NCBI GenBank assembly: GCA_013151865.1
Contig: JAADHN010000111.1
Coordinates: 1-64,000, forward strand
Direction of reading: 5' to 3'
DNA: 64,000 nt
Source: Kiritimatiellota bacterium
GTDB lineage: Bacteria; Verrucomicrobiota; Lentisphaeria; Oligosphaerales; JAADHN01
The notes beneath the pieces are model-generated. The model ran no database searches. It was not told the DNA's origin and saw only the letters and a list, made by a program, of their open reading frames with translations. A program made the translations under genes and the position numbers. Every line of letters starts with the position of its first letter. Positions within the stretch are counted from its first letter, which is position 1. Shown piece by piece: positions 1-64,000 of this stretch.

Positions 1-20
1 GGCCGTGTTGGGTTTCCGGA

Positions 21-141
21 ACATGCACCCTGAAGGGGTGCTTCAACGTATTCTTTACGTGTAGGTTGAAGTACGCCTTCAGCGTACATCGGCACCCTTG
101 GGCATTGCCCAAGGCTGCGGTAAAGTCGGCCCTTCAGGCCG
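21..141. repeat. Cluster of small perfect hairpins, three with a TGAAG loop
   Basis: Four perfect inverted repeats lie within about 120 bases. They are GCACCC/GGGTGC (25-30, 36-41) with loop TGAAG; GTACGC/GCGTAC (71-76, 82-87) with loop CTTCA; a 9-bp palindrome (96-104, 106-114) around a single base; and CGGCC/GGCCG (127-131, 137-141) with loop CTTCA. CTTCA is TGAAG on the other strand, so three hairpins share a loop while their stems have nothing in common. A looser pair, TTCAAC/GTTGAA, spans 42-70. No credible gene covers the region. It may be the edge of a longer dispersed repeat that starts before the window. Confidence 0.6.
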
Positions 142-556
142 TCTGAGGACACACACAATAATAAAGCGACAGGCCCTGAACGCGGGACTCAGGCGGGAAG
201 AGAGCAAAGCAAACCGACAGACCCGTGCGCCAACAAGTCGATGGAAAGGGACGCTCGCAAACTCGCGCCCCTCATCGTGTCGCTCGGCGCGCGGCCTGCA
301 ATGGCGCCCGGCGCGGTTTCCGTGCGCGTATTTCGACCGGCTTCAGGCGCAGAGCGAGGGCGAGCGTCGCACCCGACACAGTCGGTCTTTTTCTCGTCCT
401 GCAATCCCCTCCGACAGGCTGGGACGAGATGGGCAGTTGCGACGCCCGCGTGTGCGTCGGCGTCTTTTTCCGGCGCTTGAAGTAGCCACAAAGGGAGCCG
501 GTTCTTCCAGGGCTTTCAGCAGCGTGGACCGCTTGCGCGCTGCGGCGCGCCCTGAT
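142..556. other. Intergenic region downstream of glnS
   Basis: No coding frame here has protein-like composition. The only structure noted is a weak terminator-like element on the + strand: GACGCC (441-446) can pair with GGCGTC (459-464), followed by five T. It points toward glnS, so it would end a rightward transcript entering from the hairpin region. No known gene feeds it. Confidence 0.4.
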
Positions 557-2284
557 TCACCGGCTTGCGGTCGCGAGTTTTTTCTCGATCTTGGCCCAGG
601 AGTCCCGGAGCGGCACCGTTCGGTTGAAAACGGGCACGTCCGGCGTCGAATCGGGGTCCACACAGAAATACCCGATCCGCTCGAATTGAAAGCGGGCACC
701 CGGCGCGGCCGTCGCCAGGGACGGCTCGCATCGGCAGCCGGTGAGGACGACCAGCGACTCGGGGTTGAGAAAATCTTTGAAGTCCCGGTCCGCAGGAACG
801 TCGCTCGGACCCTCGACTGCGAAAAGTCGGTCGTACAGCCGCACTTCGCATTCGACTGCGTGAGCGGCGGATACCCAATGGATCGTGCCCTTGACCTTCC
901 GGCCGTCGGGAGCGGCCCCCCCGCGTGTTGCGGGGTCGTATGTGCAATGCAGTTCCAGGACGTCGCCTGTGTCCGGATCTTTAACCACGTCGGTGCAGGT
1001 GATGAAGTAGCCGTACCGCAGGCGCACCTCGCGACCGGGCGCCAATCGCCGGTACTTGCGCGGCGGGTCTTCGCGGAAATCGTCCCGCTCGATGTAAAGG
1101 ACGCGCGAGAACGGCACCGGCCGGGTGCCCATGCCGGGGTCCTCGGGATTGTTCACGGCTTCGAGCTGCTCGACCTGCTCTTCGGGGTAGTTGTCGATGA
1201 CCACGCGCAACGGGCGCAGGACCGCCATGGCCCGAGGGGACGTCTTATTCAGATTTTCTCGGAGGCAGTGCTCGAGCAGAGCGATGTCCGTGAGACTGTT
1301 CGTCTTGGTTACACCGATAATCGAGCAGAAGTTCTTGATCGCCTCCGGAGTGTATCCACGTCTGCGGAGTCCGCACAGGGTGGGCATCCGTGGATCGTCC
1401 CAACCGCTGACGAAACCGGCCTGGACCAGTTCGAGGAGTTTGCGTTTACTCATCACGGTGTACGTGAGATTCAAGCGGGCGAACTCGATCTGCCGGGAAT
1501 GGAATACGCCCAGTTGTTCGAGGAACCAGTCGTACAAAGGACGGTGGTTCTCGAATTCCAATGTGCAGATGGAATGGGTGATGCCTTCGATGGAATCGGA
1601 AAGGGGATGCGCATAATCGTATGTGGGATAAATGCACCACCGGTCCCCTGTACGATGATGCGACGCATGCAGAATACGATAGATGACAGGATCGCGCAGG
1701 TTCAAGTTCGGACTGGCCATGTCGATCTTGGCGCGGAGCACCCGACTGGCCTCCGGGAACTCACCATCCCGCATCCGCCGAAACAGATCCAGGTTCTCCT
1801 CGACGGGACGATTGCGGTACGGACTGGGGACACCGGGGGCTGTCAGACTTCCACGACCGCGACGAATCTCCTCGGGAGACAGGTCGCAGACATACGCTTT
1901 GCCCGCTTTGATCAGCTGAACGGCAAATTGGTATAACTGCTCGAAATAGTCCGAGGCGTAAAAGAGGCGATCTTCCCAGTCGAACCCGAGCCAATGAATA
2001 TCCTCCCGAATCGACTCCACGTACTCCACGTCTTCTTTTGTGGGGTTGGTGTCGTCGAAACGGAGATTGCAGAGCCCGTTGAACTCGGCGGCAATCCCGA
2101 AATCGATGCAGATGGCCTTGGCATGGCCAATGTGGAGATAGCCGTTGGGCTCGGGGGGAAAACGGGTGTGGACCCGCCCCTCGAATCGACCGGACTGGAT
2201 ATCTTCGATAACCGCGGCGCGCACGAAATCGACGGGATGCGGCCCGGGAGACGTATCCGGCCTGTCTGCTTCTTTCACGAACAT
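557..2284 (-). CDS. glnS: Glutaminyl-tRNA synthetase
   Basis: Class I aminoacyl-tRNA synthetase that charges tRNA-Gln with glutamine in the cytosol. The ATG at 2284 gives 575 aa, close to the usual 550-580; the frame stays open further upstream but that extension does not look like protein. The catalytic Rossmann domain carries [14 protein letters not shown] (HIGH at residues 51-54) and the KMSKS-type loop VMSKR at 277-281. The segment RFDDTNP and the C-terminal anticodon-binding beta-barrels are also present. Having GlnRS means Gln-tRNA can be made directly rather than only by GatCAB transamidation. The gene stands alone and is divergent from the histidine kinase, with a 765-base gap holding repeat copy A. 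Confidence 0.95.
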
Positions 2285-3049
2285 GGCCCTCCGAGTTCTG
2301 GAGTTCTTGGATTCAGGATTCAGGGCGCACCGGCATGGTCGGCCGATCAGTCGGATCGGTCGGAGATCGAACGCCCCCCCCCAGCGCCGGCGAACCGACA
2401 GCCTCCTCGGATTCAACCCGACCATGCTGGAGTGCTCAGTAATATAGCTCGGTTTCGGCCCCGCCGGGCGCCAAAGCGACAGGGGAGCGAGAAGCGCACG
2501 TGGGAGGGCAGCGGCAATCTGCGACGCGCCCACACCTCTGCGTCGGCCAAAATGCAGCGTGCTGCCCCGAATTGCGGCGTCCCCGGCAACTGCGGGACCG
2601 CGCCGCGCGCCGCCGAAACACAGTCTTGCGGAATATCGCGTGCATCAGCTTGACCTCAAGGCGGTTACAATTATGGGCAAATGCGGTTTGGCAAGGTATA
2701 GTACTCTCCGGCTCGAAACAGTTTACCCTGCTTGGTTCATGAACTTCGTCACGTCACGAAAGAACGCAGTTCGTACGGATTCGGGTCATTGCGTCGAACA
2801 CGGGACGAGGCTGTATTGGAACACCGCCCGGATCGACGGGCTGCGACAATACTTTTAAAATGAGTGAGATGCGTCATCACAGCAGATGGCTCATGGAGTA
2901 TTCAGGTCGGAGCACAGGCAGGCTTCCAGGCTCAGCAGGGTCGTCTGAATTGTTCCGAGACGCTCCATGAGTCCTGAATGGTCAGGCCTACGGTACAGGA
3001 GCGGCGGCCCTGTGTGCTTTTCGCCGGCGCCGTGCGAGAAAGGGACACC
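2285..3049. other. Divergent intergenic region, glnS / histidine kinase
   Basis: This 765-base spacer must carry the promoters of two divergent genes. No protein-like frame is visible. Its right third is dispersed repeat copy A, listed separately. A TATAGT hexamer at 2697-2702 resembles a -10 box, but no good -35 box is correctly spaced, so no promoter is called. Confidence 0.4.
2734..2910 (+). repeat. Dispersed intergenic repeat, copy A
   Basis: One of four related copies, with B at 33760-33890 (-), C at 50079-50248 (+) and D at 17684-17808 (-). The core starts at 2779 with ATTCGGGTCATTGCGTCGAA, followed by GGGACGAGGCTGT. A variable centre contains the inverted repeat GCCCG/CGGGC. The block GAGATGCGTCATC follows, then CAGCAGATG, and the element ends at TTCAGGTC (2901-2908). 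Copies A and B align with almost no gaps across the whole core. Copy A also shares the upstream segment TTCATGAACTTCGTC with copy C. This copy reads toward the histidine kinase gene. Confidence 0.8.
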
Positions 3050-4597
3050 ATGAAAGAAGACTCGCTGTTCGCTCTCATCAAGCAGGCCCTCGCCCAGGCC
3101 CCTGAGGCTGTTTTGGTCAGCGACGTCGAGGGCCGCACCGTGATGCTGAGCCGGGGGTTCACCGAACTGACGGGGTTCACGGTTCACGAACTTCGGGAGC
3201 GGTCCGAGTATTTTTTCTGCTGGAAGGCGGAGCGGGATCCGTCGACTGCCATGGGCGAACAAGGGTTGTGCGAGTGTGTGACGCACCTGCCCGCCGAAAA
3301 GGCGGGGAGCGCGGCGGTCCGGATTCGTTGTCGTCAGGTGCGTGCGAGCGAAGCTTCGGACGCGCCCGTTCTCGGATACGTGGCGACCTGTGTGCCGGTC
3401 GGCGGCGAGGGCGAGCCGAGTGCCTCCGCGACACAACTGAGGACTTACGAGGCGCTGCGTGCCGAGAGCCTGGTCCGTCTTGCCGGGGGGATCGCGCATA
3501 ATTTCAACAATGCACTGGCGGGGTTGATCGGGGTCGCCTCCCTGGCCAGAGAGATGCACCTGAACGACACCATGTTGGTGCGCGACCTCGACGATATTCT
3601 TACCCAGGCCCGACGCATGGGGGCCTGGACCAAGCACATGTTGTCGTATGCCCAGCAGAACGTGCGCAATCCGATCCGGACCTCGATCAACCGGATCGTC
3701 GAAAGCGCGGTGGATCTACTGCGCCCCGCCGTGGGTCCGCATTACAAGTTGACCGTCGAGTTGGGCGAGGGGCTCCCCGAAGTCCTGGTCGACCTTTCCG
3801 AGATGCAGGAAGTTATCGAGCAGATTACGGTAAACGCGGCCGAGGCTTCGGGGAATCGCGGAGCGTTGCGGATCATCACCGAGTGCGCCAGACCACCTTT
3901 TGCCGCGCGGGAAAGCGGCAAGAGTGAGGCCAGCTGGGTGCGCATCAGTTTTCGGGATGACGGTCCCGGCATGACGTCCGAGACACTGTCGAGAGTGTTC
4001 GACCCCTTCTTCTCGACTCGCTTCACGGGCAGGGGGCTCGGTTTGGCGGTGGTCAAGGGAATCGTGGAGGCTCACGGTGGACGGGTGATGGTGCAGAGCG
4101 GGCCGGAGCGGGGCACGCGCTTCGATGTGCTCCTGCCGCCGGCCCCGGCGGCGCTCGAGCAGAAACCGCGGGGGCGGACCAAGCACCGCCCCCGGGAGCG
4201 GAATGAACTGGGAGGGCGCCGGTTGCTCGTGGTCGAAGACGAGGTCCTATTGGCCGGCGTACTGAAAGACTATTTCGAGCGCCTGGGCATGAAGGTCCTG
4301 GTGGCCTATACCGGGGCGCGCGCCATCGAACTGCTGAAAGCGACTTCCCCCTCCCCCGACCTTTGCCTCATGGATATCGTCATGCCGGACTGTTTGGGGA
4401 CGGAACTGTTTTACCGTATGCGTGAGCTGTGCCCCGGCATGGCCGTGTTGCTTTGCACGGCCTACCAGGAGGCCGATCCGGTTCAGGACCTTCTGGACGC
4501 CGGGGCCGCCGGCCTGGTGCGCAAGCCGTTCGACGTGTCGGAGCTTGCCGCCAAAGTGGCCGAAGTGCTGACTGCGCCGCCCGCCGCTTCGGAGTGA
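3050..4597 (+). CDS. PAS-domain hybrid histidine kinase with C-terminal receiver
   Basis: Cytosolic sensor and phosphorelay protein of 515 aa with no signal peptide or membrane segment. The order is an N-terminal PAS-like domain (about 10-115), a HisKA helix pair with phospho-acceptor His150 in GGIAHNFNNAL, and a HATPase domain (DDGPGM, FDPFFSTRFTGRGLGLA, then a G2-like loop). The C-terminal receiver has Asp442 in LCLMDIVMPD and the conserved Lys492 in VRKPFD. Start: ATG at 3050 after an AGAAAGGGA ribosome site; the frame opens 72 bases earlier without support. The signal is unknown. The receiver could relay phosphate to an Hpt protein or modulate the kinase. The gene follows repeat copy A by about 140 bases. 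Confidence 0.9.
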   Translation: MKEDSLFALIKQALAQAPEAVLVSDVEGRTVMLSRGFTELTGFTVHELRERSEYFFCWKAERDPSTAMGEQGLCECVTHLPAEKAGSAAVRIRCRQVRASEASDAPVLGYVATCVPVGGEGEPSASATQLRTYEALRAESLVRLAGGIAHNFNNALAGLIGVASLAREMHLNDTMLVRDLDDILTQARRMGAWTKHMLSYAQQNVRNPIRTSINRIVESAVDLLRPAVGPHYKLTVELGEGLPEVLVDLSEMQEVIEQITVNAAEASGNRGALRIITECARPPFAARESGKSEASWVRISFRDDGPGMTSETLSRVFDPFFSTRFTGRGLGLAVVKGIVEAHGGRVMVQSGPERGTRFDVLLPPAPAALEQKPRGRTKHRPRERNELGGRRLLVVEDEVLLAGVLKDYFERLGMKVLVAYTGARAIELLKATSPSPDLCLMDIVMPDCLGTELFYRMRELCPGMAVLLCTAYQEADPVQDLLDAGAAGLVRKPFDVSELAAKVAEVLTAPPAASE

Positions 4598-4666
4598 GTG
4601 CACTCGGCCGCGAGCGACGCGTTCGGCCGCGGTCGCGCCGGGGCCGTCGCAAGCGAGGGAATCGGT

Positions 4667-5164
4667 ATGCCCATTTACGAATACCTGTGCCCGACATGCA
4701 ACCGAGTATTCAGCTTCTTGGCCAAAGTTCCCGGCTCGGATCGCAAACCGACATGTCCGAAGTGCGGCGAACAGGACATGAAGAAAATGCTGTCGCGATT
4801 CGCGGTCACCGGCGCGACACGGAAGTCCAACCCCGACGGCGATGAGGCCGCGGCCCCGGGGAAGGATGCGGACGCTCACGACCCGCTCGACGATCCCGGG
4901 GTTGATCGCGAGATTATGGAGCTTCTGGACGCGGCCGATGGCATGGATGAAAATGATCCGCGGCAATTGGGTCGCCTCATGCGGCGCATGTCCGAACTCA
5001 CTGGCGAAGAACTCGATCCGGAGACGGAGGAGGCGGTCCGACGTCTCGAGGCGGGGGAAGATCCGGAGAAGATCCAAGCGGAACTGGACGAGTTGTCCGG
5101 CAATGGATCGGACCGGTCCGGCGGCAGCGCCCCCACCTACGACGAGGGCTTGTATCCTCTTTGA
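4667..5164 (+). CDS. FmdB-family zinc-ribbon protein
   Basis: 165-aa protein whose first 40 residues are the FmdB/CxxC putative regulatory zinc ribbon. It opens MPIYEYLCPTC, with Cys8/Cys11 and Cys30/Cys33 as the metal-binding pairs. The rest is an acidic, helical, low-complexity tail rich in Asp and Glu (about 50-165), ending in GLYPL. FmdB proteins are widespread and small, and their function is not established; the long acidic tail is more than the family usually has. Start: ATG at 4667 with AGCGAGGGA just upstream. It lies 69 bases after the histidine kinase and converges on the ABC transporter genes. Confidence 0.8.
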   Translation: MPIYEYLCPTCNRVFSFLAKVPGSDRKPTCPKCGEQDMKKMLSRFAVTGATRKSNPDGDEAAAPGKDADAHDPLDDPGVDREIMELLDAADGMDENDPRQLGRLMRRMSELTGEELDPETEEAVRRLEAGEDPEKIQAELDELSGNGSDRSGGSAPTYDEGLYPL

Positions 5165-5186
5165 CGGTGGAGCGCAGCGGCAATCC

Positions 5187-6089
5187 TCACGCCGCTTCCC
5201 GGCCGTCGCCGGCGGCCGCCGGAGCGTTTTTCGTACGATCCCCACTCCCACTCCGGAGGCGTCGCTGCCGGATTCCTTTCCCGATGCGCTTTACCAGGGT
5301 CGAAAACACGTACACACTGCCCGCCACCAAGACGATCGTAGCGCCGGGGGGCAGGTCCGGTCCGTACGCCAATCCCAGCCCGGAAAACGTGACCAGCAAG
5401 GTAATCGCGCACGCGGCAACCATCATCTGAGCCAGACTGCGCGTCCACTGGCCGGCCACGGCGGCGGGCAGGGTGAGCAGGGCGATAACCAGCACGATCC
5501 CCACGACCTGCACCAGGATGACCACCGTCAGGGCGGTCAGGCAGAGCAACAGAAGATAGAACACCTCGACCATGACCCCCTGGAGGCGGGTGAATTCCTC
5601 GTCGAACGAAATGGCGAGAAACACCTTGTAGAAGCCGGCCACCACCGCCAGGACGGCCACATCCAACAGCGCCAGGAGGCGGAGATTGGTCGGGGTCACC
5701 AGCAGGATATTGCCGAAAAGATAGCTGAGCAGGTTGACTGCATAACCCGGCGTTTTGTAGAGAAAAACGATGCCGACGGCCATGCCGACGGCCCATAGGG
5801 CCCCGATCAGAGTATCCTCGTGTTCCCCGGCTCGCAGGCTGACCAAACCGATGATCACTGCGGCGACCAGTGCGGCGATCACCGCACCGTAGAGCGGCCC
5901 CCGACCGAAATAATAGGCAATCCCCATCCCGCCGAGAACGGCATGCGAAATACCGCCGCTGATGAAGGTCATCCGCTTGACGACCACGTACGTTCCGATG
6001 ATCCCGCACGCCAAGCTGGCCAAGGCCGCGGTCAGCACGGCGTTCTGGAGGAATTCGTTGGCCCGAACGGCCTGGATGAATTCGATCAT
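5187..6089 (-). CDS. Zn/Mn-type metal ABC transporter permease
   Basis: Integral membrane subunit (300 aa) of the ABC-3 family (ZnuB/MntB/TroC type), which moves zinc, manganese or iron across the inner membrane. About eight hydrophobic segments are visible; family-typical stretches are VVVKRMTFISGGISHAVLGG near the N terminus and VGIVLVIALLTLPAAVA in the second half. The C terminus is a basic, soluble tail. The gene starts 12 bases after the ATPase gene ends, so the two form an operon. No substrate-binding protein gene is nearby, so it must be encoded elsewhere. The metal cannot be assigned from sequence. Confidence 0.9.
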   Translation of the reverse strand: MIEFIQAVRANEFLQNAVLTAALASLACGIIGTYVVVKRMTFISGGISHAVLGGMGIAYYFGRGPLYGAVIAALVAAVIIGLVSLRAGEHEDTLIGALWAVGMAVGIVFLYKTPGYAVNLLSYLFGNILLVTPTNLRLLALLDVAVLAVVAGFYKVFLAISFDEEFTRLQGVMVEVFYLLLLCLTALTVVILVQVVGIVLVIALLTLPAAVAGQWTRSLAQMMVAACAITLLVTFSGLGLAYGPDLPPGATIVLVAGSVYVFSTLVKRIGKGIRQRRLRSGSGDRTKNAPAAAGDGREAA

Positions 6090-6101
6090 TCCCGACTCCC
6101 G

Positions 6102-6857
6102 TCAGAACTCCGTCCCCAGCCGATGACTATGCTCCACGACCCGAACTTTGTCTCCGTACAGCGCGTCGATCATCGCGCCGGTGATTTCTCCGGTCGGATG
6201 GCAAACCAGCGTGCGGTTGAGGCAGGCAATTCGATTCATGTGTTCCGAGACGAAGCCCAAATCATGGGTGACCAACACCAGCGTCGTCTCGGCATTCAGC
6301 CGGTGAAGCAGCTCGTAAATGTCTTCCTCGACCGCGATGTCCACATTCGACGTGGGTTCATCGAGCAGCAGCAGTTTCGGTTTGTTCACAAGGGCGCGAG
6401 CCATCAAAACGCGCTGCCGCTGCCCGCCGGAAAGGCTCCCGAGTCGCCGGCGCCGCAGGTCTGCCACCGAAACCATCTCCAGCGCTTCTTCGGCGGCTTT
6501 CCGGTCAATCCGGCGATAAGCCCCAAGGCGCGGGGCCTTGCTCAGACGCCCCATCAGCACCACCTCGAGTACGCTGATGGGGAAGTCCGTGTCGAAACTG
6601 ACGAATTGCGGAACATAACCGATGAAAGGACGGGCCTTGACCGGGGGTTGCCCGAGGACGCGAATCCCGCCCGCAGTCGGCGAGAGCAGACCGAGGACAA
6701 GGCGCAACAGAGTGGTCTTGCCGCTCCCGTTCGGGCCGATGATTCCCAGAAAATCGCCCTCGGCAACGGTCAAATTCACGTGTTCGAGGACGAGATTTCC
6801 CGTGTAGCCGAAGGACAGGTCGCTGATGGTAAGAATGGGGTTGCCTTCCGGCGTCAT
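6102..6857 (-). CDS. Zn/Mn-type metal ABC transporter ATP-binding protein
   Basis: ATPase subunit (251 aa) partnering the downstream permease gene. Walker A is GPNGSGKTT (41-49), the signature motif is LSGGQRQRV, and Walker B is LLLLDEPTS, followed by the switch histidine in VTHDLG. The family is ZnuC/MntB-like (metal-type ABC). The ATG at 6857 (MTPEGNPIL) was chosen because the upstream 15 codons are Arg-rich and unlike the family. Upstream lies 634 bases without a gene, where the promoter should be; no clear Fur or Zur box was recognised there. Confidence 0.9.
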   Translation of the reverse strand: MTPEGNPILTISDLSFGYTGNLVLEHVNLTVAEGDFLGIIGPNGSGKTTLLRLVLGLLSPTAGGIRVLGQPPVKARPFIGYVPQFVSFDTDFPISVLEVVLMGRLSKAPRLGAYRRIDRKAAEEALEMVSVADLRRRRLGSLSGGQRQRVLMARALVNKPKLLLLDEPTSNVDIAVEEDIYELLHRLNAETTLVLVTHDLGFVSEHMNRIACLNRTLVCHPTGEITGAMIDALYGDKVRVVEHSHRLGTEF

Positions 6858-7491
6858 CCGTGCCACTCCATGCCGTTGCGGACGCCAAACAGTGCGGCGC
6901 ACCGATGCGGCTCAGATCCAAACCTGAGCATGAGGTGGAAAAGTCCGCAGAGGGATTGACTCGTACCCCGGTGCGGTTGATGTCGGCCGCCGCGCCGAGG
7001 TGATCGGTACGCTGTGATGAAGACCGCCGACACCGATACACGGTGTGCTCCTCGCCCGACCGTTGCGCATGAAGTCCGGTCCGGGAGTGGATCGAGTGGT
7101 GCGCCGGCCCCGGTGGCGGCGTAGGCACCGGGGTTCCCGGTTGCTGCGGCCCCGGTACAATAGGCGGTATTTCGCCAAAAGCGAAGACCGGATCGCCAGA
7201 CGGTCGTGGGGCGCGCCAAGGCCCGGCGCTTTGGGCGGTCTTTTGTGGCGGGGCCGGCGTTCAGCCCGGATCGCCACCGGTTGCAGACCGTCTCTCGAGA
7301 TTGTCCGAACGGCCCGTAGGGACTGTCGGTTCGCTTTTGCCGGCGCCGGTTCGTTGCGTCTTGGCCGTTTTCCCGTGCGAGACTTTCCCCGGATGAGTTC
7401 GTGCTGTATGGTTACCGCAGCGCACTGCGACCTTATCTTTCCCCCTCGAGTCGTGCGAGGGGCCGACGGCACGCGCCGGGAGGAACGTGGC
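6858..7491. other. Intergenic region between divergent genes
   Basis: 634 bases between the metal ABC operon (-) and an unknown gene (+). No frame has convincing protein character, and no remnant of a metal-binding protein gene could be recognised. A small inverted repeat, ACACCG/CGGTGT with a 5-base loop, lies near 7030-7046. It could be an operator for either gene but has no further support. Confidence 0.35.
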
Positions 7492-8163
7492 ATGATCCGG
7501 TCTCTCAGCATTCGGTTTTCCGACGGTGAGACTCTGACTTGGGTCCCGGGGTTTTCCCAGCAGGGAACGCTGCAGTGGTCCCGGTTGTCGCTGAAAGAAC
7601 CGCCGGACTGGGTAAGGCTGGAAACATTCAAGTGTCCGGCGTGCACGCTCTCCCAGATCGACAATCCGATTTGCCCGGTTGCAGCCGTATTGGCCGAATT
7701 CGGCCACGAGTTGGCCAATCGAGACTCGTTCGAGAACGTGCGTGTCGTGGTCGAGGAAGACGACGGTCGCGAGCAGGTCTTTCGCGAAGTCCCTCTGCAG
7801 CAGGTTGCCAGCGAACTCGTCCGTCTGGCGGTCTTTCAATCCGGCTGCCCCGTGGGACGCAGAATCAAGCTGGCCATGGTGCGGCTTCGTCCCTTTCCGC
7901 AACGCGACGAAATCCTCAAGGCACTGGCAATCTTCTTTGCGCTCCGGCAGCAGTCCGGGGGGGGCGGTGGAGAACAGCAGAAGGGCGTCATGGCGGCGCT
8001 CCACGAGGTCTTCGGTTGTCTCGCAAAGCGATTGGAGCACGCCGGCGGCAGGGGAGACGCCTACCTGAACGGTCTGGTCATTGTGGACTCGCTGTCGCTC
8101 CTGTTCGGACTTACCGCGCCGGAATTGATACAGAAGACCATCGACGAGTGTCGCTTCTGGTGA
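7492..8163 (+). CDS. Protein of unknown function with clustered cysteines
   Basis: Soluble 223-aa protein with no signal peptide or membrane segment. Near residue 48 it has a FKCPAC motif and, about 10 residues on, PICPVA. Together these make a C-x2-C...C arrangement that could bind a metal or be redox-active. The middle has a beta-rich stretch (RVVVEEDDGREQVFREVPLQ), then a Gly-rich insert (SGGGGGEQQ), and a helical C terminus. Start: ATG at 7492 after GGGAGGAACGTGG, a strong ribosome site. It stands alone and converges with the acyltransferase operon. I do not recognise the family with certainty. Confidence 0.65.
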   Translation: MIRSLSIRFSDGETLTWVPGFSQQGTLQWSRLSLKEPPDWVRLETFKCPACTLSQIDNPICPVAAVLAEFGHELANRDSFENVRVVVEEDDGREQVFREVPLQQVASELVRLAVFQSGCPVGRRIKLAMVRLRPFPQRDEILKALAIFFALRQQSGGGGGEQQKGVMAALHEVFGCLAKRLEHAGGRGDAYLNGLVIVDSLSLLFGLTAPELIQKTIDECRFW

Positions 8164-8450
8164 TGGGGGGGCTGAGGCCGGGGCACGCACGCCGTTTTCC
8201 CCGTGCGCGGCCCGTCGCGATTCCGAAAACGCATTCCCCAATTGTCCGGTTCCACTTGCTCCCACAGGCTGCGGATGAGATGCGACGAACCTGTGCCGCG
8301 TGTCGTTCGGGGCAACTACTGGTCTATCCACGGCAATCCGCCAAGAGCCGAGCGTGGCGAGACGGCCGCCCCCAAGGCCGCAGTGCTGTGTCAATTCCCA
8401 TGGAGCCGTACGGTATCGCAACACACGGCTCATGCACGATTCCGTCCGGG

Positions 8451-9392
8451 TCAAAGCTTGGCGTAAAAGGGATATCTTCTGCGCAGTTCGGGGGGAGCAT
8501 CGTCCGGGACGTACCGCCAGCGTTCATAATTCCACACATACTGGTCGGGATGGCGGCGAATGAGTTCCTCGTTCAGCCGCAGAAGTGCCGCAGTCAATTC
8601 GATATCGTCCCGGTAGTCCGCCGGGGGACGTTCGAGTTCGGCCAGATCGAGTTGAAACCCGTTTTCGGACCGGACCAAGGCAGCACACAAGACATCGGTC
8701 TTGAGCCGTCGAGCCAGGGCGGCCGGGGCCCGCGTGGTGGGTACCGGGAGGCCAAAAAAATCCACGAAGACTCCGCCGCGCCGCGGGCGGGTGTTTTGGT
8801 CGATGAGCATGCCGAGTGCATTCCCATCGCGCAAAGCACGCAAGGCGCGGCGGCTCGCCCCTCGGGACGGAATGATCTCCATCCCGTGCTGCCGTCTGGC
8901 GCGCTCCACGAGAGCGGCCAGCCATCGGTTTCGGACCGGCCGCGCCACTGCGCAGAGTCGCCCGCCTGCGGCGGCAAAGCCTTGAGCAATCAACTCCCAA
9001 TTGCCCAAATGCGGCGTTAGAAGAATGGTCGGCCCCCGTGCGCCTTTGGCCAGGATTGCTTCCCCAACGGACGTATCGAACCGGACGAACCGCGAGAGTT
9101 CTTCGCCATGCCGGACGAACCAGAAAACCTCGAGAGCAGTGAGCATAATGTTCCGCCAAGCCCGTACGGCGATTTCCTCAACCTGTTGCGGCGACCAGTC
9201 GGGGAACGCCACGCGCAGGTTGGCACGCACGAGCCGCCGCCGGCTCGGGACCATGTCGGCCAGCCGGCCCAAACGCGCCGCCCAAAACCCCAAGGCACGG
9301 TAGGGAAGGAAAGCGGTCAGTCCGGCGGCGACGCGGACCGGGAAGTACTCGAACGGGGACCTTGCTTTGCGCCACAGCGCTTTACCGGTCAT
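8451..9392 (-). CDS. Lysophospholipid/lipid A acyltransferase (LpxL/HtrB family)
   Basis: Membrane-associated acyltransferase (313 aa) of the family that adds secondary acyl chains to lipid A (Kdo2-lipid IVA). The catalytic HX4E dyad is visible as His128 and Glu133 in HLGNWE. Other family segments are LIDQNTRPRRGGVFVDFFG and the C-terminal WNYERWR. An amphipathic or hydrophobic N-terminal helix precedes the domain. It is the last gene of a three-gene operon: its ATG overlaps the previous stop as ATGA (9389-9392). With the UDP-sugar pyrophosphorylase two genes upstream, a role in outer-membrane lipid assembly is likely. The exact acyl position and donor cannot be deduced. Confidence 0.88.
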   Translation of the reverse strand: MTGKALWRKARSPFEYFPVRVAAGLTAFLPYRALGFWAARLGRLADMVPSRRRLVRANLRVAFPDWSPQQVEEIAVRAWRNIMLTALEVFWFVRHGEELSRFVRFDTSVGEAILAKGARGPTILLTPHLGNWELIAQGFAAAGGRLCAVARPVRNRWLAALVERARRQHGMEIIPSRGASRRALRALRDGNALGMLIDQNTRPRRGGVFVDFFGLPVPTTRAPAALARRLKTDVLCAALVRSENGFQLDLAELERPPADYRDDIELTAALLRLNEELIRRHPDQYVWNYERWRYVPDDAPPELRRRYPFYAKL

Positions 9393-9727
9393 TTGCGGCT
9401 GTCTCTGGGTCGCGCAAACAGCGCGAGGAGGGTTTCACCTATGCGCACCGTACCGACAACGTCGAAGCCGGCGGCCCAACGCGCCTCAAAAAGGGCCGAA
9501 ACCCCGAGGACCGATTCGTCGTCGACAGACACGAAGATGTACGTCTCCGGCACCTGTTCCGGCCCCAGCGGCAGGAGAACGAAGAACACGCTGTCGCCCA
9601 CCCGGCACAGACTCCGAACCCAGTAGAGTCCGGTACGGCCCGTGCAGGCGTGGTTGAGCGCCTCGGCCACGCCCTCCGGGTCGAGCGCCAGATCATCCGT
9701 GTCGAAGCGAATGATCTTCTGCATCAT
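9389..9727 (-). CDS. Unknown 112-aa protein in a lipid-A-type operon
   Basis: Small soluble protein linked by ATGA overlaps on both sides (9724-9727 with the pyrophosphorylase gene, 9389-9392 with the acyltransferase gene), so it is almost certainly translated and coupled to both. It begins MMQKIIRFDTDD. It has alternating hydrophobic strands (VFFVLLPLGP, TYIFVSVDD, TLLALFARP) suggesting a small alpha/beta fold. The mild Cys content (three Cys) forms no metal motif. I do not recognise a family. Its position suggests an accessory role in envelope precursor synthesis, an inference from context only. Confidence 0.75.
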   Translation of the reverse strand: MMQKIIRFDTDDLALDPEGVAEALNHACTGRTGLYWVRSLCRVGDSVFFVLLPLGPEQVPETYIFVSVDDESVLGVSALFEARWAAGFDVVGTVRIGETLLALFARPRDSRK

Positions 9728-11154
9728 TCGTACGCCTTCGCTTCGCCCGGTCTGGGCGGGGTGATCCGCGCCGCATTCGCCTTGACGTCCTCGGGATCGA
9801 GATACCGCCTCGGGGACAGTTCGACCAAGCAAGCCGGACGGCCGTCCGATTCTCTGGGGACCTGGATCCCCGCAGCCTCGAGCCAACGTGCCGCTCGCTC
9901 CACCATCAGGGCTCGACACGAAACGACGGAATCCACGCCGTCCGGGTTCTTTACGGGGCCGAACTGCTCCCCACGCGCCATTTCCAACACAATCGGCGCC
10001 CGGGCCTCGGGCAAGGCATCGAAAATGAACATTTCGAGTTTCACCGCATTGGGCGCGACCGGCTGGACCGTATTCCCATCGGCGTCCACACAGCTCACCT
10101 TCTTTTCCGCCCGATGCAGGGGCAGGCGGACCTCTCCCTCGGTCATGTGCTCGACAAAGCTGCGCCGCAGGATGTGAATGGCCGGACTGCCGGCACGGAA
10201 ACGGAGTCGGCCATCCGGTCCGACCGCCGTCGCAAGGTCCTTGGGCATGTCGCTGTATTCTATGATTTGCAGGGTTCCGGAACTGACGCAAAAATTCCCG
10301 AGTTTTTCGAAGGGACCGGTTTTGATCAACGCACGACTGCTCATATCGGATCCCAGCAAATCATGAAGTCCCAAGAACAGCGGATCAAAGGTCCGAACCA
10401 ACGGGTTGTCCACCTGCCAGTAGGAAATATGGTCCACCCCCCGCGCCCGCATCTCTTCGAGTGCGCCCGAGTCCCGCAACGCGGCCAGACTCCCCCCGTG
10501 TCCGTTGGGCGAAAGAGCCATACTGTCTCGACGCGCCAGCAACAGCTTGCCGTCAAAGCCCACCGCCGGCAGTGTCCCTTGGGGAAAAAAACGAACATCC
10601 GTTTCCGGAAGTCCGAAGTAGCCGGCCGCTTGAAAAAAGGCGCGGGTGGCCGCATCGTTTATGGGACTGGTCATCACGTACCATGGAATGGGGGCGCCGT
10701 ACTTCTCCCGTGCACGAAGGATGCCTTCCGCAAAGAGTTGGAAAAGGCTCTTGCCCGTAACGGGGGCGATCCGAAAAGTGCCTTTCGGAGCATCGAACCC
10801 GAGGCGCGTCCCCTGCCCCCCGGCGACAGTGAACCCGGCGACACGTCCTGCGGAAAGCAATGCCGCCCCGTGCTTCCGGGCACGGGCATACAGTTCCCGT
10901 TGGCGACCGTCCTCGGGCTCCAGCGGGTAGTACGGCGCGGGCTCGAGGTCCGGTGGCAGGGAAACCTCCGGTTTCTGCAACACATACCGCCGAATCCAAC
11001 GGTCCATCTGCGCCCAATCGACCGCCTGGATCTGCCCAGCCAGACGCATCCGTTCGCCTGCCGAGAGCCCATCCCAGAAGCGCAGCAGGTGCTCCTGCCC
11101 CCAGGGACGCAGCCGAGCGACCAATTCGGCTTTATTGATATGCGGTTCCGTCAT
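9724..11154 (-). CDS. UDP-GlcNAc/UDP-sugar pyrophosphorylase, UAP1-like (UDPGP family)
   Basis: Cytosolic uridylyltransferase (476 aa) of the UDPGP family typical of eukaryotic UAP1/AGX1 and of some bacteria. It would make UDP-N-acetylhexosamine from UTP and the sugar 1-phosphate. The nucleotide-binding loop TVAGGQGTRLG is at about 109-119. Further conserved segments are PKGTFRIAP, MTSPIND, SPNGHGG, QVDNPL and KLEMFIFD. Bacteria usually use GlmU for this step, so a UAP1-type enzyme at the head of an operon with an acyltransferase is notable. Start: ATG at 11154 (MTEPHINK); the long open extension upstream lacks protein character. The stop overlaps the next start as ATGA. Confidence 0.88.
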   Translation of the reverse strand: MTEPHINKAELVARLRPWGQEHLLRFWDGLSAGERMRLAGQIQAVDWAQMDRWIRRYVLQKPEVSLPPDLEPAPYYPLEPEDGRQRELYARARKHGAALLSAGRVAGFTVAGGQGTRLGFDAPKGTFRIAPVTGKSLFQLFAEGILRAREKYGAPIPWYVMTSPINDAATRAFFQAAGYFGLPETDVRFFPQGTLPAVGFDGKLLLARRDSMALSPNGHGGSLAALRDSGALEEMRARGVDHISYWQVDNPLVRTFDPLFLGLHDLLGSDMSSRALIKTGPFEKLGNFCVSSGTLQIIEYSDMPKDLATAVGPDGRLRFRAGSPAIHILRRSFVEHMTEGEVRLPLHRAEKKVSCVDADGNTVQPVAPNAVKLEMFIFDALPEARAPIVLEMARGEQFGPVKNPDGVDSVVSCRALMVERAARWLEAAGIQVPRESDGRPACLVELSPRRYLDPEDVKANAARITPPRPGEAKAYE

Positions 11155-11919
11155 TTCACACAACACCATATCTTCCGGCATGGGAACGTCCGCCTGCACG
11201 GGACATCGGGGACCGCCGCACTCTTCCGGCGCGGCCGAGGCGCCTGCTCCCCCCGCCCGAATCCGCACCGGGCGGGCCCGGTCTCGGGTTCCGTACCTAA
11301 CGTGCGCCCGAGCAGAATCCAAAACAACGACACGGGACGTACCGGCCTTGGACAAAAGCCGGAACTGCCTCCCGTCAAGGCCGTCGGGCCGACTGAGCCG
11401 CAGGCATCTTCCGGCTGTCGAATCAGCCAAACGAATCCGCCGATCCTCCAGATTCTGTCCATCGAAGCGATAAGTAACATATCCGCACGAATGGGAAAAA
11501 CGAGCCCCGTGCCCGAACTCATCACACAAGCCGTGACGGCGGCGGGCAAAAAACAGTCGTGCGCCGTGCAATCCGCACGGCTCAGCATATCTTACCGGTT
11601 TTACCGATTCATTCGCCAAAGGGCAACGACCCGATGAGCGCCGCTTCGACACCGGGCGAACCGGGTAGTGTCAAGTTCAGAATGAAAAAAGCCGGAGGCC
11701 GACGGTCGGGCAGCCGGAGTTACCCACAGTCGGCAACTCGGCTCCGACGAGTGACTTACGACCCATTCTCGCCTTCGCCGCCCGCCGCCGCCTATGGATA
11801 ACCCCGGCGACGGGGGGGGAGAGGTCAACTCGGCGTGTAACGCGCTTTTACAGTGAGTGTTACGGCGAAATGTCGTGGTGAAAATTGACAGAACCGCGAA
11901 CCGCAGACGGAGAAGTTCC
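11155..11919. other. Divergent intergenic region
   Basis: 765 bases between the UAP1-like gene (-) and the MTHFR fusion (+). Frames on both strands stay open by GC bias but give Arg/Pro/Cys-rich peptides without domain character. Short inverted repeats occur around 11697-11760. No promoter could be assigned with confidence. Confidence 0.4.
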
Positions 11920-14334
11920 ATGAAGCTGGTGGATAACGCGGGACAGGGAAAGTTCACGGTTGTGGTCGAGTTCACTCCCCACAGTCGGAAAGACGTCGAG
12001 TCCATTGCCGGCATCGGGCAAGGCTTGGTCGAACTCAACCGGAAATTTGCTTCGGACAACATCGAATTCGCCGGTGTGTCCCTGACGCAGAACCCGGGGG
12101 GCAATCTCTCCTACGACCATCAGGCATCCCTGGCCATCCTCCGGGAAAACGGGTTTCCCGCGTCGATCGAGATCATACCGCACATCACGGGCAAAGACAT
12201 GAATGCGGACGCGGTCCGTTCCCTTTTGACCTCACTTGCAGAGGCCGGGATAGAAACGATCCTCGCCCTGACCGGCGACGCGCCGCTTGCGGCGCGGGGC
12301 GTGTTCGAACTGGATTCCCTGTGCATCCTCCAGTTGTTGCGGGAGATCAACGCAGACCGTCTGCGCAAGAGCAAGACCCTCGATCAATTCAGTGCGATCC
12401 CTCTGCTTGGCGCCGGGGCCGCGGTGTCGCCGTTCAAATACACCGAGTCTTCCCTGGCGATGCAGTACATCAAGGCCGGCAAAAAGGTTCGCGAAGGAGC
12501 ATCGTTTCTTGTCTGCCAAGCAGGTTGGGACGCGGACCGTTCCGAGCGCCTCATGCAGGCACTGGGCCCGGACGGGGAGATGGGCGGTCCGTCCGTCCCG
12601 ATCTTGGGCAACGCTCTCGTGACAAATGAAACCGCCGCAAAATTCATGCAGGAATTACCGGGCTGCGTGGTCACCGACGCCTTCTTGCACCGCCTGCACG
12701 AGGAACCCAAGAACGGCCCCGTGATCCGTGCCGCGCAACAGGTGGCCATGTTTCGCGCTTTGGGCTACAGCGGCGTAGACCTTGGAAAGCCGGGCGATTT
12801 CCGCAGCATCGAGGAGATCGAAGAGATTCTGGAGAGAGCCCTGGCCATTCGCGACTGGCGCGAATTCAAAGAGAATATCACCTTCGCACCTTCCGAGGCC
12901 CCGCCGCCCCGAGTCAAGCCGGGGGCCGGGGTCTCGAAGACAGTCCATAATTTGACCTTTGAAAAAGACGGCCTGCTCCACCAACCGACCAAGGCATTGC
13001 TCTCGGTCTTCGACAAGTCTGCTCAGCACCGGGGACCGCTCTATCGCTTCTTCAAGGCCGCCGAAGGCGCCGCAAAAGAATTCTTGTACGAATGCGACCG
13101 CTGTGGGGACTGCTACTTGCCCGAAAATCAGTATGTCTGCACCATGGGAGGCTGTGAAAAAGGCCTGTCCAACCCGCCCTGTGGAGACACGGAACCCGAC
13201 GGCGCCTGCGGGAACAACCCAGATCGAGTCTGCGTCGGGGAACAGCTCTATTCCCGTCTGCAGCACTACGGCGCCCTGGATGAGTTCCGACAAACCGCTT
13301 TCCCGCCCCGGGATCCGAAACTTCGCGACACGGCTTCGGTGCTGAATTTCTTCTTCGAACGGGATCACACCGCCCGAACAAGCCTGCTGGATGAAAGCGG
13401 TCTCACCCAAGTGGCAGAACTCGTGCACGCCTCAATCCCATTTCCGGGTGCGGCCATGCGGTTCTTGCAGAGGATGGGCGCCGACGCTTTCGACAGACCG
13501 AACCGCGGCCTCGACGCGATAGGCTGGCTCATCTCGACGCAAGCCGCCCAGGGGGCCCACTTCATCGACCTGAACATCGATGAACTCGGCGACCCGGACG
13601 CCCCCGAACTCATGCGCCGATTCGTCCGACTCGTGCGCCGGTTTGGACGCGGCATCCCCCCCTGCATCGACAGTTCCGATGTCAACGTTCTCGTTGCCGG
13701 TCTGCGAGAGTGGTTCGACGGGGGGACGGCGCCCCCCCCCCCTATGCTCAACTCGATCCCCTATAACGAGGCCGACCGGCGAGGCCCGGTCTTCGAACTG
13801 CGCCGGAACCATCCTTTCAACGTGGTCTGCCTGCTGGTCGGTCCCGAGGGCCCACTGGACTCGTCCGACAAGATGGTCGAGGCTGCCAGAGAATTGTTCG
13901 ACCGCTGCCGGACGGCCGGATTCCGCTCCGAGGAGATCTACTTCGACACCGTGACCCTCGGGATCGCCACCGACGGCTGCATCGACCCCATGGGTGGTAT
14001 CAAGCCGTCGCACACGCACAACTCGTTTCACGCCATTCAGCGCATCCGCCAGGATCCGGAGATGAAAGGCGTTCACGCTATTCTCGGGGTGTCGAACTGG
14101 GTCTATGGCGCGAAAAAGCGCCGCGTCGGACACGTCCGCGCCTTCACCGCCGTCGCCCAAAAGCACGGACTCGATGCCGTCATCTGCGATGTGGAAAAAT
14201 GTTTTGGCTTGCGCAAACCTGCACCGGAACTTGTCGAATTCGTCGAAATGTTCGTCTCGCTCGACGGCAGTGAAGACTCCATGATGCGCTACGTGGAGAA
14301 GCTGCAAGAAATGCGCGAGAAACAATGGGTGTAA
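11920..14334 (+). CDS. MTHFR / MTHFR C-terminal Cys-rich domain / pterin-binding methyltransferase fusion
   Basis: 804-aa cytosolic one-carbon enzyme with three parts. Residues about 1-300 form a MetF-type TIM barrel (methylene-THF reductase; TVVVEFTPH, IEIIPHITGKD, ILALTGD). Residues about 389-441 are a cysteine-rich block (ECDRCGDC, CTMGGCEKG, PPCGDTEPDGACG) matching the MTHFR C-terminal domain found in acetogen MetV-like proteins. Residues about 490-804 are a pterin-binding TIM barrel of the methyl-THF:corrinoid methyltransferase/dihydropteroate-synthase type (DLNIDE, CIDSSDVNV, LNSIPYNEADR). Known families imply reduction of methylene-THF and use of the methyl-THF on one chain. The methyl acceptor, probably a corrinoid protein, is not in the window. 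Start: ATG at 11920 after CGGAGAAG. Confidence 0.85.
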   Translation: MKLVDNAGQGKFTVVVEFTPHSRKDVESIAGIGQGLVELNRKFASDNIEFAGVSLTQNPGGNLSYDHQASLAILRENGFPASIEIIPHITGKDMNADAVRSLLTSLAEAGIETILALTGDAPLAARGVFELDSLCILQLLREINADRLRKSKTLDQFSAIPLLGAGAAVSPFKYTESSLAMQYIKAGKKVREGASFLVCQAGWDADRSERLMQALGPDGEMGGPSVPILGNALVTNETAAKFMQELPGCVVTDAFLHRLHEEPKNGPVIRAAQQVAMFRALGYSGVDLGKPGDFRSIEEIEEILERALAIRDWREFKENITFAPSEAPPPRVKPGAGVSKTVHNLTFEKDGLLHQPTKALLSVFDKSAQHRGPLYRFFKAAEGAAKEFLYECDRCGDCYLPENQYVCTMGGCEKGLSNPPCGDTEPDGACGNNPDRVCVGEQLYSRLQHYGALDEFRQTAFPPRDPKLRDTASVLNFFFERDHTARTSLLDESGLTQVAELVHASIPFPGAAMRFLQRMGADAFDRPNRGLDAIGWLISTQAAQGAHFIDLNIDELGDPDAPELMRRFVRLVRRFGRGIPPCIDSSDVNVLVAGLREWFDGGTAPPPPMLNSIPYNEADRRGPVFELRRNHPFNVVCLLVGPEGPLDSSDKMVEAARELFDRCRTAGFRSEEIYFDTVTLGIATDGCIDPMGGIKPSHTHNSFHAIQRIRQDPEMKGVHAILGVSNWVYGAKKRRVGHVRAFTAVAQKHGLDAVICDVEKCFGLRKPAPELVEFVEMFVSLDGSEDSMMRYVEKLQEMREKQWV

Positions 14335-14541
14335 ACGACGCGACACGTCCCGGGAGCCAAGTGTCTCAAGAGCCTTTGGAAATCCTTGCCGACAGACCGC
14401 CACCGGCCGCGGCGCCCTGTGGTCGCTGCCGTTGTACAATCGTCCTGCCGGGGGTCGGCCCCTTGCGCGGTTAATTGCGGCAAGCCTCCCCCTCGCCTGA
14501 GCCCGTTGTCTCTGCGGACACACGCGCCGCCGCCGGACCAA

Positions 14542-14820
14542 TCACACCTGCACAACGCTGTTGTACCCGCCGAACCCGTTGGGGGCCAAACCTTCGGCTC
14601 CCGGGTCCGCGGTCCACTTCCCATCCACGACGAACTTGTACTCGTATCGTCCGGGAGCAAGGCGCATTCGTGCTCGGAACGAGCCGTCTTTCACACGGAC
14701 CATGCGACGCGCGGCGGGTGCCCATTCGTTGAAGTCACCGGCCAAAAACACTTTGCGCGCGCCCGGACAAGCCGGATAAACGAATGTGATCTCACCGGTC
14801 TTGTTGCGAATGATGCTCAT
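14542..14820 (-). CDS. Stand-alone CBM48/AMPK-type glycogen-binding protein
   Basis: 92-aa protein consisting almost entirely of one CBM48 (isoamylase-N/AMPK glycogen-binding) fold. The stretches KVFLAGDFNEWAP, the MRLAPGRYEYKFVVDGKW strand pair with conserved aromatics, and the terminal GYNSVV are diagnostic. The domain is usually the N-terminal part of branching or debranching enzymes or of kinase subunits; here no catalytic domain follows. It has no signal peptide, so cytosolic alpha-glucan binding is likely. Start: ATG at 14820 with GGAGGGCCCC upstream. An upstream small frame may overlap its start as ATGA. Confidence 0.8.
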   Translation of the reverse strand: MSIIRNKTGEITFVYPACPGARKVFLAGDFNEWAPAARRMVRVKDGSFRARMRLAPGRYEYKFVVDGKWTADPGAEGLAPNGFGGYNSVVQV

Positions 14821-14927
14821 TTCTTGGGGCCCTCCAAAAAGGCGGCACAATTCTGCGGAGGCGTATCGGCGTCGGCGCGGCAAGCGGGGCGCAGTTCTTC
14901 CGGTGCGACGAGATCGTCCCGTCCCAT
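14817..14927 (-). CDS. Possible small protein upstream of the CBM48 gene
   Basis: A short frame (36 aa from the ATG at 14925-14927, longer if it starts further upstream) ends in ATGA overlapping the CBM48 start. The ribosome site of the CBM48 gene lies inside its last codons (LEGPKK). The coupling geometry resembles other real junctions in this window. However, the peptide has no recognisable family, and the GGAGG before its own ATG sits too close (1 base). It could equally be untranslated leader. Confidence 0.25.
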   Translation of the reverse strand: MGRDDLVAPEELRPACRADADTPPQNCAAFLEGPKK

Positions 14928-15240
14928 GCCTCCCGGAAATGCCCGAGCGATATTGCAGAGACTGCGAGTTCGCCTGCGCCCAGGTTGTCTCGAGACGATC
15001 GGCAACGTCCTCCCGTTCTCTTGCCCCGGGTTCAACGACGGTCCGGAATCGGTTCCCCAAAAGGACTCGATCAAACGCCGCCTGCCGGCAGCTCCGACAC
15101 TTCTTTGACCCCGGCCCATGCCGGGAAGTTGCAATCCCCCGCCCCATTGCAATGGGAGAAACCGGGCTCCTTGCGAAACCGACGCGAGGCGAATGGAACG
15201 TTCGCCCCGCCCTGACGATGAAAGAACCGTTATCGACGTG

Positions 15241-15273
15241 AAAAGGGCCGCAGCAGAGTGCTGCGGCCCTTTT
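15241..15273. terminator. Strong bidirectional intrinsic terminator
   Basis: A perfect 15-bp inverted repeat: AAAAGGGCCGCAGCA (15241-15255), loop GAG, and TGCTGCGGCCCTTTT (15259-15273). The A-run on one side and T-run on the other let it work on both strands. It sits 27 bases after the stop of the pseudopilin gene (-) and is the clearest rho-independent terminator in the window. Confidence 0.9.
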
Positions 15274-15300
15274 CATGTTTGGGTCTTTAAGACCTGATCA

Positions 15301-15624
15301 TCAGAGCGTGTGGCCGGTGATGTTGCAGGCCGGATCGGTCCCGACGTTGCCGATGGTGTAGGCGCCGCCGGCAGGGCAGGTCGGGGTCTTCTTGATGTAG
15401 GTGGTCACGAGGTTTGCGAACGTCACGGCGTCGCCGTCGTTCTTGTTGGCCGCGAGAGCATACTGCTCTTTGCCCGCATCGATCTGCTTCAGGTTGGCGA
15501 TGCACGCATTCTGACGACTCGTGTTTCTGGCCTGAATGAAGCTCGGAATGGCGATTGCCGCGAGCAGGCCGATGATGGCGACCACGATCATGATCTCAAC
15601 CAGGGTGAAATGCTGCTTTTTCAT
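15301..15624 (-). CDS. Type IV prepilin-like / type II pseudopilin (N-methylation motif)
   Basis: 107-aa exported protein with a class III signal. The short basic leader MKKQHF is followed by TLVEIMIVVAIIGLLAAIAI, the prepilin-peptidase site and N-terminal transmembrane helix. FTLVE replaces the usual G/FTLIE, so the cleavage residue before Phe or Thr should be checked. The C-terminal part contains a two-Cys loop (TCPAGG...DPACN) typical of small PulG/GspG-like pseudopilins of the PVC group, often very highly expressed. Start: ATG at 15624 after GGAGAAGAGGACACC. It is monocistronic with a strong terminator. No secretion ATPase or peptidase genes are nearby. Confidence 0.9.
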   Translation of the reverse strand: MKKQHFTLVEIMIVVAIIGLLAAIAIPSFIQARNTSRQNACIANLKQIDAGKEQYALAANKNDGDAVTFANLVTTYIKKTPTCPAGGAYTIGNVGTDPACNITGHTL

Positions 15625-16036
15625 GGTGTCCTCTTCTCCTGTTTTCCAAGTTGGACCGGCACGCGACTCGATGTGCCGGTCTGTTCCGCTTGCGGACGCT
15701 CCAGCAGCGCCCGCTGTTTCCAGCCGGAATCTACGACCGAGTGCACCTCCTTTCGTTCTGTCTCTGTTTCTTGGGTTTTACACACCAGTCCGTTTATCGG
15801 AGTTCCGCACTTGACGAACTCGGATCACCATTTAAGCAACGAACGTGCCAATTCCGCAAATTCTCGGGCCAACAGCGGATTCCACGCTGGAAAGCGGCTC
15901 ACATCCGTCCGGGACCGCTCTTCAAACGTCTCAGAAGCCGGACCGCGACGGCTCGGCATGTCTCAGTAATGGGACACCCTGATCAAAACTGTTCGACAAT
16001 TGTGACACATCCCTCACGATGGTCGGGCGAAGGAGA
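15625..16036. other. Intergenic region upstream of the pseudopilin gene
   Basis: 412 bases, less GC-rich than the genes, between the pseudopilin gene and the end of pgi, both on the - strand. No gene is evident. It should hold the pseudopilin promoter and a leader of some length. I could not place the -35 and -10 boxes with confidence. Confidence 0.4.
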
Positions 16037-17653
16037 TCACGCCTTTCCCGTAACCTGATACTCCCAGCCCGTCCCCGGGCGGAACCGGCGCAGGACCCGT
16101 TTTCCGCCAAACCCCCGGTCGTTGCACGCATAGCGCGAGAGTAACGCCTCGATTTCTTCGACGTCCCCCGATTCAAAGCCCGCGGCCGCGGCCATGCCCC
16201 GGGCCGTTCCCTGCCATCCACAGGGACACTTTCCCGCAATCCAATCCACCAGACGTCCGTGTAAATCCGCGACAGTGCCCGCAGCCAACTTATACGCTTG
16301 AACCCCGGGTTGGTGGAAGGCATTGATATGAATCAGTTCCGCATAAGCCGCCACCGCCCGCTCATAGAGGGCGATCAACATGCCGAGCATGTAAGGCGAG
16401 AGTTCGGGAATCACCACGTCGATCACCTTGCGCCCCTTACCCCGCAGGGCCCGTTTGAGCCCCTGCTTGAACGCGTGCAGGTAGTCGCCCATATTCATCC
16501 CGTCCCCGACGGGCAAGTCCGCGGCATCGCGCAATACTTCGACGAACGTAGCGAAAAAGTCATTGCGCCCATCATTCAATTGTTGAATATAGGCGTGGGC
16601 GTCGGTGCCCCCTTTATTCCCATACACGGTCAGGCCCTGGTGCACCACCATCCCATCCAAGTCCCGTTCCTTGCCGAGACTCTCCATCACAAGCTGTTGA
16701 AGATATCGGGAAAAAAGAAGCAGACGGTCGGAATACGGCACGACGACCATGTTCCGGTCGCCTCGCCCGTTGCCGGCAATGTACCAGGCGGCGGCCAGCA
16801 GGTACGCCGGATTCCGCGACAACGCCGGTTCACGGGTCAGCCCGTCCATGTGCAAAGCCCCCGCGATGAAGTCCGGAAAATCGATCCCCGCGAGCGCGGC
16901 GGGAACGTGACCGACGATGTTGGTTTCACTGGTCCGCCCCCCAATGGATTCCGCCATGGGGAACCGAGCAACCCACTTTTGCTCCCGGGCATACTCATCC
17001 AGCTTGCTCCCAGGCATGGTCACGGCCGCGGCATGCGGCGCGAAATCGATCTTCGTTTCCCGAAAAGCGGCTTCGAGCGCGCGCAGATTGTTGAGGGTCT
17101 CTTGCGTCCCGCCCGATTTCGAGACCGTCACCACCAGGCACGTCCGCAGATCCACGGCGGCCCGAATGTCTCGAACGCCGGCCGGATCGGTGTTGTCGAG
17201 AAAGTAAACTCGAGGGAACCCGCGGCGGGCCGCATCGGACAACTCGTTCCAATACGGTCCGTTCACGGCCCACTGCAACAACTGCGGCCCGAGGGCCGAA
17301 CCCCCAATGCCATTGACAATGACCGAATGATAGGCGCCGGGATGTCCGTCGCGGGGGCCGTGCGTCGCCACAAAGTCCAGGACTTGCCGACAGGCGGCGG
17401 ACTGAAGGTAGGTTCGACGGTCGGTGAAATGCGTTACCTTGCGCCCCTCATCGGGGTTCTTGATTTCCCCCGCCTCGATCCGCTGCATTTCGGCGTGGAC
17501 CCGCCCCATGGGCGAAGGTTTCCCCCGGGGAGCGGCGGCGGTCAGCAGCGCCACCTCGCGACGGGGTAGATCCATGCCGGAAATGTCGAGAAAAAAACCC
17601 GATTCAGGGTCGATAAACCTGAGAACTTCTCCGGGCAACACCGAATCCATCAT
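16037..17653 (-). CDS. pgi: Glucose-6-phosphate isomerase
   Basis: Cytosolic glycolytic enzyme (538 aa) interconverting glucose 6-phosphate and fructose 6-phosphate. Two SIS-type sugar-phosphate domains are recognisable: GIGGSALGPQ and VTVSKSGGTQETLNN bind the phosphate, and GGRTSETNIVG follows. The signature around the active-site His is GNKGGTDAHAYIQQL. Start: the first of two ATGs (MMDSV) at 17653, with AAAAGGACG upstream; the open frame before it runs through repeat copy D and is not coding. It lies between the pseudopilin and GH29 genes, all on the - strand but with wide gaps, so it is probably transcribed alone. Confidence 0.95.
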   Translation of the reverse strand: MMDSVLPGEVLRFIDPESGFFLDISGMDLPRREVALLTAAAPRGKPSPMGRVHAEMQRIEAGEIKNPDEGRKVTHFTDRRTYLQSAACRQVLDFVATHGPRDGHPGAYHSVIVNGIGGSALGPQLLQWAVNGPYWNELSDAARRGFPRVYFLDNTDPAGVRDIRAAVDLRTCLVVTVSKSGGTQETLNNLRALEAAFRETKIDFAPHAAAVTMPGSKLDEYAREQKWVARFPMAESIGGRTSETNIVGHVPAALAGIDFPDFIAGALHMDGLTREPALSRNPAYLLAAAWYIAGNGRGDRNMVVVPYSDRLLLFSRYLQQLVMESLGKERDLDGMVVHQGLTVYGNKGGTDAHAYIQQLNDGRNDFFATFVEVLRDAADLPVGDGMNMGDYLHAFKQGLKRALRGKGRKVIDVVIPELSPYMLGMLIALYERAVAAYAELIHINAFHQPGVQAYKLAAGTVADLHGRLVDWIAGKCPCGWQGTARGMAAAAGFESGDVEEIEALLSRYACNDRGFGGKRVLRRFRPGTGWEYQVTGKA

Positions 17654-17683
17654 CGTTTTCCACGTCCTTTTGATTTCGTCACC

Positions 17684-17808
17684 AACCTGAACGATGCCTG
17701 TGTCATCTGCTGCGACGACGCATCTCGACCGCCGCCGGAACGGCGCCGCAGACCGCGGTCCCAGGCGGCACACAGCCTCGTCCGGCGTTCGAGACAATGA
17801 CCTGAATC
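17684..17808 (-). repeat. Dispersed intergenic repeat, copy D
   Basis: Read on the - strand it starts ATTCAGGTCATTGTCTCGAA, then CCGGACGAGGCTGT. A GC-rich centre contains GCCGCC/GGCGGC and the palindrome GACCGCGGTC. Then come GAGATGCGTCGTC and GCAGCAGATG, ending in TTCAGGTTGG. It ends about 30 bases before the pgi start codon and has the same orientation as pgi, so it would lie in the pgi promoter or leader. Its centre differs from the other copies while the flanking blocks are conserved. Confidence 0.8.
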
Positions 17809-17949
17809 CGTCCAGACCGCGCGCGCTCGCGGCGTTCCGGAATCACCGATCACCTCGAAATGATCTGGAATGTACGCCAACCCGCCGGCTCCGCCGCATT
17901 TCCCGGCCGTTCCGAGACGCTTTGCAACCAGGCTGACCACGGAGGTAAG

Positions 17950-19350
17950 TCACGCACCGGAATAAACAGCCAAACGGCGAATGATGGGCATGGCGGTCGC
18001 GCAAGAGACCGAGAGTCGTACCCTGGAAACGACTGCCGGCTCGACCCTCTGAATCCTCTTATGTCCCACCGAGGCGCCCGTGCAGAGTTCTCGCCACTCC
18101 CCGTCCGTTGTCATTCCGTCGACCCGATAGCGGCGAATTCGTTCGCCGCGGACAATGTCTTCCATGATCACCACATGATCGACCTTCTTGACTCCCCCCA
18201 GGTTCAGGTCAAGTTCATTCCCTTCGCCCCGGATCTCGCCCACCGGCCGGCCGAACAGGCGCCGCACCCGCCGGCCGAAATCCTCGAGCCGTCGAATGTC
18301 CGATTCCGGAATGGTCCCGTCGGGTTTCACCACGGCGCCGATCACCAGATTGCAATTCCGCCCAACAGACGTGTAATAGAGGTCGATGAGTTCATCGCCG
18401 GTATAGGCGCCATGATCCTGCCCGGGACGCCAGAACCAATTGTGCACGCCTCGCGCCCCCCGCAAGGGCACGTCCACCATCCCCGGCGACCAATATGTTC
18501 CATCCGGATCGCCGTGCTCGAGCAGTTCCACCGGCCATCGATTGTGGCTCACGCCCACGCCGTGATCGGGCATCGTAGCCCAGCATGGATATCCCGCATA
18601 CCCTTTTTCGTTGCCGATCCAGCGGATGTCGGCACGGGCGCTGCTACTGTAAAACAAACTGTTCGGCTGGTACTTTTCGAAAATTGGCAGAACGTCGGGG
18701 CCGCCCTCGTCGGGGGTTTTCACCCCGGCATCGAACCAAATCTCCAGTAGCTCACCGTACCGACTGCACAATTCTTCGGTCATCTTTTCGGCAATCCGAT
18801 TGAACGCCCGTTGCTTGGCGGTCCCTTTGCCTTTGCCCCAGTCCACGTAATGTCCCCAAACGGTCTGGTAAACATTGCGATGGGTACTCAGGTACAGGCC
18901 CGGCCGAAGGCCCGCAGCCCGGCACGATGCGACAAAATCCCCCACGATGTCCCCCTTGCCGTCGCGCCATGCGGCCTGTTTCAGTCCATACGGATACAGG
19001 TCGCTCTGCCATTGCAGAAACCCATTGAAATGCGTGGCGGTGAAGATCGCGTATCGGGCCCCGGCGCCCCGGGCCGCCGCAGCCCACTGGTCGGTGTCCA
19101 GACGAGACGGATCGTAGAGGCGCGGATCAAACACCTTCTGAACCGCATTGTTCGGAGCAAGGTCGCCAGCCACCACGGGCATGTCCAAGTGGAAAATCAC
19201 CCCGATTTCACAGTCTTGCCATTCAACCTGGGCCCGGGACGGCCTTCCGGACGTCCCCACTTTTCCACTCACGGCCCCCAGCCCCAACACCGGCCAACTT
19301 CCCGCGGCCAAGGCGCCACCGCTCTGAAGAAACAGGCGTCTTGTCATCAT
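17950..19350 (-). CDS. Tat-exported GH29 alpha-L-fucosidase-like glycosidase
   Basis: 466-aa protein with a twin-arginine signal (MMTRRLFLQSGGALAAGSW, RR-x-F-L) for folded export. The rest is a GH29-type TIM barrel: HFNGFLQW, LYLSTHRN, and the likely nucleophile Asp207 in LLEIWFDAG. A C-terminal beta domain follows (about 380-466). Bacterial GH29 enzymes release L-fucose from glycans; substrate specificity here is unknown. Start: first of two ATGs at 19350, overlapping the stop of the Fe-S flavoenzyme gene as ATGA, so the two are co-translated. This is an odd pairing, since one product is exported and the other is cytosolic. Confidence 0.85.
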   Translation of the reverse strand: MMTRRLFLQSGGALAAGSWPVLGLGAVSGKVGTSGRPSRAQVEWQDCEIGVIFHLDMPVVAGDLAPNNAVQKVFDPRLYDPSRLDTDQWAAAARGAGARYAIFTATHFNGFLQWQSDLYPYGLKQAAWRDGKGDIVGDFVASCRAAGLRPGLYLSTHRNVYQTVWGHYVDWGKGKGTAKQRAFNRIAEKMTEELCSRYGELLEIWFDAGVKTPDEGGPDVLPIFEKYQPNSLFYSSSARADIRWIGNEKGYAGYPCWATMPDHGVGVSHNRWPVELLEHGDPDGTYWSPGMVDVPLRGARGVHNWFWRPGQDHGAYTGDELIDLYYTSVGRNCNLVIGAVVKPDGTIPESDIRRLEDFGRRVRRLFGRPVGEIRGEGNELDLNLGGVKKVDHVVIMEDIVRGERIRRYRVDGMTTDGEWRELCTGASVGHKRIQRVEPAVVSRVRLSVSCATAMPIIRRLAVYSGA

Positions 19351-21428
19351 TGGACATCCCGTTTTTTCTCGGAGATGATCGGCGGCTGTTGGCAGAGCTT
19401 CCGGACCTGCCACGCCAACGCGCCGGTCGGACATTGCCCGACGCAACGCCGGGCCGTATCGAGCGAAAGGGCGTCGGCCCACGGCAAGCGGAAAGGAGGC
19501 GCGACGCGGGCTTGGAAACCTCGGCGCACAACGGCCAGCCCCGGCCGTTCCCCGGCCTTTTCCGCGATCGCGGTACAACGTCCGCAAAGAATGCACTTCC
19601 CCGATTCCCAGACAATTTCAGGATGCGACAAGTCGCGAACCATTGCCCGACGCTCACCCCGAAAAGCCCCGGCATGGACGGCGTATTCTGCCGCCAGATC
19701 ACGCAGGTCGCAGTTCCGTCGTTTCCCACAGGCGCATTGCAGGCAACGCGCCGCCTCTCGAACGGCGTGGTCGCTGGAAAGCGTGGGCTGAGTCTCCGCG
19801 AACGGTGCCTCCGACAACCGAGGCCGGTCTTCCAGGCGGACCCGCCCGTACTCGGCGGCGCCGAGCCGAAGTTGGGCTCGCTCATCGTCCGTCAGGCGAC
19901 CGAGGCGGTGCTGATAGCGCTGCACACGGCCTGTGACCGGCTTGCCTCGCACAAACTGATCGACGGCAACCGCCACCGCACTGCCGGAAGCCACGGCACG
20001 CACCGCCGCGCCTGGGCCCTCCACCATTTCGCCGGCGACGAACACGCCCGGCACTCGGGTCTCGCCGGTGTCCGCATTCACTTGGACCCGACCGTCTCGC
20101 AACGGCAACCCCAACTGCCGCAAGGGTGCGGCCTCGACGCGGCGCTCGGGCGCAAGCAGGACGCGGTGGACCGTCCAATCCACCGTGTCCCCCTCAGCGG
20201 TCGACACACTCACGCGAAATGTGCCCCCACCCGTCGACTCCACGCCGCGAACCACGGCCCCGGCCGACAATTCCACTCCCTCTTTCAGGGCACTCTCCAC
20301 CTGCTCGGGGAACGCCGTCATGCGTCTCCGCGGCTTGTCGGAAATCAAGTGCACAAGCCCGACCCCCAACCGCACCAGACACCGCGCGGCACTCACCGCC
20401 GCGCTTCCGGCTCCAACGACCGCGGCGCTGGTCCCTGTCTCCGCGCCCACCGCCCCCACCCGCCCCTCCGAAAGCTTCCGTAAGAAAGTCCATGCGGATT
20501 CCGCAGGGGCCTCACCGCCGTCCTTTCGCTCGAGCGCCGCTCCCGCAGTTGCAGTCGGAACGGGGACCGCCCCCAAAGCAAGCACAACTGCGTCGTGGCT
20601 ACGGCGGAGTTCGTTCAGTTCTGTGCCCGTCTCAATACGCCGGCCAAAACAAAACTTCACTCCGATTTGCGCGAGACGAGCTGTCTCCACATCGAGTGCC
20701 GACCGAGGCAAACGAAAACGAGGCAGTGCGAACCGCAGCAGGCCGCCCGGCGCCGTCTCCGCTTCGAAAACCGTGCACGCGTGCCCCGCCCGACGCAAGA
20801 ACCAAGCCGCGGTCAGACCGGCAGGTCCGGCACCCACGATTGCCACGCGACAACCCGAGTCGGGGACGCGACAACCCGAAACGGACGCCGACTGTCCACC
20901 CACCCACCGTTCGATGTCCCGAATCGCCACGGCAGCATCTGCGCTCCGACGGCGACAGGCCCGCTCGCAATACCGCGGGCAGATTCGACCCAAAACGCCG
21001 ACCAACGGAAACGCCGACCAAACCGTCTGCAGGGCATCTCCAACCGCCCCCCTCTGGATCGCCGCCAACACGTTCGGCACGTCCAGTCCCGCGGGACATG
21101 CCGACGCACAAGGCGCCTCACACTCGCCGACGTGGTCCGAAAGCAACAATTCCAGAGCTGTTCGGCGTGCAGCGTGCACCTCGTCCGAATCGCTTTCGAT
21201 CTCCATGCCTTCCTCGACACGGGCGGCGCAGGCCGGCAAGAAACCGCGACGGCCCCGGATGCGGACCACACACACAAAACAGCTCGTCAGCGGCGCAAAC
21301 CCGGCCATCCGGCACAGTGCCGGGATGCGAATCCCGGCCCGTTGCGCCGCGTCTATAACCGTGAAACCACGCGGCGCCGCCACGCGGCGCCCGTCGATGA
21401 CAACATTCACATGTTCGTCGGTCGTCAT
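19347..21428 (-). CDS. Fe-S flavoprotein oxidoreductase (2Fe-2S + GltD-like + 4Fe-4S)
   Basis: 693-aa cytosolic electron-transfer protein. The N terminus (about 1-90) is a NuoG-like 2Fe-2S domain (ALC...SCFVC...PAC). Next is a cysteine-rich GltD/DPD-type domain (ECEAPCASACPAG, RICPRYCERAC). The FAD domain has VAIVGAGPAGLTAAWFL and the NAD(P) domain has AAVVGAGSAAVSAA. The C terminus has further cysteine sets (CLQCACG, CILCGRC, GQCPTGAL). The architecture resembles NADH- or formate-linked diaphorase subunits; the electron partner is not encoded nearby. A 7-residue repeat, SGCRVPD then SGCRV, lies in the linker before the FAD domain. The ATG at 21428 was chosen because earlier codons are not protein-like. 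Confidence 0.85.
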   Translation of the reverse strand: MTTDEHVNVVIDGRRVAAPRGFTVIDAAQRAGIRIPALCRMAGFAPLTSCFVCVVRIRGRRGFLPACAARVEEGMEIESDSDEVHAARRTALELLLSDHVGECEAPCASACPAGLDVPNVLAAIQRGAVGDALQTVWSAFPLVGVLGRICPRYCERACRRRSADAAVAIRDIERWVGGQSASVSGCRVPDSGCRVAIVGAGPAGLTAAWFLRRAGHACTVFEAETAPGGLLRFALPRFRLPRSALDVETARLAQIGVKFCFGRRIETGTELNELRRSHDAVVLALGAVPVPTATAGAALERKDGGEAPAESAWTFLRKLSEGRVGAVGAETGTSAAVVGAGSAAVSAARCLVRLGVGLVHLISDKPRRRMTAFPEQVESALKEGVELSAGAVVRGVESTGGGTFRVSVSTAEGDTVDWTVHRVLLAPERRVEAAPLRQLGLPLRDGRVQVNADTGETRVPGVFVAGEMVEGPGAAVRAVASGSAVAVAVDQFVRGKPVTGRVQRYQHRLGRLTDDERAQLRLGAAEYGRVRLEDRPRLSEAPFAETQPTLSSDHAVREAARCLQCACGKRRNCDLRDLAAEYAVHAGAFRGERRAMVRDLSHPEIVWESGKCILCGRCTAIAEKAGERPGLAVVRRGFQARVAPPFRLPWADALSLDTARRCVGQCPTGALAWQVRKLCQQPPIISEKKRDVQ

Positions 21429-22052
21429 ACGAATCGTTTTACAGCACTGTTGAAGAACGGACTGTCCCCGATCCACGCCGAAGATGGATGAGAACCGGAC
21501 GCACAAAGCGGAGCCCCGGGCCCAAGTCGGAACGCCGCACCCCTACCATGATCGTCGTTTCGACGATTTCCACCGTGCCCCGTGTCTTTCCGATGCCGGC
21601 GTCCCCCGGTTGGTTTTCTTGTGTGCGGAACGCCGGCGGAGCAGTCGACCATGGCGCCCCGGCCCCAAGCCGCCGCAGGACGGCCCCCGTGCCCGAATGT
21701 CGTGCGAAATCCGCAACGGAAGCCCGGTTGCCGCCTGCCACTCACGTCGGTTCAGGATGATCGACAAGCACGAGCGCCGCCCGGTCGCCACCGGTCAGTC
21801 TTGCGGGGCAAACGGCCGAGACGACCGCCTCCAGGCGCGTCCCTAATGCACCGGCGGCGCTCTCTGGTGCCGGAGGTCCCCGCCGCAAGCAACCCGTTGC
21901 CCTTGATCGCCGGATTGTCCTGCGGAAACCGCGAAGAGACCGTATATTCCCATTGGAAAAACAGGTCCTGTCGTATGACGAGTTGCTTGAGGATCTGGAG
22001 ACTTCCGAGCAGGAAGCCCTCCCAATAAACTTGCCCGAGATTGGAGGCCAAG
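21429..22052. other. Divergent intergenic region
   Basis: 624 bases between the Fe-S flavoenzyme gene (-) and the beta-helix gene (+). A TTG-started frame at 21953 reads an acidic peptide (LSYDELLEDLETSEQEALP) that runs into the next gene in another frame; it is unsupported. A hairpin, GCGG-AAA-CCGC, lies near 21925. Otherwise nothing is recognised. Confidence 0.4.
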
Positions 22053-25000
22053 ATGAGTTTCATACGAATGGGTTGCGGTCTCGGCGTCGCGCTTTTCACG
22101 ACCGTCCTGTCGGCGGGGGAGAACGCTCCCGGCGCGTCGCCGCATGTTTTCCGGGCCATGGATCCTGTCGCCCCGGACGACACCGTCCTCGTTGCCGGGG
22201 CCGGCTTCGGCAACGGCCCCACGGTGGAACTCGCTCACTTGGAACGCACTGACGCAGGTGATCCGCCGGGCCGCTTGGTCTGGCCGACCCGGTCCCGAAC
22301 AGTTCGCCCTGCCGTGGTTCAACCGTCGGACGAGTCCCTCAAATTCGTGGTGCCCGCGAGCTTCCCGCCGGGTGCGTGGGTATTCCGTGTCCGCCGGGAA
22401 TCCGGCGAAACGTCCGCCCTGGTCCGTCTCAACTGCCCGACCGTATATTGGAGTCAGGGCGACATCGGCAAAAGCGCCGCCTCGCCCGGAGGTTGGCTGC
22501 GGGTTTTCGGACGTTGCGTGGCGCGTCCCCCGGCCAACCCGGTGCTCTTCTTGCGGCAGGCCTCGGGGACGCGAACGCTACGGTTGATCGCCGAGGGCCC
22601 GGACCGCTGGTCGCTCCGGGCCGAACTCCCTGCCGACATTGCGCCGGGCCGGTGGCGTGTTTGGGTTCACAACGGCAGCGGCGGTCCCGCAGGTTGGACC
22701 GATGCGGGAGTAATCCAAATCTCTTTGCAAAAGAAGTGGCCGGACAAGGTATTCAATGTCCGAGACTTCGGCGCGGCAGGACGGGGCGAAGTGGGGGATG
22801 CCGTCGCGGTCCTGTCCGCCATCGAGGCGGCGGGAGCAAACGGCGGCGGCATCGTGTATTTCCCGCGCGGCCAGTATGCGATGCAGGATACGGTCAGTCT
22901 CCCGCCGAAAGTCGTTCTGCGCGGCGAAAAGCAGGCATGGGTCTCCCTGTTCTGGCCGGACACGAACGATCCTTACACCCTGGTGGAAGGCACAGGGCGC
23001 TTCGGCCTTGAAGAACTCACGTTGTACGCCAGCAACTACGTCCACGCCATCAAGGGCGCCACGGGACCGCCGGACTGGGGTCACGTGTTCCTGCGGCGGG
23101 TCCGCTTTCGAGGGGACCTTTACCGGGGACACCTCAAACCGGAACAGGTCGACGAACGTTTCCGGCGGTCGCTGCGTCTTTCCTCCGGCGGCGGCGACAC
23201 TGTCCGGCTTGGCGGTCCGGGCATCGTGATCACCGACTGCGACCTGTACGGCAGCGGACGCAGCCTCTTTCTGCTACACCCCCAAGGCGCTTATGTGGCA
23301 CGGAACACGTTTTACAACGGACGGTGGGGCTGGTACTCCATCAGCGGGAGCGACGGGGTAATCTTCGAGGACAACCAAATCGTCGGTGCGGACCTGATGT
23401 CCACCGGCGGCGGCCTCAACTGTCTATATGGCTGCACGTTCTCCCGGGACGTCTACTACGCCCGAAACCGCGTGCGCCTCTGCCACGGCTGGGATCGGGA
23501 GGCCATGACGACGGACGCCGGCGGCGCGGCGTACTACGGAAACGTCACGCGCGCAGACGGCAAACGCGTGATCCTGGCCGCTCCCGGCAAGTTCAGTATC
23601 CACGGCAACTGGGAAGGGGCCGGGGTGTTCATCCTGGGAGGAACGGGAATGGGCCAATACCGCGAAGTCCGCAGCGTCGACAAAAGCGGCACGACCGTGA
23701 CGGTCGACCGCCCCTGGGACGTGCCGCCGGACGCCTCCTCAGTCATCACCGTGACCATGATGCATCGCAACTACCTCTTCATCGGCAATCGGTTCGAGGA
23801 CTCAGGCATCGCGCTTCAATACTACGGCACCAGTATCGGACACGTGGCCGAGGGCAACACTTCGGAACGCGCGGGCGGCTTTTACAATTCAGGACGCTGG
23901 TACCACGGATTTCAGCCGAGTTGGTACTGCCAGTTTCTGGACAACCGGATTATCGAGGGCAACGGGTATCGATTCGGCCCGAACAACGCCACGGCGGCCG
24001 GCGACTCTTTTCTCGGGACCCTGGGAGCCCAACGCTTCGAGAATAAGTACCCGCTTGCCTACTGCACCGTTCATCGCGGAAATCACCTGGAGAACAACGC
24101 CCTGATTCGAATCCGCGGCATCAAACCCGATGCGCCCGGGGTGCGAGACGTCATCATCGAGCACAACACTGTCGAGAATGCCGACACCGGGCTGTACGTC
24201 GACAAAGGATGCGTCGGTGTATGGGTCCGAAAAAACACTTTTCGCAACGTGACACACCCGCGCTTCGACGCGGCGGCCCAGGAAAAACAGGCCGCCGCAC
24301 GCCGGGCTGCAATCTTGGAAAAACGGGGGCCGGCGGCACGGTACACATTCGACCGATTACTGGGACGCCTGGTCCCGGACGAGTCCGGAAACGGCTTCTC
24401 CGGATACGCGGGGCGCAATGTCCGATTCACGCAGGGCGTGCGGGGGCAGGCCCTCGATCTGGACGGGCGCGGTTTCGTCACAGTGAACGATGACGCCGTG
24501 TTGCGCTTTCCGCAACTGACCATTACCGCCTGGGTCCTCCCAACCGAGTCCGCGGGACGTTGGGGGATCGTGGCCAAACGCACCAGTGGGACGATCTGCC
24601 CGTACGTACTTGCCATTCGCGACAACCGCCCGACGTTCGAAGCCACCGACACGGACGGCAAATGGAGTTACAACCTGATTGGACCGCCCGTCGTTCGTCC
24701 CAACCAATGGAATTTCATCGCGGTGACCGTAGTGGAAGGAAAAAGCGTGCAGCTTTACTGCAACGGCAAGCCGGCAGGGAGCAAGGCGGTGGATAAGCCG
24801 ATCGTGACCACGAATCAACCGCTGACCATCGGCTACGAAGCCTGGGGCGGCAAGCCGGCGAATCCGAAGCACAGCGGGAACTTTCGGGGGCGAATCGATG
24901 AGGTCGCCATCTGGCCCCGGGCCCTCTCCCCCGCAGAAATTGCTGCGGAGTTCGGCAAGCTGGCCGGCGCGGCCCGGGAGGCCAATGCCCGGATCACGGC

Positions 25001-25586
25001 CGAAGCGAAGGCACGGGCGGAACGGCTCAAACAGCTCGGACACCGGGTCGAACATTCGCTTGGCATTTCCTGGAAACCGGTCGCGATCGAAACCTTCGAC
25101 AAGATCACGGCGCTTGGTCCCGACTGGCTCACTTTGCGGGGAAAATGGACCGTCGCCAACGGCAGACTGCACTGCGACAACACGAGTTTCCTGGCTCTTG
25201 CCAAACCGATTCGCCTCCCCGTCCGCATCGAGTTCGACTGCCGTTCGGAGCGCCCGGGAGATATGACCGCGTTTTGGGGGACCCGCAAAGACGCCTACAA
25301 AGGCGGGTATTTCGTGGGGTTTGCCTCAAACGGCAATACCGCCAACAAACTGCTTCGACTGGGCAAAGAAGTGAAGCGGACAACGCAACCGCTGGCGAAA
25401 CCTGGAAAGTGGGCCCATGTCATTGTCCACATTCTTGATGACGGCCGCATCCAGTTGTTGGTGAACGGCAAGCCTGCGCTCGAGTGGCGCGATCCAAACC
25501 CGGTGCTCACCGGCGACACCGCCGGTGTCCTGGCATGGTCCGAAGCGGACTTCGACAATCTGGTTGTTTTCACCGCCGCCCAATGA
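22053..25586 (+). CDS. Large secreted beta-helix / LamG carbohydrate-active protein
   Basis: 1177-aa exported protein. The first 21 residues are a Sec signal (MSFIRMGCGLGVALFTTVLS, then AGENAP). Residues about 30-230 form beta-sandwich repeats. A pectate-lyase-superfamily start follows (VFNVRDFGAAGRGEVGDAV, GGIVYFPRGQY) with a long right-handed beta-helix to about 750. A LamG/concanavalin-like domain (LTITAWVLP, WNFIAVTV, GRIDEVAIWPRALSPAEIA) spans about 770-980. The C-terminal 180 residues resemble a DUF1080-type jelly roll. Such proteins cleave or bind polysaccharides outside the cell. The ATG at 22053 follows GGAGG; an in-frame TTG lies 12 bases earlier. No catalytic residues can be assigned. 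Confidence 0.82.
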   Translation: MSFIRMGCGLGVALFTTVLSAGENAPGASPHVFRAMDPVAPDDTVLVAGAGFGNGPTVELAHLERTDAGDPPGRLVWPTRSRTVRPAVVQPSDESLKFVVPASFPPGAWVFRVRRESGETSALVRLNCPTVYWSQGDIGKSAASPGGWLRVFGRCVARPPANPVLFLRQASGTRTLRLIAEGPDRWSLRAELPADIAPGRWRVWVHNGSGGPAGWTDAGVIQISLQKKWPDKVFNVRDFGAAGRGEVGDAVAVLSAIEAAGANGGGIVYFPRGQYAMQDTVSLPPKVVLRGEKQAWVSLFWPDTNDPYTLVEGTGRFGLEELTLYASNYVHAIKGATGPPDWGHVFLRRVRFRGDLYRGHLKPEQVDERFRRSLRLSSGGGDTVRLGGPGIVITDCDLYGSGRSLFLLHPQGAYVARNTFYNGRWGWYSISGSDGVIFEDNQIVGADLMSTGGGLNCLYGCTFSRDVYYARNRVRLCHGWDREAMTTDAGGAAYYGNVTRADGKRVILAAPGKFSIHGNWEGAGVFILGGTGMGQYREVRSVDKSGTTVTVDRPWDVPPDASSVITVTMMHRNYLFIGNRFEDSGIALQYYGTSIGHVAEGNTSERAGGFYNSGRWYHGFQPSWYCQFLDNRIIEGNGYRFGPNNATAAGDSFLGTLGAQRFENKYPLAYCTVHRGNHLENNALIRIRGIKPDAPGVRDVIIEHNTVENADTGLYVDKGCVGVWVRKNTFRNVTHPRFDAAAQEKQAAARRAAILEKRGPAARYTFDRLLGRLVPDESGNGFSGYAGRNVRFTQGVRGQALDLDGRGFVTVNDDAVLRFPQLTITAWVLPTESAGRWGIVAKRTSGTICPYVLAIRDNRPTFEATDTDGKWSYNLIGPPVVRPNQWNFIAVTVVEGKSVQLYCNGKPAGSKAVDKPIVTTNQPLTIGYEAWGGKPANPKHSGNFRGRIDEVAIWPRALSPAEIAAEFGKLAGAAREANARITAEAKARAERLKQLGHRVEHSLGISWKPVAIETFDKITALGPDWLTLRGKWTVANGRLHCDNTSFLALAKPIRLPVRIEFDCRSERPGDMTAFWGTRKDAYKGGYFVGFASNGNTANKLLRLGKEVKRTTQPLAKPGKWAHVIVHILDDGRIQLLVNGKPALEWRDPNPVLTGDTAGVLAWSEADFDNLVVFTAAQ

Positions 25587-25874
25587 GCCGACGCGCCCGA
25601 ACGCGCAACCGGGATCGGCGGGTCGCACGGAATTCCGTCCTCCGATCGATGCCGGGGCCCGCCGAAGGCGCTTCCAGCCCGACGCGTCCCGCAGGCAGCG
25701 CGGTCGCCGTGTTCCGATGGACACCGGCGCACGTCGTGGTTCGCCATCTCCAAATCGCGTGCGCCAAGCACTTCCACCGCGTGGGAGCTGGGCGGCGAAC
25801 GTGTTTTGAAAAGGCCCGTTCAATCCTGGCCCGAATCGAACCAGAGCGCGAAGCACCGCGGACGGGGCGCCGCC

Positions 25875-28496
25875 ATGGAATTCCGTATGCGATGTGATGC
25901 ACCATTGTTGATTCATCAAGCGACCGGGGGACGGGAGGTCGTGCGGCGGGAAATTACAGCCGCCTACGGCGCCGGAGTCTCGGGACTGGATCTGGCCACC
26001 CGTCTGACAAACCTGACAGACGCGATGGTGCGCCGCATCGCCGAGGCCGTATTCGCAGAAAAACGGGACAGTCCGGCCATCGTAGCGGTCGGTGGGTACG
26101 GACGCCGCCACTTGGCTCCGGAATCGGACCTCGACCTCCTTTGCTTCATGACGCATCCGCCCGGAGAGGAAACCGCCCGACGGCTGGCGCTTTTCGAGCG
26201 AACCCTGTGGGATGTTGGCCTGCGTCCGAGCATGATCTGTCGAACTCCGGACGATCTGCTTGACGTCTTTGCCGCCGACCTCGAGTCGGCGACGGCTCTC
26301 ATCGATTCCCGACTCCTCCACGGTCCCCCGGCGGTGTTCGAGCGCTATCGTGCTATGACCGAGCAGGGACGTCTGGCGCAAGGCCGACGCTTGGCCGCGC
26401 GCCTGCTCCAGGGCATGGATCTCGACGTGCTGGCGGCGCTACGCGAACTCCACACACTCGAACCGAATGTCAAGACATCGCCGTTTCTGCTCCGGGACCT
26501 TCAGCGATTGCGTTGGGTGTCCGTTTTGGCGACCCAATCGGAGACAGGCCCGGATCGCCCGCCGGTTTTCTCGGAACAAGATCTGCCTGAGGCGCTTCGG
26601 AACGCCACAGCGTTTTTTCTCCGCATCCGGTTCGGACTGCATTTGGCGGCAAAACGTGCGGACGACGTCTTACGCCAACCTGCCCAAGTGCGCCTGGCCC
26701 GCGAATTCGGTTACTCGGGCCAGGAAGATGCAACCCGTGTCGAAGCGTTTCTCCGCGATCTTTACCGGCACGAACGAAATGTCTACCTGGCCGTTGCCGC
26801 CATGGGAGAACGCTTTCACGACCTTGTCCACCGGGGCCGAGTGCCGAAGCGCACCCGTCACACCCGCTCACTTCTTTCTCCGCGCCTCGTTCGCATCGGC
26901 GGCGAACTTCATTTCACGGGGGCGTGCGCGAAACACTGGGGCGTTTCTCCCGGAATTCGCGAATTGCTCGAACCGTTCGAGTGGGCTGCCCGGCTTTCCC
27001 TGGAGCTTCCTTTCGCCGTGCGCGATACCGTACGGCAACATGCCCGCACCGCGCCCACGCCTGCCCCGGACGATTTCCGCGAAGCCGGCGCCGTCCTGCG
27101 CCATATACTCGGCCTGCATCGTCCCGTCGGCCGAACAATCGTCTGCTTGCACTTCACCGGACTTCTCGAACGACTCGTCCCGGAATTCGGGGCCCTGAAT
27201 TGCCTGCCCGAATTCGGGGCCTATCATCGATACACGGTCGATGCTCACTCGATCCTTACAACCGCCGAGTTCGACGCACTGACCGGCGGAAACACGCCCC
27301 GCGAACTCGAACGCTACCGGCTCTTGATCGCCGGGCGCCCGATCGAAGAGCTGCGCTTCGCAGCTCTGCTGCACGACGCCGGAAAGGCACTCGGCCCGAA
27401 CCATGCCGAGCACGGCGCGCGACTGGTGACCGAAGCAGGCGCCCGTTTGGGTTTTTCACCGCAGTCCCGCCGGGAAATGGCGTTCCTGGTGCGACATCAT
27501 CTCCTCTTGAGCCATGCAACCCAGTTCCGTGATATCGATGCCCCTGAACTGGCGCAGCGCATTGCGGAGACCGTCGGGGAAAGATCGCGACTCACCGGAC
27601 TCATGCTCTTGACATTCGCCGACATGCGTTGCGCCGGGCGGGGCGCATGGTCCGGCTGGAAGGAGGAGCAACTGTGGTCACTCTTCCAACGCGTGATGGA
27701 ACAAGTCGAGCCGGGGCAGGCCCCCCAACGAGCCTTCCGGCAACAGCTCGCCCTGTACCGGGCGCCCGCCGAAGGCGGCGTCACGGCAGCCCAGATCGAG
27801 GAACACGTTCAGTCGGTCGACTGGTTGCCGTACCGGGATCAAACGCCTTTCCGCTTGATCCGGGAACATGCCCGACTGGCACTGGACCACCGGAGAGGCA
27901 GCATTGGAATCACCGTCGTCCCCGAACGGCACACCGCCAGAATCACCGTCGTCTGCGACGACTCGCCCGGACTGTTCTCCAAATTGGCCGGCGGTCTCAC
28001 CTCTGCCGGTCTGACCATCTTGGCCGGAACGTGCTGCACGCGCCGGGACGGAATTGCCATCGACGAATTCACCGTGCAAGACTCCCGCAGCGGCGGCCCG
28101 CCCAACCCCGACCAGGTCGCCCGGGCACGTGCCGCAGTCCAGGCCGTACTCCGGCGACAGCAAAAGGTCGAGTCCCTGCTCGCGCATCGGCGCCGCACGT
28201 TTCCGGACGCCCCCGTACATCCCGGGGCCGTTCTGAAGGTCGCCGCAGACGCCGGCGCCTCCCAGCATTGCACCGTGATCGAAGTGCGGGCTCCGGACCG
28301 AACCGGTCTGCTCTTTGAACTCGGGCGCGTCATGGAGAAGGACGGACTCAACATCCGCTTCGTCAAGATCGCCACAGTGGGCGGCCAGGCCATGGACACA
28401 TTCTACGTTGTGGACGCACAGGGGCGCAAACTCTTGCCCAAGGAGCAGGCCCGAGTGGTTCGGGATATCGAACGGGTCGCCCGCGCCGGGACGTAA
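25875..28496 (+). CDS. glnD: Bifunctional PII uridylyltransferase/uridylyl-removing enzyme
   Basis: 873-aa cytosolic nitrogen sensor that adds UMP to PII when glutamine is low and removes it when glutamine is high. Order: nucleotidyltransferase domain with GGYGRRHLAPESDLDLL (about 74-92), a helical GlnD-linker, an HD hydrolase domain with LLHDAGK (about 498-504), then two ACT domains (DDSPGLFSKLAGGL near 695 and APDRTGLLFELGRVM near 805). The family loop before YTVDAH contains a local duplication (PEFGALNCL, PEFGAYH). Start: ATG at 25875. No PII gene (glnB/glnK) is adjacent. It is the first of a rightward series of genes. Confidence 0.93.
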   Translation: MEFRMRCDAPLLIHQATGGREVVRREITAAYGAGVSGLDLATRLTNLTDAMVRRIAEAVFAEKRDSPAIVAVGGYGRRHLAPESDLDLLCFMTHPPGEETARRLALFERTLWDVGLRPSMICRTPDDLLDVFAADLESATALIDSRLLHGPPAVFERYRAMTEQGRLAQGRRLAARLLQGMDLDVLAALRELHTLEPNVKTSPFLLRDLQRLRWVSVLATQSETGPDRPPVFSEQDLPEALRNATAFFLRIRFGLHLAAKRADDVLRQPAQVRLAREFGYSGQEDATRVEAFLRDLYRHERNVYLAVAAMGERFHDLVHRGRVPKRTRHTRSLLSPRLVRIGGELHFTGACAKHWGVSPGIRELLEPFEWAARLSLELPFAVRDTVRQHARTAPTPAPDDFREAGAVLRHILGLHRPVGRTIVCLHFTGLLERLVPEFGALNCLPEFGAYHRYTVDAHSILTTAEFDALTGGNTPRELERYRLLIAGRPIEELRFAALLHDAGKALGPNHAEHGARLVTEAGARLGFSPQSRREMAFLVRHHLLLSHATQFRDIDAPELAQRIAETVGERSRLTGLMLLTFADMRCAGRGAWSGWKEEQLWSLFQRVMEQVEPGQAPQRAFRQQLALYRAPAEGGVTAAQIEEHVQSVDWLPYRDQTPFRLIREHARLALDHRRGSIGITVVPERHTARITVVCDDSPGLFSKLAGGLTSAGLTILAGTCCTRRDGIAIDEFTVQDSRSGGPPNPDQVARARAAVQAVLRRQQKVESLLAHRRRTFPDAPVHPGAVLKVAADAGASQHCTVIEVRAPDRTGLLFELGRVMEKDGLNIRFVKIATVGGQAMDTFYVVDAQGRKLLPKEQARVVRDIERVARAGT

Positions 28497-28626
28497 TGGA
28501 TCGGTTCGGGGGAAAATCAACTCGAAATCGGGATCGAAATCGACCGCAACCATGACGACGATACCGGTATACCGACTCAGTCCCCGCACGAACCCGAGGG
28601 GTTGCGTCGGGACGCACTGAGGCCCG

Positions 28627-28655
28627 TTGCCGGGTCTGCGGCCGAGGCGTATAGT
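28627..28655 (+). promoter_or_regulatory. Candidate sigma-70-type promoter for larC-larB
   Basis: TTGCCG (28627-28632) and TATAGT (28650-28655) are separated by exactly 17 bases. They lie about 130 bases before larC in a 287-base gap after glnD. Both boxes match the vegetative consensus well (4/6 and 5/6). It is a visual match only. Confidence 0.45.
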
Positions 28656-28783
28656 ACATCGGCTGCCGGAGACCCCGTCGCTCCGCATTCCGGTTTCAGA
28701 CGGATGACCCCGCTTTTGCGCCCGCAAGACCACGGTACAAAGGCGGGACAACGTGTTCTAGGATCCCTTCCAGGAAACAGTCG

Positions 28784-29962
28784 ATGCCCCAGATTTTCTT
28801 CGACCCGTTCACGGGCGCGGCCGGAAACATGATCCTTGCGGCCCTGTTCGACCTCGGAGCGCCTCCCGCCGCCGTCGAGGCGGCCGTTCGGTCCACGGGC
28901 CTGACCGGGTTCTCCGTCGTGTTCGAACGCAATCGTGATCGACACGGCTTGGTGTCCGGCGTTTGCGAAGTCCGCATCGAGGGCGGACCGCGCCCCCACA
29001 GACATTTGTCGGACATCCTGGAATGCATCGAAAAAGCAACCGTTTCGGAGCGGGTTCGACAGCAGGCCCGCGCTGTTTTCACACGCTTGGCGGAAGCAGA
29101 GGCGACGGTCCACAGGGTGTCCGTGGATCACGTGCACTTTCACGAGGTCGGCGCCGTGGATGCGATAGTGGACGTGCTTGGGACGTGCGTCGCGCTGGAA
29201 GAACTTGACGTGGACCGGGTTTATTGCGGGCCGTTCAAGGTCGGCCGCGGGACGACCGAGTGCGCGCATGGGATCTTGCCCGTACCCGCCCCCGCGACGG
29301 CCAGCCTGCTCGAAGGCGAGATGTTCGAGCGCCTGAATATCGAGGCCGAACTCACCACTCCGACGGGCGCTGCCTTACTGACCACCCTGAGTCAAGGCGA
29401 CTGGGGCGGTATCGCCGCCCGCTGCCTCCGGTGCGGGACCGGACGGGGCAGCCGTTCCTTCCCGGGCAGACCGAACATTTTGCGAGCCTTTCTGGTGGAG
29501 GTGAGTCGACCGCTCGAAGCCGTCGAAGTCCTCGAAACCGACGTCGATGACGAATCCCCGGAAATCATGGCGGCGCTGACCGAACGCCTGCGGCGGGCCG
29601 GTGCACTGGATGCGACTTTGACCCCCCTGATCATGAAAAAAGGGCGGACAGGAACGCGCCTGACGGTGATTTCGCGCCCGGGGGACAGTCCGCGCTTGGC
29701 GGACCTCGTTTTTCGTGAGTCGAGCACCATTGGGATTCGTGTGACTCGGGCGTCGCGGTACGTGCTTCCACGCAGTGAAACCACCGTGGAGACCCCGTGG
29801 GGCCCGGTCCGGGCCAAACGCCTCGAACGCCCGCACGGCGTCGAGATCGCCCCGGAATTCGAGGCGGCTCGCGACCTGGCCCGCACCGCCGGGGTCCCGG
29901 TGCGGGACGTAATGCACGCCGTCCGCAAGACTATCCCAACCGAGGACAACGGGGCAAAATGA
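28784..29962 (+). CDS. larC: Nickel-pincer cofactor biosynthesis protein LarC (nickel chelatase)
   Basis: 392-aa cytosolic protein that inserts nickel into pyridinium-3,5-bisthiocarboxylic acid mononucleotide to give the nickel-pincer nucleotide. The N terminus is diagnostic: FFDPFTGAAGNMILAALFDL. VHFHEVGAVDAIVDVLG and the second domain (ETDVDDESPEIMAALTERL) follow. In Lactobacillus plantarum the two LarC domains are joined by programmed frameshifting; here they form one uninterrupted frame. Start: ATG at 28784 after CAGGAAACAG. The stop overlaps the larB start as ATGA. No larA (lactate racemase-type client) or larE is in the window. Confidence 0.92.
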   Translation: MPQIFFDPFTGAAGNMILAALFDLGAPPAAVEAAVRSTGLTGFSVVFERNRDRHGLVSGVCEVRIEGGPRPHRHLSDILECIEKATVSERVRQQARAVFTRLAEAEATVHRVSVDHVHFHEVGAVDAIVDVLGTCVALEELDVDRVYCGPFKVGRGTTECAHGILPVPAPATASLLEGEMFERLNIEAELTTPTGAALLTTLSQGDWGGIAARCLRCGTGRGSRSFPGRPNILRAFLVEVSRPLEAVEVLETDVDDESPEIMAALTERLRRAGALDATLTPLIMKKGRTGTRLTVISRPGDSPRLADLVFRESSTIGIRVTRASRYVLPRSETTVETPWGPVRAKRLERPHGVEIAPEFEAARDLARTAGVPVRDVMHAVRKTIPTEDNGAK

Positions 29963-30630
29963 CCGAACCCGCCCACGAATCTCCCCACATCGTGCCGGAT
30001 CTGGACCGAGAAAAACGGACCGGTTTTCCGGAAGTCATCTACTGCCCGGGCAAGACCGATCAACAGCTACGGGCCGCGGCCCGCGCCCTTTTCGCCGCCC
30101 ATCCCAACGTGTTGGCGACCCGGGCCGTCCCCGAACAGGCGGCCCTGCTTCGGGAACTGTCCGACGAACTGCACTACAACGAACTGGGACGCGTTGCTTA
30201 TGTCCGACGCGACACCCGTATTCGAGGGCAAGGCGCGATCGCCGTGGTTACAGCCGGCACGTGCGACATCCCGGTAGCGGAAGAAGCCGCCTGTTGCGCC
30301 GAAGTCATGGGAAACGATGTACTGCGTATCTTCGACGTGGGTGTAGCCGGTCTCCATCGGGTCTTGAAGCACCGTGAAACACTCGAATCCGCCGCCGTGG
30401 TCATCGTGGCGGCGGGCATGGAAGGGGCCTTGCCTTCGGTGATCGGCGGCCTGGTGTCGCGTCCGGTCATTGCCGTTCCCACGTCCATCGGGTACGGGAC
30501 ATCGTTTCAGGGAATTACGCCTTTGCTGAGCATGCTCAATTCCTGCGCCCCCGGAGTGGTCGTGGTCAACATCGACAACGGGTTCGGAGCGGCCTTCGCC
30601 GCCACCCGTATCAATCGCCGGAGAGTCTGA
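29959..30630 (+). CDS. larB: Nickel-pincer cofactor biosynthesis protein LarB (carboxylase)
   Basis: 223-aa cytosolic enzyme related to PurE (AIR carboxylase fold). It carboxylates and hydrolyses nicotinic acid adenine dinucleotide to the dicarboxylate precursor of the nickel-pincer cofactor. Visible family segments are FPEVIYCPGKT, AVVTAGTCDIPVAEEA, RIFDVGVAGLHR, VVIVAAGMEGALPSVIGGL and VPTSIGYGTSFQG. Start: the ATG at 29959 overlaps the larC stop, so the two are translationally coupled. The usual order in other bacteria is larB before larC; here it is reversed. Confidence 0.92.
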   Translation: MTEPAHESPHIVPDLDREKRTGFPEVIYCPGKTDQQLRAAARALFAAHPNVLATRAVPEQAALLRELSDELHYNELGRVAYVRRDTRIRGQGAIAVVTAGTCDIPVAEEAACCAEVMGNDVLRIFDVGVAGLHRVLKHRETLESAAVVIVAAGMEGALPSVIGGLVSRPVIAVPTSIGYGTSFQGITPLLSMLNSCAPGVVVVNIDNGFGAAFAATRINRRRV

Positions 30631-30666
30631 GGCGGACGCCCCGGAAGTGCAACGGAGACGCAGCGC

Positions 30667-31668
30667 GTGAAGGTGCTTGCAATCACTGTTGGCGGGATCG
30701 AGGACGGCAGTACGAAATTCCGCCTGGGACAATACCTGCCTCTACTGAAGGAGCGGGGCGTCGACGTCGAGTTGATTCATCGCGACCGGGTGAGCGCCGA
30801 CACGGTTGCCGCGGCGCGTACGGCGGACGCCGTTCTGATTCAAAAAAGCCTGTTCCGAGTGGGACTGGAACGCCGCATCCGCAGCGCCGCAAAGCCTGTG
30901 GTCTTCGATTTCGACGATGCCGTCTGGACGCGCCCCGGCCGCCCTTATTCCCTTCTCACGCGGTTGCGACTTCACCGACGCCTGCACTACTGGCTTCGCT
31001 CCGCCGACCTTGTACTCGCCGCCAATAAAGTCTTGTCAGGTTATGCCCGACGCTTCTCGTCGAAGGTCCGGACCCTGCCCATGGGGATCGACACGAATGC
31101 TTGGTGCCCGGACCCGCGTGCGAACCGAGTTTCGGAACGTTTCACCGTGGGCTGGGCGGGGTCCCCGGGAAACCTCCGCTACCTGGCGGACGTGGCGCCC
31201 CACCTCGCCGAGCTTGCCGCGGGCGCCGATCCGATTCGAGTTCGGATCTATTGCGGCAAAAGACCGAACTTCGACTTCCCGTTCGACTATGTTCCGTACA
31301 CACCGGGAACGGAAGCGGCTTTCGTTCGTACCCTCGATTTGGGCCTGCTGCCGCTGCCGGATACGGAACACGCGCGCGGCAAGTCCCCCATCAAATCGCT
31401 TCAGTACCTGGCGTGCGGCGTCCCGGTGATGGGCAACTTTGTGGGGGCCGCTCGAGAGATCTGCCGTCCCGAGTTCGCCGTGCCCGTGCCTTCATCCGCC
31501 CTGTGGGGGGGGTGCATCCGCGCGTGGGCCCGGCGTCGAGAAACTTTGCGAGAAATGGGGGCTGCCGGACGGCGTTTCGTCGAGAAACATCACGCCCTGA
31601 CCGAGTGCGGAATGCGCCTCGCCGATATGCTGAAGGAACTCTGCGCCGACAGGGAGCGGACCGCATGA
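30667..31668 (+). CDS. Glycosyltransferase (GT4-like, GT-B fold)
   Basis: 333-aa cytosolic or peripheral enzyme transferring a sugar from a nucleotide donor. Two Rossmann-like halves are visible: the acceptor half (MKVLAITVGG, FDFDDAVW, LVLAANKVL) and the donor half (FTVGWAGSPGNLRYLADVAP, KSPIKSLQYLACGVPV). The expected EX7E donor motif is modified (KSPIKSLQYLACG). Start: GTG at 30667, nine bases after GGAG; no ATG fits. It heads the surface-polysaccharide locus, with its stop overlapping the next start as ATGA. Donor and acceptor are unknown. Confidence 0.82.
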   Translation: MKVLAITVGGIEDGSTKFRLGQYLPLLKERGVDVELIHRDRVSADTVAAARTADAVLIQKSLFRVGLERRIRSAAKPVVFDFDDAVWTRPGRPYSLLTRLRLHRRLHYWLRSADLVLAANKVLSGYARRFSSKVRTLPMGIDTNAWCPDPRANRVSERFTVGWAGSPGNLRYLADVAPHLAELAAGADPIRVRIYCGKRPNFDFPFDYVPYTPGTEAAFVRTLDLGLLPLPDTEHARGKSPIKSLQYLACGVPVMGNFVGAAREICRPEFAVPVPSSALWGGCIRAWARRRETLREMGAAGRRFVEKHHALTECGMRLADMLKELCADRERTA

Positions 31669-32657
31669 CCGAAATGCTGCCTTGCGATATTTGCGGCGGG
31701 CTCGATGCCTGCTCCGTGCTCCAGAAAGACGGCGGAACTTACGTCCGCTGTGCCGGGTGCGGGTTTGTCTACGCTTGGCCGCGGCCCGATTCCGTGGAAG
31801 ACGTGAACGAGGAATACTTCGCGCAGACGCTCGAGGAATACGTGCGGGCTTCGTTTTCGAAAAAGCGACAACGCCGTTATCGGCGCGCCCTGCGTCGATT
31901 CGCCGCATTCAGGGGCAGCGGCCGCCTGCTGGAGGTGGGCTGCAATGTCGGCGGTTTTCTAAAAGCGGCCCGCGATCTCGGCTGGGACCCCGTAGGCGTG
32001 GAACCAGTCGCCCCGTGCGCCCGGTATGGACGCCAAGAATTCGGACTCGAAATCATCCCGGCAACACTCGATCGGGCGGAACTGGAGGCCGAGATTTTCG
32101 ATTTTGCCTATTCCAACGCCGTCTTCGAACACCTCCCCAGTCCGTGTTCGGTCATGGCGGAAATCGCTCGAGTGCTGAAACCCGGCGGTGTCGTCTACAC
32201 CAAAACGGTCAATTTCGACAGTTATACCCGAGAGCAACTGGGTGCAACCTGGAAACTGCTGGCGCCGTCCGGGCATTTGTGCCTGTTCAATGCGGAGACG
32301 CTATCGGCCGTTTGCCGAAAAGCGGGGCTCGAAGTCTTTCGGGTGGAATCCAACGGAGTCCGAGTGCGGAAGGGGCCGTTCGAATCTCTTCGAAAGGGGG
32401 CTTACAGTACCCTGTCGCGCTTCACACTGCGCGGCGACCGAATCATCGTCTGGGCTCGAAAACCGGACCGGTTCCCGGCAACGCACGCACTTTGCGGCGG
32501 TCGAGAAAGATGTCGCGAGACGCCAGCGGGCACGAAACGAGGGACGAAGCCGATCGTATCGCGAACTCGCCGCATCTCAACCGTGATCTCCCGAGACGAC
32601 CGCCGGCAACGGATGGGGGATCGCCCGCCTCTCCGAACAGAAAAATGTCGGGCTTGA
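31665..32657 (+). CDS. SAM-dependent methyltransferase with N-terminal zinc ribbon
   Basis: 330-aa protein. The N terminus has two CxxC pairs (LPCDICGG, RCAGCGFVYAWPRP), as in the methyltransferase families that accompany polysaccharide loci. Next is a class I SAM-binding fold (LLEVGCNVGGFLKAARDLGW), the acidic loop and FDFAYSNAVFEHLPSP, then VLKPGGVVYTKT. The last 50 residues are basic and disordered (RTRRISTVISRDDRRQ) and may be an unusual extension. Start: the ATG at 31665 overlaps the glycosyltransferase stop. It probably methylates a sugar of the surface glycan. Confidence 0.82.
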   Translation: MTEMLPCDICGGLDACSVLQKDGGTYVRCAGCGFVYAWPRPDSVEDVNEEYFAQTLEEYVRASFSKKRQRRYRRALRRFAAFRGSGRLLEVGCNVGGFLKAARDLGWDPVGVEPVAPCARYGRQEFGLEIIPATLDRAELEAEIFDFAYSNAVFEHLPSPCSVMAEIARVLKPGGVVYTKTVNFDSYTREQLGATWKLLAPSGHLCLFNAETLSAVCRKAGLEVFRVESNGVRVRKGPFESLRKGAYSTLSRFTLRGDRIIVWARKPDRFPATHALCGGRERCRETPAGTKRGTKPIVSRTRRISTVISRDDRRQRMGDRPPLRTEKCRA

Positions 32658-32929
32658 AAAACTCGGCCGCAGCAATATATCCAAAGCGGGAAAGGCTGTC
32701 TGGTCCGGTGCGCCGCGATTCGTCCACCGGGCCCGGGCGTATGTCTCCCATGCCCGGCATACGCCGGCTGGGAAAGCACGCTCGGGAGGGGCCGATTCAC
32801 CGCTTTCCATGAATTCAAACCCCCGAGGCATATGGCCCGCACTCGCAGCTCGGGCCGCGAGTTGCTTTCCGAGAAGCTCCGCGCCCCAGACCGCGGGGGC
32901 AACGGCCACCATCCGTGGAACAGGAGACT

Positions 32930-33712
32930 ATGCGACCAATGAAAGTCGTCATTCTGTGCGGCGGACTGGGGACACGGCTCCGCGAAGAAACCGAATATCG
33001 CCCCAAACCGATGGTGCCCATCGGCAGCCGTCCCGTGCTCTGGCACATCATGAAAATTTACGCCCACTACGGGCATACCGAGTTCATACTGTGTCTGGGG
33101 TACAAGGGAGAGGTCATCAAGGATTATTTCCGAAACTACGACTGGAATGTCAGTGACGTCACGATTCGTTTGGGGAGTCCGCCGTCCGTGAAATTTCACC
33201 GACGGGAAACACTGGAAAACTGGACCATCACCATGGTGGACACCGGCCGGGAAACACAGACCGGTGGACGCCTGAAAAGGATCCTCCCGTTCATCGACGA
33301 CGACACCTTCCTTTTCACTTACGGCGACGGCTTGGCGAACTGCGACATCAATGCCGCCGTTGCCTTCCACCGACAACATGGGAAAACGGTAACCGTGACC
33401 GCGGTGGCCCCTCATGGACGTTTTGGCGAGCTGGACCTCGATGGCAACACGGTCAAAGGTTTTCGCGAAAAACCCGAAACGGAGAGGGAATTCATCAACG
33501 GCGGTTTTTTCGTGATGCAGAAAAGCATCGATGCCTACCTGACCGGCGACGACTGCGTGCTGGAACGCGACCCCATGCAACAGCTTGCGACGGACGGACA
33601 ACTCATGGCATTCCGGCACCGCGGCTTCTGGCAGTGCATGGACACCTACCGAGAGTACACGTACCTGAATCGTTTGTGGAACGACGGTCGCGCCGAGTGG
33701 AAGGTCTGGTAG
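32930..33712 (+). CDS. rfbF: Glucose-1-phosphate cytidylyltransferase
   Basis: 260-aa nucleotidyltransferase making CDP-glucose from CTP and glucose 1-phosphate, the first step of CDP-6-deoxysugar synthesis. Motifs: VVILCGGLGTRLREET at the N terminus, then YRPKPMVPIG, LCLGYKGEVIKDYF, FLFTYGDGLA and FGELDLDGNTV. The length matches the family. Start: the ATG at 32930 after CAGGAGA was chosen over an in-frame GTG 15 bases earlier. rfbG follows 251 bases later with repeat copy B between them, which is unusual for an operon pair. Together they give CDP-4-keto-6-deoxyglucose. Confidence 0.95.
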   Translation: MRPMKVVILCGGLGTRLREETEYRPKPMVPIGSRPVLWHIMKIYAHYGHTEFILCLGYKGEVIKDYFRNYDWNVSDVTIRLGSPPSVKFHRRETLENWTITMVDTGRETQTGGRLKRILPFIDDDTFLFTYGDGLANCDINAAVAFHRQHGKTVTVTAVAPHGRFGELDLDGNTVKGFREKPETEREFINGGFFVMQKSIDAYLTGDDCVLERDPMQQLATDGQLMAFRHRGFWQCMDTYREYTYLNRLWNDGRAEWKVW

Positions 33713-33759
33713 GATACGATACGTCGCAGGACCGCGGGCCCTGAGGTTTCCCTCGCGCT

Positions 33760-33890
33760 CTGACCTGAAAAGGCATGAACCGTCTGCTACGATGACGCAT
33801 CTCACACATCTTCAAAACATTGCTGACACTCACCGACCGAGGCGGTGTTTCAACACAGCCCGGCCCGGCGCTCAACGCAATGACCTGAAT
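33760..33890 (-). repeat. Dispersed intergenic repeat, copy B
   Basis: Read on the - strand: ATTCAGGTCATTGCGTTGAG, GGGCTGTGTTGAAACACCGC, a variable centre with CACCG/CGGTG, GTGAGATGCGTCATC, AGCAGACGGTTCATG and TTCAGGTC. It aligns with copy A over the whole core with essentially one 1-base gap. It lies between rfbF and rfbG, which read the other way, so this copy cannot simply be a promoter for its downstream neighbour. Confidence 0.8.
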
Positions 33891-33963
33891 TCGTGTATAA
33901 GCTCCGCCCTCGCACGACGGAGCCCTTGAATTAACCGGGCCAAGTCATTTCGAGGCGAGGAAC

Positions 33964-35067
33964 ATGTTTGCCGATCAATACCGCAACCGCCGCGTCCTGG
34001 TCACGGGTCATACCGGTTTCAAGGGGGCTTGGCTTTCACTTTGGCTCAAGGAAGAACTCGAGGCCGAGGTCATCGGCTTTTCCCTCGCGCCTCCCACGGA
34101 ACCAAATCTGTTCTCGCTGATCTCCGGAAACACGTTCGTTCGCGAATATCGCGCCGATGTCCGGTCGCTCGACGCACTGACCACGGCACTCCGGCAGAGT
34201 GCGCCGGAAATCATCTTTCACATGGCTGCACAAGCTTTGGTCCGCCGCTCTTATCAGGACCCCATGGAGACGTTTACAACCAATGCCCTGGGAACGGCCA
34301 ACCTCCTCGAGGCAGTTCGAACTCTGCAACTGCCGGCCACGGTAATCGTGGTCACCAGCGACAAGTGTTACGAAAACCAGGAATGGTTCCATGGGTACCG
34401 CGAAACCGATCCGTTGGGCGGTCGCGACGTCTATTCGATGAGCAAGGCAGCGGCAGAACTCGTGGCAAGCGCCTGGGCTCGTTCCTTCTTCGCCCGCAAC
34501 CCCCAGCTCGGACACGTGGCCACAGCAAGGGCCGGAAACGTGCTCGGCGGAGGGGATTTCGCCGAAGACCGGATCCTACCCGACTGTTATCGCGCCTTGG
34601 CCGCAGGACGCCCCATCGAGATTCGATGCCCCGACTCGGTGCGACCGTGGCAGCATGTTCTCGACTGTCTGAGCGGCTATCTCTGGTTGGGCGCCCGACT
34701 TGCAATGGAGCCCTCCCTTGCCCCGGGGGCCGCCGCGTTCAATTTCGGCCCTTCCGGGCACTCCCACCGCTCTGTCCGCGAACTGGTGGAAGCCGTTCTG
34801 AAACAATGGCCCGGCACATTGAAAATCGCCGGCGCGGGCGAGGAGACCCCCGAAGCGGGCCTCTTGAGTTTGGATACCGGCAAAGCCGCCGCCCTACTCG
34901 GCTGGCAACCGACCTGGGATTTCGAGCAAACAGTTCGCTACACCGTGGATTGGTACCGCCGCTATCACGCAGCCCCCTCCGCGTCGACGGTGCGCGACTT
35001 GTGTATCGAACAAATCGCGACATTCCAAGAGAACGGTCGCCGTTGCAGGGCGGCATGGAGTTCATGA
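33964..35067 (+). CDS. rfbG: CDP-glucose 4,6-dehydratase
   Basis: 367-aa extended short-chain dehydrogenase converting CDP-glucose to CDP-4-keto-6-deoxyglucose with bound NAD. The nucleotide-binding motif is VTGHTGFKGAWL; the catalytic tyrosine/lysine pair is in YSMSKAAAE; other family stretches are HMAAQALVRRSYQDP, TSDKCYEN and RAGNVLGGGDF. Length is as expected. Start: ATG at 33964 after CGAGGCGAGGA. Its stop overlaps the next gene's start region. The product feeds the following C-methyltransferase and epimerase-like enzymes. No RfbH dehydratase is present, so a 3,6-dideoxy product is not supported. Confidence 0.95.
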   Translation: MFADQYRNRRVLVTGHTGFKGAWLSLWLKEELEAEVIGFSLAPPTEPNLFSLISGNTFVREYRADVRSLDALTTALRQSAPEIIFHMAAQALVRRSYQDPMETFTTNALGTANLLEAVRTLQLPATVIVVTSDKCYENQEWFHGYRETDPLGGRDVYSMSKAAAELVASAWARSFFARNPQLGHVATARAGNVLGGGDFAEDRILPDCYRALAAGRPIEIRCPDSVRPWQHVLDCLSGYLWLGARLAMEPSLAPGAAAFNFGPSGHSHRSVRELVEAVLKQWPGTLKIAGAGEETPEAGLLSLDTGKAAALLGWQPTWDFEQTVRYTVDWYRRYHAAPSASTVRDLCIEQIATFQENGRRCRAAWSS

Positions 35068-36302
35068 ATATGTCTTCACGGCCCGTTCGCTGCAGATCCT
35101 GCGGTTCGACTGAGTGCCGGCTGATCGTCGACCTGGGCGATCAGCCGCTGGCCAACAACCTGCTCCGAACCGTCGACCTCGACCGACCGGAGCCCTGTTT
35201 TCCCTTGCGGTTGCTCTTGTGTACCGATTGCTGGCTCCTGCAACTCGCCCACACCGTCCCCCCGGTCGAACTTTTCAGCGAATACGTTTACTATTCCTCC
35301 TTCTCCGAAACCATGTTGGCCCATGCCAAGTCCGCGGTGGAAGAGTATCGCACCAGGTTCCAATTGAACGGAGAATCGTTCGTGGTGGAAATCGCCAGCA
35401 ATGACGGCTATCTCCTGCAGTATGTTCGAGCGTACGGTATTCCTTACCTCGGCGTCGAGCCTGCCGCGAACATTGCCGAAGCGGCACGCGGCAAGGGCAT
35501 TGAGACCGAGACAGCCTTTTTCTCGGAGGCGTTTGCCCGAAAACTGGCCGCATCCCGCGGCCGCGCCGATCTGATCCTGGCCAACAACGTGTTCGCACAC
35601 GTGCCGGACATCAACGGATTTGTGCGCGGGCTCGAGATTCTACTCGCCCCGCACGGGCGGGTCGTCCTCGAATTCCCGTACGCACTCGATTGTGTGCGGA
35701 ACTGTGAATTCGATACGATTTACCATGAGCATGTGTTCTATTTTCTCCTGACACCGCTCCTCCCGCTTTTCGAGCGACACAACTTGACCGTGTACGACGT
35801 GAAAAAGCTGGACATCCACGGGGGATCGCTGCGAATCTTCGTCGGTCGCCCTGGACACGTCGAACCAACGCCGGCTTGCGCCGAACTCCAGAACGACGAG
35901 CAGCGCCTCGGCGCCGATTCCCTCGGTTTCTACCTGGGATTCTCGGAACGAATACGAGAGCTGCGGGCCGAACTCCTCCATTTGCTGAACGCACTGCAAG
36001 ACGACGGGAAACGCCTCGCGGCTTACGGCGCATCCGCAAAAGGCAGCACATTGCTGAATTACATGCAGATCGGTCCCTCAGTCATCCCGTATATTGTCGA
36101 CCGCAGTCCGCACAAACAGAACATGTTCAGTCCCGGCATGCACATACCGATCCGGGCACCGGAATGCCTCCTCGAGGACCAGCCCGATTACACCCTGCTT
36201 CTGACGTGGAATTTCGCGGACGAAATCCTCGAGCAACAAACGGAGTACCGGCGGCGGGGGGGGAAATTCATTATCCCCATCCCGTGTATCGAAATCGTAT
36301 GA
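35064..36302 (+). CDS. Sugar C-methyltransferase (NovU/TylCIII type)
   Basis: 412-aa SAM-dependent methyltransferase of the three-domain family acting on nucleotide-linked 4-keto-6-deoxysugars. N-terminal zinc-binding part: CRSCGS and LLLCTDCWLLQL, with LGDQPLANNLL. SAM domain: FVVEIASNDGYLLQY. The C-terminal domain has IYHEHVFYF, GGSLRIFVGR, AAYGASAKGSTLLNY and the ending GGKFIIPIPCIEIV. The family adds a C-3 methyl, as in mycarose or noviose. Start is ambiguous: ATG at 35055, 35064 (ATGA overlap with rfbG, used here) or 35070, which has GGAG at the best distance. Confidence 0.9.
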   Translation: MNMSSRPVRCRSCGSTECRLIVDLGDQPLANNLLRTVDLDRPEPCFPLRLLLCTDCWLLQLAHTVPPVELFSEYVYYSSFSETMLAHAKSAVEEYRTRFQLNGESFVVEIASNDGYLLQYVRAYGIPYLGVEPAANIAEAARGKGIETETAFFSEAFARKLAASRGRADLILANNVFAHVPDINGFVRGLEILLAPHGRVVLEFPYALDCVRNCEFDTIYHEHVFYFLLTPLLPLFERHNLTVYDVKKLDIHGGSLRIFVGRPGHVEPTPACAELQNDEQRLGADSLGFYLGFSERIRELRAELLHLLNALQDDGKRLAAYGASAKGSTLLNYMQIGPSVIPYIVDRSPHKQNMFSPGMHIPIRAPECLLEDQPDYTLLLTWNFADEILEQQTEYRRRGGKFIIPIPCIEIV

Positions 36303-36388
36303 AACCCGGACCGCCGCCCCGGAAAAACCGCAAATCACGGCAACATTCGGCGCCTACCCGAAGGCGCGCCGTGTCGGAACGACCAACA

Positions 36389-36940
36389 ATGAAGTTCACA
36401 CCGACAGCGCTCGCGGGCGCTTGGTTGATTGAGCCGGAACCGCTCCGCGATGAACGCGGTTTCTTCGCCCGCTGTTACTGCGAAGGCGAGTTCCTGCGCC
36501 GGGGGCTCAACTGCCGTTGGGTGCAGTGGAGCATCTCGCACAATGTCCGGGCAGCTACGTTGCGCGGACTCCACCGGCAGGTCGCGCCTCACGAAGAAAC
36601 CAAGCTTGTCCGCTGTACGACCGGCAGTGCGTGGGACGTTTTGCTGGACCTCAGGCCGGAATCCGACACGCACTTGCAGACCACGGGTGTCCTGATTTCC
36701 GCCGCCAACCGGGTCATGGTGTATATTCCCCCCGGAATCGCGCATGGATTCCTCACCCTCGAAGACAACACGGAATTGCTGTACCACATCAGCGAGTTTT
36801 ACCACCCGGAGAGCGCCCGTGGATACCGGTGGGACGACCCCGCATTCAATATCACGTGGCCGATCCAACCGAGAGTGATTTCGCCCAAGGACGCCGGCTA
36901 TCCGGATTACAGGGCGGACGGCCCACGGCAACAATCCTGA
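36389..36940 (+). CDS. dTDP-4-dehydrorhamnose 3,5-epimerase family protein (RmlC-like)
   Basis: 183-aa cupin-fold sugar epimerase. Family features are EPLRDERGFFARCYC, the catalytic base His in LRGLHRQ, KLVRCTTGSAWDVLLDLR, IPPGIAHGFLTL and the catalytic Tyr region HISEFYHPE. In this cassette the substrate is probably a CDP-linked, C-methylated 4-keto sugar rather than dTDP-sugar; that is inferred from neighbours. Start: ATG at 36389 (MKFTPTAL) has a weak ribosome site; an in-frame GTG at 36371 is possible, and an ATG at 36299 overlapping the previous stop would add a very basic, unlikely leader. Confidence 0.88.
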   Translation: MKFTPTALAGAWLIEPEPLRDERGFFARCYCEGEFLRRGLNCRWVQWSISHNVRAATLRGLHRQVAPHEETKLVRCTTGSAWDVLLDLRPESDTHLQTTGVLISAANRVMVYIPPGIAHGFLTLEDNTELLYHISEFYHPESARGYRWDDPAFNITWPIQPRVISPKDAGYPDYRADGPRQQS

Positions 36941-37023
36941 ACTGATCGCCCGAGCTGCAACGCCCCGATCCACGCCCCCCTCGAGCGCCGGAAAAACTCG
37001 AGCAGAATTCGAAAGATTTTCCC

Positions 37024-37758
37024 ATGGATGCCGATTTCGAACGCGAACGCCGACAGAACTTGGCGGGTCTGGCCCGCAACACGGAACTCCAGACGACTTC
37101 CCGCGCATTCATGGTGCAATCCGCGGCGGCCCGATACTCTTACAACTTCGACTGGCTGGGGGTCCCCATCATCCAGTACCCCCAAGATCTGATCATGATG
37201 CAAGAATTGATCTGGCGAATTCGCCCCGAGGTCATCGTCGAGACCGGCGTGGCGCGGGGCGGGTCTGTTGTTTTCTATGCTTCCATGCTGACCCTTTTGG
37301 ACGGAAACGGTTTTGTCGTCGGGATCGACATCGATATTCGCGCGCACAACCGAACAGCCATCGAAGCCCATCCCATGACCCGGCGAATCCGGCTGGTCGA
37401 AGGATCGTCTGTGTCGGAAGGGGTCGTATCACGAGTGAAAGAGTTGGTCGGAGACCGAAGTCCCGTTTTGGTCGTGCTGGACTCGAACCACACGCATGAG
37501 CACGTTCTCCAGGAACTGGAGATGTATTCGCCCCTGGTTGGAAGAGGCTCTTACCTTGTGGTGTTCGATACCATCGTGGACGCAATGCCGACGGATTCGT
37601 ATCCCGACCGTCCCTGGGGGCCCGGCAACAACCCCATGACCGCTGTGCGAGAATTCCTGCGGCACAACGACCGATTCCAGGTGGACCAAACGATCGACGC
37701 GAAACTGCAAATCTCCGTCGCGCCCGGCGGCTATCTCAAATGCATCCGGGATGGCTGA
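37024..37758 (+). CDS. CmcI-type SAM-dependent O-methyltransferase (cephalosporin hydroxylase family)
   Basis: 244-aa protein of the CmcI/rhamnosyl O-methyltransferase family. Segments: VPIIQYPQDLIMMQELIW, VIVETGVARGGSVVFYASML (SAM-binding), VVGIDIDIRAHN, and VVLDSNHTHEHVLQELEMY with the metal-binding acidic residue, then FDTIVDAMP. In polysaccharide loci these enzymes O-methylate deoxysugars. Start: ATG at 37024, with a weak upstream site. It follows the epimerase-like gene by 83 bases and precedes the NAD-epimerase gene by 177 bases. Confidence 0.85.
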   Translation: MDADFERERRQNLAGLARNTELQTTSRAFMVQSAAARYSYNFDWLGVPIIQYPQDLIMMQELIWRIRPEVIVETGVARGGSVVFYASMLTLLDGNGFVVGIDIDIRAHNRTAIEAHPMTRRIRLVEGSSVSEGVVSRVKELVGDRSPVLVVLDSNHTHEHVLQELEMYSPLVGRGSYLVVFDTIVDAMPTDSYPDRPWGPGNNPMTAVREFLRHNDRFQVDQTIDAKLQISVAPGGYLKCIRDG

Positions 37759-37935
37759 CCGTGTCGAAAACGATCCGAAGCGGAGGCGAACTCGCTTGTC
37801 CAATCCATGTTTCGCCGAGGGGGGCGCGAATCGATCGATCGCCTTCCCGATTTCCGCCCGGCAATCTTGTGTCGGATTCTGGAGGCGAAGGCCCCTCAAC
37901 ATGGTTCGATCCGTTCTGAGACGCGCAACGTGGAT

Positions 37936-38793
37936 ATGAGTATGAACGTACTGGTAACGGGTGCAAGCGGCTACTTGGGAAAACACGTGGTGCCGGCCCT
38001 GCTCGATGCCGGACACCGAGTCGCGGTGGTATCCCGAAACGCGGCCAAAATCACCGTGCTGCCATGGGCCGAACGCGTCGAATGTCTGGAATTGGATTTG
38101 GACGACCGGGCCTCGGTGGAGCGGCAACCGTTTGCCGGAATCGAAGTCGTGGTGCACTTGGCCTGGGAGGGACTGCCGAATTACAACGGTGCGTTTCATT
38201 ACGAACAGAACTTATGGACGAGCTATCGCTTTTTGAAGCACGTCGCCCGCAAAGGAGTGCGCCGATTCGTGGTTGCCGGGACATGCCTCGAGTACGGCCT
38301 GCAGGAGGGGGCCCTGCGCGAAAACCTCGACACGAGGCCGATTACCGCCTATGGTCTGGCAAAGGACACATTGCGCAAGTTTCTGGAACAATTGAAGCGG
38401 GAAACGGACTTGGAACTCACGTGGGTTCGATTCTTCTACCTGTTCGGCGGCGACGAAAGACCCCACTCGCTGCTGGCGCAACTCGAACGCGCCGTCCGAA
38501 ACGGCGAATCGACGTTCAACATGTCCGGCGGCGAACAATTGCGAGACTATCTTCCCGTCGAGACGGCCGCGGCACGCTTGGCCCGGTTGGCCGCACTTGA
38601 TCATGGCTGCGGCCCCGTCAACTGCTGCAGCGGAAACCCGATCTCGGTCCGCCGACTTGTGGAAGAACGGCTGCGTCGCTTGGGCAAGCACATTCGCCTC
38701 AACCTCGGCCACTACCCGTATCCGGAATACGAACCCATGGCCTTTTGGGGAAACCCGGAAAAACTGCGGGGCATATTGGGAGACGGCGAATGA
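37936..38793 (+). CDS. NAD-dependent epimerase/dehydratase or 4-ketoreductase (extended SDR)
   Basis: 285-aa Rossmann protein. It starts MSMNVLVTGASGYLGKHVVP (GxxGxxG nucleotide site). The usual YxxxK is present as YGLAKDTLRK, and VVAGTCLEYG and VRFFYLFGGDERPHSLL match sugar-nucleotide epimerases and 4-ketoreductases. In this locus it is the likely last step producing the final CDP-sugar, reducing the 4-keto group; this is inferred. Start: ATG at 37936 (a second ATG is at 37942). Its stop overlaps the start of the methyltransferase remnant as ATGA. Confidence 0.85.
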   Translation: MSMNVLVTGASGYLGKHVVPALLDAGHRVAVVSRNAAKITVLPWAERVECLELDLDDRASVERQPFAGIEVVVHLAWEGLPNYNGAFHYEQNLWTSYRFLKHVARKGVRRFVVAGTCLEYGLQEGALRENLDTRPITAYGLAKDTLRKFLEQLKRETDLELTWVRFFYLFGGDERPHSLLAQLERAVRNGESTFNMSGGEQLRDYLPVETAAARLARLAALDHGCGPVNCCSGNPISVRRLVEERLRRLGKHIRLNLGHYPYPEYEPMAFWGNPEKLRGILGDGE

Positions 38794-39034
38794 GATGTCA
38801 CCTATGCGGTGCAGACGCTCTGAGCGTAGCCCATCGGATCGAAGGAACGCCGGTTTTTCAGAACAAGGTCCATTCAACCGCTGATACGGCCCGGAACACC
38901 CCCCCGCGGGGAGACGTGAATTCAGCCATGGAAGCAAAACGTCCGGCGCCGTGGTTTGGTTTGGTTATGTCGACGCTGAGGCCATCATCAATCATGCGAG
39001 GTCGTGGTCCCGCCAGTGGAACGCGAGGAATGCC
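38790..39034 (+). pseudogene. Internally deleted methyltransferase remnant
   Basis: The frame starting at 38790 (ATGA overlap with the epimerase stop) reads MRCHLCGADALSVAHRIEGT and PVFQNKVHSTADTAR. This looks like the zinc-ribbon N terminus of a locus-type SAM methyltransferase, and it then loses protein character. Just before the next gene a different frame reads AVVWFGYVDAEAIINHARSW (about 38946-39005) and then SRQWNA, which looks like the C terminus of such an enzyme. The SAM-binding middle (about 300 residues) is absent. An internal, frame-breaking deletion explains both pieces. Family identity is an inference from the N-terminal pattern. Confidence 0.5.
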
Positions 39035-40252
39035 ATGACGTTCCCCTTTTTCAGCATCCTGCTCCCGACCAAGAATCGAGCCGCGCTTGTTCCCACTGCG
39101 ATCCAAAGCGTACTGCGCCAGACATTCCCGGATTTCGAGTTGATCGTCGCCGACAATGACGACACCGAAGCCACTGCCCGAACTCTCGGCGCCTTCCACG
39201 ATCCGCGCCTGATTCACTTGCGCACGGGGAAACTTTCCATGGCGGACAACTGGGAAATGGCCGCAGCACGAGCGCGGGGACGGTATTCTTGTTTCTTGGA
39301 AGACAAGCAGGCATACAAACGCGACACGCTCGAACGCTTGTATACCATGCTGGAAGAGGAACGCGTCCATTCGGTTCGCTGGCAGTCCGACGCTCTCTGT
39401 TCCTACGGGAATCTCCACCGCCTCCGCCATGCACGCACCGGGCCGTCCCCGCGCCGAGTGACAGCCGAAGAGGTCCTGCGGTGCTTCACCGGCGCCTCTT
39501 ACAGTCGGGCGAAACGCTATCTGCCGCTGGGACACTTCAGTGCGGTCCATTGTGACTTGGTTCAACGTATTCGTGACGGTGCGGCGGGCCGGCTCTGCCT
39601 GCCGATGTCGCCTGATTACACCATGGCGTTCAGCCAATTGGCAGTGACAGACACCGTGTTGGTGCTTTCAGATGCACTGGTCGTGTTCGCAACGGTAACC
39701 CTCAGCAACGGAATGAACATACGGCGCAAGTCCGGCGGCGTTGCCGCGCTCGCACGCGAACTGGGCCGGGAACAGGAAGGGTTCTATGATTGCGTCCCGA
39801 TCAAAACACTCACCGTTGCCAATACGATTTTCAACGACTACCTTCATCTTCGGAAGTTGTGGGGCGGGCGGCTTGCCGAGCATCCCTTGGACTGGCCCAA
39901 TTACTTTCGGGAATGCATGGAAAGCATCGGAGAATCCGCCCAACTGGGGCTAAACGTGGATGATGAACTGACACAGTGGGAAAACGCGTTTTCCCAAGCT
40001 GATCCCAGTGTTCGCCGAGCCCTGGAATCGGAACTCGGCAGCACAATGAAAGCGCGCCGGGCAAGACTGCTCGCCCGGTTTCGTCCACGCTCTCCGCTTT
40101 CCGATGCCATACGCCAAATGAAATACCGAATCCGAAAATCACTGCTGCGCGACCCCGACTGGCAATTCGAATCTGTCGACGCCTATCTCGAAAAAGAGTA
40201 CAATGACCGAGTCGGTCCGCCCCCACAACGCAAATCCGCCGTCGCGGAATGA
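39035..40252 (+). CDS. Family 2 glycosyltransferase
   Basis: 405-aa GT-A enzyme with the GT2 N-terminal pattern FSILLPTKNRAALVPTAIQS, then VLRQTFPDFELIVADNDDTE and the region MADNWEMAAARARGRYSCFLED. Here the usual DxD is replaced by LEDK; the family tolerates variation at this site. The C-terminal 200 residues are helical and basic (KARRARLLARFRPR, MKYRIRKSLL), suggesting membrane association. Start: ATG at 39035 after GCGAGGAATGCC. It follows the methyltransferase remnant and its end is 10 bases before the FkbM gene. Confidence 0.85.
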   Translation: MTFPFFSILLPTKNRAALVPTAIQSVLRQTFPDFELIVADNDDTEATARTLGAFHDPRLIHLRTGKLSMADNWEMAAARARGRYSCFLEDKQAYKRDTLERLYTMLEEERVHSVRWQSDALCSYGNLHRLRHARTGPSPRRVTAEEVLRCFTGASYSRAKRYLPLGHFSAVHCDLVQRIRDGAAGRLCLPMSPDYTMAFSQLAVTDTVLVLSDALVVFATVTLSNGMNIRRKSGGVAALARELGREQEGFYDCVPIKTLTVANTIFNDYLHLRKLWGGRLAEHPLDWPNYFRECMESIGESAQLGLNVDDELTQWENAFSQADPSVRRALESELGSTMKARRARLLARFRPRSPLSDAIRQMKYRIRKSLLRDPDWQFESVDAYLEKEYNDRVGPPPQRKSAVAE

Positions 40253-40262
40253 GAGGACGCTC

Positions 40263-40994
40263 GTGGCCAAATTAGTCAAGAGTCTGGTGCGACGCACGCT
40301 CCTGGCAAAGTACGACAACCTGGTCGCACTCGATGACGTGTACTTCACCTTGGGCCGCCTGCTCGCCGGGACCCGGGTCACCGGCGTCCTCGATGCCGGG
40401 GCCAGCAACGGTCGCGTCTCCCGTAAACTGCTGCGGATCTTCCCCCAAGCCGCCGTGTATGCTTTCGAACCCAACCCGCTCTATCGACCGGACTGGGAAC
40501 ACCTGACCGCACAGACCCCGGCTTTGAAAATTTCCCATGCCGCGTTGTCCGACGAAAACGGACAGATGACGCTCCACATCACAAGGTCCGCCGGCCCCAG
40601 CTCGTTCTTCCGTCCCAATCGCCGCTTCCGGGAAAACTATCCCGAGGAATCCGAACCGGAACGCGACGAAACCGTGCAGGTCGTCCGCTTGGACGATTGG
40701 TGCGCCCAAAACGGTTCGCCGGAAATCCAACTGATGAAATTCGATATCCAGGCGGCGGAACTCAGGGCGCTGCGCGGTGCGGTCGACACCCTTCGGACGA
40801 CGCTCGTGGTCTATACCGAAATCTTCTTCAACCCCATGTACGAGGGCGGCGCACTCTACAGTGAAATCGACCTGTTCCTGCGGGAGAACGGCTTCAGTTT
40901 GTTCAACATCTACAAACCTCGCGCCGACGCGAATGGCATGCTCGATCAAGCCAACGCCATTTTCGTTAAACCCGAACCACTCGGGCTTGCATAA
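40263..40994 (+). CDS. FkbM-family methyltransferase
   Basis: 243-aa SAM-dependent O-methyltransferase of the FkbM type, common in surface-glycan loci. Motifs: VTGVLDAGASNGRVSRKLL (SAM), AVYAFEPNPLYRPDW, HAALSDENGQMTLHI, VRLDDWC, IQLMKFDIQAAELRALRG and VYTEIFF. Start: a GTG at 40263 sits 8 bases after GAGAGGA and avoids a 50-base overlap with the glycosyltransferase gene. An in-frame ATG at 40203 is therefore not preferred. It is the last gene of the rightward locus. Confidence 0.85.
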   Translation: MAKLVKSLVRRTLLAKYDNLVALDDVYFTLGRLLAGTRVTGVLDAGASNGRVSRKLLRIFPQAAVYAFEPNPLYRPDWEHLTAQTPALKISHAALSDENGQMTLHITRSAGPSSFFRPNRRFRENYPEESEPERDETVQVVRLDDWCAQNGSPEIQLMKFDIQAAELRALRGAVDTLRTTLVVYTEIFFNPMYEGGALYSEIDLFLRENGFSLFNIYKPRADANGMLDQANAIFVKPEPLGLA

Positions 40995-41095
40995 TCGGAC
41001 GCCGCCCTCGCGACCTCGCTCTCAATCAAGCGACTCCCGGGGCGCCAGGCAAGAGTACAACGGTTGGGCATGAGCACCGACAGGACTTTCCCGAA

Positions 41096-42892
41096 GTGAG
41101 TGTTTCGCCTCCGGCGCATCCCAAAACCATCCCCGGAAATCGACGGCAATCGCAGCGCCCCGCACGCGACAATCGACCCCGCCCTCTCCCCATGACGCGA
41201 CAGGAAATGGCCGAGCGCGGCTGGGAGGAACTGGACGTACTGCTGATCGGCGGCGACGCCTACGTCGACCACCCGTCGTTCGGGATCGCATTGATCGGCC
41301 GAGTGCTGGAGGCCGAAGGCTGCCGGGTCGGCGTCATCACGCAACCGGACTGGCGTGACCCCGCCTCGGTCGCGAGGCTGGGGCGCCCCCGCCTCTTCTG
41401 CGGCGTCACCGCCGGCAACCTGGATTCAATGCTTGCCAACTACACGGTCGCCCGCCGCAAACGCCGGAAAGACGACTACTCCGAAGGGGGGCGTCCCGGC
41501 CGAAGACCCAACTACGCCTGCGTGGTCTACACTCAACTGGTCCGCCGGGCTTTCCCGGGTCTCCCGGTGCTGCTCGGCGGCATCGAGGCCAGCCTGCGCC
41601 GGGTCGCCCATTACGACTACTGGCAGGATCGGATTCGCGCCTCGATCCTGGCAGACGCCAAAGCCGACCTGCTCGTCTACGGCATGGGCGAACGTGCCGT
41701 GCGGGAAGTCCTTCGCCGGGCCATTGCCCGAGACTTCGACTGGAACGGCATTCCCGGTACGGCCCGCCTGCTCAAAGCCCGGGAAACAGAGGCTGCGGAC
41801 TTCGCAAACGCAGTTGAACTGCCCTCTGTCGCCGACTGCCGCCAGGATCCGGTCGAGCTGCTGCACCTGACCAAAGCAGTCGAGGCGGAGCAAAACCCGT
41901 GGTGCGGACGGCGCTTGGTCCAGATGCACGGCAACCGGGCGCTCGTACTCGAACCCCCCGCCCGTCCGCTCAGCACTCCCGAGTTGGACCAACTCTACGC
42001 CCTCCCCTTTTCGCGACGCCCTCACCCCCTTTACACGGAACCGATCCCCGCGTGGGCCATGATAAGAGACTCGATCACCGCAGTGCGCGGCTGCTCCGGC
42101 GGCTGCACCTTCTGCGGGCTCGGCCTGCACCAGGGCCGCTTCATCACCAGCCGCAGCCGGCAGTCCGTGCTCGCCGAAATCGAATCTCTTGCGGACTCCG
42201 CAGACTTTCGCGGGACGGTGTCGGATGTCGGCGGACCGACTGCCAATCTCTACGGTTGCCGGAACGGCACGACCCCGGCCTGCCGCCGCTGCCGGCGGCC
42301 CAGTTGCCTGCATCCGCGCATCTGCCCGCACTTCGAAATCGACGAACGTTCCGCCATCGAGTTGCTCGGTGCGGCGCGCCGCGTGCCGGGGGTGCGCCAT
42401 GTATTCATCAACTCCGGCATCCGTCTGGATGTCATTCTGCGGACTCCGCACTTGCTGCGCGCCCTTGTCCGGCATCACGTTTCCGGCCACCTCAAAGTCG
42501 CACCGGAACACCTGCACCCGAACGTGCTGCGCCGTATGCGCAAAAGTTCGGCGCGAGATTTTCACCTTTTCCGGGAACGCTTCGAAGCCGAAAGTCGAGC
42601 CGCCGGCAAAGAGCAGTACCTTGTTCCGTACTTCATTTCGAACTTTCCCGGCTGCACGGACCGGGAAATGGACGCGGTCGGAGAGTTCCTGCGCTCCCAG
42701 GGCTGGCGCCTCCAGCAAGTCCAGGATTTCATACCGCTGCCCATGACTCCGGCGGCCGCCATGTACTACGCCGGAAGGGACTATGACACCGAGCGCCCCA
42801 TTCCCGTCGCTCGTGGTTTGGCCGAGCGGCGACGGCAAATGCGCATTCTGGGACGGAAGTTCCGCGAGCGCGGCCCGCGAAATGCCCGCTGA
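41096..42892 (+). CDS. ygiQ: YgiQ-family (UPF0313) radical SAM protein
   Basis: 598-aa cytosolic radical-SAM protein of unknown function, widespread in bacteria. The N-terminal domain begins GWEELDVLLIGGDAYVDHPS after a short basic leader. The 4Fe-4S motif CSGGCTFCG (CxxxCxxC) is near residue 333, after RDSITAVRG. Further family blocks are SDVGGPTANLYGC, a second cysteine group (CRRCRRPSCLHPRICPH), VFINSGIRLD and GHLKVAPEH. Start: GTG at 41096; an ATG at 41192 (MTRQEMAERGW) is also family-like. It is separated from the glycan locus by 101 bases. Confidence 0.92.
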   Translation: MSVSPPAHPKTIPGNRRQSQRPARDNRPRPLPMTRQEMAERGWEELDVLLIGGDAYVDHPSFGIALIGRVLEAEGCRVGVITQPDWRDPASVARLGRPRLFCGVTAGNLDSMLANYTVARRKRRKDDYSEGGRPGRRPNYACVVYTQLVRRAFPGLPVLLGGIEASLRRVAHYDYWQDRIRASILADAKADLLVYGMGERAVREVLRRAIARDFDWNGIPGTARLLKARETEAADFANAVELPSVADCRQDPVELLHLTKAVEAEQNPWCGRRLVQMHGNRALVLEPPARPLSTPELDQLYALPFSRRPHPLYTEPIPAWAMIRDSITAVRGCSGGCTFCGLGLHQGRFITSRSRQSVLAEIESLADSADFRGTVSDVGGPTANLYGCRNGTTPACRRCRRPSCLHPRICPHFEIDERSAIELLGAARRVPGVRHVFINSGIRLDVILRTPHLLRALVRHHVSGHLKVAPEHLHPNVLRRMRKSSARDFHLFRERFEAESRAAGKEQYLVPYFISNFPGCTDREMDAVGEFLRSQGWRLQQVQDFIPLPMTPAAAMYYAGRDYDTERPIPVARGLAERRRQMRILGRKFRERGPRNAR

Positions 42893-43130
42893 GGCGCCGG
42901 AGCGAGTGCAGCGGACAGGCCGCTTCCTCCTGCGTCATTCCGGGGCCGGCGGTACACGTCCGCTTGGCCGCCACTTGCAGGCACAATTCGCGATGCACCC
43001 CGAAAGGAACGACTCGACCGGTTGGCGGGCGGCAATGAAACCGCGGCGGTCCGCCCCCGGAGGCCACGACCCGCGCCGCGGCCGCAGACCGGGGCAGGTG
43101 AGTTGCCTCGGGTGAAAACGTAAGGACACG

Positions 43131-45101
43131 TCACCGCCGGTCGGGAAGAGGCGAACGAAACACCTTTCCCAAAGCTTCGCCCGCCGGTTTCGGACGCCCC
43201 CGAACGTCGATCACGGCCGTGTTGACCGGACACGGAAAACAATCGTGCCCCATCCAGAAAAGGACCCCGCCCATGGCGGGAAAGCGCTCTTTGCACCTGC
43301 GGGCCACGTACGCCAACGCCTCGGACTGTCGCGCCTGACTCCAAGTCACATAGGCGTCGAGACTGTCGGGGTCCCCGCCCGCCTCGAGGTACTCTTCCCA
43401 TTGGTCCCACCAGCCGCCGCAGAGGCCGTACCAGGGATTGACTCGTCTGTCCGCGGGCCAGGCCATGTCCTGTCCGAACTCCCGGATGAGGTCGGCGGCG
43501 GCGGCCCCCGGCATGCCGACTTCGGATCGGAACAGGGCGTCGTCGCGGTCCCAGTAATCCCGCCACGTCTCCAACGGCCCCCGATGGTTCCACGGGCCGT
43601 GCACGTCCCAGTGCAACCCTTTGCCGAACTCCGCGGGGTCCCCGGTGAATCGAGGTCCGCTCGACGAGGTCGCCAAGAAACGCCGCCCGGGGTCCAAGCG
43701 CGCCACCACGCGGCTCATCGACGAAATCATGGGATGCATCGCATCGACCGGTTTGCCGCCGCCCTGTTTACTACCATCCAGGCCGCCTTGCAATTCGTTC
43801 CCCCCACACCAGACAATCAAAGAGGGATGATGCTGCCGCCGGCGGATATACGACTCGACGACGCACTCCATCTCCTCCACAATCTCCGGCGCCTCCGGCG
43901 GCCAGTTATCGATCCCGGATGACGATAGCGGGAATTCTTGCCAAACCATGATCCCGAACTCATCGCACAGACGATAGAAACATTCCTTTTCCAAGACGGC
44001 GCCACCCCAAACCCGAAGCAGGTTCGTGCCGAGATTGCGGTAGACCTCAAGCAGACGGCGGTAGTCCGCCTCGGTCACATCCGCGAAAAACGGGCGGATC
44101 GGCGCCCAATTGAATCCCTGGAGAAACGTGGGACGGCCATTGACCGTGCAGATCCATGGGGTGGCCTCGGGCGGCGCACCGTTGCAGGCCCCCCACTCCA
44201 CTTGCCGGAAACCGACACGCCGTTCCACCCCATCGAGGACCTTTTCCGCCCGGTCCAACAGTCGGAACCGCACGTCGTATAGAGGCTGTGCTCCGCATCC
44301 GTTCGGCTGCCACAGGTCAACCGGAAACGGACCGATACGCGTCGCAACAGTCGGCTGAACCGGCACCCGAACTTGGTGCACGATCTCTCCCGACTCCCCT
44401 GTCACCGTCACCTCGACATGTTCGCCGACCGCCAGAGACAACCCCGCTTCGAATGTGACGACACCGACCCCCGCCCCCGCGTCTGTCTCGGTGTAGAGCG
44501 ACATAGCATCGAAGGAATCGCCCCGCCGTAGGACCAGCCGGATCTCGTCCCAGATGCCGACTTGCACCAAACGCGGCACCCAATCCCAGCCGTAATTGAA
44601 CCGTTCCTTCCAATCGGCAATGCGAGAGGTCCATCCGATCTGACCCAGGAACTCCGGGACCCCCGTGAAAACGATGCTGAGCCGGTTTGCATCCGGTTGG
44701 AGGAAGTCGGTCACGTCAAACACGTGCGGGATAAAAGTGTTGCAGAAGGCACCGACCTCGCGGCCGTTCACCAGCACCGCGCCGCGATAGTCCAACCCGC
44801 TGCATTCGAGGACATGTCGGCCCGGACCACGGGTCCACTCTCCGGGCAATGTGGTCTCGAACACCCAGTGCCGGTTTTCGACCCACTCGCAGATTCGGGA
44901 GTCGAGTTTCACGTTCCAGTCGCGCAGAATACCGGCCTCCCGCAACGCCTGCTGCACGGAACCGGGAACCCGCGCCGGAATCGGTCCGACATCCGGCGCC
45001 AACCGCATGCCGCTCTCGACGGAAACCGTGCCCCGCCAATAATGGGGATGCCAACCGCTCAGCCGCCATTCCAGTCCGGACAAGTCGTGGATCGTTCGCA
45101 T
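43131..45101 (-). CDS. GH2 beta-mannosidase-like glycosidase
   Basis: 656-aa protein with GH2 domain order: sugar-binding jelly roll (about 1-200; WVFETTLPGEW, LDYRGAVLVNGREVG), an Ig-like domain, then a TIM barrel. The barrel has the acid/base Glu in WCGGNELQGG and the likely nucleophile Glu in FRSEVGMPG. The pattern YGWDWVPRLV is typical of the beta-mannosidase branch. No signal peptide is visible, so it probably acts on imported oligosaccharides. Start: ATG at 45101 after GGAGGAAAA. It lies 13 bases after an M55 peptidase gene in the same operon. Confidence 0.88.
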   Translation of the reverse strand: MRTIHDLSGLEWRLSGWHPHYWRGTVSVESGMRLAPDVGPIPARVPGSVQQALREAGILRDWNVKLDSRICEWVENRHWVFETTLPGEWTRGPGRHVLECSGLDYRGAVLVNGREVGAFCNTFIPHVFDVTDFLQPDANRLSIVFTGVPEFLGQIGWTSRIADWKERFNYGWDWVPRLVQVGIWDEIRLVLRRGDSFDAMSLYTETDAGAGVGVVTFEAGLSLAVGEHVEVTVTGESGEIVHQVRVPVQPTVATRIGPFPVDLWQPNGCGAQPLYDVRFRLLDRAEKVLDGVERRVGFRQVEWGACNGAPPEATPWICTVNGRPTFLQGFNWAPIRPFFADVTEADYRRLLEVYRNLGTNLLRVWGGAVLEKECFYRLCDEFGIMVWQEFPLSSSGIDNWPPEAPEIVEEMECVVESYIRRRQHHPSLIVWCGGNELQGGLDGSKQGGGKPVDAMHPMISSMSRVVARLDPGRRFLATSSSGPRFTGDPAEFGKGLHWDVHGPWNHRGPLETWRDYWDRDDALFRSEVGMPGAAAADLIREFGQDMAWPADRRVNPWYGLCGGWWDQWEEYLEAGGDPDSLDAYVTWSQARQSEALAYVARRCKERFPAMGGVLFWMGHDCFPCPVNTAVIDVRGRPKPAGEALGKVFRSPLPDRR

Positions 45102-45114
45102 TTTTCCTCCTGCC

Positions 45115-45906
45115 TCAGAACTCATAGATGTCCAACGCTCGCTCGAACACGGCCTCGAACGTGTAATCGTCCACACGGTTTGACCGGCGTGGCCGAAAGG
45201 CGTCTGCCCGAGATTTGTCGGGAAAACGTAGTCGGCCCCGGATCGGCAATTCCAAGCTGAAAGGCCGGCGTTCCGGCAAACAGTGCACGGCCCGAGCGGC
45301 CCCGGCACGCAGCCGCGCGTGCGCTTCCTGGGGCGCAAGCAGAAACCCGAATTGTTCGCCCAATGCTTCTTTCACGCTGACCGTCACCACGTCCCCCAAG
45401 AACCGCCGTGTCTCGCGCGCGGTGGCGTCGTCGCCGCTGACCATGATCACCGGAATGCCGAAGTGCCCGAACACCAGCGCAGACTGGACAATCTCACCGC
45501 TTTCGACCTCGTTGTACCAATAGCGGTTGCCGCCAAGCGAACTCTGGGTATGAGCCAAGAAAGCGTTGGGGGTCCCGGCCATGGCGTGGAACCCCAAGAG
45601 GATGGCGGCATCGAATCCCGGGTAAAGGTCTTCGCGGCGACTGAAGGCCGGGCGCGCCCGGCCGGTCAGGTACCGGGCGCCGGGCGCCATGAGTTCGGGT
45701 ACAAAGTTGAACCCGCCGCCATGCCCGTCGCACACCACGATGTCGGCGTCAGCGGCGGCTTCCCGGCACCCCTTCACCACTGCGGCGGCGTCCGCCATGA
45801 GCAGGCGGCGTGCCTCCTGATACATCGCACCCGTCGGCTCGCGCGTCTGTTCCCATACGCAAACCCCGCTGACGCCTTCGAGGTCCGTGGAAATCAAAAT
45901 ACGCAT
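45115..45906 (-). CDS. M55-family D-aminopeptidase (DppA-like), copy 1
   Basis: 263-aa cytosolic zinc peptidase of the DppA family, which cleaves N-terminal D-amino acids such as D-Ala from peptidoglycan-derived peptides. The metal ligands sit in the usual places: Asp8 and Glu10 in STDLEGVSGV, His62 in CDGHGGG, and LLGFHAMAG further on. HTQSSLGGNRYWYNEVESGE and VIMVSGDD follow. Start: ATG at 45906 after GGAGCGGAAC. It is translated before the GH2 gene in the same operon and is divergent from the large secreted gene. Confidence 0.88.
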   Translation of the reverse strand: MRILISTDLEGVSGVCVWEQTREPTGAMYQEARRLLMADAAAVVKGCREAAADADIVVCDGHGGGFNFVPELMAPGARYLTGRARPAFSRREDLYPGFDAAILLGFHAMAGTPNAFLAHTQSSLGGNRYWYNEVESGEIVQSALVFGHFGIPVIMVSGDDATARETRRFLGDVVTVSVKEALGEQFGFLLAPQEAHARLRAGAARAVHCLPERRPFSLELPIRGRLRFPDKSRADAFRPRRSNRVDDYTFEAVFERALDIYEF

Positions 45907-46077
45907 GTTCCGCTCCTGCTTGCACTGCCGTTCCCGCCGCCGAATCGGGCAGCCAACCGCACTTCATCGAAATGTAGCACGAACCGTGCGGTTTGTTCCC
46001 GAGGACGGATTCGTGAAAAGTCCTTTTTTCCCGAAATCCACGTAGCCATCGGACCTGCGGGTGCGTACATTGCGGAC

Positions 46078-49000
46078 ATGCCAAAATCCGCTCGCACCTC
46101 CACCAAGAGCCCTTTTCGGATTTTCGCCGCCGCCTGCCTCCTGGGAGCGCCGGCGTCCCTGCGGTCGTTGGCGGCGGGCAAGGAGGCCCGTGCCGTGCAG
46201 TTCCAGCCCGAAAACGTCTACCTCGGCGAACTCATGAAGTTCCCCGGGCCCTGGGGGTTCCGCATCGGGCGGGCCGGCATCATTCTGGTCACAGACCGAG
46301 AACTCGACACACTGGCCTCGACCCCGGACCGGAAGATCGACCTGTCGCTCACGTACCGGAAACGCCTGGAGAGCCTTCGGACTGTCTGCGAACGCGCCCA
46401 AGCCGCCGGACAGCGCACGCTCCTGCTTTCTTTCGACCATTTCTTCAAACAGTACCGTCCGGGAACGGACAAGCCGCGCCGACTGCTCCCGGATATGGAC
46501 GAATACATCGGGCGAATCGCGAGCATTGCGAAGTTTGCGGCTGGGTATGGCCTGGCCATGGAACTCAGCTTGCTGAGTCCGCTCGAGATCGGCCCCGGTT
46601 ACCGCCGCCGGACGGGCGAGTCCGGAGTCTGGATGCACTACCGGAAAGGGGTGCGCGACCCCGAAACCGGTGTGTTCAGCGTGCAGTTGTGGCGGCAGGA
46701 ACAATGGGTCAACAATAAGGGCCCGGTCGCCATCGAGCCCGGCCCCCTCCGAGTGTTCGCGTTCAAGGAGTCCAGGATCCAAGGCACTCCGTACCTGTCG
46801 GTTCGACCTCGAGACATCGTCGACATCAGCGACCATGCAAGTGTGGAAGAATGGGAGGGGGCCGAAATCGACCGCGGCGGCTACCGGGCCCGCCGAATCC
46901 GCGTGCACGGACGCGGCAACGCGGACGTCGCGGGGTTGGATCGTGTCCTGGTGGTGCAGGAATACCGTACACCGGAAATGGACTACTTCAGCGAGAAAGC
47001 CCTCCCCTTTCTCAACGACCTCGTAGACCGCTACCTGGACGCCGGTATCCGCTTCAACGGTCTGTACTCCGACGAGATGCATATCCAGCAGGATTGGGGC
47101 TATTTCAACCACCACGACAACGGGGAATTCGCCCTTCGCTATGTCAGCAACGGCTTCCGCGACCGATTCGCCCAGGCCTACGGCAAGGAGTATGCGGACT
47201 TCGCAAAATACCTGGTGTACTTTTGTCACGGCCAAGAAGACGGGCGCAACGACCTCGACGCCAAAGCCCGCCTGATGCACGTTTTCGGCCCCACGCCGGA
47301 AGACATACGCCGGACGGCGCTGTTCCGGACGCGCTATTACAAGATGCTGCAAGACGGGGTGGTCGACCTATTCGTGGCCGCGCGGCGCTATCTCGAAAAG
47401 AAACAGGGGCATCGCGTGATGACCCGGGCCCACGCCACTTGGGCCGAGAGCCCCACCATCGACCGCTGGGACGTGGGTCGGGACCACCCCCCGCGCAACC
47501 AGTACGAGTATACGTCGAACTTCATCTGGTCCTGCACGGTCCAACAGGCTGCGGCCGCCTGTCACGATTATTTCAAATGGGGCGAATACCTCACCGGCAA
47601 CGGCAACGACCACGCCGAAGGCGGCTGGCTCGACCGCGATTATTTCGGGCTTGCCCTGGCGTGCTCGACCGGGATTGTCAACGAAATCCCCTACTCCTAC
47701 GCGGCGCACTGGGGCAGTCCGAGGGAAATCGCCAACCGACGCGGCTGGCTGCAAACCGCGTACGGGGCCGCCGGCGATCCCGGTCACGGAGCTGTCCAAG
47801 GAATGGTGCACCGGGACACCCAGGTGCTGATGCTATACCCGCTCGACTTGGTGAGCGTCGACGAGCGATTCGGGTCGTGGATGGTCCAGTTCGGGTACAC
47901 CAACTACTTGACGACCGCAAAACTGCTGCAACTCGGGCGGGTCCGCCACGGCGCTGTCGAGATTTGCGGACGCCGCTTCACCACGCTCGTCGCACTTTTC
48001 GAGCCTCACCCACCCCGTGCCTTTCCGAATGATGCGTGAACTGGCCGACCAAGGGGGCCGCGTGATCTGGTCGGCCGTGCCGCCCCTGCTCGACCTCGAA
48101 GGCCGAAACTGCCGTGCGGACTGGGAGGATCTGTTTGCCGTAGACTGGACCCCCCAGCCGAATCTGGGCTGGATCGTTCCCGGCAAGCAGGTCGAATTCG
48201 AAGGAGACCTCGAGGGCATTCCACCCCAACCGATTCTCACCCATTTCTTGGTGGACCGGGTGTACACCGTCCGCCCGCGCAACGGTGCGGCGGTTGTGGC
48301 GCGGGTGATGAACAAAGCCGTGGGCGTCACCCATCGCACGGCAGCCGGCGGGAGCCTGACCTACCTCGGCTTCCGACCGCGCGACGACCAATCTCGAAGC
48401 CTCGGGTACGACGCCCGATGGTGGTTCGACATCCTCGACCGCCTCGGCGCCTACCCGGCCACCGGCGCGTTCAACGGCATCAATGACAATACGGAAACCT
48501 TGTCGCGGACCGGTCCGTTCCTGTGCTGCCGTTTCCCCAACGGCGCCGTCTCGGTGGCGCCCCATCTGCGAACCTACGAAGAAAACTGGCCCGGCGGCTT
48601 CGGGCGAAAACGCGACCGGGATGCGGAAGTCATGCGCGAACACCCACCGCCCTCCCCTGAAATCCGACTGGATGGTTTCCACGTCAACGGACATACGGTC
48701 ACCTATTTCGGCCACGGTCCGGTCACATTCCGAGTGGACGACGCCGGCAGCCTCGTGGGATTCGCCGGACACCAGTGCCGGGAAATCACCGTGGACAACC
48801 GCACGTGGGTCATGGCCGACCGCCGGCTGAATACGCTGGTCTGGGCGCCGCTCCCGGCGGAATGCCGAGTCGAGCACGGTGCGGTCATGTTGCTGCAAAT
48901 GCACGCCCCCGGGAATTGCGAACTCCGCATCCCGGACGTCGGCCTCCCGCCGAAGGTTGCCGTCTTTGCCCAGGGGCGTAAGCCCGGCAGCCGCGGCCCC

Positions 49001-49090
49001 CGGCTCGATTCCGAACGGCGAGACGGTGCTCTGGTCATACGAACACCCCCCGCAGGGACCCGGGGTATCGTGTTCGTCGTTCCAGAATGA
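46078..49090 (+). pseudogene. Large exported glycoside-hydrolase-like gene, interrupted by a frameshift
   Basis: Two adjacent frames make one protein of about 1000 aa. The first (46078-48039) begins with a Sec-like signal (PFRIFAAACLLGAPASL) and has a TIM-barrel-like region (RFNGLYSDEMHIQQDWGYF, RAHATWAESPTID). It breaks off after VALFEPHPP. The second frame resumes about 48017 with PFRMMRELADQGGRVIWS and runs to 49090 as a beta-rich C-terminal domain (GHGPVTFRVDDAGSL). Dropping one C from the CCCC run at 48013-48016 restores EPHPPVPFRMM in frame. This is either a real mutation or a homopolymer assembly error. The family is not recognised; barrel identity is inferred. Confidence 0.7.
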
Positions 49091-49254
49091 AATCCCCTCG
49101 CAACCATCTCATGCCAACAACCGTCCGCACGCTTTCCGGCACGGCAGCGTTTGGAGAGCCGGGACCACCAGTTGCGAACACGGTTCGCCATTCCGTCTCG
49201 GTGTGTTGCTTCATCCGATGACGCCGGATCGAAACCGGCAAAGGAACCGAGCCC

Positions 49255-50028
49255 ATGAAAGTCCACATCATCACCGACCTCGAAGGTCCCGCCATGATCA
49301 ACCGGTTCGATCAGACTCGGGACGTCACCCCGGAAGAAAAGAAGCGCTCAGAGTACTTTCTTACCGGGGAAGTCAACGCCTGCGTGGACGGGATCCTGGA
49401 TGCGTTCCCGGACGCGGAAGTCATTGTCTGGGACGGACACGGCAGCGGCGGCATCGACGAAATGCGCTTCCATGAGAAGGCACGACTTATCGCCCGCGGC
49501 CCTATCCGCGCCCCCTATTTCCTCGACGACAGCTTCGACGCGCTCATGTTCGTCGGCCAGCATGCCCGCAAAGGGTCCGGTGGAGTGCTGTGCCACACCT
49601 ATTCATCGAAAACTGTCGAGTACTTCAAGATCAACGGGGTCGAGATGGGTGAGTTCGGCTGTCGTGCGCTGATGGCCGGCACGCTCGGGGTGCCGGCCGT
49701 GCTGATCGCCGGCGATGACGTGGCGGTTGCCGAGGCCCGCGAGCTGGTCCCGGACATTTTCGGGGTCGCCGTAAAAGAAGCCCTGGGAGTGGAACTGGCG
49801 CTCCACCTGAGTCACGGCGAGGCCTGCCGCCGTATCCGAGGAATCGCCGCGGAAGCCGCACGAAATGCGGCTTCGATCGATCCCTACTTCCTGCCCCCGC
49901 CGTACGAACAAGAAATCCGTGTACTCGAGGGCGTCAGCATCATGGGCTACCTCAACCGGGGCTATGAAGCGATCGACCCACGCACCGTCCGAAAGCGAAG
50001 CGACAACCTTCTGGATCTCCATGTCTGA
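49255..50028 (+). CDS. M55-family D-aminopeptidase-like protein, copy 2
   Basis: 257-aa second M55 protein, clearly diverged from copy 1. It retains Asp8 and Glu10 in IITDLEGPAMI, His in WDGHGSGGIDE, and the downstream His in FVGQHARKGSGGVLCHTY. FKINGVEMGEFGCRA and AVLIAGDDVAVAEAREL then match the family. No signal peptide is seen. Start: ATG at 49255 after AAAGGAACCGAG. It follows the frameshifted secreted gene by 164 bases and may share its transcript. A cytosolic role in peptide or D-amino-acid salvage is likely. Confidence 0.85.
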   Translation: MKVHIITDLEGPAMINRFDQTRDVTPEEKKRSEYFLTGEVNACVDGILDAFPDAEVIVWDGHGSGGIDEMRFHEKARLIARGPIRAPYFLDDSFDALMFVGQHARKGSGGVLCHTYSSKTVEYFKINGVEMGEFGCRALMAGTLGVPAVLIAGDDVAVAEARELVPDIFGVAVKEALGVELALHLSHGEACRRIRGIAAEAARNAASIDPYFLPPPYEQEIRVLEGVSIMGYLNRGYEAIDPRTVRKRSDNLLDLHV

Positions 50029-50078
50029 GTGCGGCGCGAGCGCAACCCCGGGCAGGCTGCGCGGGTCTAACCCGATGA

Positions 50079-50248
50079 ATTCATGAACTTCGTCGCGAGA
50101 AGGCACAGCTTACACGCGCCCATGTCATTGCGTCGAAGATCGGACGAGGCCGTACTGAAACACCGCCTCGGTCGATGGGCGGTGGCAATGTTTCGAAGGC
50201 GTGTAAAATGCGCCAGCGCAGATGATGGATCAGGCATTTTTCGGACTG
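50079..50248 (+). repeat. Dispersed intergenic repeat, copy C
   Basis: This is the most diverged copy, in a 361-base gap before the membrane protease gene and in the same orientation. It starts ATTCATGAACTTCGTC, also in copy A, then GTCATTGCGTCGAAG, CGGACGAGGC and ACACCGCCTCGGTCGATGGG. The centre can form ACCGCC/GGCGGT around a 10-base loop. The conserved GAGATGCGTCATC block is degraded here (AAAATGCGCCAGC) but CGCAGATGATGG remains. Confidence 0.7.
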
Positions 50249-50389
50249 GTCCGTGGAGCTGAACGAAATCGCCGTGCAACCTGCGTCCCGGGCCAAGGCG
50301 CTCGGCCCCGAGGCACTCGGGAACAGGTTGCCGCGCCAGGTTTCGCAGCGGTTTAAATCGTAAATGCAGGATTTGGAGGGTCGATAACC

Positions 50390-51094
50390 ATGCCGTTCTT
50401 TGCGATGTTCGATCCAGTATACTACCTGTTTCTCATCCCCGGTCTGCTGCTCTCGCTTTGGGCGGTGGGCAAGACCAAGGCTACGTTCGCCAAGTACTCC
50501 AGAGTGCCGGCTTCGAACGGCCTGACCGGGGCCGAAGCGGCATACCACATGCTGCGCGCCGCCGGTGTGACCGGGGTCCGGATCGAGCCGACGCGAGGAA
50601 TGCTCACCGACCATTACGATCCGCGGGACCGGACGCTACGCCTCTCCGAGCAGGTGTACGCCGGGCGGTCGTTGGCGGCCATGGGCATCGCTTGCCACGA
50701 GGCGGGACACGCCCTGCAGCACGCCCAGGGGTATGCCATGCTGGGACTGCGGACCGCCCTGGTGCCAATCGTCAGTTTCGGCAGCACGCTTTACATGTGG
50801 ATCTTTATCGGGGGAATGCTCTTCAGACTCCCGGGGCTGATCCAGGTCGCCGTCATCCTGTTCTCTTTGACCGTATTGTTCTCGATCGTGACGCTGCCGG
50901 TCGAGTGGAACGCCAGTGCGCGCGCCAAGCGGGCTTTGGTTGCGGCGGGGATCGTTTCCGGGGCGGAAGCCCGGCAGGCGGGTCAAGTCCTGAATGCCGC
51001 CTTCATGACCTACGTCGCATCGGCCGTGACTGCGGTCCTCACACTTCTATACTACCTTTTCCGCTCAGGCCTGTTGGGCGGCGGCGACGATTGA
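50390..51094 (+). CDS. YugP-family membrane zinc metalloprotease
   Basis: 234-aa inner-membrane protein of the Zn-peptidase (YugP/DUF-type neutral protease) family. The zinc motif is HEAGH in GIACHEAGHALQHA. An N-terminal hydrophobic segment (VYYLFLIPGLLLSLWAV) and three more segments (LVPIVSFGSTLYMWIFIG, VAVILFSLTVLFSIVT, FMTYVASAVTAVLTLLYYLF) place it in the membrane. The family signature LPVEWNASARAK is present. Start: ATG at 50390 after TTTGGAGGG. It is downstream of repeat copy C and is probably monocistronic. Confidence 0.9.
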   Translation: MPFFAMFDPVYYLFLIPGLLLSLWAVGKTKATFAKYSRVPASNGLTGAEAAYHMLRAAGVTGVRIEPTRGMLTDHYDPRDRTLRLSEQVYAGRSLAAMGIACHEAGHALQHAQGYAMLGLRTALVPIVSFGSTLYMWIFIGGMLFRLPGLIQVAVILFSLTVLFSIVTLPVEWNASARAKRALVAAGIVSGAEARQAGQVLNAAFMTYVASAVTAVLTLLYYLFRSGLLGGGDD

Positions 51095-51222
51095 CCGGCA
51101 CGGGGCGTGTCCCGTCCTCTGGCGTCCTCTGGGGTCGACGGGCGCCGCCGGACCGCAATTGCGCTCCGCGGCATCGCAGCGAAAGGTTGTCGCCGGGGCG
51201 GGGGACACACATTCCCGAGACG

Positions 51223-53601
51223 TCACGCCCTTACCGACGACGCGGTCTCCGGGGCAGACCCGTCCCGGGTCGGATCGCCGCGCTCGGTGAGTCCATGAGT
51301 CTTCATGAAACTCTTGAGTAATTCGAAGACTTCACCCGCCGTAGACTTGCCCCGGGCGAGATCGAGCAGGTCCCGACATTCCTCGAGCCTGAGCTTGGAG
51401 ATCACTTCGCGGACTCGCGGGATCTGCCAGGGATTCATACTCAGGTATCGGATGCCGGCGCCGACGAGCAGAGGCGCGGCCAGGGCGCTGCCGGCAAGTT
51501 CGCCGCAGAGGGAAACGGGCTTGGGCGGAGCCGCGGCAGCAGCGAGTTCGCAAGTATGTTTCAGGATGCGCAGAACCACCGGGTGCAGGGGGCGGAACCA
51601 GCGAGAAACACGTTCATTGCCGCGATCCACGGCAAACACGTATTGGGTGAGATCGTTGGTCCCGATGCTGACAAAATCCACATGGGGCAGGATTTCGGGC
51701 AGCCCCCATACCGCCGACGGCACCTCGAGCATGATGCCCAACCGGTAATCCTCGTCGAATGCCACCCCATCACGGCGTAGCCCCGCCTCGACGCGAGTCA
51801 TCACCGCCTTGACTTCGAGCAACTCGGCCACGTCCGCCACCATCGGGATCAGGATGCTCACCTTGCCGTGAACCGTGGCCCGCAGGATCGCACGCAGGTG
51901 CGGCTCGAAGTACTGGGGACAATCCAGCAGGAAGCGCATGCCGCGCCAGCCGAGAAAGGGGTTGGCTTCTGATCCGAAGTCGGTATACGGCAAAGGCTTG
52001 TCGCCTCCAACGTCCAGGATTCGCAAAGTGACCGAGGCCGCCGGCGAGCCCTCAACGATACGCTGAAACACCTTGTACTGGCTGTCCTCCGACGGAAAAT
52101 CGGGCCGGATCATGAAAAGAAACTCGCTCCGGTACAACCCGATCCCCATCGCGCCGTAACGTTCGAGTAGCGGCAACTCGCTGATCAGGGAAATATTGCC
52201 CCCGAGACGTACGGGGACGCCATCGGCCGTGGCACAAAGTCGGCAGGTTGCACCAGAAGGGAGCGCCCGCCGCCGCGTTTTGGTCTTGTGAAATCGTAAA
52301 GCCGGTCGAAACTTCCGGACGATTTCGGGGCCCGGGCGGACATGACACAGGCCGGTGGCGCAATCCACAATGAGCGGATCGCCGGGGCGGATGTGAGCAA
52401 GAGCGCCGGAAACTCCGACCAGCATGGGAAGCCGCAGGGCTTTACTCAGAATCGCCACGTGGGTTGTGGCGCCCCCCTGCTCGCACACCACGCCGGCCAG
52501 CTCCCCCAGCGGCAGCCGGATCAACTGCGATGGGAGCAGCTCGCGGGCCACGGCCACGGGATTCGCGGGAATGTCCTGGGCAATGGACTTGCGGCGCGCC
52601 GTCTCCGGCGCCTCGCACCGGTCGGCAGCTTCGACAATGCGAAGAATGACGTCCTTCAAATCGGCGACGCGCTCCCGCACCATCGGATTATCGGCGGCCC
52701 GGAACTCTTCCTCGAGTTGCTCGGCTGCGAGCCGCAGGGCGAAGCGGAGGGCAAAGCCGTTCCGGATCGCATCCACCACGCGCTGCCGGAGCGTCGGATC
52801 GTCGAGCAGCAGGAGGTGGGTAAGAAAAATGGCGGCGTCGGCCTCAGGCAACAAGCGAGCCGCCTGCTCCTGTGTCTCGGTCGCGTCGGCGCGAGCGGCC
52901 TGGACGACCTTCTCGAAAAAGGCGATCTCCTTTTCCGGATCGTCGATGTTCTGCAGAGGGATCCGCTCAAGCTTTTCGGCGCCGGCCACCAAATAGGCGC
53001 GCCCACTGATCACTCCCCCCGAAATCGGCGTGCCTTCCAGGACTGGGGAAACCGCTCCGGCGGCCCGGGGCCTCCGGCCGCCGGATGTCGAGGCGGAGGA
53101 AGCGAACTGCTTTTCCGCGCGTGCGGTCAGGACAGACATGGCCAGCGGCAAAGCAACCGCCTGTGCCAGGGCCACGGTCCGATCATCGAATTGCCACGAT
53201 TCCCGGGTGGCGATTACCATGACGCCGATCGTCTGTCCGGCAGCGGCCAGGGGCAACGCCAGACAGGATTCGTACGCCCGGTTCCAGACCTCCTCGCTGT
53301 CGGAATACTCCGGGTGATCGGTGATTGAGGGAGCGTGTACCGGCTGCCGAGTCCGAAACGCCAAACCCGTGATGCCCTTGGTCGGCGAAATGCGGACTGG
53401 AACGGTCGGCGCGTCCGGCCCGGACCATGCGGCCAGGATCAACTCGTCGGTGACTTCATCGTAGACCAGAATGCTGCAGGCATCCGCACCCAACTTGCGG
53501 GCAAGAAGGGCCGTACTCCGGTTCAGACCTTCCTGGTAGTCCGGAGTTTCGGCGAGGACATCGCTGATCTCGCGAATGATTCTGAGTTCAGTGGTCGGCA
53601 T
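51223..53601 (-). CDS. ptsP: Phosphoenolpyruvate-protein phosphotransferase PtsP (EI-Ntr, GAF-containing)
   Basis: 792-aa cytosolic enzyme that takes phosphate from PEP onto itself to start the nitrogen-related PTS. The N-terminal GAF domain (about 1-165; GADACSILVYDEV, GITGLAFRTRQPVH) distinguishes EI-Ntr from EI. EI-type domains follow. The phospho-accepting histidine is His381 in GGATTHVAILSK. GIGLYRSEFLFM and GTNDLTQYVFAVDRGNE mark the PEP-binding barrel, and the active-site Cys is in SLCGELAG. Start: ATG at 53601. The partners NPr and PtsN are not in the window. RNase P RNA lies just upstream on the same strand. Confidence 0.93.
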   Translation of the reverse strand: MPTTELRIIREISDVLAETPDYQEGLNRSTALLARKLGADACSILVYDEVTDELILAAWSGPDAPTVPVRISPTKGITGLAFRTRQPVHAPSITDHPEYSDSEEVWNRAYESCLALPLAAAGQTIGVMVIATRESWQFDDRTVALAQAVALPLAMSVLTARAEKQFASSASTSGGRRPRAAGAVSPVLEGTPISGGVISGRAYLVAGAEKLERIPLQNIDDPEKEIAFFEKVVQAARADATETQEQAARLLPEADAAIFLTHLLLLDDPTLRQRVVDAIRNGFALRFALRLAAEQLEEEFRAADNPMVRERVADLKDVILRIVEAADRCEAPETARRKSIAQDIPANPVAVARELLPSQLIRLPLGELAGVVCEQGGATTHVAILSKALRLPMLVGVSGALAHIRPGDPLIVDCATGLCHVRPGPEIVRKFRPALRFHKTKTRRRALPSGATCRLCATADGVPVRLGGNISLISELPLLERYGAMGIGLYRSEFLFMIRPDFPSEDSQYKVFQRIVEGSPAASVTLRILDVGGDKPLPYTDFGSEANPFLGWRGMRFLLDCPQYFEPHLRAILRATVHGKVSILIPMVADVAELLEVKAVMTRVEAGLRRDGVAFDEDYRLGIMLEVPSAVWGLPEILPHVDFVSIGTNDLTQYVFAVDRGNERVSRWFRPLHPVVLRILKHTCELAAAAAPPKPVSLCGELAGSALAAPLLVGAGIRYLSMNPWQIPRVREVISKLRLEECRDLLDLARGKSTAGEVFELLKSFMKTHGLTERGDPTRDGSAPETASSVRA

Positions 53602-53692
53602 GATGTGGGAGTCGGCCTGGCCGCAACGGACGACTGCGAGTTCGTCCGTGGTGAATGGGACTGCACGCCGGTACGATCCGGAAAAATCGGCG

Positions 53693-54040
53693 CCCGACAG
53701 ACGTAAGCCGGATTCTGTTTGCGACGGCCATTCATCTGCGCGACCGATACCCGAGACTTAGCCCGGCCAAAACCGGGCGCGGCGCGGACCACGCCATTGT
53801 CTCCTATTTGGTCTTGCTCCGGGAGGGGTTTGCCCTGCCCCCTCGATCTCTCTCGGGGCGGTGGGCTCTTACTCCACCTTTTCACCCTTATCCGCCGACT
53901 GACGGACGGTATGTTTTCTGTGGCACTTTCCTTTCCGCGGCGTTTGGTCCGCGGCATCCTGTCTTTCGACAGGACTCCCTGTCCTGTGGAGTCCGGACTT
54001 TCCTCTCTCCGCATGAGGAGAGCGGCCGTCCTCTGTCGGG
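53693..54040 (-). ncRNA. rnpB: RNase P RNA (class A)
   Basis: Catalytic RNA that matures tRNA 5' ends, about 348 nt on the - strand. The diagnostic 5' core is GAGGAAAGTCCGGACTCC; the middle has AAGGGTGAAAAGGTGGAG, GTAAGAGCCCACC, GGCAGGGCAAACCCC and GGAGCAAGACCAAATAGG; the 3' end is ACAGAATCCGGCTTACG. Helix P1 pairs CCCGACAGA (54032-54040) perfectly with TCTGTCGGG (53693-53701), which sets the limits. The sequence fits ancestral class A. Its downstream end is 91 bases before ptsP, so read-through is possible. Confidence 0.95.
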
Positions 54041-54051
54041 AACCGATTCAT

Positions 54052-54057
54052 ACTATA
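54052..54057 (-). promoter_or_regulatory. Candidate -10 box of rnpB
   Basis: TATAGT on the - strand, ending 11 bases before the first P1 base. Transcription would begin about 4 bases before position 54040. No good -35 hexamer is correctly spaced (GGACAA at 16 bases is poor), so the call rests on the -10 match and position only. Confidence 0.4.
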
Positions 54058-54153
54058 CCGCACCTCTCGGAATTGTCCGGGCGGACCAGCGGGGTCCGGG
54101 GGCACGACCGCACTCCGTCCCCCAACGGAATCCGGACCCCAGAATCCGCGGCG

Positions 54154-55557
54154 TCACCGTGGAGAACGCTCCGGCGCCGCTGCGAGTTCAGGCCAGCGAT
54201 TACGCCATAACGTGATGCGGCCCAAGCGGTCGTACGGAGGATAGACGTGCATTCCACCGGTCACCACGTCCGTCCACCCGTCGCCGTCCACATCACCAAC
54301 GGCGAGGGCGATCAGGTGGGTCGGACTCCGGGCCAGATTCCGGCGCACAAACTGCATTTGTCCGTCGTTCTGGAACCAGACCAGACTCTGTGCATCCGGC
54401 CGCTCCCAAAAGTTGTAGGCACTGCACACCACAATGTCCAAGTCCCCATCGTGATCGAAGTCGGCGGCCCGGGCCACCGACGCGCCGGCGAAGTCCCCGA
54501 TCCGGCGGAACGCGAACCGGAGGTCCCCCTCGTTTTCGAGCCATTGGAGTCCGTGCCACGGCCGGGGTCGAGGCGGAATGTAGTCGAAGGCGTCGCCGTT
54601 GGTGTAGAGCACATCCAGGTCGCCGTCGCGGTCCAGGTCGACCAGATCGATGCCGCTGCTGCCGAAGTCCTCGTTCGTACTGCCGTAGATCAGATGGGTC
54701 CGAAACCCTCCTTTGCCGTCGTTCTCGAAAAGATAGATTTCCTCCCATTCCTGACTGACCAAAGCGACAAAATCGAGGTCGCCATCGCCGTCCACGTCCG
54801 CCACAGGAGTATGAATCGTCCCGGACAAGCGCAACAGGATGTGACTGCGGAACTTCCAGTCCCCCAGGTTTTCCATCCAACGAATCTCACCGTCGTCGTA
54901 TCCGAATTGCCCGACCACAAAGTCGACGTCCCCGTCCCCGTCGAAATCGGCGCCCCGCACATCGGTAACCCGGGCGATACGGTCGACCACCACGCGTCGC
55001 GAAAAATGCCCGTTGCCGTCGTTTTGCAGCACGATGACCGCCCCGATCCGGTCGTTGCTCGGGAACAGGATCCCCATGGAAGCCACCAGCAGATCCAAGT
55101 CGCCGTCACCGTCGACGTCGCACGCTTGCACGTGGGCAGGGGCGGCGACTTCGGACCCGACGAACGTGTCCGTGAACTTTCCGTCCGCCCCTTGCCGCAC
55201 CCAGCCGATCCGGTTTGCCAGATCGTCGCAATACAGGATGTCCAGGCGGCCGTCCCGATCCAGATCGCAAAATGTGACATAGGCAATTCGAGGCGGATCT
55301 TCGGCAGGCCGTCCCACGGGCTTCACTTCCAGAAAAGGAATGGCCGGCGCCGACCGCGCCGATCCGCCGGGGCCAACACCGGGCCCGGCGCCCGACACGC
55401 CCGAGGTCCGTTCCCAGCGCCGGGCAATCTGCCGCCATTGCTCCGACACCGACAACCCCGAATGGCGCGCCTGAATGATGAAGACCAACACCGGAACGCC
55501 CACCACGACCGCAATCCCGAACACCCAGCCCCATGAAATCGGAAGGAATCGTTTCAC
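54154..55557 (-). CDS. Membrane-anchored FG-GAP/VCBS beta-propeller protein (seven repeats)
   Basis: 467-aa protein with one N-terminal membrane helix (WGWVFGIAVVVGVPVLVFII), so the rest faces the periplasm or surface. Seven calcium-binding motifs of the DxDxDGxxD type follow at regular spacing (DLDRDGRLD, DVDGDGDLD, DFDGDGDVD, DVDGDGDLD, DLDRDGDLD, DFDHDGDLD, DVDGDGWTD). They predict a complete seven-bladed propeller of about 360 residues. Start: a GTG at 55557 with GGAG at a good distance; an in-frame ATG farther upstream is less likely. It lies 178 bases after the CuA/polyferredoxin gene on the same strand. Propellers of this kind are often adhesion or redox-partner modules; function unknown. 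Confidence 0.85.
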   Translation of the reverse strand: MKRFLPISWGWVFGIAVVVGVPVLVFIIQARHSGLSVSEQWRQIARRWERTSGVSGAGPGVGPGGSARSAPAIPFLEVKPVGRPAEDPPRIAYVTFCDLDRDGRLDILYCDDLANRIGWVRQGADGKFTDTFVGSEVAAPAHVQACDVDGDGDLDLLVASMGILFPSNDRIGAVIVLQNDGNGHFSRRVVVDRIARVTDVRGADFDGDGDVDFVVGQFGYDDGEIRWMENLGDWKFRSHILLRLSGTIHTPVADVDGDGDLDFVALVSQEWEEIYLFENDGKGGFRTHLIYGSTNEDFGSSGIDLVDLDRDGDLDVLYTNGDAFDYIPPRPRPWHGLQWLENEGDLRFAFRRIGDFAGASVARAADFDHDGDLDIVVCSAYNFWERPDAQSLVWFQNDGQMQFVRRNLARSPTHLIALAVGDVDGDGWTDVVTGGMHVYPPYDRLGRITLWRNRWPELAAAPERSPR

Positions 55558-55735
55558 GCCCTGTCTCCAGTTCCGACACTCGACCGGCAATAAATACATG
55601 TTCTGCCGGGCACGGAGTGCGCCGTCCGCATGTTCGTCCGGGGCGCAACGGCGCGCTCCGAGATCGTCCCGGCGACACTGACGCACCTCGCCCGATTCGC
55701 AGCCGCGATCCATTCCGGGATACGGCCGCCACACC

Positions 55736-57727
55736 CTACAACCCCGCCGGAGAATCCGCAAAAAACACCACCAGCCAAGCCCCTAATCCCACCAGAAAAA
55801 CGGCGGCAGGACCAAAACCCGCAACCGCCCGACGCGGCTCGCCCATCGCCGCCAACCAGCCGCGCCAACCGCTGCGCAGACCGTAACCCACACCTGCGAG
55901 TATCGCCGTTGTCTGAATCCATGGCAACCCCGAGGGCCAAACCTGGCGCCAGGCCATGTTGGCGGTCCCGAGCAAGTCCCAATTCCAGCCGAAAGGATCG
56001 GACAAAGCCGAAACCGCAAAAGTCAGGTTCGTTACGGCAGGCGCCACGGCAAAAGCCACCCATACCATCAGCCCCATCGGCACGAGCGCCGCGCAGTTCG
56101 CCAGGAACAGACGCCTCAGGGATACCCCGGAATGAACCAGGCAGCGGCCCAAGGCGGCCAAAACCGCCAGGAGCAGGGGGAGACCCAGCAAAGCCACGCC
56201 CCAAAGAACGCTCCAGTATCCCAGGAAAAGGTCCCAGCGTTTGCGGTCCACCAAGTCCACCCAATCCCGACACACGGGCCAGGGCCCGAGGTGAGTGATG
56301 CAGTAAGCGACAGCCAGCACGAGCATGACGACCGCCTGCCAACCCTCGCCGAGCGTCGCCGGCGCCCGCCCCGCCCCAAAGGGACGCACCCAGAGCCCTA
56401 CGTTGTCCGACGCACAGGTCAAGACGCATTCGCCGCAGAGCCCGCAATCGCTGTTCCGGCGCACATCGCCCAGCCGCAACCCATATGGACACGGATAGTT
56501 GTCGCCGGCGCCCCGCAGGCAGGTGCTGACCTTGCATCGTGCGCAAACCCCGGCGTCGCGAGGGCGCATGGCGAGCTTGCCGGTCGTGGCGTACAGCCCG
56601 ACGAACGTGTTGATGGGGCAAACATACCGGCAGAACGCCCGAAGTTCGAAAACCGTGGCGAGAAGGAACGCCGCGGCGGTCGTTCCCAGCAATACCCAGG
56701 CCGTGGCACGAGGAGACGTGGCCAGCAATGTGCTGAACGTCCCCATCCCCAGGAACAGAAAAGTCCGCAGCCAAGCCCCGCTGAGAAACCCGGGCCACGG
56801 ACGCGCGAATCCCGCAAATCTTTTGGCGTTTCCCGGTCGCGGGGCGTGCGCCCGACGCTGCAACAGGTCCCCGAAAAACGGCAACGGACATACGTAACAC
56901 CAAAGCCGGCCGCCCAGCGGCGTCACGAGAACTGTGACCAGGAAGAGCCAAACCACCCAAACCGCCATGACCGCCAGATTTCGCCCCGGCATCTTGGTCC
57001 CGAGAAGCCCGGCCAAAACGACGATATACAGTCCCGCCGTCATGAGCCCGGCCAGCCAGTCACGGACCCTCCGATTGGGATAAAGAGCCTTCAAACGTGG
57101 GAAACGGGCAAACAGGTCGTACTTCAGCACCTCTCCGCCGGCGCCGCTCACCTTTGGACTCGAATCCCGGCCGCCGCTGCCCAAGACGATCCGCAGCACG
57201 CCCAGCACGGGAAGAAGCACCAGCACCGTCAAGGCGCCAAGCAGGAGCCAATTCGGCCAGAGAACGAAATCGCCATGCTCGAACCCGTGCATCGGACCGC
57301 AGTATACGTGACACCGAAATCGGGCTTTGCTGCAAAGTCGGCCCCACCACCCCGAACGCCCGGCGCGGAAGACGACTTGCCGGACACGCTCAGGCAAGAC
57401 CTCGGGGCGACTCGGATGAAAAACCTCGACCAGATTTGTGCCGGGAGTGACCTTGGCGTCGAGGTCGTACTCCTGCAGAAAGAAGCTGTGACCGGTGTCT
57501 CGGGAGTGCATATCGAGCACAATCTCGTCCCCGCGCCGCGCCCGGATCACGTATGGATCGGTTCCGTAGCGAAAGAACTCCATGCGAATTCGCCGCACCT
57601 GCGGCAGCCCATGATCAAGCATCGCTGCGGTCGCACACACCGCGGCCACGGCGCCAAGCATGATCGCCGCCGGTCCGACTCGACCGGTCAAGAAACTCCG
57701 CAAGCTCTTTCGATGCGAGCGCTGCAA
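55736..57727 (-). CDS. CuA-like cupredoxin fused to a NosR/polyferredoxin-like membrane protein
   Basis: 663-aa inner-membrane protein. Residues about 45-155 resemble the cytochrome oxidase subunit II/nitrous-oxide reductase CuA domain: His80 in TGHSFF and C-x3-C-x3-H as Cys139, Cys143, His147 in CHVYCGPMHGFEHGDF. The usual Met ligand three residues after the His is Glu150. Multiple membrane segments and cysteine clusters of the NosR/RdxA polyferredoxin type follow (WCYVCPLPFFGD, CRYVCPIN, CARCKVSTC, CGLCGECVLTC). It probably moves electrons across the membrane to a periplasmic copper centre. Start: TTG at 57727, five bases after AGGAGG; no nearer ATG fits. Confidence 0.75.
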   Translation of the reverse strand: MQRSHRKSLRSFLTGRVGPAAIMLGAVAAVCATAAMLDHGLPQVRRIRMEFFRYGTDPYVIRARRGDEIVLDMHSRDTGHSFFLQEYDLDAKVTPGTNLVEVFHPSRPEVLPERVRQVVFRAGRSGWWGRLCSKARFRCHVYCGPMHGFEHGDFVLWPNWLLLGALTVLVLLPVLGVLRIVLGSGGRDSSPKVSGAGGEVLKYDLFARFPRLKALYPNRRVRDWLAGLMTAGLYIVVLAGLLGTKMPGRNLAVMAVWVVWLFLVTVLVTPLGGRLWCYVCPLPFFGDLLQRRAHAPRPGNAKRFAGFARPWPGFLSGAWLRTFLFLGMGTFSTLLATSPRATAWVLLGTTAAAFLLATVFELRAFCRYVCPINTFVGLYATTGKLAMRPRDAGVCARCKVSTCLRGAGDNYPCPYGLRLGDVRRNSDCGLCGECVLTCASDNVGLWVRPFGAGRAPATLGEGWQAVVMLVLAVAYCITHLGPWPVCRDWVDLVDRKRWDLFLGYWSVLWGVALLGLPLLLAVLAALGRCLVHSGVSLRRLFLANCAALVPMGLMVWVAFAVAPAVTNLTFAVSALSDPFGWNWDLLGTANMAWRQVWPSGLPWIQTTAILAGVGYGLRSGWRGWLAAMGEPRRAVAGFGPAAVFLVGLGAWLVVFFADSPAGL

Positions 57728-58223
57728 AACAACCTCCTGAATTCACACCTGCTGCGGCATCCCGTTCGACCGAGAACGCCCCGGCCGGCGAAGACCACCG
57801 GGCGTAACGCCACGAAGTCGTGCGTGCACGGAATCCGACCCCGGCCGGTCGATGGTGCGGGCTGCAGCCCGCTTACGGCGCAGAGGCACATCCCCACATC
57901 GACGCCCAGAGGGGCGGGACCGCCCGAAACTCCGACTGCGCTCCGGTTGGTTGACGCAAAACAGCCCGGCAAATCGCGACGCCGACAATCGGGGTGCGAG
58001 CGGGCGGATTGACTTCCTGCGAAAAGAGGCATACCATAGGCCAAGGTTGGACACCGGTCGAGCGTCCGCCGGACAAATCCCGGCCGGATCACCGCGGCGC
58101 GCGGTTCCCGAATGGGCGACCGATTCTCGAGTCCACAGGACCGGACCCGGACTCCAGGCTGATTCTGCCGAGTCTCGAAGTATTCCGGACTTTCCGGGAA
58201 GTACTGCAGCAAAGAGACCGAAA
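57728..58223. other. Divergent intergenic region
   Basis: 496 bases between the CuA/polyferredoxin gene (-) and the large barrel protein gene (+). Open frames on both strands give basic, Arg/Pro-rich peptides without family character. No copy of the dispersed repeat is present. No promoter was assigned. Confidence 0.4.
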
Positions 58224-61200
58224 ATGGACATTACCGCTTTGACGCTGGTCGCCAGTCTGGCGGCCGCCACGTCCGCGAAACCGGCATACGAGGCCGGTTT
58301 CGCCGACGTGCCCGCCTACACCGTCGAATCCGACCGCTTGACGGCCACCGTTCGCTACCGTACTCCGAGCACCGGGGACACGGTTCGTCTTCACTGCGAA
58401 ATGAAATCCGGCACGGGCGCTTACCTCGCAGGCCGCGAAAAACGTGTCCGCGGTACGGGCACGGTCCGGTTCGTTTTTGCCGTACCGACCTCCGCCATGG
58501 CCGCCCGTGTCCGTCTCGTGGTTTGGATGGGCGAACGCTGGGATCGGTCGCTGTGCCCGCTCGTCCGCTCGCCCCTGATCGAAATCTACTCGAAGCATCG
58601 CGCCAACCGCCTGCGCCGGATGAAACAGGATGCGCCGGTTTTGCTCAAGAGAATTCGCCGACTGAACCGGACCGGCGCGCGTGCAGTGGGAGTCTACCAG
58701 GCCGGCGCCTCGAAATGGCCGCCGTCGATTGCGACGAACCTGGTCCGCGACTTGCGCGCTGCGAGGATGCCCGCCATGATGATGCCGCCGTCCGCGTTGG
58801 CCAACCCATTTGTCCTGCGACGGAATGTGTTCGCCGCCATCGTCCTTGTGGATTCCGGCGTGCTTCCCGCCGAGGCCGGAAGGTCCTTGTCGGGTTATCT
58901 GCGGGAAGGCGGCGCACTTGTAAGCCTCGGCGGCCCCGCATTCCAGACCGCGCTTTGGCGCCACGGCACGGTATGGCTCACCAGGGACGAATACCGACGT
59001 GTGGTTACAGCCGGACTGCCCGTGCGGATCGTCCGCCGTTTCGAACGTGGCGCAGGGGGAGAATGGGAGCGGTCTTCCAACAACCTTACCGCCAAGTCAC
59101 GGGTGATTTGGACGCCGGACGGGGCGCCCGCCGACTCCGGCGGCGCCGTCCGAATCGAGATTCGCGACCTCAACGGTTGGGACACATTCACGATGCCCCC
59201 TGTCGAACGCTTTCCGTTCAGTGAGAAGGCCGCCTGGACTTCATTCTGGGCAAAGGGGGACCGTCGCACGTCGGAGCTGGCCGTGGAATGGCGGGAAAAA
59301 GACGGATCCCGCTGGATTGCAACGACCCCGATCACAACCGACTGGCGGCAGTACGTGCTCCCTCCCGGAGCATTTCGATCCTGGCAGAATACGGCCAAGG
59401 GCCGCGGAGGCCCCGGAGACGCCTTTCACCCTCAAAACGCCGAGACACTGATATTCGGACTGGCTTTCACACACACACGTACCGTGGGACAGGGGGACCA
59501 CACGGTCTGGCTCGACGCCATCGGGGTCGCCGAAGCCCCCGGACCGGACATCGACCCCGAAGCATTGCGAGGCGAACCGCTCACCGCCCCAACGATGGAA
59601 GGGATCTCACCGCCTTGGAAACTCTACCCGGTGACAAATGCGGCCGCGTTCCGTCCGACCCCCGGTCAAACTTGGTTCGACGGCCTCCTGCCAAAGCTGG
59701 GCAAGACCTTGTACTCACCTTATGCGCGCCCCGCGGGGACCGGCATCCACAAATCGAGGCCGTGGCGGTTCCAATCCGTAATCGAATACCGAGATCGCGA
59801 TGGCCGGTTCTGCGGTTCCGCGGCGGCTGTCCTGCTGCACGCACCGTCCACCGGAAAGCTCCCTGCAGCCGCCACCGTTCCGGTCGCAGATCCCGCCTTT
59901 TTCAACGCATCCCCCGGGCGCGACCTGGTCGTCTCCCTGATTCGACGCCTCCTCGACGGGGTATTCCTGTATGAAGGCGGTGCCGCATGGTATGCCTCGT
60001 TCGGCAAGGAGCGCATCCCCATCGGCGCCCAAGTGATCAACCGCGGCCGCCAAACGACCGCTGTCGAGGTGCTGTTGCGTGTGACGGCCCCCGACGCAAC
60101 TGTGGCGTGGGAACGAAGCCGCAAACTGACGGTCGCGCCCGGGGCCGTACTCCGAGTCGAGGACGCGTGGGACGCCCCGGCCCCCGGCGGGCGCGGCGCC
60201 AAGTACTCGGTAACCTGCGAACTCCGCAGCGGCGGGAGAACCATCGACCGCCTTGAACACCAACTCCGGCTGGTGGCGCCGCCCGCACGCCCCGCTTATG
60301 TCGTTCGCACGAACGGCGGGTTCCGCCTGAACGAACGCCCGTGGTTCGTGCACGGAGTCAATTACATGCCATCGTCGGGGATCGCGCTCGATTTGACCGA
60401 CAACTTTGAATTCTGGCTCGATCCGGCGCCGTATGACCCGGAAATCATCCAACGCGACTTGGACGACATCAAACGTATCGGCTTCAACTCGGTCAGCGTC
60501 TTTCAATACTATCGTTCCATGAGATCGCGCAATCTCCTCGACTTGCTGGAACGCTGTCGTGAGCATGGACTGAAGGTCAACCTTTCCCTGCGCCCCGGGA
60601 CGCCGCTGGATTTTCATTGGGCTGAAGTCCGGGAAATGATAACAACGGCAAGACTGGCCGGAAACGACACGGTATTCGCCTATGACCTGGCCTGGGAACC
60701 GTCGTGGGGAAATCACGACCGACGCAAACGCTGGGATCGGGAGTGGGAAAAGTGGATCATCGACCGGTACGGGTCGTTCGACGCCGCGGAAAAGACCTGG
60801 GGCAACCCCGTCCCGCGCGACGGCCAGGGACGGGTGACCAACCCCAGCGACAAAGAGGTCGCACACGATGGCCCGTGGCGCTCGATGGCCGTCGCCTACC
60901 GCGAGTTTTTGAACAGCCTGCTCCATAAGTACTACGGCAAGGCGCGGCAACTTGTGCGAAGCGTCGACCCCCACCACTTGGTGAGCTTCCGGATGAGCAT
61001 TGCGGGCGACCCCACCGTGGGACAGGGCGGCATGCCCTATGATTTTGCCGGGTTGGCCCATGCCGTCGACATCTTGGAACCTGAAGGATACGGCCGGATT
61101 GGAGATTGGGACCGCGTGAAGCCCGGATGGTTCACCGCAGCATACGCCCGGTGCGTGGCCCCGGACCTTCCCGTGATGTGGGCAGAGTTCGGTTGCTCGA

Positions 61201-61586
61201 TCTGGGACCGGGGCCGGATGAGACCCAATCCGGATGCACTCCGATTTCAGGGCCGTTTCCTGGACGATTTCTATCGGATGGTGTACCTTTCCGGGGCGGA
61301 CGGAAGCGTCGTCTGGTGGTTCCCCGGGGGATACCGGTGGAACGAGCGGAGCGACTACGGTATCCTCAACCCTGACCGTACCTGGAGACCCGCCACGCGG
61401 ACCATCGCGCGCTGGGCCCCAAAACTTCTCGCCCCCCGAAAGCGTCCCGAACCGAACGCTTGGCTGGAATTCGACCGACGCGACTACGCCGATGGCATTC
61501 GGGGCATCTATCGGGACCTGGAAAAACAGTTTTTTGGCATGATTGATGCACACCGGTTTCCCGGGCTGCGCGAGCGCCGCCGGTGA
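58224..61586 (+). CDS. Large GH-A-clan glycosidase-like protein, probably secreted
   Basis: 1120-aa protein. The N-terminal 20 residues (ITALTLVASLAAATSAKPAY) resemble a weak signal peptide. Residues about 80-700 are beta-rich domains of unknown type. A TIM-barrel segment begins with FVHGVNYMPSSGIALDL and IKRIGFNSVSVFQYYR, with acid/base Glu in DLAWEPSWGNHDRR and nucleophile-type Glu in VMWAEFGCSIWD. These fit clan GH-A (GH2/GH5/GH42-like). The segment DGSVVWWFPGGYRWNERSDYG follows, and the end is basic. Start: ATG at 58224; the frame is open for 370 bases earlier without protein character. Substrate unknown. Confidence 0.78.
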   Translation: MDITALTLVASLAAATSAKPAYEAGFADVPAYTVESDRLTATVRYRTPSTGDTVRLHCEMKSGTGAYLAGREKRVRGTGTVRFVFAVPTSAMAARVRLVVWMGERWDRSLCPLVRSPLIEIYSKHRANRLRRMKQDAPVLLKRIRRLNRTGARAVGVYQAGASKWPPSIATNLVRDLRAARMPAMMMPPSALANPFVLRRNVFAAIVLVDSGVLPAEAGRSLSGYLREGGALVSLGGPAFQTALWRHGTVWLTRDEYRRVVTAGLPVRIVRRFERGAGGEWERSSNNLTAKSRVIWTPDGAPADSGGAVRIEIRDLNGWDTFTMPPVERFPFSEKAAWTSFWAKGDRRTSELAVEWREKDGSRWIATTPITTDWRQYVLPPGAFRSWQNTAKGRGGPGDAFHPQNAETLIFGLAFTHTRTVGQGDHTVWLDAIGVAEAPGPDIDPEALRGEPLTAPTMEGISPPWKLYPVTNAAAFRPTPGQTWFDGLLPKLGKTLYSPYARPAGTGIHKSRPWRFQSVIEYRDRDGRFCGSAAAVLLHAPSTGKLPAAATVPVADPAFFNASPGRDLVVSLIRRLLDGVFLYEGGAAWYASFGKERIPIGAQVINRGRQTTAVEVLLRVTAPDATVAWERSRKLTVAPGAVLRVEDAWDAPAPGGRGAKYSVTCELRSGGRTIDRLEHQLRLVAPPARPAYVVRTNGGFRLNERPWFVHGVNYMPSSGIALDLTDNFEFWLDPAPYDPEIIQRDLDDIKRIGFNSVSVFQYYRSMRSRNLLDLLERCREHGLKVNLSLRPGTPLDFHWAEVREMITTARLAGNDTVFAYDLAWEPSWGNHDRRKRWDREWEKWIIDRYGSFDAAEKTWGNPVPRDGQGRVTNPSDKEVAHDGPWRSMAVAYREFLNSLLHKYYGKARQLVRSVDPHHLVSFRMSIAGDPTVGQGGMPYDFAGLAHAVDILEPEGYGRIGDWDRVKPGWFTAAYARCVAPDLPVMWAEFGCSIWDRGRMRPNPDALRFQGRFLDDFYRMVYLSGADGSVVWWFPGGYRWNERSDYGILNPDRTWRPATRTIARWAPKLLAPRKRPEPNAWLEFDRRDYADGIRGIYRDLEKQFFGMIDAHRFPGLRERRR

Positions 61587-61741
61587 ATACCAGAAACTCC
61601 GCCTCGGCCTTCTCCCCGCCGTTCTCCGGGACGGGAAGAGCGGCGGAGCATACGGGACCATGGAAAACGTGAGGTCCGATGGCAGGGCTCGACGGACGGC
61701 CCGCCCAACCGACAGTTGGAACCGCGGAGGAAGGTCGTCAA

Positions 61742-64000
61742 ATGTATCCCAGCGGGACCATCCCGAGATCCGGAACGCCTGCGGCGCCGACACGCCGGAC
61801 CGCAACGGTGCTTTTTCTCTGCTGTCTCGCGGTGTTTGCAGCCCCCAAGGCACCGCCCGAGGCAGCCGCCGAACCCGAAGAACTGCGCTTCGCCTACGCT
61901 GAATACCCTCCCTTCGAATTCACGAACGACCGGGGCCAACCGGACGGGATGGTCATCGAGCTGGTCCGCTGGATAGGTGCGGTGCAGGGCTTCCACCCGC
62001 GTTTCCTGGCCGTGCCCGTACAGGCCGTGCCGACGGCGGTCCGGTCCGGGCGGGCGGATGTGGCGACTTCCATTTTTTACACCCCGGAGCGGGAAGCACA
62101 GTACGAATTCACACGCACCGTCTACAAAACCCCGGTCTCTATTCTCGTCCGCCAAGAGGAAACGGCGGTCCGCTCCCTCGCAGATTTGCGACACCGGCGC
62201 GTCGTAATTGAAAAAGGCGACATTGCGGCAGAAATCCTCCGCAGCCGGGACATTCAGGCCGAGCCCGTGGCGACCGAAACTTTCGCGGACGCGCTTCGAA
62301 TGCTGGCGAACGGTGAAGCGGATGCCGCGGTGGGGATGGAGGCAACGGCCGCCTATCTGATGAACAAGGGATTGGTGGACGGCATCAAGCGCGTGAGCAA
62401 GCCTGTGTACGCGGTGCAAGTCAGACTGGCGGTTCGCAAGGAACGCACGGACTTGCGCCGACGCCTCGATCAGGGGGTCCGGAAAGCCCGGAACGCCGGT
62501 GTACTGGACGAAATCGAGAGCAAGTGGCTCGGGGCGATCACCACCGGCACCGGTCGGCGGCTGGAACAACACATCCGCTATCTGTTCGGCGTGCTGATCG
62601 GGGTGCTGGTACTGGTTTTCATCGTTTGGGCCTGGAATGTCCGACTGCGCAACTTGGTAAAACAACGCACCCGGGAGTTGAGCAACAGCGAACTGTGGTT
62701 CCGGACCATCGCCGAGTACACCCTGGACTGGGAAAGCTGGCTGGGACCCGACGGACACCCCATCTGGGTGAGCGCCGCAGTCAAGAAAACGACCGGTTAC
62801 ATGCCCGACGAATGCCGAAACATGGTGGACTACCCGACCCGCCTCGTGCATCCGGATGATCGGGACCGTGTACTGGCCGCCTTGCGCGGGGAGGCCGGCG
62901 CATCGAGTACGGGCAACGGCGGGCTGCTCTTTTCCTTCCTCCATAAAGACGGGTCCGTCCGCCGGGGCGAGATGCACTGGCGACGGGTCCGCGCCGAGGA
63001 CGGCAAACACCTGGGCGTCCGTTTCGGGGTCCGGGACGTCACCGACCGCTGGGTGGCCGAGGAACAGTTGCGCGATTCCGAGAAGAAGTACCGCGAACTG
63101 GTCAAGAACCTGCGGGACGGCTTTCTGGTCATGGACCTGGATGGTCGTATCCTGGAGTGGAACCCCGAATTCCAACGCCTGCTCGGCTATTCCGAAGCCG
63201 AGCTTGCCCGCATGAAATTGTCGGACCTTGTTACCGAAAACGGTTTGGCCCAGGATAGGAGGGTGCTCGCCGAACAGGTACTGCCGCGGGGCTATTCCGA
63301 CCTGTACGAGCGCGAACTCTTGGGCCGGAAGGGCATGCGTATCCCCGTCGAAGTCCGAACCCACCTGCTCCGCAACGACAAGGGAGGGCCGGCCGGTTAC
63401 TGGGCAATCGTGCGCGATATCCGAGAACGGAAAAAATATGAAAGCGAACACCGGCAGATCGAAGAACGAGTCCGGGAGGTGCAGCGCCTGCAGAGCCTGG
63501 CCGTGCTGGCCGGCGGGGTCGCGCATGACTTCAACAATCTGCTCATGGGCGTGCTCGGCAACGCGGACCTGGCCGCCGAAGACCTGCCGCCCGATTCGCC
63601 GCTCCGGGAAAACCTCGAGGAAATCCGGGCCGCGGCACTGCAGGGCGCCGACCTGTGTCGACAGATGCTCGCGTATGCCGGAAAAGGGCGGTTCGTCATC
63701 AGACGGCTGTCGCTCAACAGGCTCATCCGCGAGAATCAACGCTTGTTCAAGGCCGCCGTCCCCGCTTCTATTCGGGTCAACTATCACCTGGCGCCGGTGC
63801 TTCCGAAGGTCGAAGGGGACGCAACCCAACTCAGGCAGATGTTGGCGAATCTCCTCACAAACGCGGTCGAGGCAATCGGCACGACCCAGGGAATCATCAC
63901 CATTCGAACCGGAGCACGGGAATGCGATGCGGCCGATCTCGCCGCCACTCGAATCGGCGCGGATTTGGAACCCGGCCACTATGTCTACGTGGAAATAAGC
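61742..64000 (+). CDS. Solute-binding/PAS sensor histidine kinase, cut by window end
   Basis: First 753 codons, with no stop before the window ends. Order: signal peptide (VLFLCCLAVFAAP), a periplasmic family-3 solute-binding domain (about 45-275; LRFAYAEYPPFEFTN, ATSIFYTPEREAQYEFTR), a membrane helix (about 280-300; LIGVLVLVFIVWAW), two PAS domains (about 320-440 and 445-570), and HisKA with phospho-acceptor His595 in GGVAHDFNNLL. The beginning of the HATPase domain has LLTNAVEAI. It likely senses an amino-acid-type ligand outside the membrane and signals inward. A C-terminal receiver may lie beyond 64000. Start: ATG at 61742 after GGAGGAAGG. Confidence 0.88.
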   Translation, partial: MYPSGTIPRSGTPAAPTRRTATVLFLCCLAVFAAPKAPPEAAAEPEELRFAYAEYPPFEFTNDRGQPDGMVIELVRWIGAVQGFHPRFLAVPVQAVPTAVRSGRADVATSIFYTPEREAQYEFTRTVYKTPVSILVRQEETAVRSLADLRHRRVVIEKGDIAAEILRSRDIQAEPVATETFADALRMLANGEADAAVGMEATAAYLMNKGLVDGIKRVSKPVYAVQVRLAVRKERTDLRRRLDQGVRKARNAGVLDEIESKWLGAITTGTGRRLEQHIRYLFGVLIGVLVLVFIVWAWNVRLRNLVKQRTRELSNSELWFRTIAEYTLDWESWLGPDGHPIWVSAAVKKTTGYMPDECRNMVDYPTRLVHPDDRDRVLAALRGEAGASSTGNGGLLFSFLHKDGSVRRGEMHWRRVRAEDGKHLGVRFGVRDVTDRWVAEEQLRDSEKKYRELVKNLRDGFLVMDLDGRILEWNPEFQRLLGYSEAELARMKLSDLVTENGLAQDRRVLAEQVLPRGYSDLYERELLGRKGMRIPVEVRTHLLRNDKGGPAGYWAIVRDIRERKKYESEHRQIEERVREVQRLQSLAVLAGGVAHDFNNLLMGVLGNADLAAEDLPPDSPLRENLEEIRAAALQGADLCRQMLAYAGKGRFVIRRLSLNRLIRENQRLFKAAVPASIRVNYHLAPVLPKVEGDATQLRQMLANLLTNAVEAIGTTQGIITIRTGARECDAADLAATRIGADLEPGHYVYVEIS

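Follow-up and report, generated by a model that had tools for sequence, protein, structure and literature searches.

A single-chain fusion of methylenetetrahydrofolate reductase, a MetV-type domain and a methyl-tetrahydrofolate methyltransferase as a probable gate between the folate pool and corrinoid proteins

Methyl-tetrahydrofolate (methyl-THF) is the one-carbon fork that leads to methionine, acetyl-CoA and demethylation. Work on the roseobacter R. pomeroyi reports that neither methionine synthesis nor glycine betaine demethylation can do without the corrinoid protein MtgC and the pterin methyltransferase MtgD, that metF2, encoded downstream of mtgD, shows strong induction, and that the levels of RamA and DUF1638 proteins increase on N-osmolytes (PMC12478193). 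Mutant fitness was used to show a three-part MetH in P. inhibens, and this methionine synthase reportedly requires a DUF1638 protein and a RamA-like protein (PMC5764234). For MetFV of the acetogen C. ljungdahlii, an iron content of 7.4 Fe is reported, with reduced ferredoxin rather than NAD(P)H as electron donor; its MetV is reported to carry two [4Fe-4S] clusters, although the same papers mention zinc annotations or predictions for MetV as well (PMC8515935; PMC8760232).

A gene that joins such activities on one chain was found in the window, the whole 64,000-nucleotide stretch of DNA that was analysed. The open frame spans 11857-14334 on the plus strand; the ATG at 11920 gives a protein of 804 aa (11920-14334), the five fusion sequences that were aligned first all share Met1, and reading of the sequence placed GGAG, a likely ribosome-binding site, at 11909-11912 (+), 7 bases 5' of the ATG. 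The sequence-only reading had proposed a three-part fusion of MetF, MetV and methyltransferase nature, and domain search bore this out, with each part above its Pfam cut-off on the same chain. The MTHFR (MetF-type) barrel covers residues 9-265 (11944-12714, +; 51 bits against a cut-off of 24), the MetV-type domain DUF5981, 'Methylene-tetrahydrofolate reductase C terminal', covers residues 378-465 (13051-13314, +; 62 bits against 23), and a Pterin_bind barrel of MeTr/MtgD type covers residues 539-755 (13534-14184, +; 40.8 bits against 25.5). Acetogen MetFV likewise combines an MTHFR barrel with a DUF5981 domain bearing a conserved Cys pattern, but divides these between two subunits, MetF and MetV, and has no methyltransferase barrel; two-domain MetF-MetV chains also occur in this phylum. 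YitJ-type proteins resemble the fusion in joining MTHFR to a methyltransferase, although their partner is a homocysteine methyltransferase instead of a pterin methyltransferase.

The same architecture was recovered on one chain in 12 distinct genomes, the present one and 11 further ones, so the search beyond the source genome proposed earlier did find the fusion recurring. Full-length matches were obtained in 2 of 59 relatives (G000, which is the source genome itself, and G003), in 9 of 387 genomes sampled from the phylum, and at three further loci, L017, the Lentisphaeria-labelled L018 and L019; L106 (G309) and L018 (G060) gave an identical match at identical places and were counted once. MTHFR and DUF5981 were detected in the same order in 12/12 fusions and Pterin_bind in 11/12. 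Identical domain order in 12 genomes is far beyond chance, which rules out an assembly artefact, and the fusion on one chain is real. Concerning the possibility that the architecture is common and already characterised, a search of the open-access PubMed Central literature by titles and abstract openings, with subscription journals outside its scope, found no paper describing this fusion. The individual parts are familiar, but no description of the single chain, of its clade or of its operon appears to have been published.

To characterize the three parts, residues conserved among the 12 fusions were compared by alignment. Glu17, His88, Asp120 and Gln200 of the MTHFR barrel are invariant in all of them, which together with the PF02219 domain assigns this part to MetF; residues of the Glu28/Asp120/Gln183 type are taken here, from E. 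coli, to be the MetF signature. Eight Cys (392, 395, 398, 407, 412, 421, 430 and 438) are likewise invariant in 12/12, placing the DUF5981 part (62 bits) with MetFV-type proteins. The earlier label of a zinc-type Cys domain is thus upheld for the cysteines and doubtful for zinc: since MetV of C. ljungdahlii is reported, in the passages cited, to hold two [4Fe-4S] clusters (PMC8515935, PMC8760232), iron-sulfur is most likely the cofactor here too.

In the last barrel, the putative methyl-folate residues Asp584, Asn611, Asp676 and Asn726 are kept in 11/12 fusions, which span two subclades, and they assign the barrel to the methyl-THF:corrinoid methyltransferases of MeTr/MtgD type. The role of this Asp/Asn/Asp/Asn set is presumably that of the corresponding residues in Moorella MeTr. 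The concern that the pterin barrel might lack methyl-THF residues therefore did not materialise. The one departure is a Sumerlaeota-labelled fusion (L019 1145-3595, +; genome G061), whose methyltransferase barrel is decayed: three of the four residues are gone. Its MTHFR and Cys domains remain intact, and the genome has MetE. Such a protein would fit a last barrel that is a dead structural domain on what is just an MTHFR, but retention of the residues in the other 11 across both subclades makes this reading highly improbable for the fusion at large.

The AlphaFold model (mean pLDDT 62.5, from a 4-row alignment) contains two barrels, and Foldseek matched it to MetH folate domains, MeTr and MTHFR; against the PDB, the last barrel was closest to MetH folate domains, with AcsE/MeTr next. 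Two TIM barrels bridged by a metal site had been predicted. The barrels are there; the bridging metal site is not visible because the middle region of the model (residues 318-487) falls below pLDDT 50.

A tree of the methyltransferase barrels was then computed from 37 rows (12 fusions, 9 stand-alone forms, 14 MetH and 2 AcsE), with domains from the retrieved loci only; L134 was 33% filled, L019 formed a long branch, and L003, a fragment of the gene itself, was left out. The barrels of the 12 fusions group in a single clade (100/100), to which none of the sampled MetH, AcsE or stand-alone forms belongs. Within it, the fusions of three genomes of one family (f34) lie in the more distant subclade, at 40-42% identity to P0001. 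MetH membership is not supported: Pterin_bind is the sole MetH module present, and TIGR02082 scored 65 bits against 1010.85. Nor does the fusion belong with AcsE, as it scored 35 bits with NCBIfam CODH_ACS_meth, whose cut-off is 370, no acs gene was found among ten window proteins and the barrel lies outside the clade of the two AcsE rows. AcsE/MeTr of CODH/ACS also has a Pterin_bind barrel with equivalent folate residues by alignment, yet in the source genome AcsE is a separate gene in a separate clade.

No C1 enzyme was found among the ten window proteins tested around the fusion; the neighbours include a UDP-sugar pyrophosphorylase, a phosphoglucose isomerase, a fucosidase-type protein, a GltD-like flavoprotein and a LarC-type protein, the last a nickel insertion protein gene at 28784-29962 (+; PF01969, 417 bits). 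The earlier statement that no corrinoid protein or CODH/ACS lies nearby holds for these ten proteins and fails for the genome, which has one PF02607 corrinoid protein and, on contig C29, a cluster encoding FTHFS, a two-domain MetF-MetV, a CooC-type NTPase, CODH, NuoE/F-like and NuoG-like proteins, ACS, both CFeSP subunits, RACo and a separate AcsE-type methyltransferase. This genome is 97% complete, and it appears to have a full Wood-Ljungdahl pathway even when the fusion is left out of account. A partial methyl branch, which the sequence-only reading had considered, was accordingly rejected, as was a role of the fusion as the AcsE of CODH/ACS. Four PF02219 genes are present. On contig C34 (L042 7158-9982, +) lies a further MTHFR of 301 aa, flanked, as judged by eye, by a MvhD-looking small protein and a large iron-sulfur-like protein.

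With CFeSP and FTHFS clusters in both the source genome and G003, and CODH and ACS in the former, the fusion might be a spare methyl-branch enzyme that supplies the corrinoid iron-sulfur protein of the Wood-Ljungdahl pathway. CODH/ACS has no need of it, however, because the C29 cluster already brings an AcsE and a two-domain MetF-MetV; with the barrel outside AcsE in the tree and far below the family cut-off, this role is very unlikely. The proposed co-occurrence with CODH/ACS or CFeSP is seen for CODH/ACS in the source genome and breaks down in G059 and G061, which carry the fusion with no CdhD match. The search of fusion genomes for CODH/ACS and homocysteine methyltransferase covered G000, G003, G059, G060 and G061.

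Gene neighbourhoods were compared among the fusion genomes. The three f34 genomes (G140, G409 and G270) share the order folD, fusion, FocA-type channel, FTHFS, corrinoid protein, RACo and DUF1638, with a divergent regulator gene (AraC-type in G409); the G409 operon continues with a MtaA-like UroD protein and CobW. The order is fusion, folD, FTHFS in G374 and FTHFS, fusion at L017. FTHFS is found in the fusion cluster in 5/12 and a corrinoid protein in 3/12; the linked set of corrinoid protein, RACo and DUF1638 was found in the three f34 genomes, and the set is not linked to the fusion in the source genome. No C1 gene of the query set used adjoins the fusion in 18-20 kb stretches of G003, G069, G171 and G258, G069 having the corrinoid-RACo-DUF1638 set, and G258 a corrinoid-RACo pair, away from the fusion; the contigs of L018 and L019 are too short to judge. 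No SAM or cobalamin riboswitch was found near the fusions or near the homocysteine methyltransferase or corrinoid genes of the source genome, the RNA searches yielding one Acido-Lenti-1 RNA, in L048; PADLOC gave no match.

The f34 operon resembles the roseobacter MtgBCDE system in its stand-alone corrinoid protein, pterin methyltransferase, RamA/RACo and DUF1638, and in the roseobacter a MetF paralogue gene adjoins the methyltransferase gene, as the passages cited above describe; the likeness is one of gene kind, not of direct sequence comparison. In the roseobacter these are separate proteins, whereas here the methyltransferase, MTHFR and MetV-type domain form one chain. Because the f34 partner set is the same in kind as the roseobacter set, the fusion may be read as MtgD, MetF2 and MetV in one chain. 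A plasmid search for roseobacter-type relatives returned only two Acaryochloris MetH records.

Two other arrangements of these genes were noted. G227 has an unfused counterpart of the fusion in the opposite order, with a two-domain MetF-MetV gene behind a stand-alone pterin methyltransferase gene (L154 5708-8539, +). In G022/G044, a homocysteine methyltransferase-MTHFR fusion adjoins a stand-alone pterin methyltransferase (L081 7569-10517, -; L083 1449-4475, +), which is apparently a different split methionine synthase.

Taken together, the fusion is probably a gate that works in both directions and links the folate C1 pool with a free-standing corrinoid (B12) protein, corrinoid-CH3 <-> CH3-THF <-> CH2-THF. 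From the domains, residues, clade, gene neighbours and the presence or absence of partners, we infer the reactions, their direction, the electron carrier and the hand-over of methyl-THF between the barrels. The C-terminal barrel would shuttle the methyl group between THF and the corrinoid protein. Methyl-THF would be oxidised to methylene-THF, or formed from it, by the N-terminal barrel, whose flavin would exchange electrons with ferredoxin or a similar carrier by way of the MetV-like Cys domain. The earlier idea that one polypeptide couples methylene-THF reduction to use of methyl-THF thus gains support, direct channelling being putative. Several observations count against the gate: no partner adjoins the fusion in the source genome, the seven-gene operon lies in one family and in the more distant subclade, MetH-length proteins coexist with the fusion in 6/12 genomes, and the riboswitch searches turned up no SAM or cobalamin switch.

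Beside folD, FTHFS and a formate channel, the gate would most likely run from methyl to formate, with ATP gained at FTHFS. A stricter version makes the fusion only catabolic, methyl groups of methylated compounds, released by MttB/UroD-type enzymes, passing through the corrinoid protein to the fusion, FolD and FTHFS to give formate and ATP. The content of the f34 operon speaks for it, as do the MtaA-like UroD protein and CobW in G409 and the presence of MttB in 3/5 fusion genomes tested, among them the source genome, where a UroD-type gene comes after the MttB gene. However, MttB was not found in G059 or G061, no such cluster surrounds the fusion in the source genome, and the same genes could run imported formate to methyl-corrinoid, so that an exclusively catabolic role is doubtful.

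Partner genes were next compared across genomes, all of which are drafts, so gene absences are soft. A stand-alone (short) corrinoid protein is present in 12/12 fusion genomes against 33/57 other relatives (p=0.003, Fisher, uncorrected for kinship). A MetH-length frame is missing from 6/12 fusion genomes and from 15/57 others (p=0.10, Fisher, uncorrected for kinship), MetH-length meaning a frame of at least 449 aa, which takes in G005 (491 aa) and G031 (449 aa), possibly not MetH. The lack of MetH thus shows no significant association with the fusion, and with MetH-length proteins in 6/12, replacement of MetH by the fusion is weakened as a general rule.

G000, G003, G059, G060 and G061 have one short protein each with the corrinoid cap domain PF02607 and no MetH-length frame; G374 also lacks such a frame, and G069, G171, G258, G140, G409 and G270 have a short corrinoid protein plus a MetH-length frame of 854-1292 aa. 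In the first five genomes, PF02965 was found in 0/5, PF01717 (MetE, core MetE) in 1/5 (G061) and PF02574 in 5/5, leaving a separate corrinoid protein and homocysteine methyltransferase with no MetH in G000, G003, G059 and G060. The source genome has one PF02607 protein, one PF02574 protein, no PF02965 and no PF01717. Its PF02574 protein is nearest to T. maritima MetH (157 bits to 1q7m against 71 to BHMT), and its corrinoid protein is nearest to 1y80, a predicted cobalamin binding protein presumably of Moorella origin, and to methylamine corrinoid proteins. A frame of 203 aa in G060 (L093 3363-3971, +) has a homocysteine methyltransferase start and, weakly, a corrinoid protein end, and may be a frameshift or remnant.

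These partners raise a narrower reading, with the fusion serving solely as the folate module of a B12-dependent methionine synthase that is split into separate proteins: the MTHFR would make CH3-THF, the last barrel would methylate the corrinoid protein and a separate homocysteine methyltransferase would finish. It draws on the four genomes with corrinoid and PF02574 proteins and neither MetH-length PF02607 nor MetE, on the MetH-like homocysteine methyltransferase of the source genome, on the three-part MetH that the cited sections describe in P. inhibens (PMC5764234), and on G061, which has MetE and has lost methyl-folate residues. MetH-length proteins are kept in 6/12, however, the association of MetH absence with the fusion is not significant, the f34 operons are without a homocysteine methyltransferase and the absences come from drafts; a purely methionine-directed role is possible, though rather unlikely. 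Cobalamin-dependent methionine synthesis, as considered in the sequence-only reading, is possible in the source genome, but half of the fusion genomes also have a MetH-length protein, and in three the fusion is tied to a methyl-to-formate gene set instead.

The two-way gate accommodates both directions: the f34 operon suggests methyl to formate, and the MetH-less, MetE-less genomes suggest methionine. The source genome, with no detectable MetH or MetE, a MetH-type homocysteine methyltransferase, one corrinoid protein and one MttB-UroD pair, may use the gate for methionine synthesis, demethylation or both, and another methyl-THF methyltransferase could exist there. More tentatively, the fusion may be a single-chain 'methyl oxidase' of the phylum, whose barrels would hand over methyl-THF with the MetV-type domain between them, taking in a B12-bound methyl and giving out methylene-THF. 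In f34-type genomes it would serve a methyl-to-formate fermentation that draws ATP from FTHFS and releases formate by the FocA-type channel without CODH/ACS; reversed, it would supply methionine in relatives that lost MetH.

Since the fusion holds a methyl-THF maker or burner and a B12 trader, it offers a compact object for tests of methyl-THF channelling. It also suggests that little-studied anaerobes have a methyl route linked to B12, for which the operon folD-fusion-focA-fhs-corrinoid-RACo-DUF1638 is a testable unit.

Further corrinoid-domain proteins resembling HgcA were seen in the source genome, at L045 7204-8505 (-) and L044 7513-9123 (-) on contigs C44 and C175, and in G003 at L050 406-1875 (+). 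All three have the cap motif NVWCAAG, which we take to be a mark of HgcA, and hydrophobic C-terminal stretches, and the C44 protein has Fer4 domains on the same chain, resembling an HgcA-HgcB fusion.

Follow-up and report, generated by a model that had tools for sequence, protein, structure and literature searches.

A CuA-like domain with glutamate at the methionine position, fused to a membrane polyferredoxin and encoded beside an FG-GAP propeller in a Kiritimatiellota bacterium

We found, in the genome of a Kiritimatiellota bacterium (assembly GCA_013151865.1), a gene that joins a CuA-type cupredoxin domain to a membrane polyferredoxin, with glutamate in the place of the methionine ligand. 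Judging from sequence comparison, the product is real and conserved, with a CuA-like domain on a membrane polyferredoxin. The window, meaning the whole stretch of DNA that was analysed, is the first 64,000 nucleotides of contig JAADHN010000111.1, and coordinates below refer to it. The gene and the parts of its product are as follows.

55736..57727, minus strand: fused Glu-type CuA-domain polyferredoxin gene, 663 aa, TTG start at 57727 (homologues L014, L064 and L071)
57733..57738, minus strand: ribosome-binding site AGGAGG, 5 bases before the TTG start, read from the sequence
57611..57679, minus strand: N-terminal membrane anchor, residues 17-39, from hydropathy (helix 18-36 in the AlphaFold2 model)
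57257..57598, minus strand: CuA-type cupredoxin domain, residues 44-157, predicted periplasmic (profiles, AlphaFold2 model, PDB fold matches)
57488..57490, minus strand: first position of the CuA ligand set, His80, unchanged in 15/15 aligned domains
57278..57313, minus strand: copper loop C139-HVY-C143-GPM-H147-GF-E150, with Glu at the Met position (sequence, alignment, profile)
56885..56899, minus strand: first membrane cysteine motif CX2CP, residues 277-281 (sequence, alignment)
56615..56632, minus strand: second membrane cysteine motif CX3CP, residues 366-371 (sequence, alignment)
56414..56545, minus strand: eight-cysteine ferredoxin segment, residues 395-438, two predicted [4Fe-4S] clusters (sequence, alignment)
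55757..56353, minus strand: C-terminal helical membrane bundle, residues 459-657 (model; signature SDPFGWNWDLxGTA)

The AlphaFold2 model of the protein has a mean pLDDT of 77 and a pTM of 0.83. Most of the N-terminal domain lies at 84-96; the ligand-bearing copper loop (residues 141-150) is at 53, a low-confidence value, and the eight-cysteine segment is poorly modelled. Upstream of the operon, on the plus strand at 57852-61586, lies a divergent ORF of 1244 aa whose sole match, to beta-galactosidase-like GH42, stays below threshold; it may encode a glycoside hydrolase.

An earlier note, made from the sequence without database searches, had proposed an N-terminal CuA-type domain with ligands at H80, C139, C143 and H147, and these residues are where it placed them. 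When the window's 615 six-frame ORFs were searched with a profile of eleven Met-type CuA domains, from which every Glu-type sequence had been excluded, the fused ORF alone matched, with E = 1.8e-15. This profile aligns C139, C143, H147 and E150 to the C, C, H and M columns, so that Glu150 does stand in for methionine, as the note had read it. When a two-sequence profile of the domain (the fused protein and a 54%-identical homologue, the first two N-terminal domains obtained) was compared with the PDB, all 10 matches were CuA domains, the best with E = 1.9e-4. The Foldseek search of the model against the PDB returned CuA domains or COX2 subunits at the top 16 ranks, followed by a cupredoxin, further COX2 subunits and NosZ. 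The better alignment to a metal-free cupredoxin that the note had allowed for was thus not found. Pfam COX2, however, does not match the fused protein itself, as it might not if a cupredoxin-like domain of other ancestry resembled CuA by chance. Given the leave-out profile, the CuA matches by both PDB profile and fold, and the position of the domain as sister group of Met-type CuA1 proteins (see below), such a coincidence is very improbable.

The domain combines the cupredoxin fold with the H...Cx3Cx3H pattern. It departs from canonical CuA at two points: glutamate occupies the Met position of Hx2M, and the first His and first Cys are separated by 58 residues and not by 34 as in the canonical Hx34C (PMC6189053), a difference of about 24 extra residues. 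Since one defining ligand is missing, we call the domain CuA-like and not canonical CuA. The closest solved structures, COX2 CuA domains (T. thermophilus ba3, 2CUA), share its fold and four Cys/His ligands but have methionine, the shorter loop and an oxidase to serve; in the present genome there is no COX1 match, and Pfam COX2 stays below cut-off for the fused protein. PmoD, a CuA found outside oxidases and N2O reductase with an unusual ligand set, is built differently: its CuA forms between two monomers with a Cx7MxH motif, whereas here the canonical positions are kept (PMC6189053).

The Glu-type group comprises four proteins: that of the window, one from the same order (G017), and those of G594 and G769 (phylum of a Phycisphaerae bacterium, Planctomycetota). 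Separate searches of two phyla thus indicate that the fusion spans both; among nine genomes of the class of the best Planctomycetota homologue, there were no further fused copies. All four copper loops read C-HV[YW]-C-GP[ML]-H-[GA]F-E-[HQ]. In the alignment of 15 CuA-type domains the H, C, C and H ligands are invariant, and in the Met column 4/4 fused proteins have Glu, whereas 11/11 separate CuA proteins have Met. Methionine is therefore not restored in fused homologues, a possibility that the note had raised, and is found only in the separate, more distant relatives. The note's other candidate for the Met position, His151, is ruled out: residue 151 is His in two of the fused proteins and Gln in two, and so is not a conserved substitute ligand, whereas Glu150 is invariant.

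In a tree of the CuA domains computed without the Met/Glu ligand column, the four Glu-type domains form one clade (98/96), whose sister is the CuA1 proteins of operons in which CuA and polyferredoxin are separate genes (91/87). The simplest history that these relationships suggest is that Met gave way to Glu once, along with the joining of a formerly separate CuA gene to that of the polyferredoxin. Between the first His and the first Cys there are 58 residues in all four fused proteins, 51 in the nearest Met-type CuA1 (locus L065) and 34-41 elsewhere.

These departures raise the alternative that the domain has ceased to be a binuclear CuA and instead holds another metal site (mononuclear and red-copper-like, or Zn) or has a structural or sensing role, the protein being a redox sensor or assembly factor. 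The defining Met is gone in 4/4, the spacing is 58 against 34, the copper loop is poorly modelled, and Glu-liganded cupredoxin sites do exist, for example in nitrosocyanin. Yet both Cys and both His have been kept in the fused homologues across two phyla at about 50% identity, the longer loop is already partly present (x51) in the Met-type CuA1 of L065, and changes of the axial Met in engineered CuA sites do not destroy the binuclear core. On balance we consider loss of the binuclear centre unlikely.

The joining of the domain to membrane ferredoxin clusters, which the note had also described, stands up well: the polyferredoxin part has a Pfam Fer4_5 match over cut-off, and 12 cysteines are conserved throughout the fused and split relatives, with the sole exception of a Cys-to-His replacement in one split relative. 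The signature of the C-terminal bundle is common to split and nap-linked relatives. In a tree of the polyferredoxin core, nine CuA-linked proteins form one clade (100/100) apart from 24 relatives, and each of the nine is either fused to a CuA domain or has a CuA gene as its neighbour in that genome. The 24 relatives show no CuA match in the fetched loci, although the flanks of most extend for about 1.5 kb and genes farther away are missed; several lie in nap-type clusters. A scan of genome contigs returned only CuA-less polyferredoxin relatives, and the plasmid collection gave four weak matches that do not cover the CuA domain. Three further polyferredoxins from the window's phylum (L010, L011 and L012; two from genomes of 0.9 Mb, one from a larger genome) follow an N-terminal membrane domain that by eye resembles the caa3 assembly factor CtaG.

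Assignment of this part to the "NosR/RdxA type" proved too specific. NosR together with the CuA of NosZ offers the nearest analogy, a membrane Fe-S polyferredoxin serving a periplasmic CuA (here predicted), and in NosZ too the CuA domain is paired with a seven-bladed propeller. Unlike NosR, however, the fused protein has no FMN domain (no such Pfam or NCBIfam match), and its first membrane motif is CX2CP where two CX3CP motifs would be expected. In addition, CuA lies on the polyferredoxin itself with Glu for Met, the propeller is of the FG-GAP type, and NosZ was not found (no nos_propeller match, for which controls are weak, and no COX2-family CuA match). The best NCBIfam match is to NapH/MauN, which share the two membrane cysteine motifs and two predicted clusters, but at 39.8 bits it falls far below the TIGR02163 cut-off of 213; the CX2CP motif, the extra C-terminal bundle, the CuA domain and the lack of a Nap enzyme found adjacent are further differences. 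The CcoG/RdxA/FixG cupric reductases are likewise copper-linked membrane polyferredoxins, but the TIGR02745 score is 18.8 bits against a cut-off of 316.7, and CcoG carries a C-terminal Ig-like domain where the fused protein has an N-terminal CuA domain.

The closest relatives of the fused gene are split operons (L065 and L069), in which CuA1, polyferredoxin and CuA2 are neighbouring genes. At L065:6811-17238 the genes after this trio encode plastocyanin-like proteins, a pair of MauG-type di-haem peroxidases, a Rieske subunit and a molybdoenzyme of the AioA/IdrA type (429 bits for TIGR02693, cut-off 359). Gene content separates iodate reductase clusters (idrABP1P2) from those of arsenite oxidase (PMC8692401), and the downstream genes at L065 have the content of idrABP1P2. 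It is thus possible, from gene content, that the CuA-polyferredoxin genes there are the electron partner of an iodate reductase. In another locus, L066, CuA2 is fused to cytochrome c. At L070:2-2188 a GltD/NfnB-type NAD(P)H oxidoreductase is fused in frame to the C-terminal half of a polyferredoxin with a CuA gene next to it, an arrangement that suggests NAD(P)H in the cytosol as the electron donor; this contig starts inside the fusion gene, and there is a small chance that the join is a metagenome assembly error.

Downstream of the fused gene lies a second gene on the same strand.

54154..55557, minus strand: membrane-anchored FG-GAP seven-bladed propeller gene, GTG start at 55557 (domain match, homologue, model)
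55474..55530, minus strand: membrane anchor of the propeller (sequence)

The GTG start was chosen by comparison with a homologue; a longer reading from a TTG at 55761 is probably spurious. In all three fused loci whose downstream sequence can be read, the propeller gene comes next, after 178, 38 and 14 bases. The contig of the fourth, G769, ends inside the fused gene, and no propeller homologue was found in its assembly. Of 198 genomes in the window's class, only the two that carry the fused gene give a strong propeller match; there is one weaker relative besides. The co-occurrence that the note had suggested looking for is therefore present in every testable locus, and the fused protein appears as half of a conserved two-gene unit and not as the stand-alone protein of the note.

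The propeller model has a propeller fold, whose nearest solved folds are CRTAC1 and aldos-2-ulose dehydratase; at 12-17% identity their function is not transferable. Three relatives (L072:1447-3102, L074:1441-3129 and L075:1147-2661) join an N-terminal cytochrome c CxxCH haem motif to the same FG-GAP propeller. Since the partner propeller has no CxxCH motif and adjoins a CuA protein, CuA may stand in for the haem. Histidines 142, 249 and 414 of the propeller fall at matching places in its repeats, and all three partners keep them. They are replaced in part by Arg, Asp or Cys in the cytochrome-fused relatives, so that a CuZ-like seven-histidine site is unsupported. The window's genome holds another polyferredoxin-propeller pair: on the window's contig at about 65-71 kb (L015:811-6596), a second polyferredoxin gene precedes genes for a PQQ-type propeller with a membrane anchor and for a NuoE/NuoF-type protein.

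The note had seen no oxidase or N2O reductase catalytic subunit nearby, and this extends to the genome as a whole. In the 97%-complete assembly there is no match to COX1 or COX2, both of which were found in control genomes, and none to nos_propeller, for which the test is weaker, as no control genome exceeded the cut-off. A partner oxidase for the CuA domain is therefore unlikely.

We favour, with moderate confidence, a reading in which the protein is a transmembrane electron conduit from a cytosolic reductant to a Glu-ligated CuA that serves the propeller. Cytosolic NAD(P)H or ferredoxin, acting through a partner enzyme, would reduce the two [4Fe-4S] clusters, with quinol as a possible alternative source; electrons would then traverse the membrane bundle with its CX2CP and CX3CP motifs to the periplasmic CuA-type centre, where Glu150 replaces the Met ligand. 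This centre would exchange electrons with the co-encoded membrane-anchored propeller or with something bound to it. The reading is favoured because the four Cys/His ligands of CuA are invariant and all redox cysteines of the polyferredoxin are kept, because the CuA-linked polyferredoxins form one clade, because the split relatives sit in electron-transfer settings, and because the propeller adjoins in 3/3 testable fused loci. Against it, the copper loop is modelled with low confidence, no redox centre is recognised in the propeller, whose relatives also occur away from polyferredoxins, and the L065 cluster could either oxidise arsenite or reduce iodate, for which electrons would flow in opposite directions. 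The copper links of CcoG and of other CuA proteins in the class, taken up below, also count against it, and the Glu-type group has just four sequences, one of them truncated at a contig end. Architecture, ligand conservation, a single origin of the glutamate, the conserved gene pair and the lack of detected oxidase genes can be read from the sequences; metal loading, topology, direction of flow and the propeller as partner are what we infer from them. Of the note's proposal of a stand-alone electron conduit, the conduit part is supported, and the stand-alone part is not, given the conserved propeller gene.

The main rival is a role in copper handling, with the protein acting as a CcoG-like cupric reductase in which Fe-S electrons reduce Cu(II) at the CuA-like site, the glutamate makes that site favour Cu(II), and the propeller is a periplasmic accessory. 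CcoG, itself a polyferredoxin, has been shown to reduce Cu(II) (reviewed in PMC7558416). In three genomes of the window's class (L018/L024, L019/L025 and L020/L026), Met-type CuA proteins that stand alone are encoded within or next to Cus-type operons for copper efflux, with CusA/CusB and YHS proteins, each CuA gene adjoining one for an NQR2/RnfD-like membrane protein (a weak Pfam match, tested in L024); these loci suggest a CuA and membrane redox module in copper homeostasis. In Natronorubrum daqingense, a distant archaeal polyferredoxin homologue (24% identity; L079, plasmid NZ_CP019329.1) lies among genes for two P-type ATPases, CcdA, TlpA and SCO, and some polyferredoxin relatives carry what by eye are YHS-like metal domains. 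However, no copper gene was seen to adjoin the fused gene in those loci that were read, the split operons lie near respiratory genes and encode two CuA proteins, and the CcoG score is far below its cut-off. A copper-handling role therefore seems rather improbable to us, and we retain the electron conduit as the preferred reading.

In the literature searched, most of which lay outside subscription journals, we found neither the fused architecture nor a naturally occurring Met-to-Glu CuA described. If it operates as proposed, the conduit is probably a previously undescribed way to move electrons across a membrane. CuA has been described in terminal oxidases and N2O reductase, and PmoD has one with a different ligand set; in the present protein a CuA-type domain is built directly onto a transmembrane iron-sulphur chain, and no heme-copper oxidase genes were detected in the organism. 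The CuA-polyferredoxin clade is also tied to an iodate/arsenite-oxidase-type cluster, for which it offers a candidate electron partner. Our more tentative suggestion, which may well prove wrong, is that a natural Glu-axial CuA wired to cytosolic Fe-S clusters forms with the FG-GAP propeller a periplasmic redox system that depends on neither oxidases nor N2O reductase, in hosts without heme-copper oxidases. The axial ligand, changed apparently once in evolution, is the one that protein engineers mutate to tune CuA. If the domain binds copper, these proteins would provide a natural test of that ligand's role, and would point to a form of electron transfer in the periplasm that has gone unrecognised in uncultured bacteria from two phyla.
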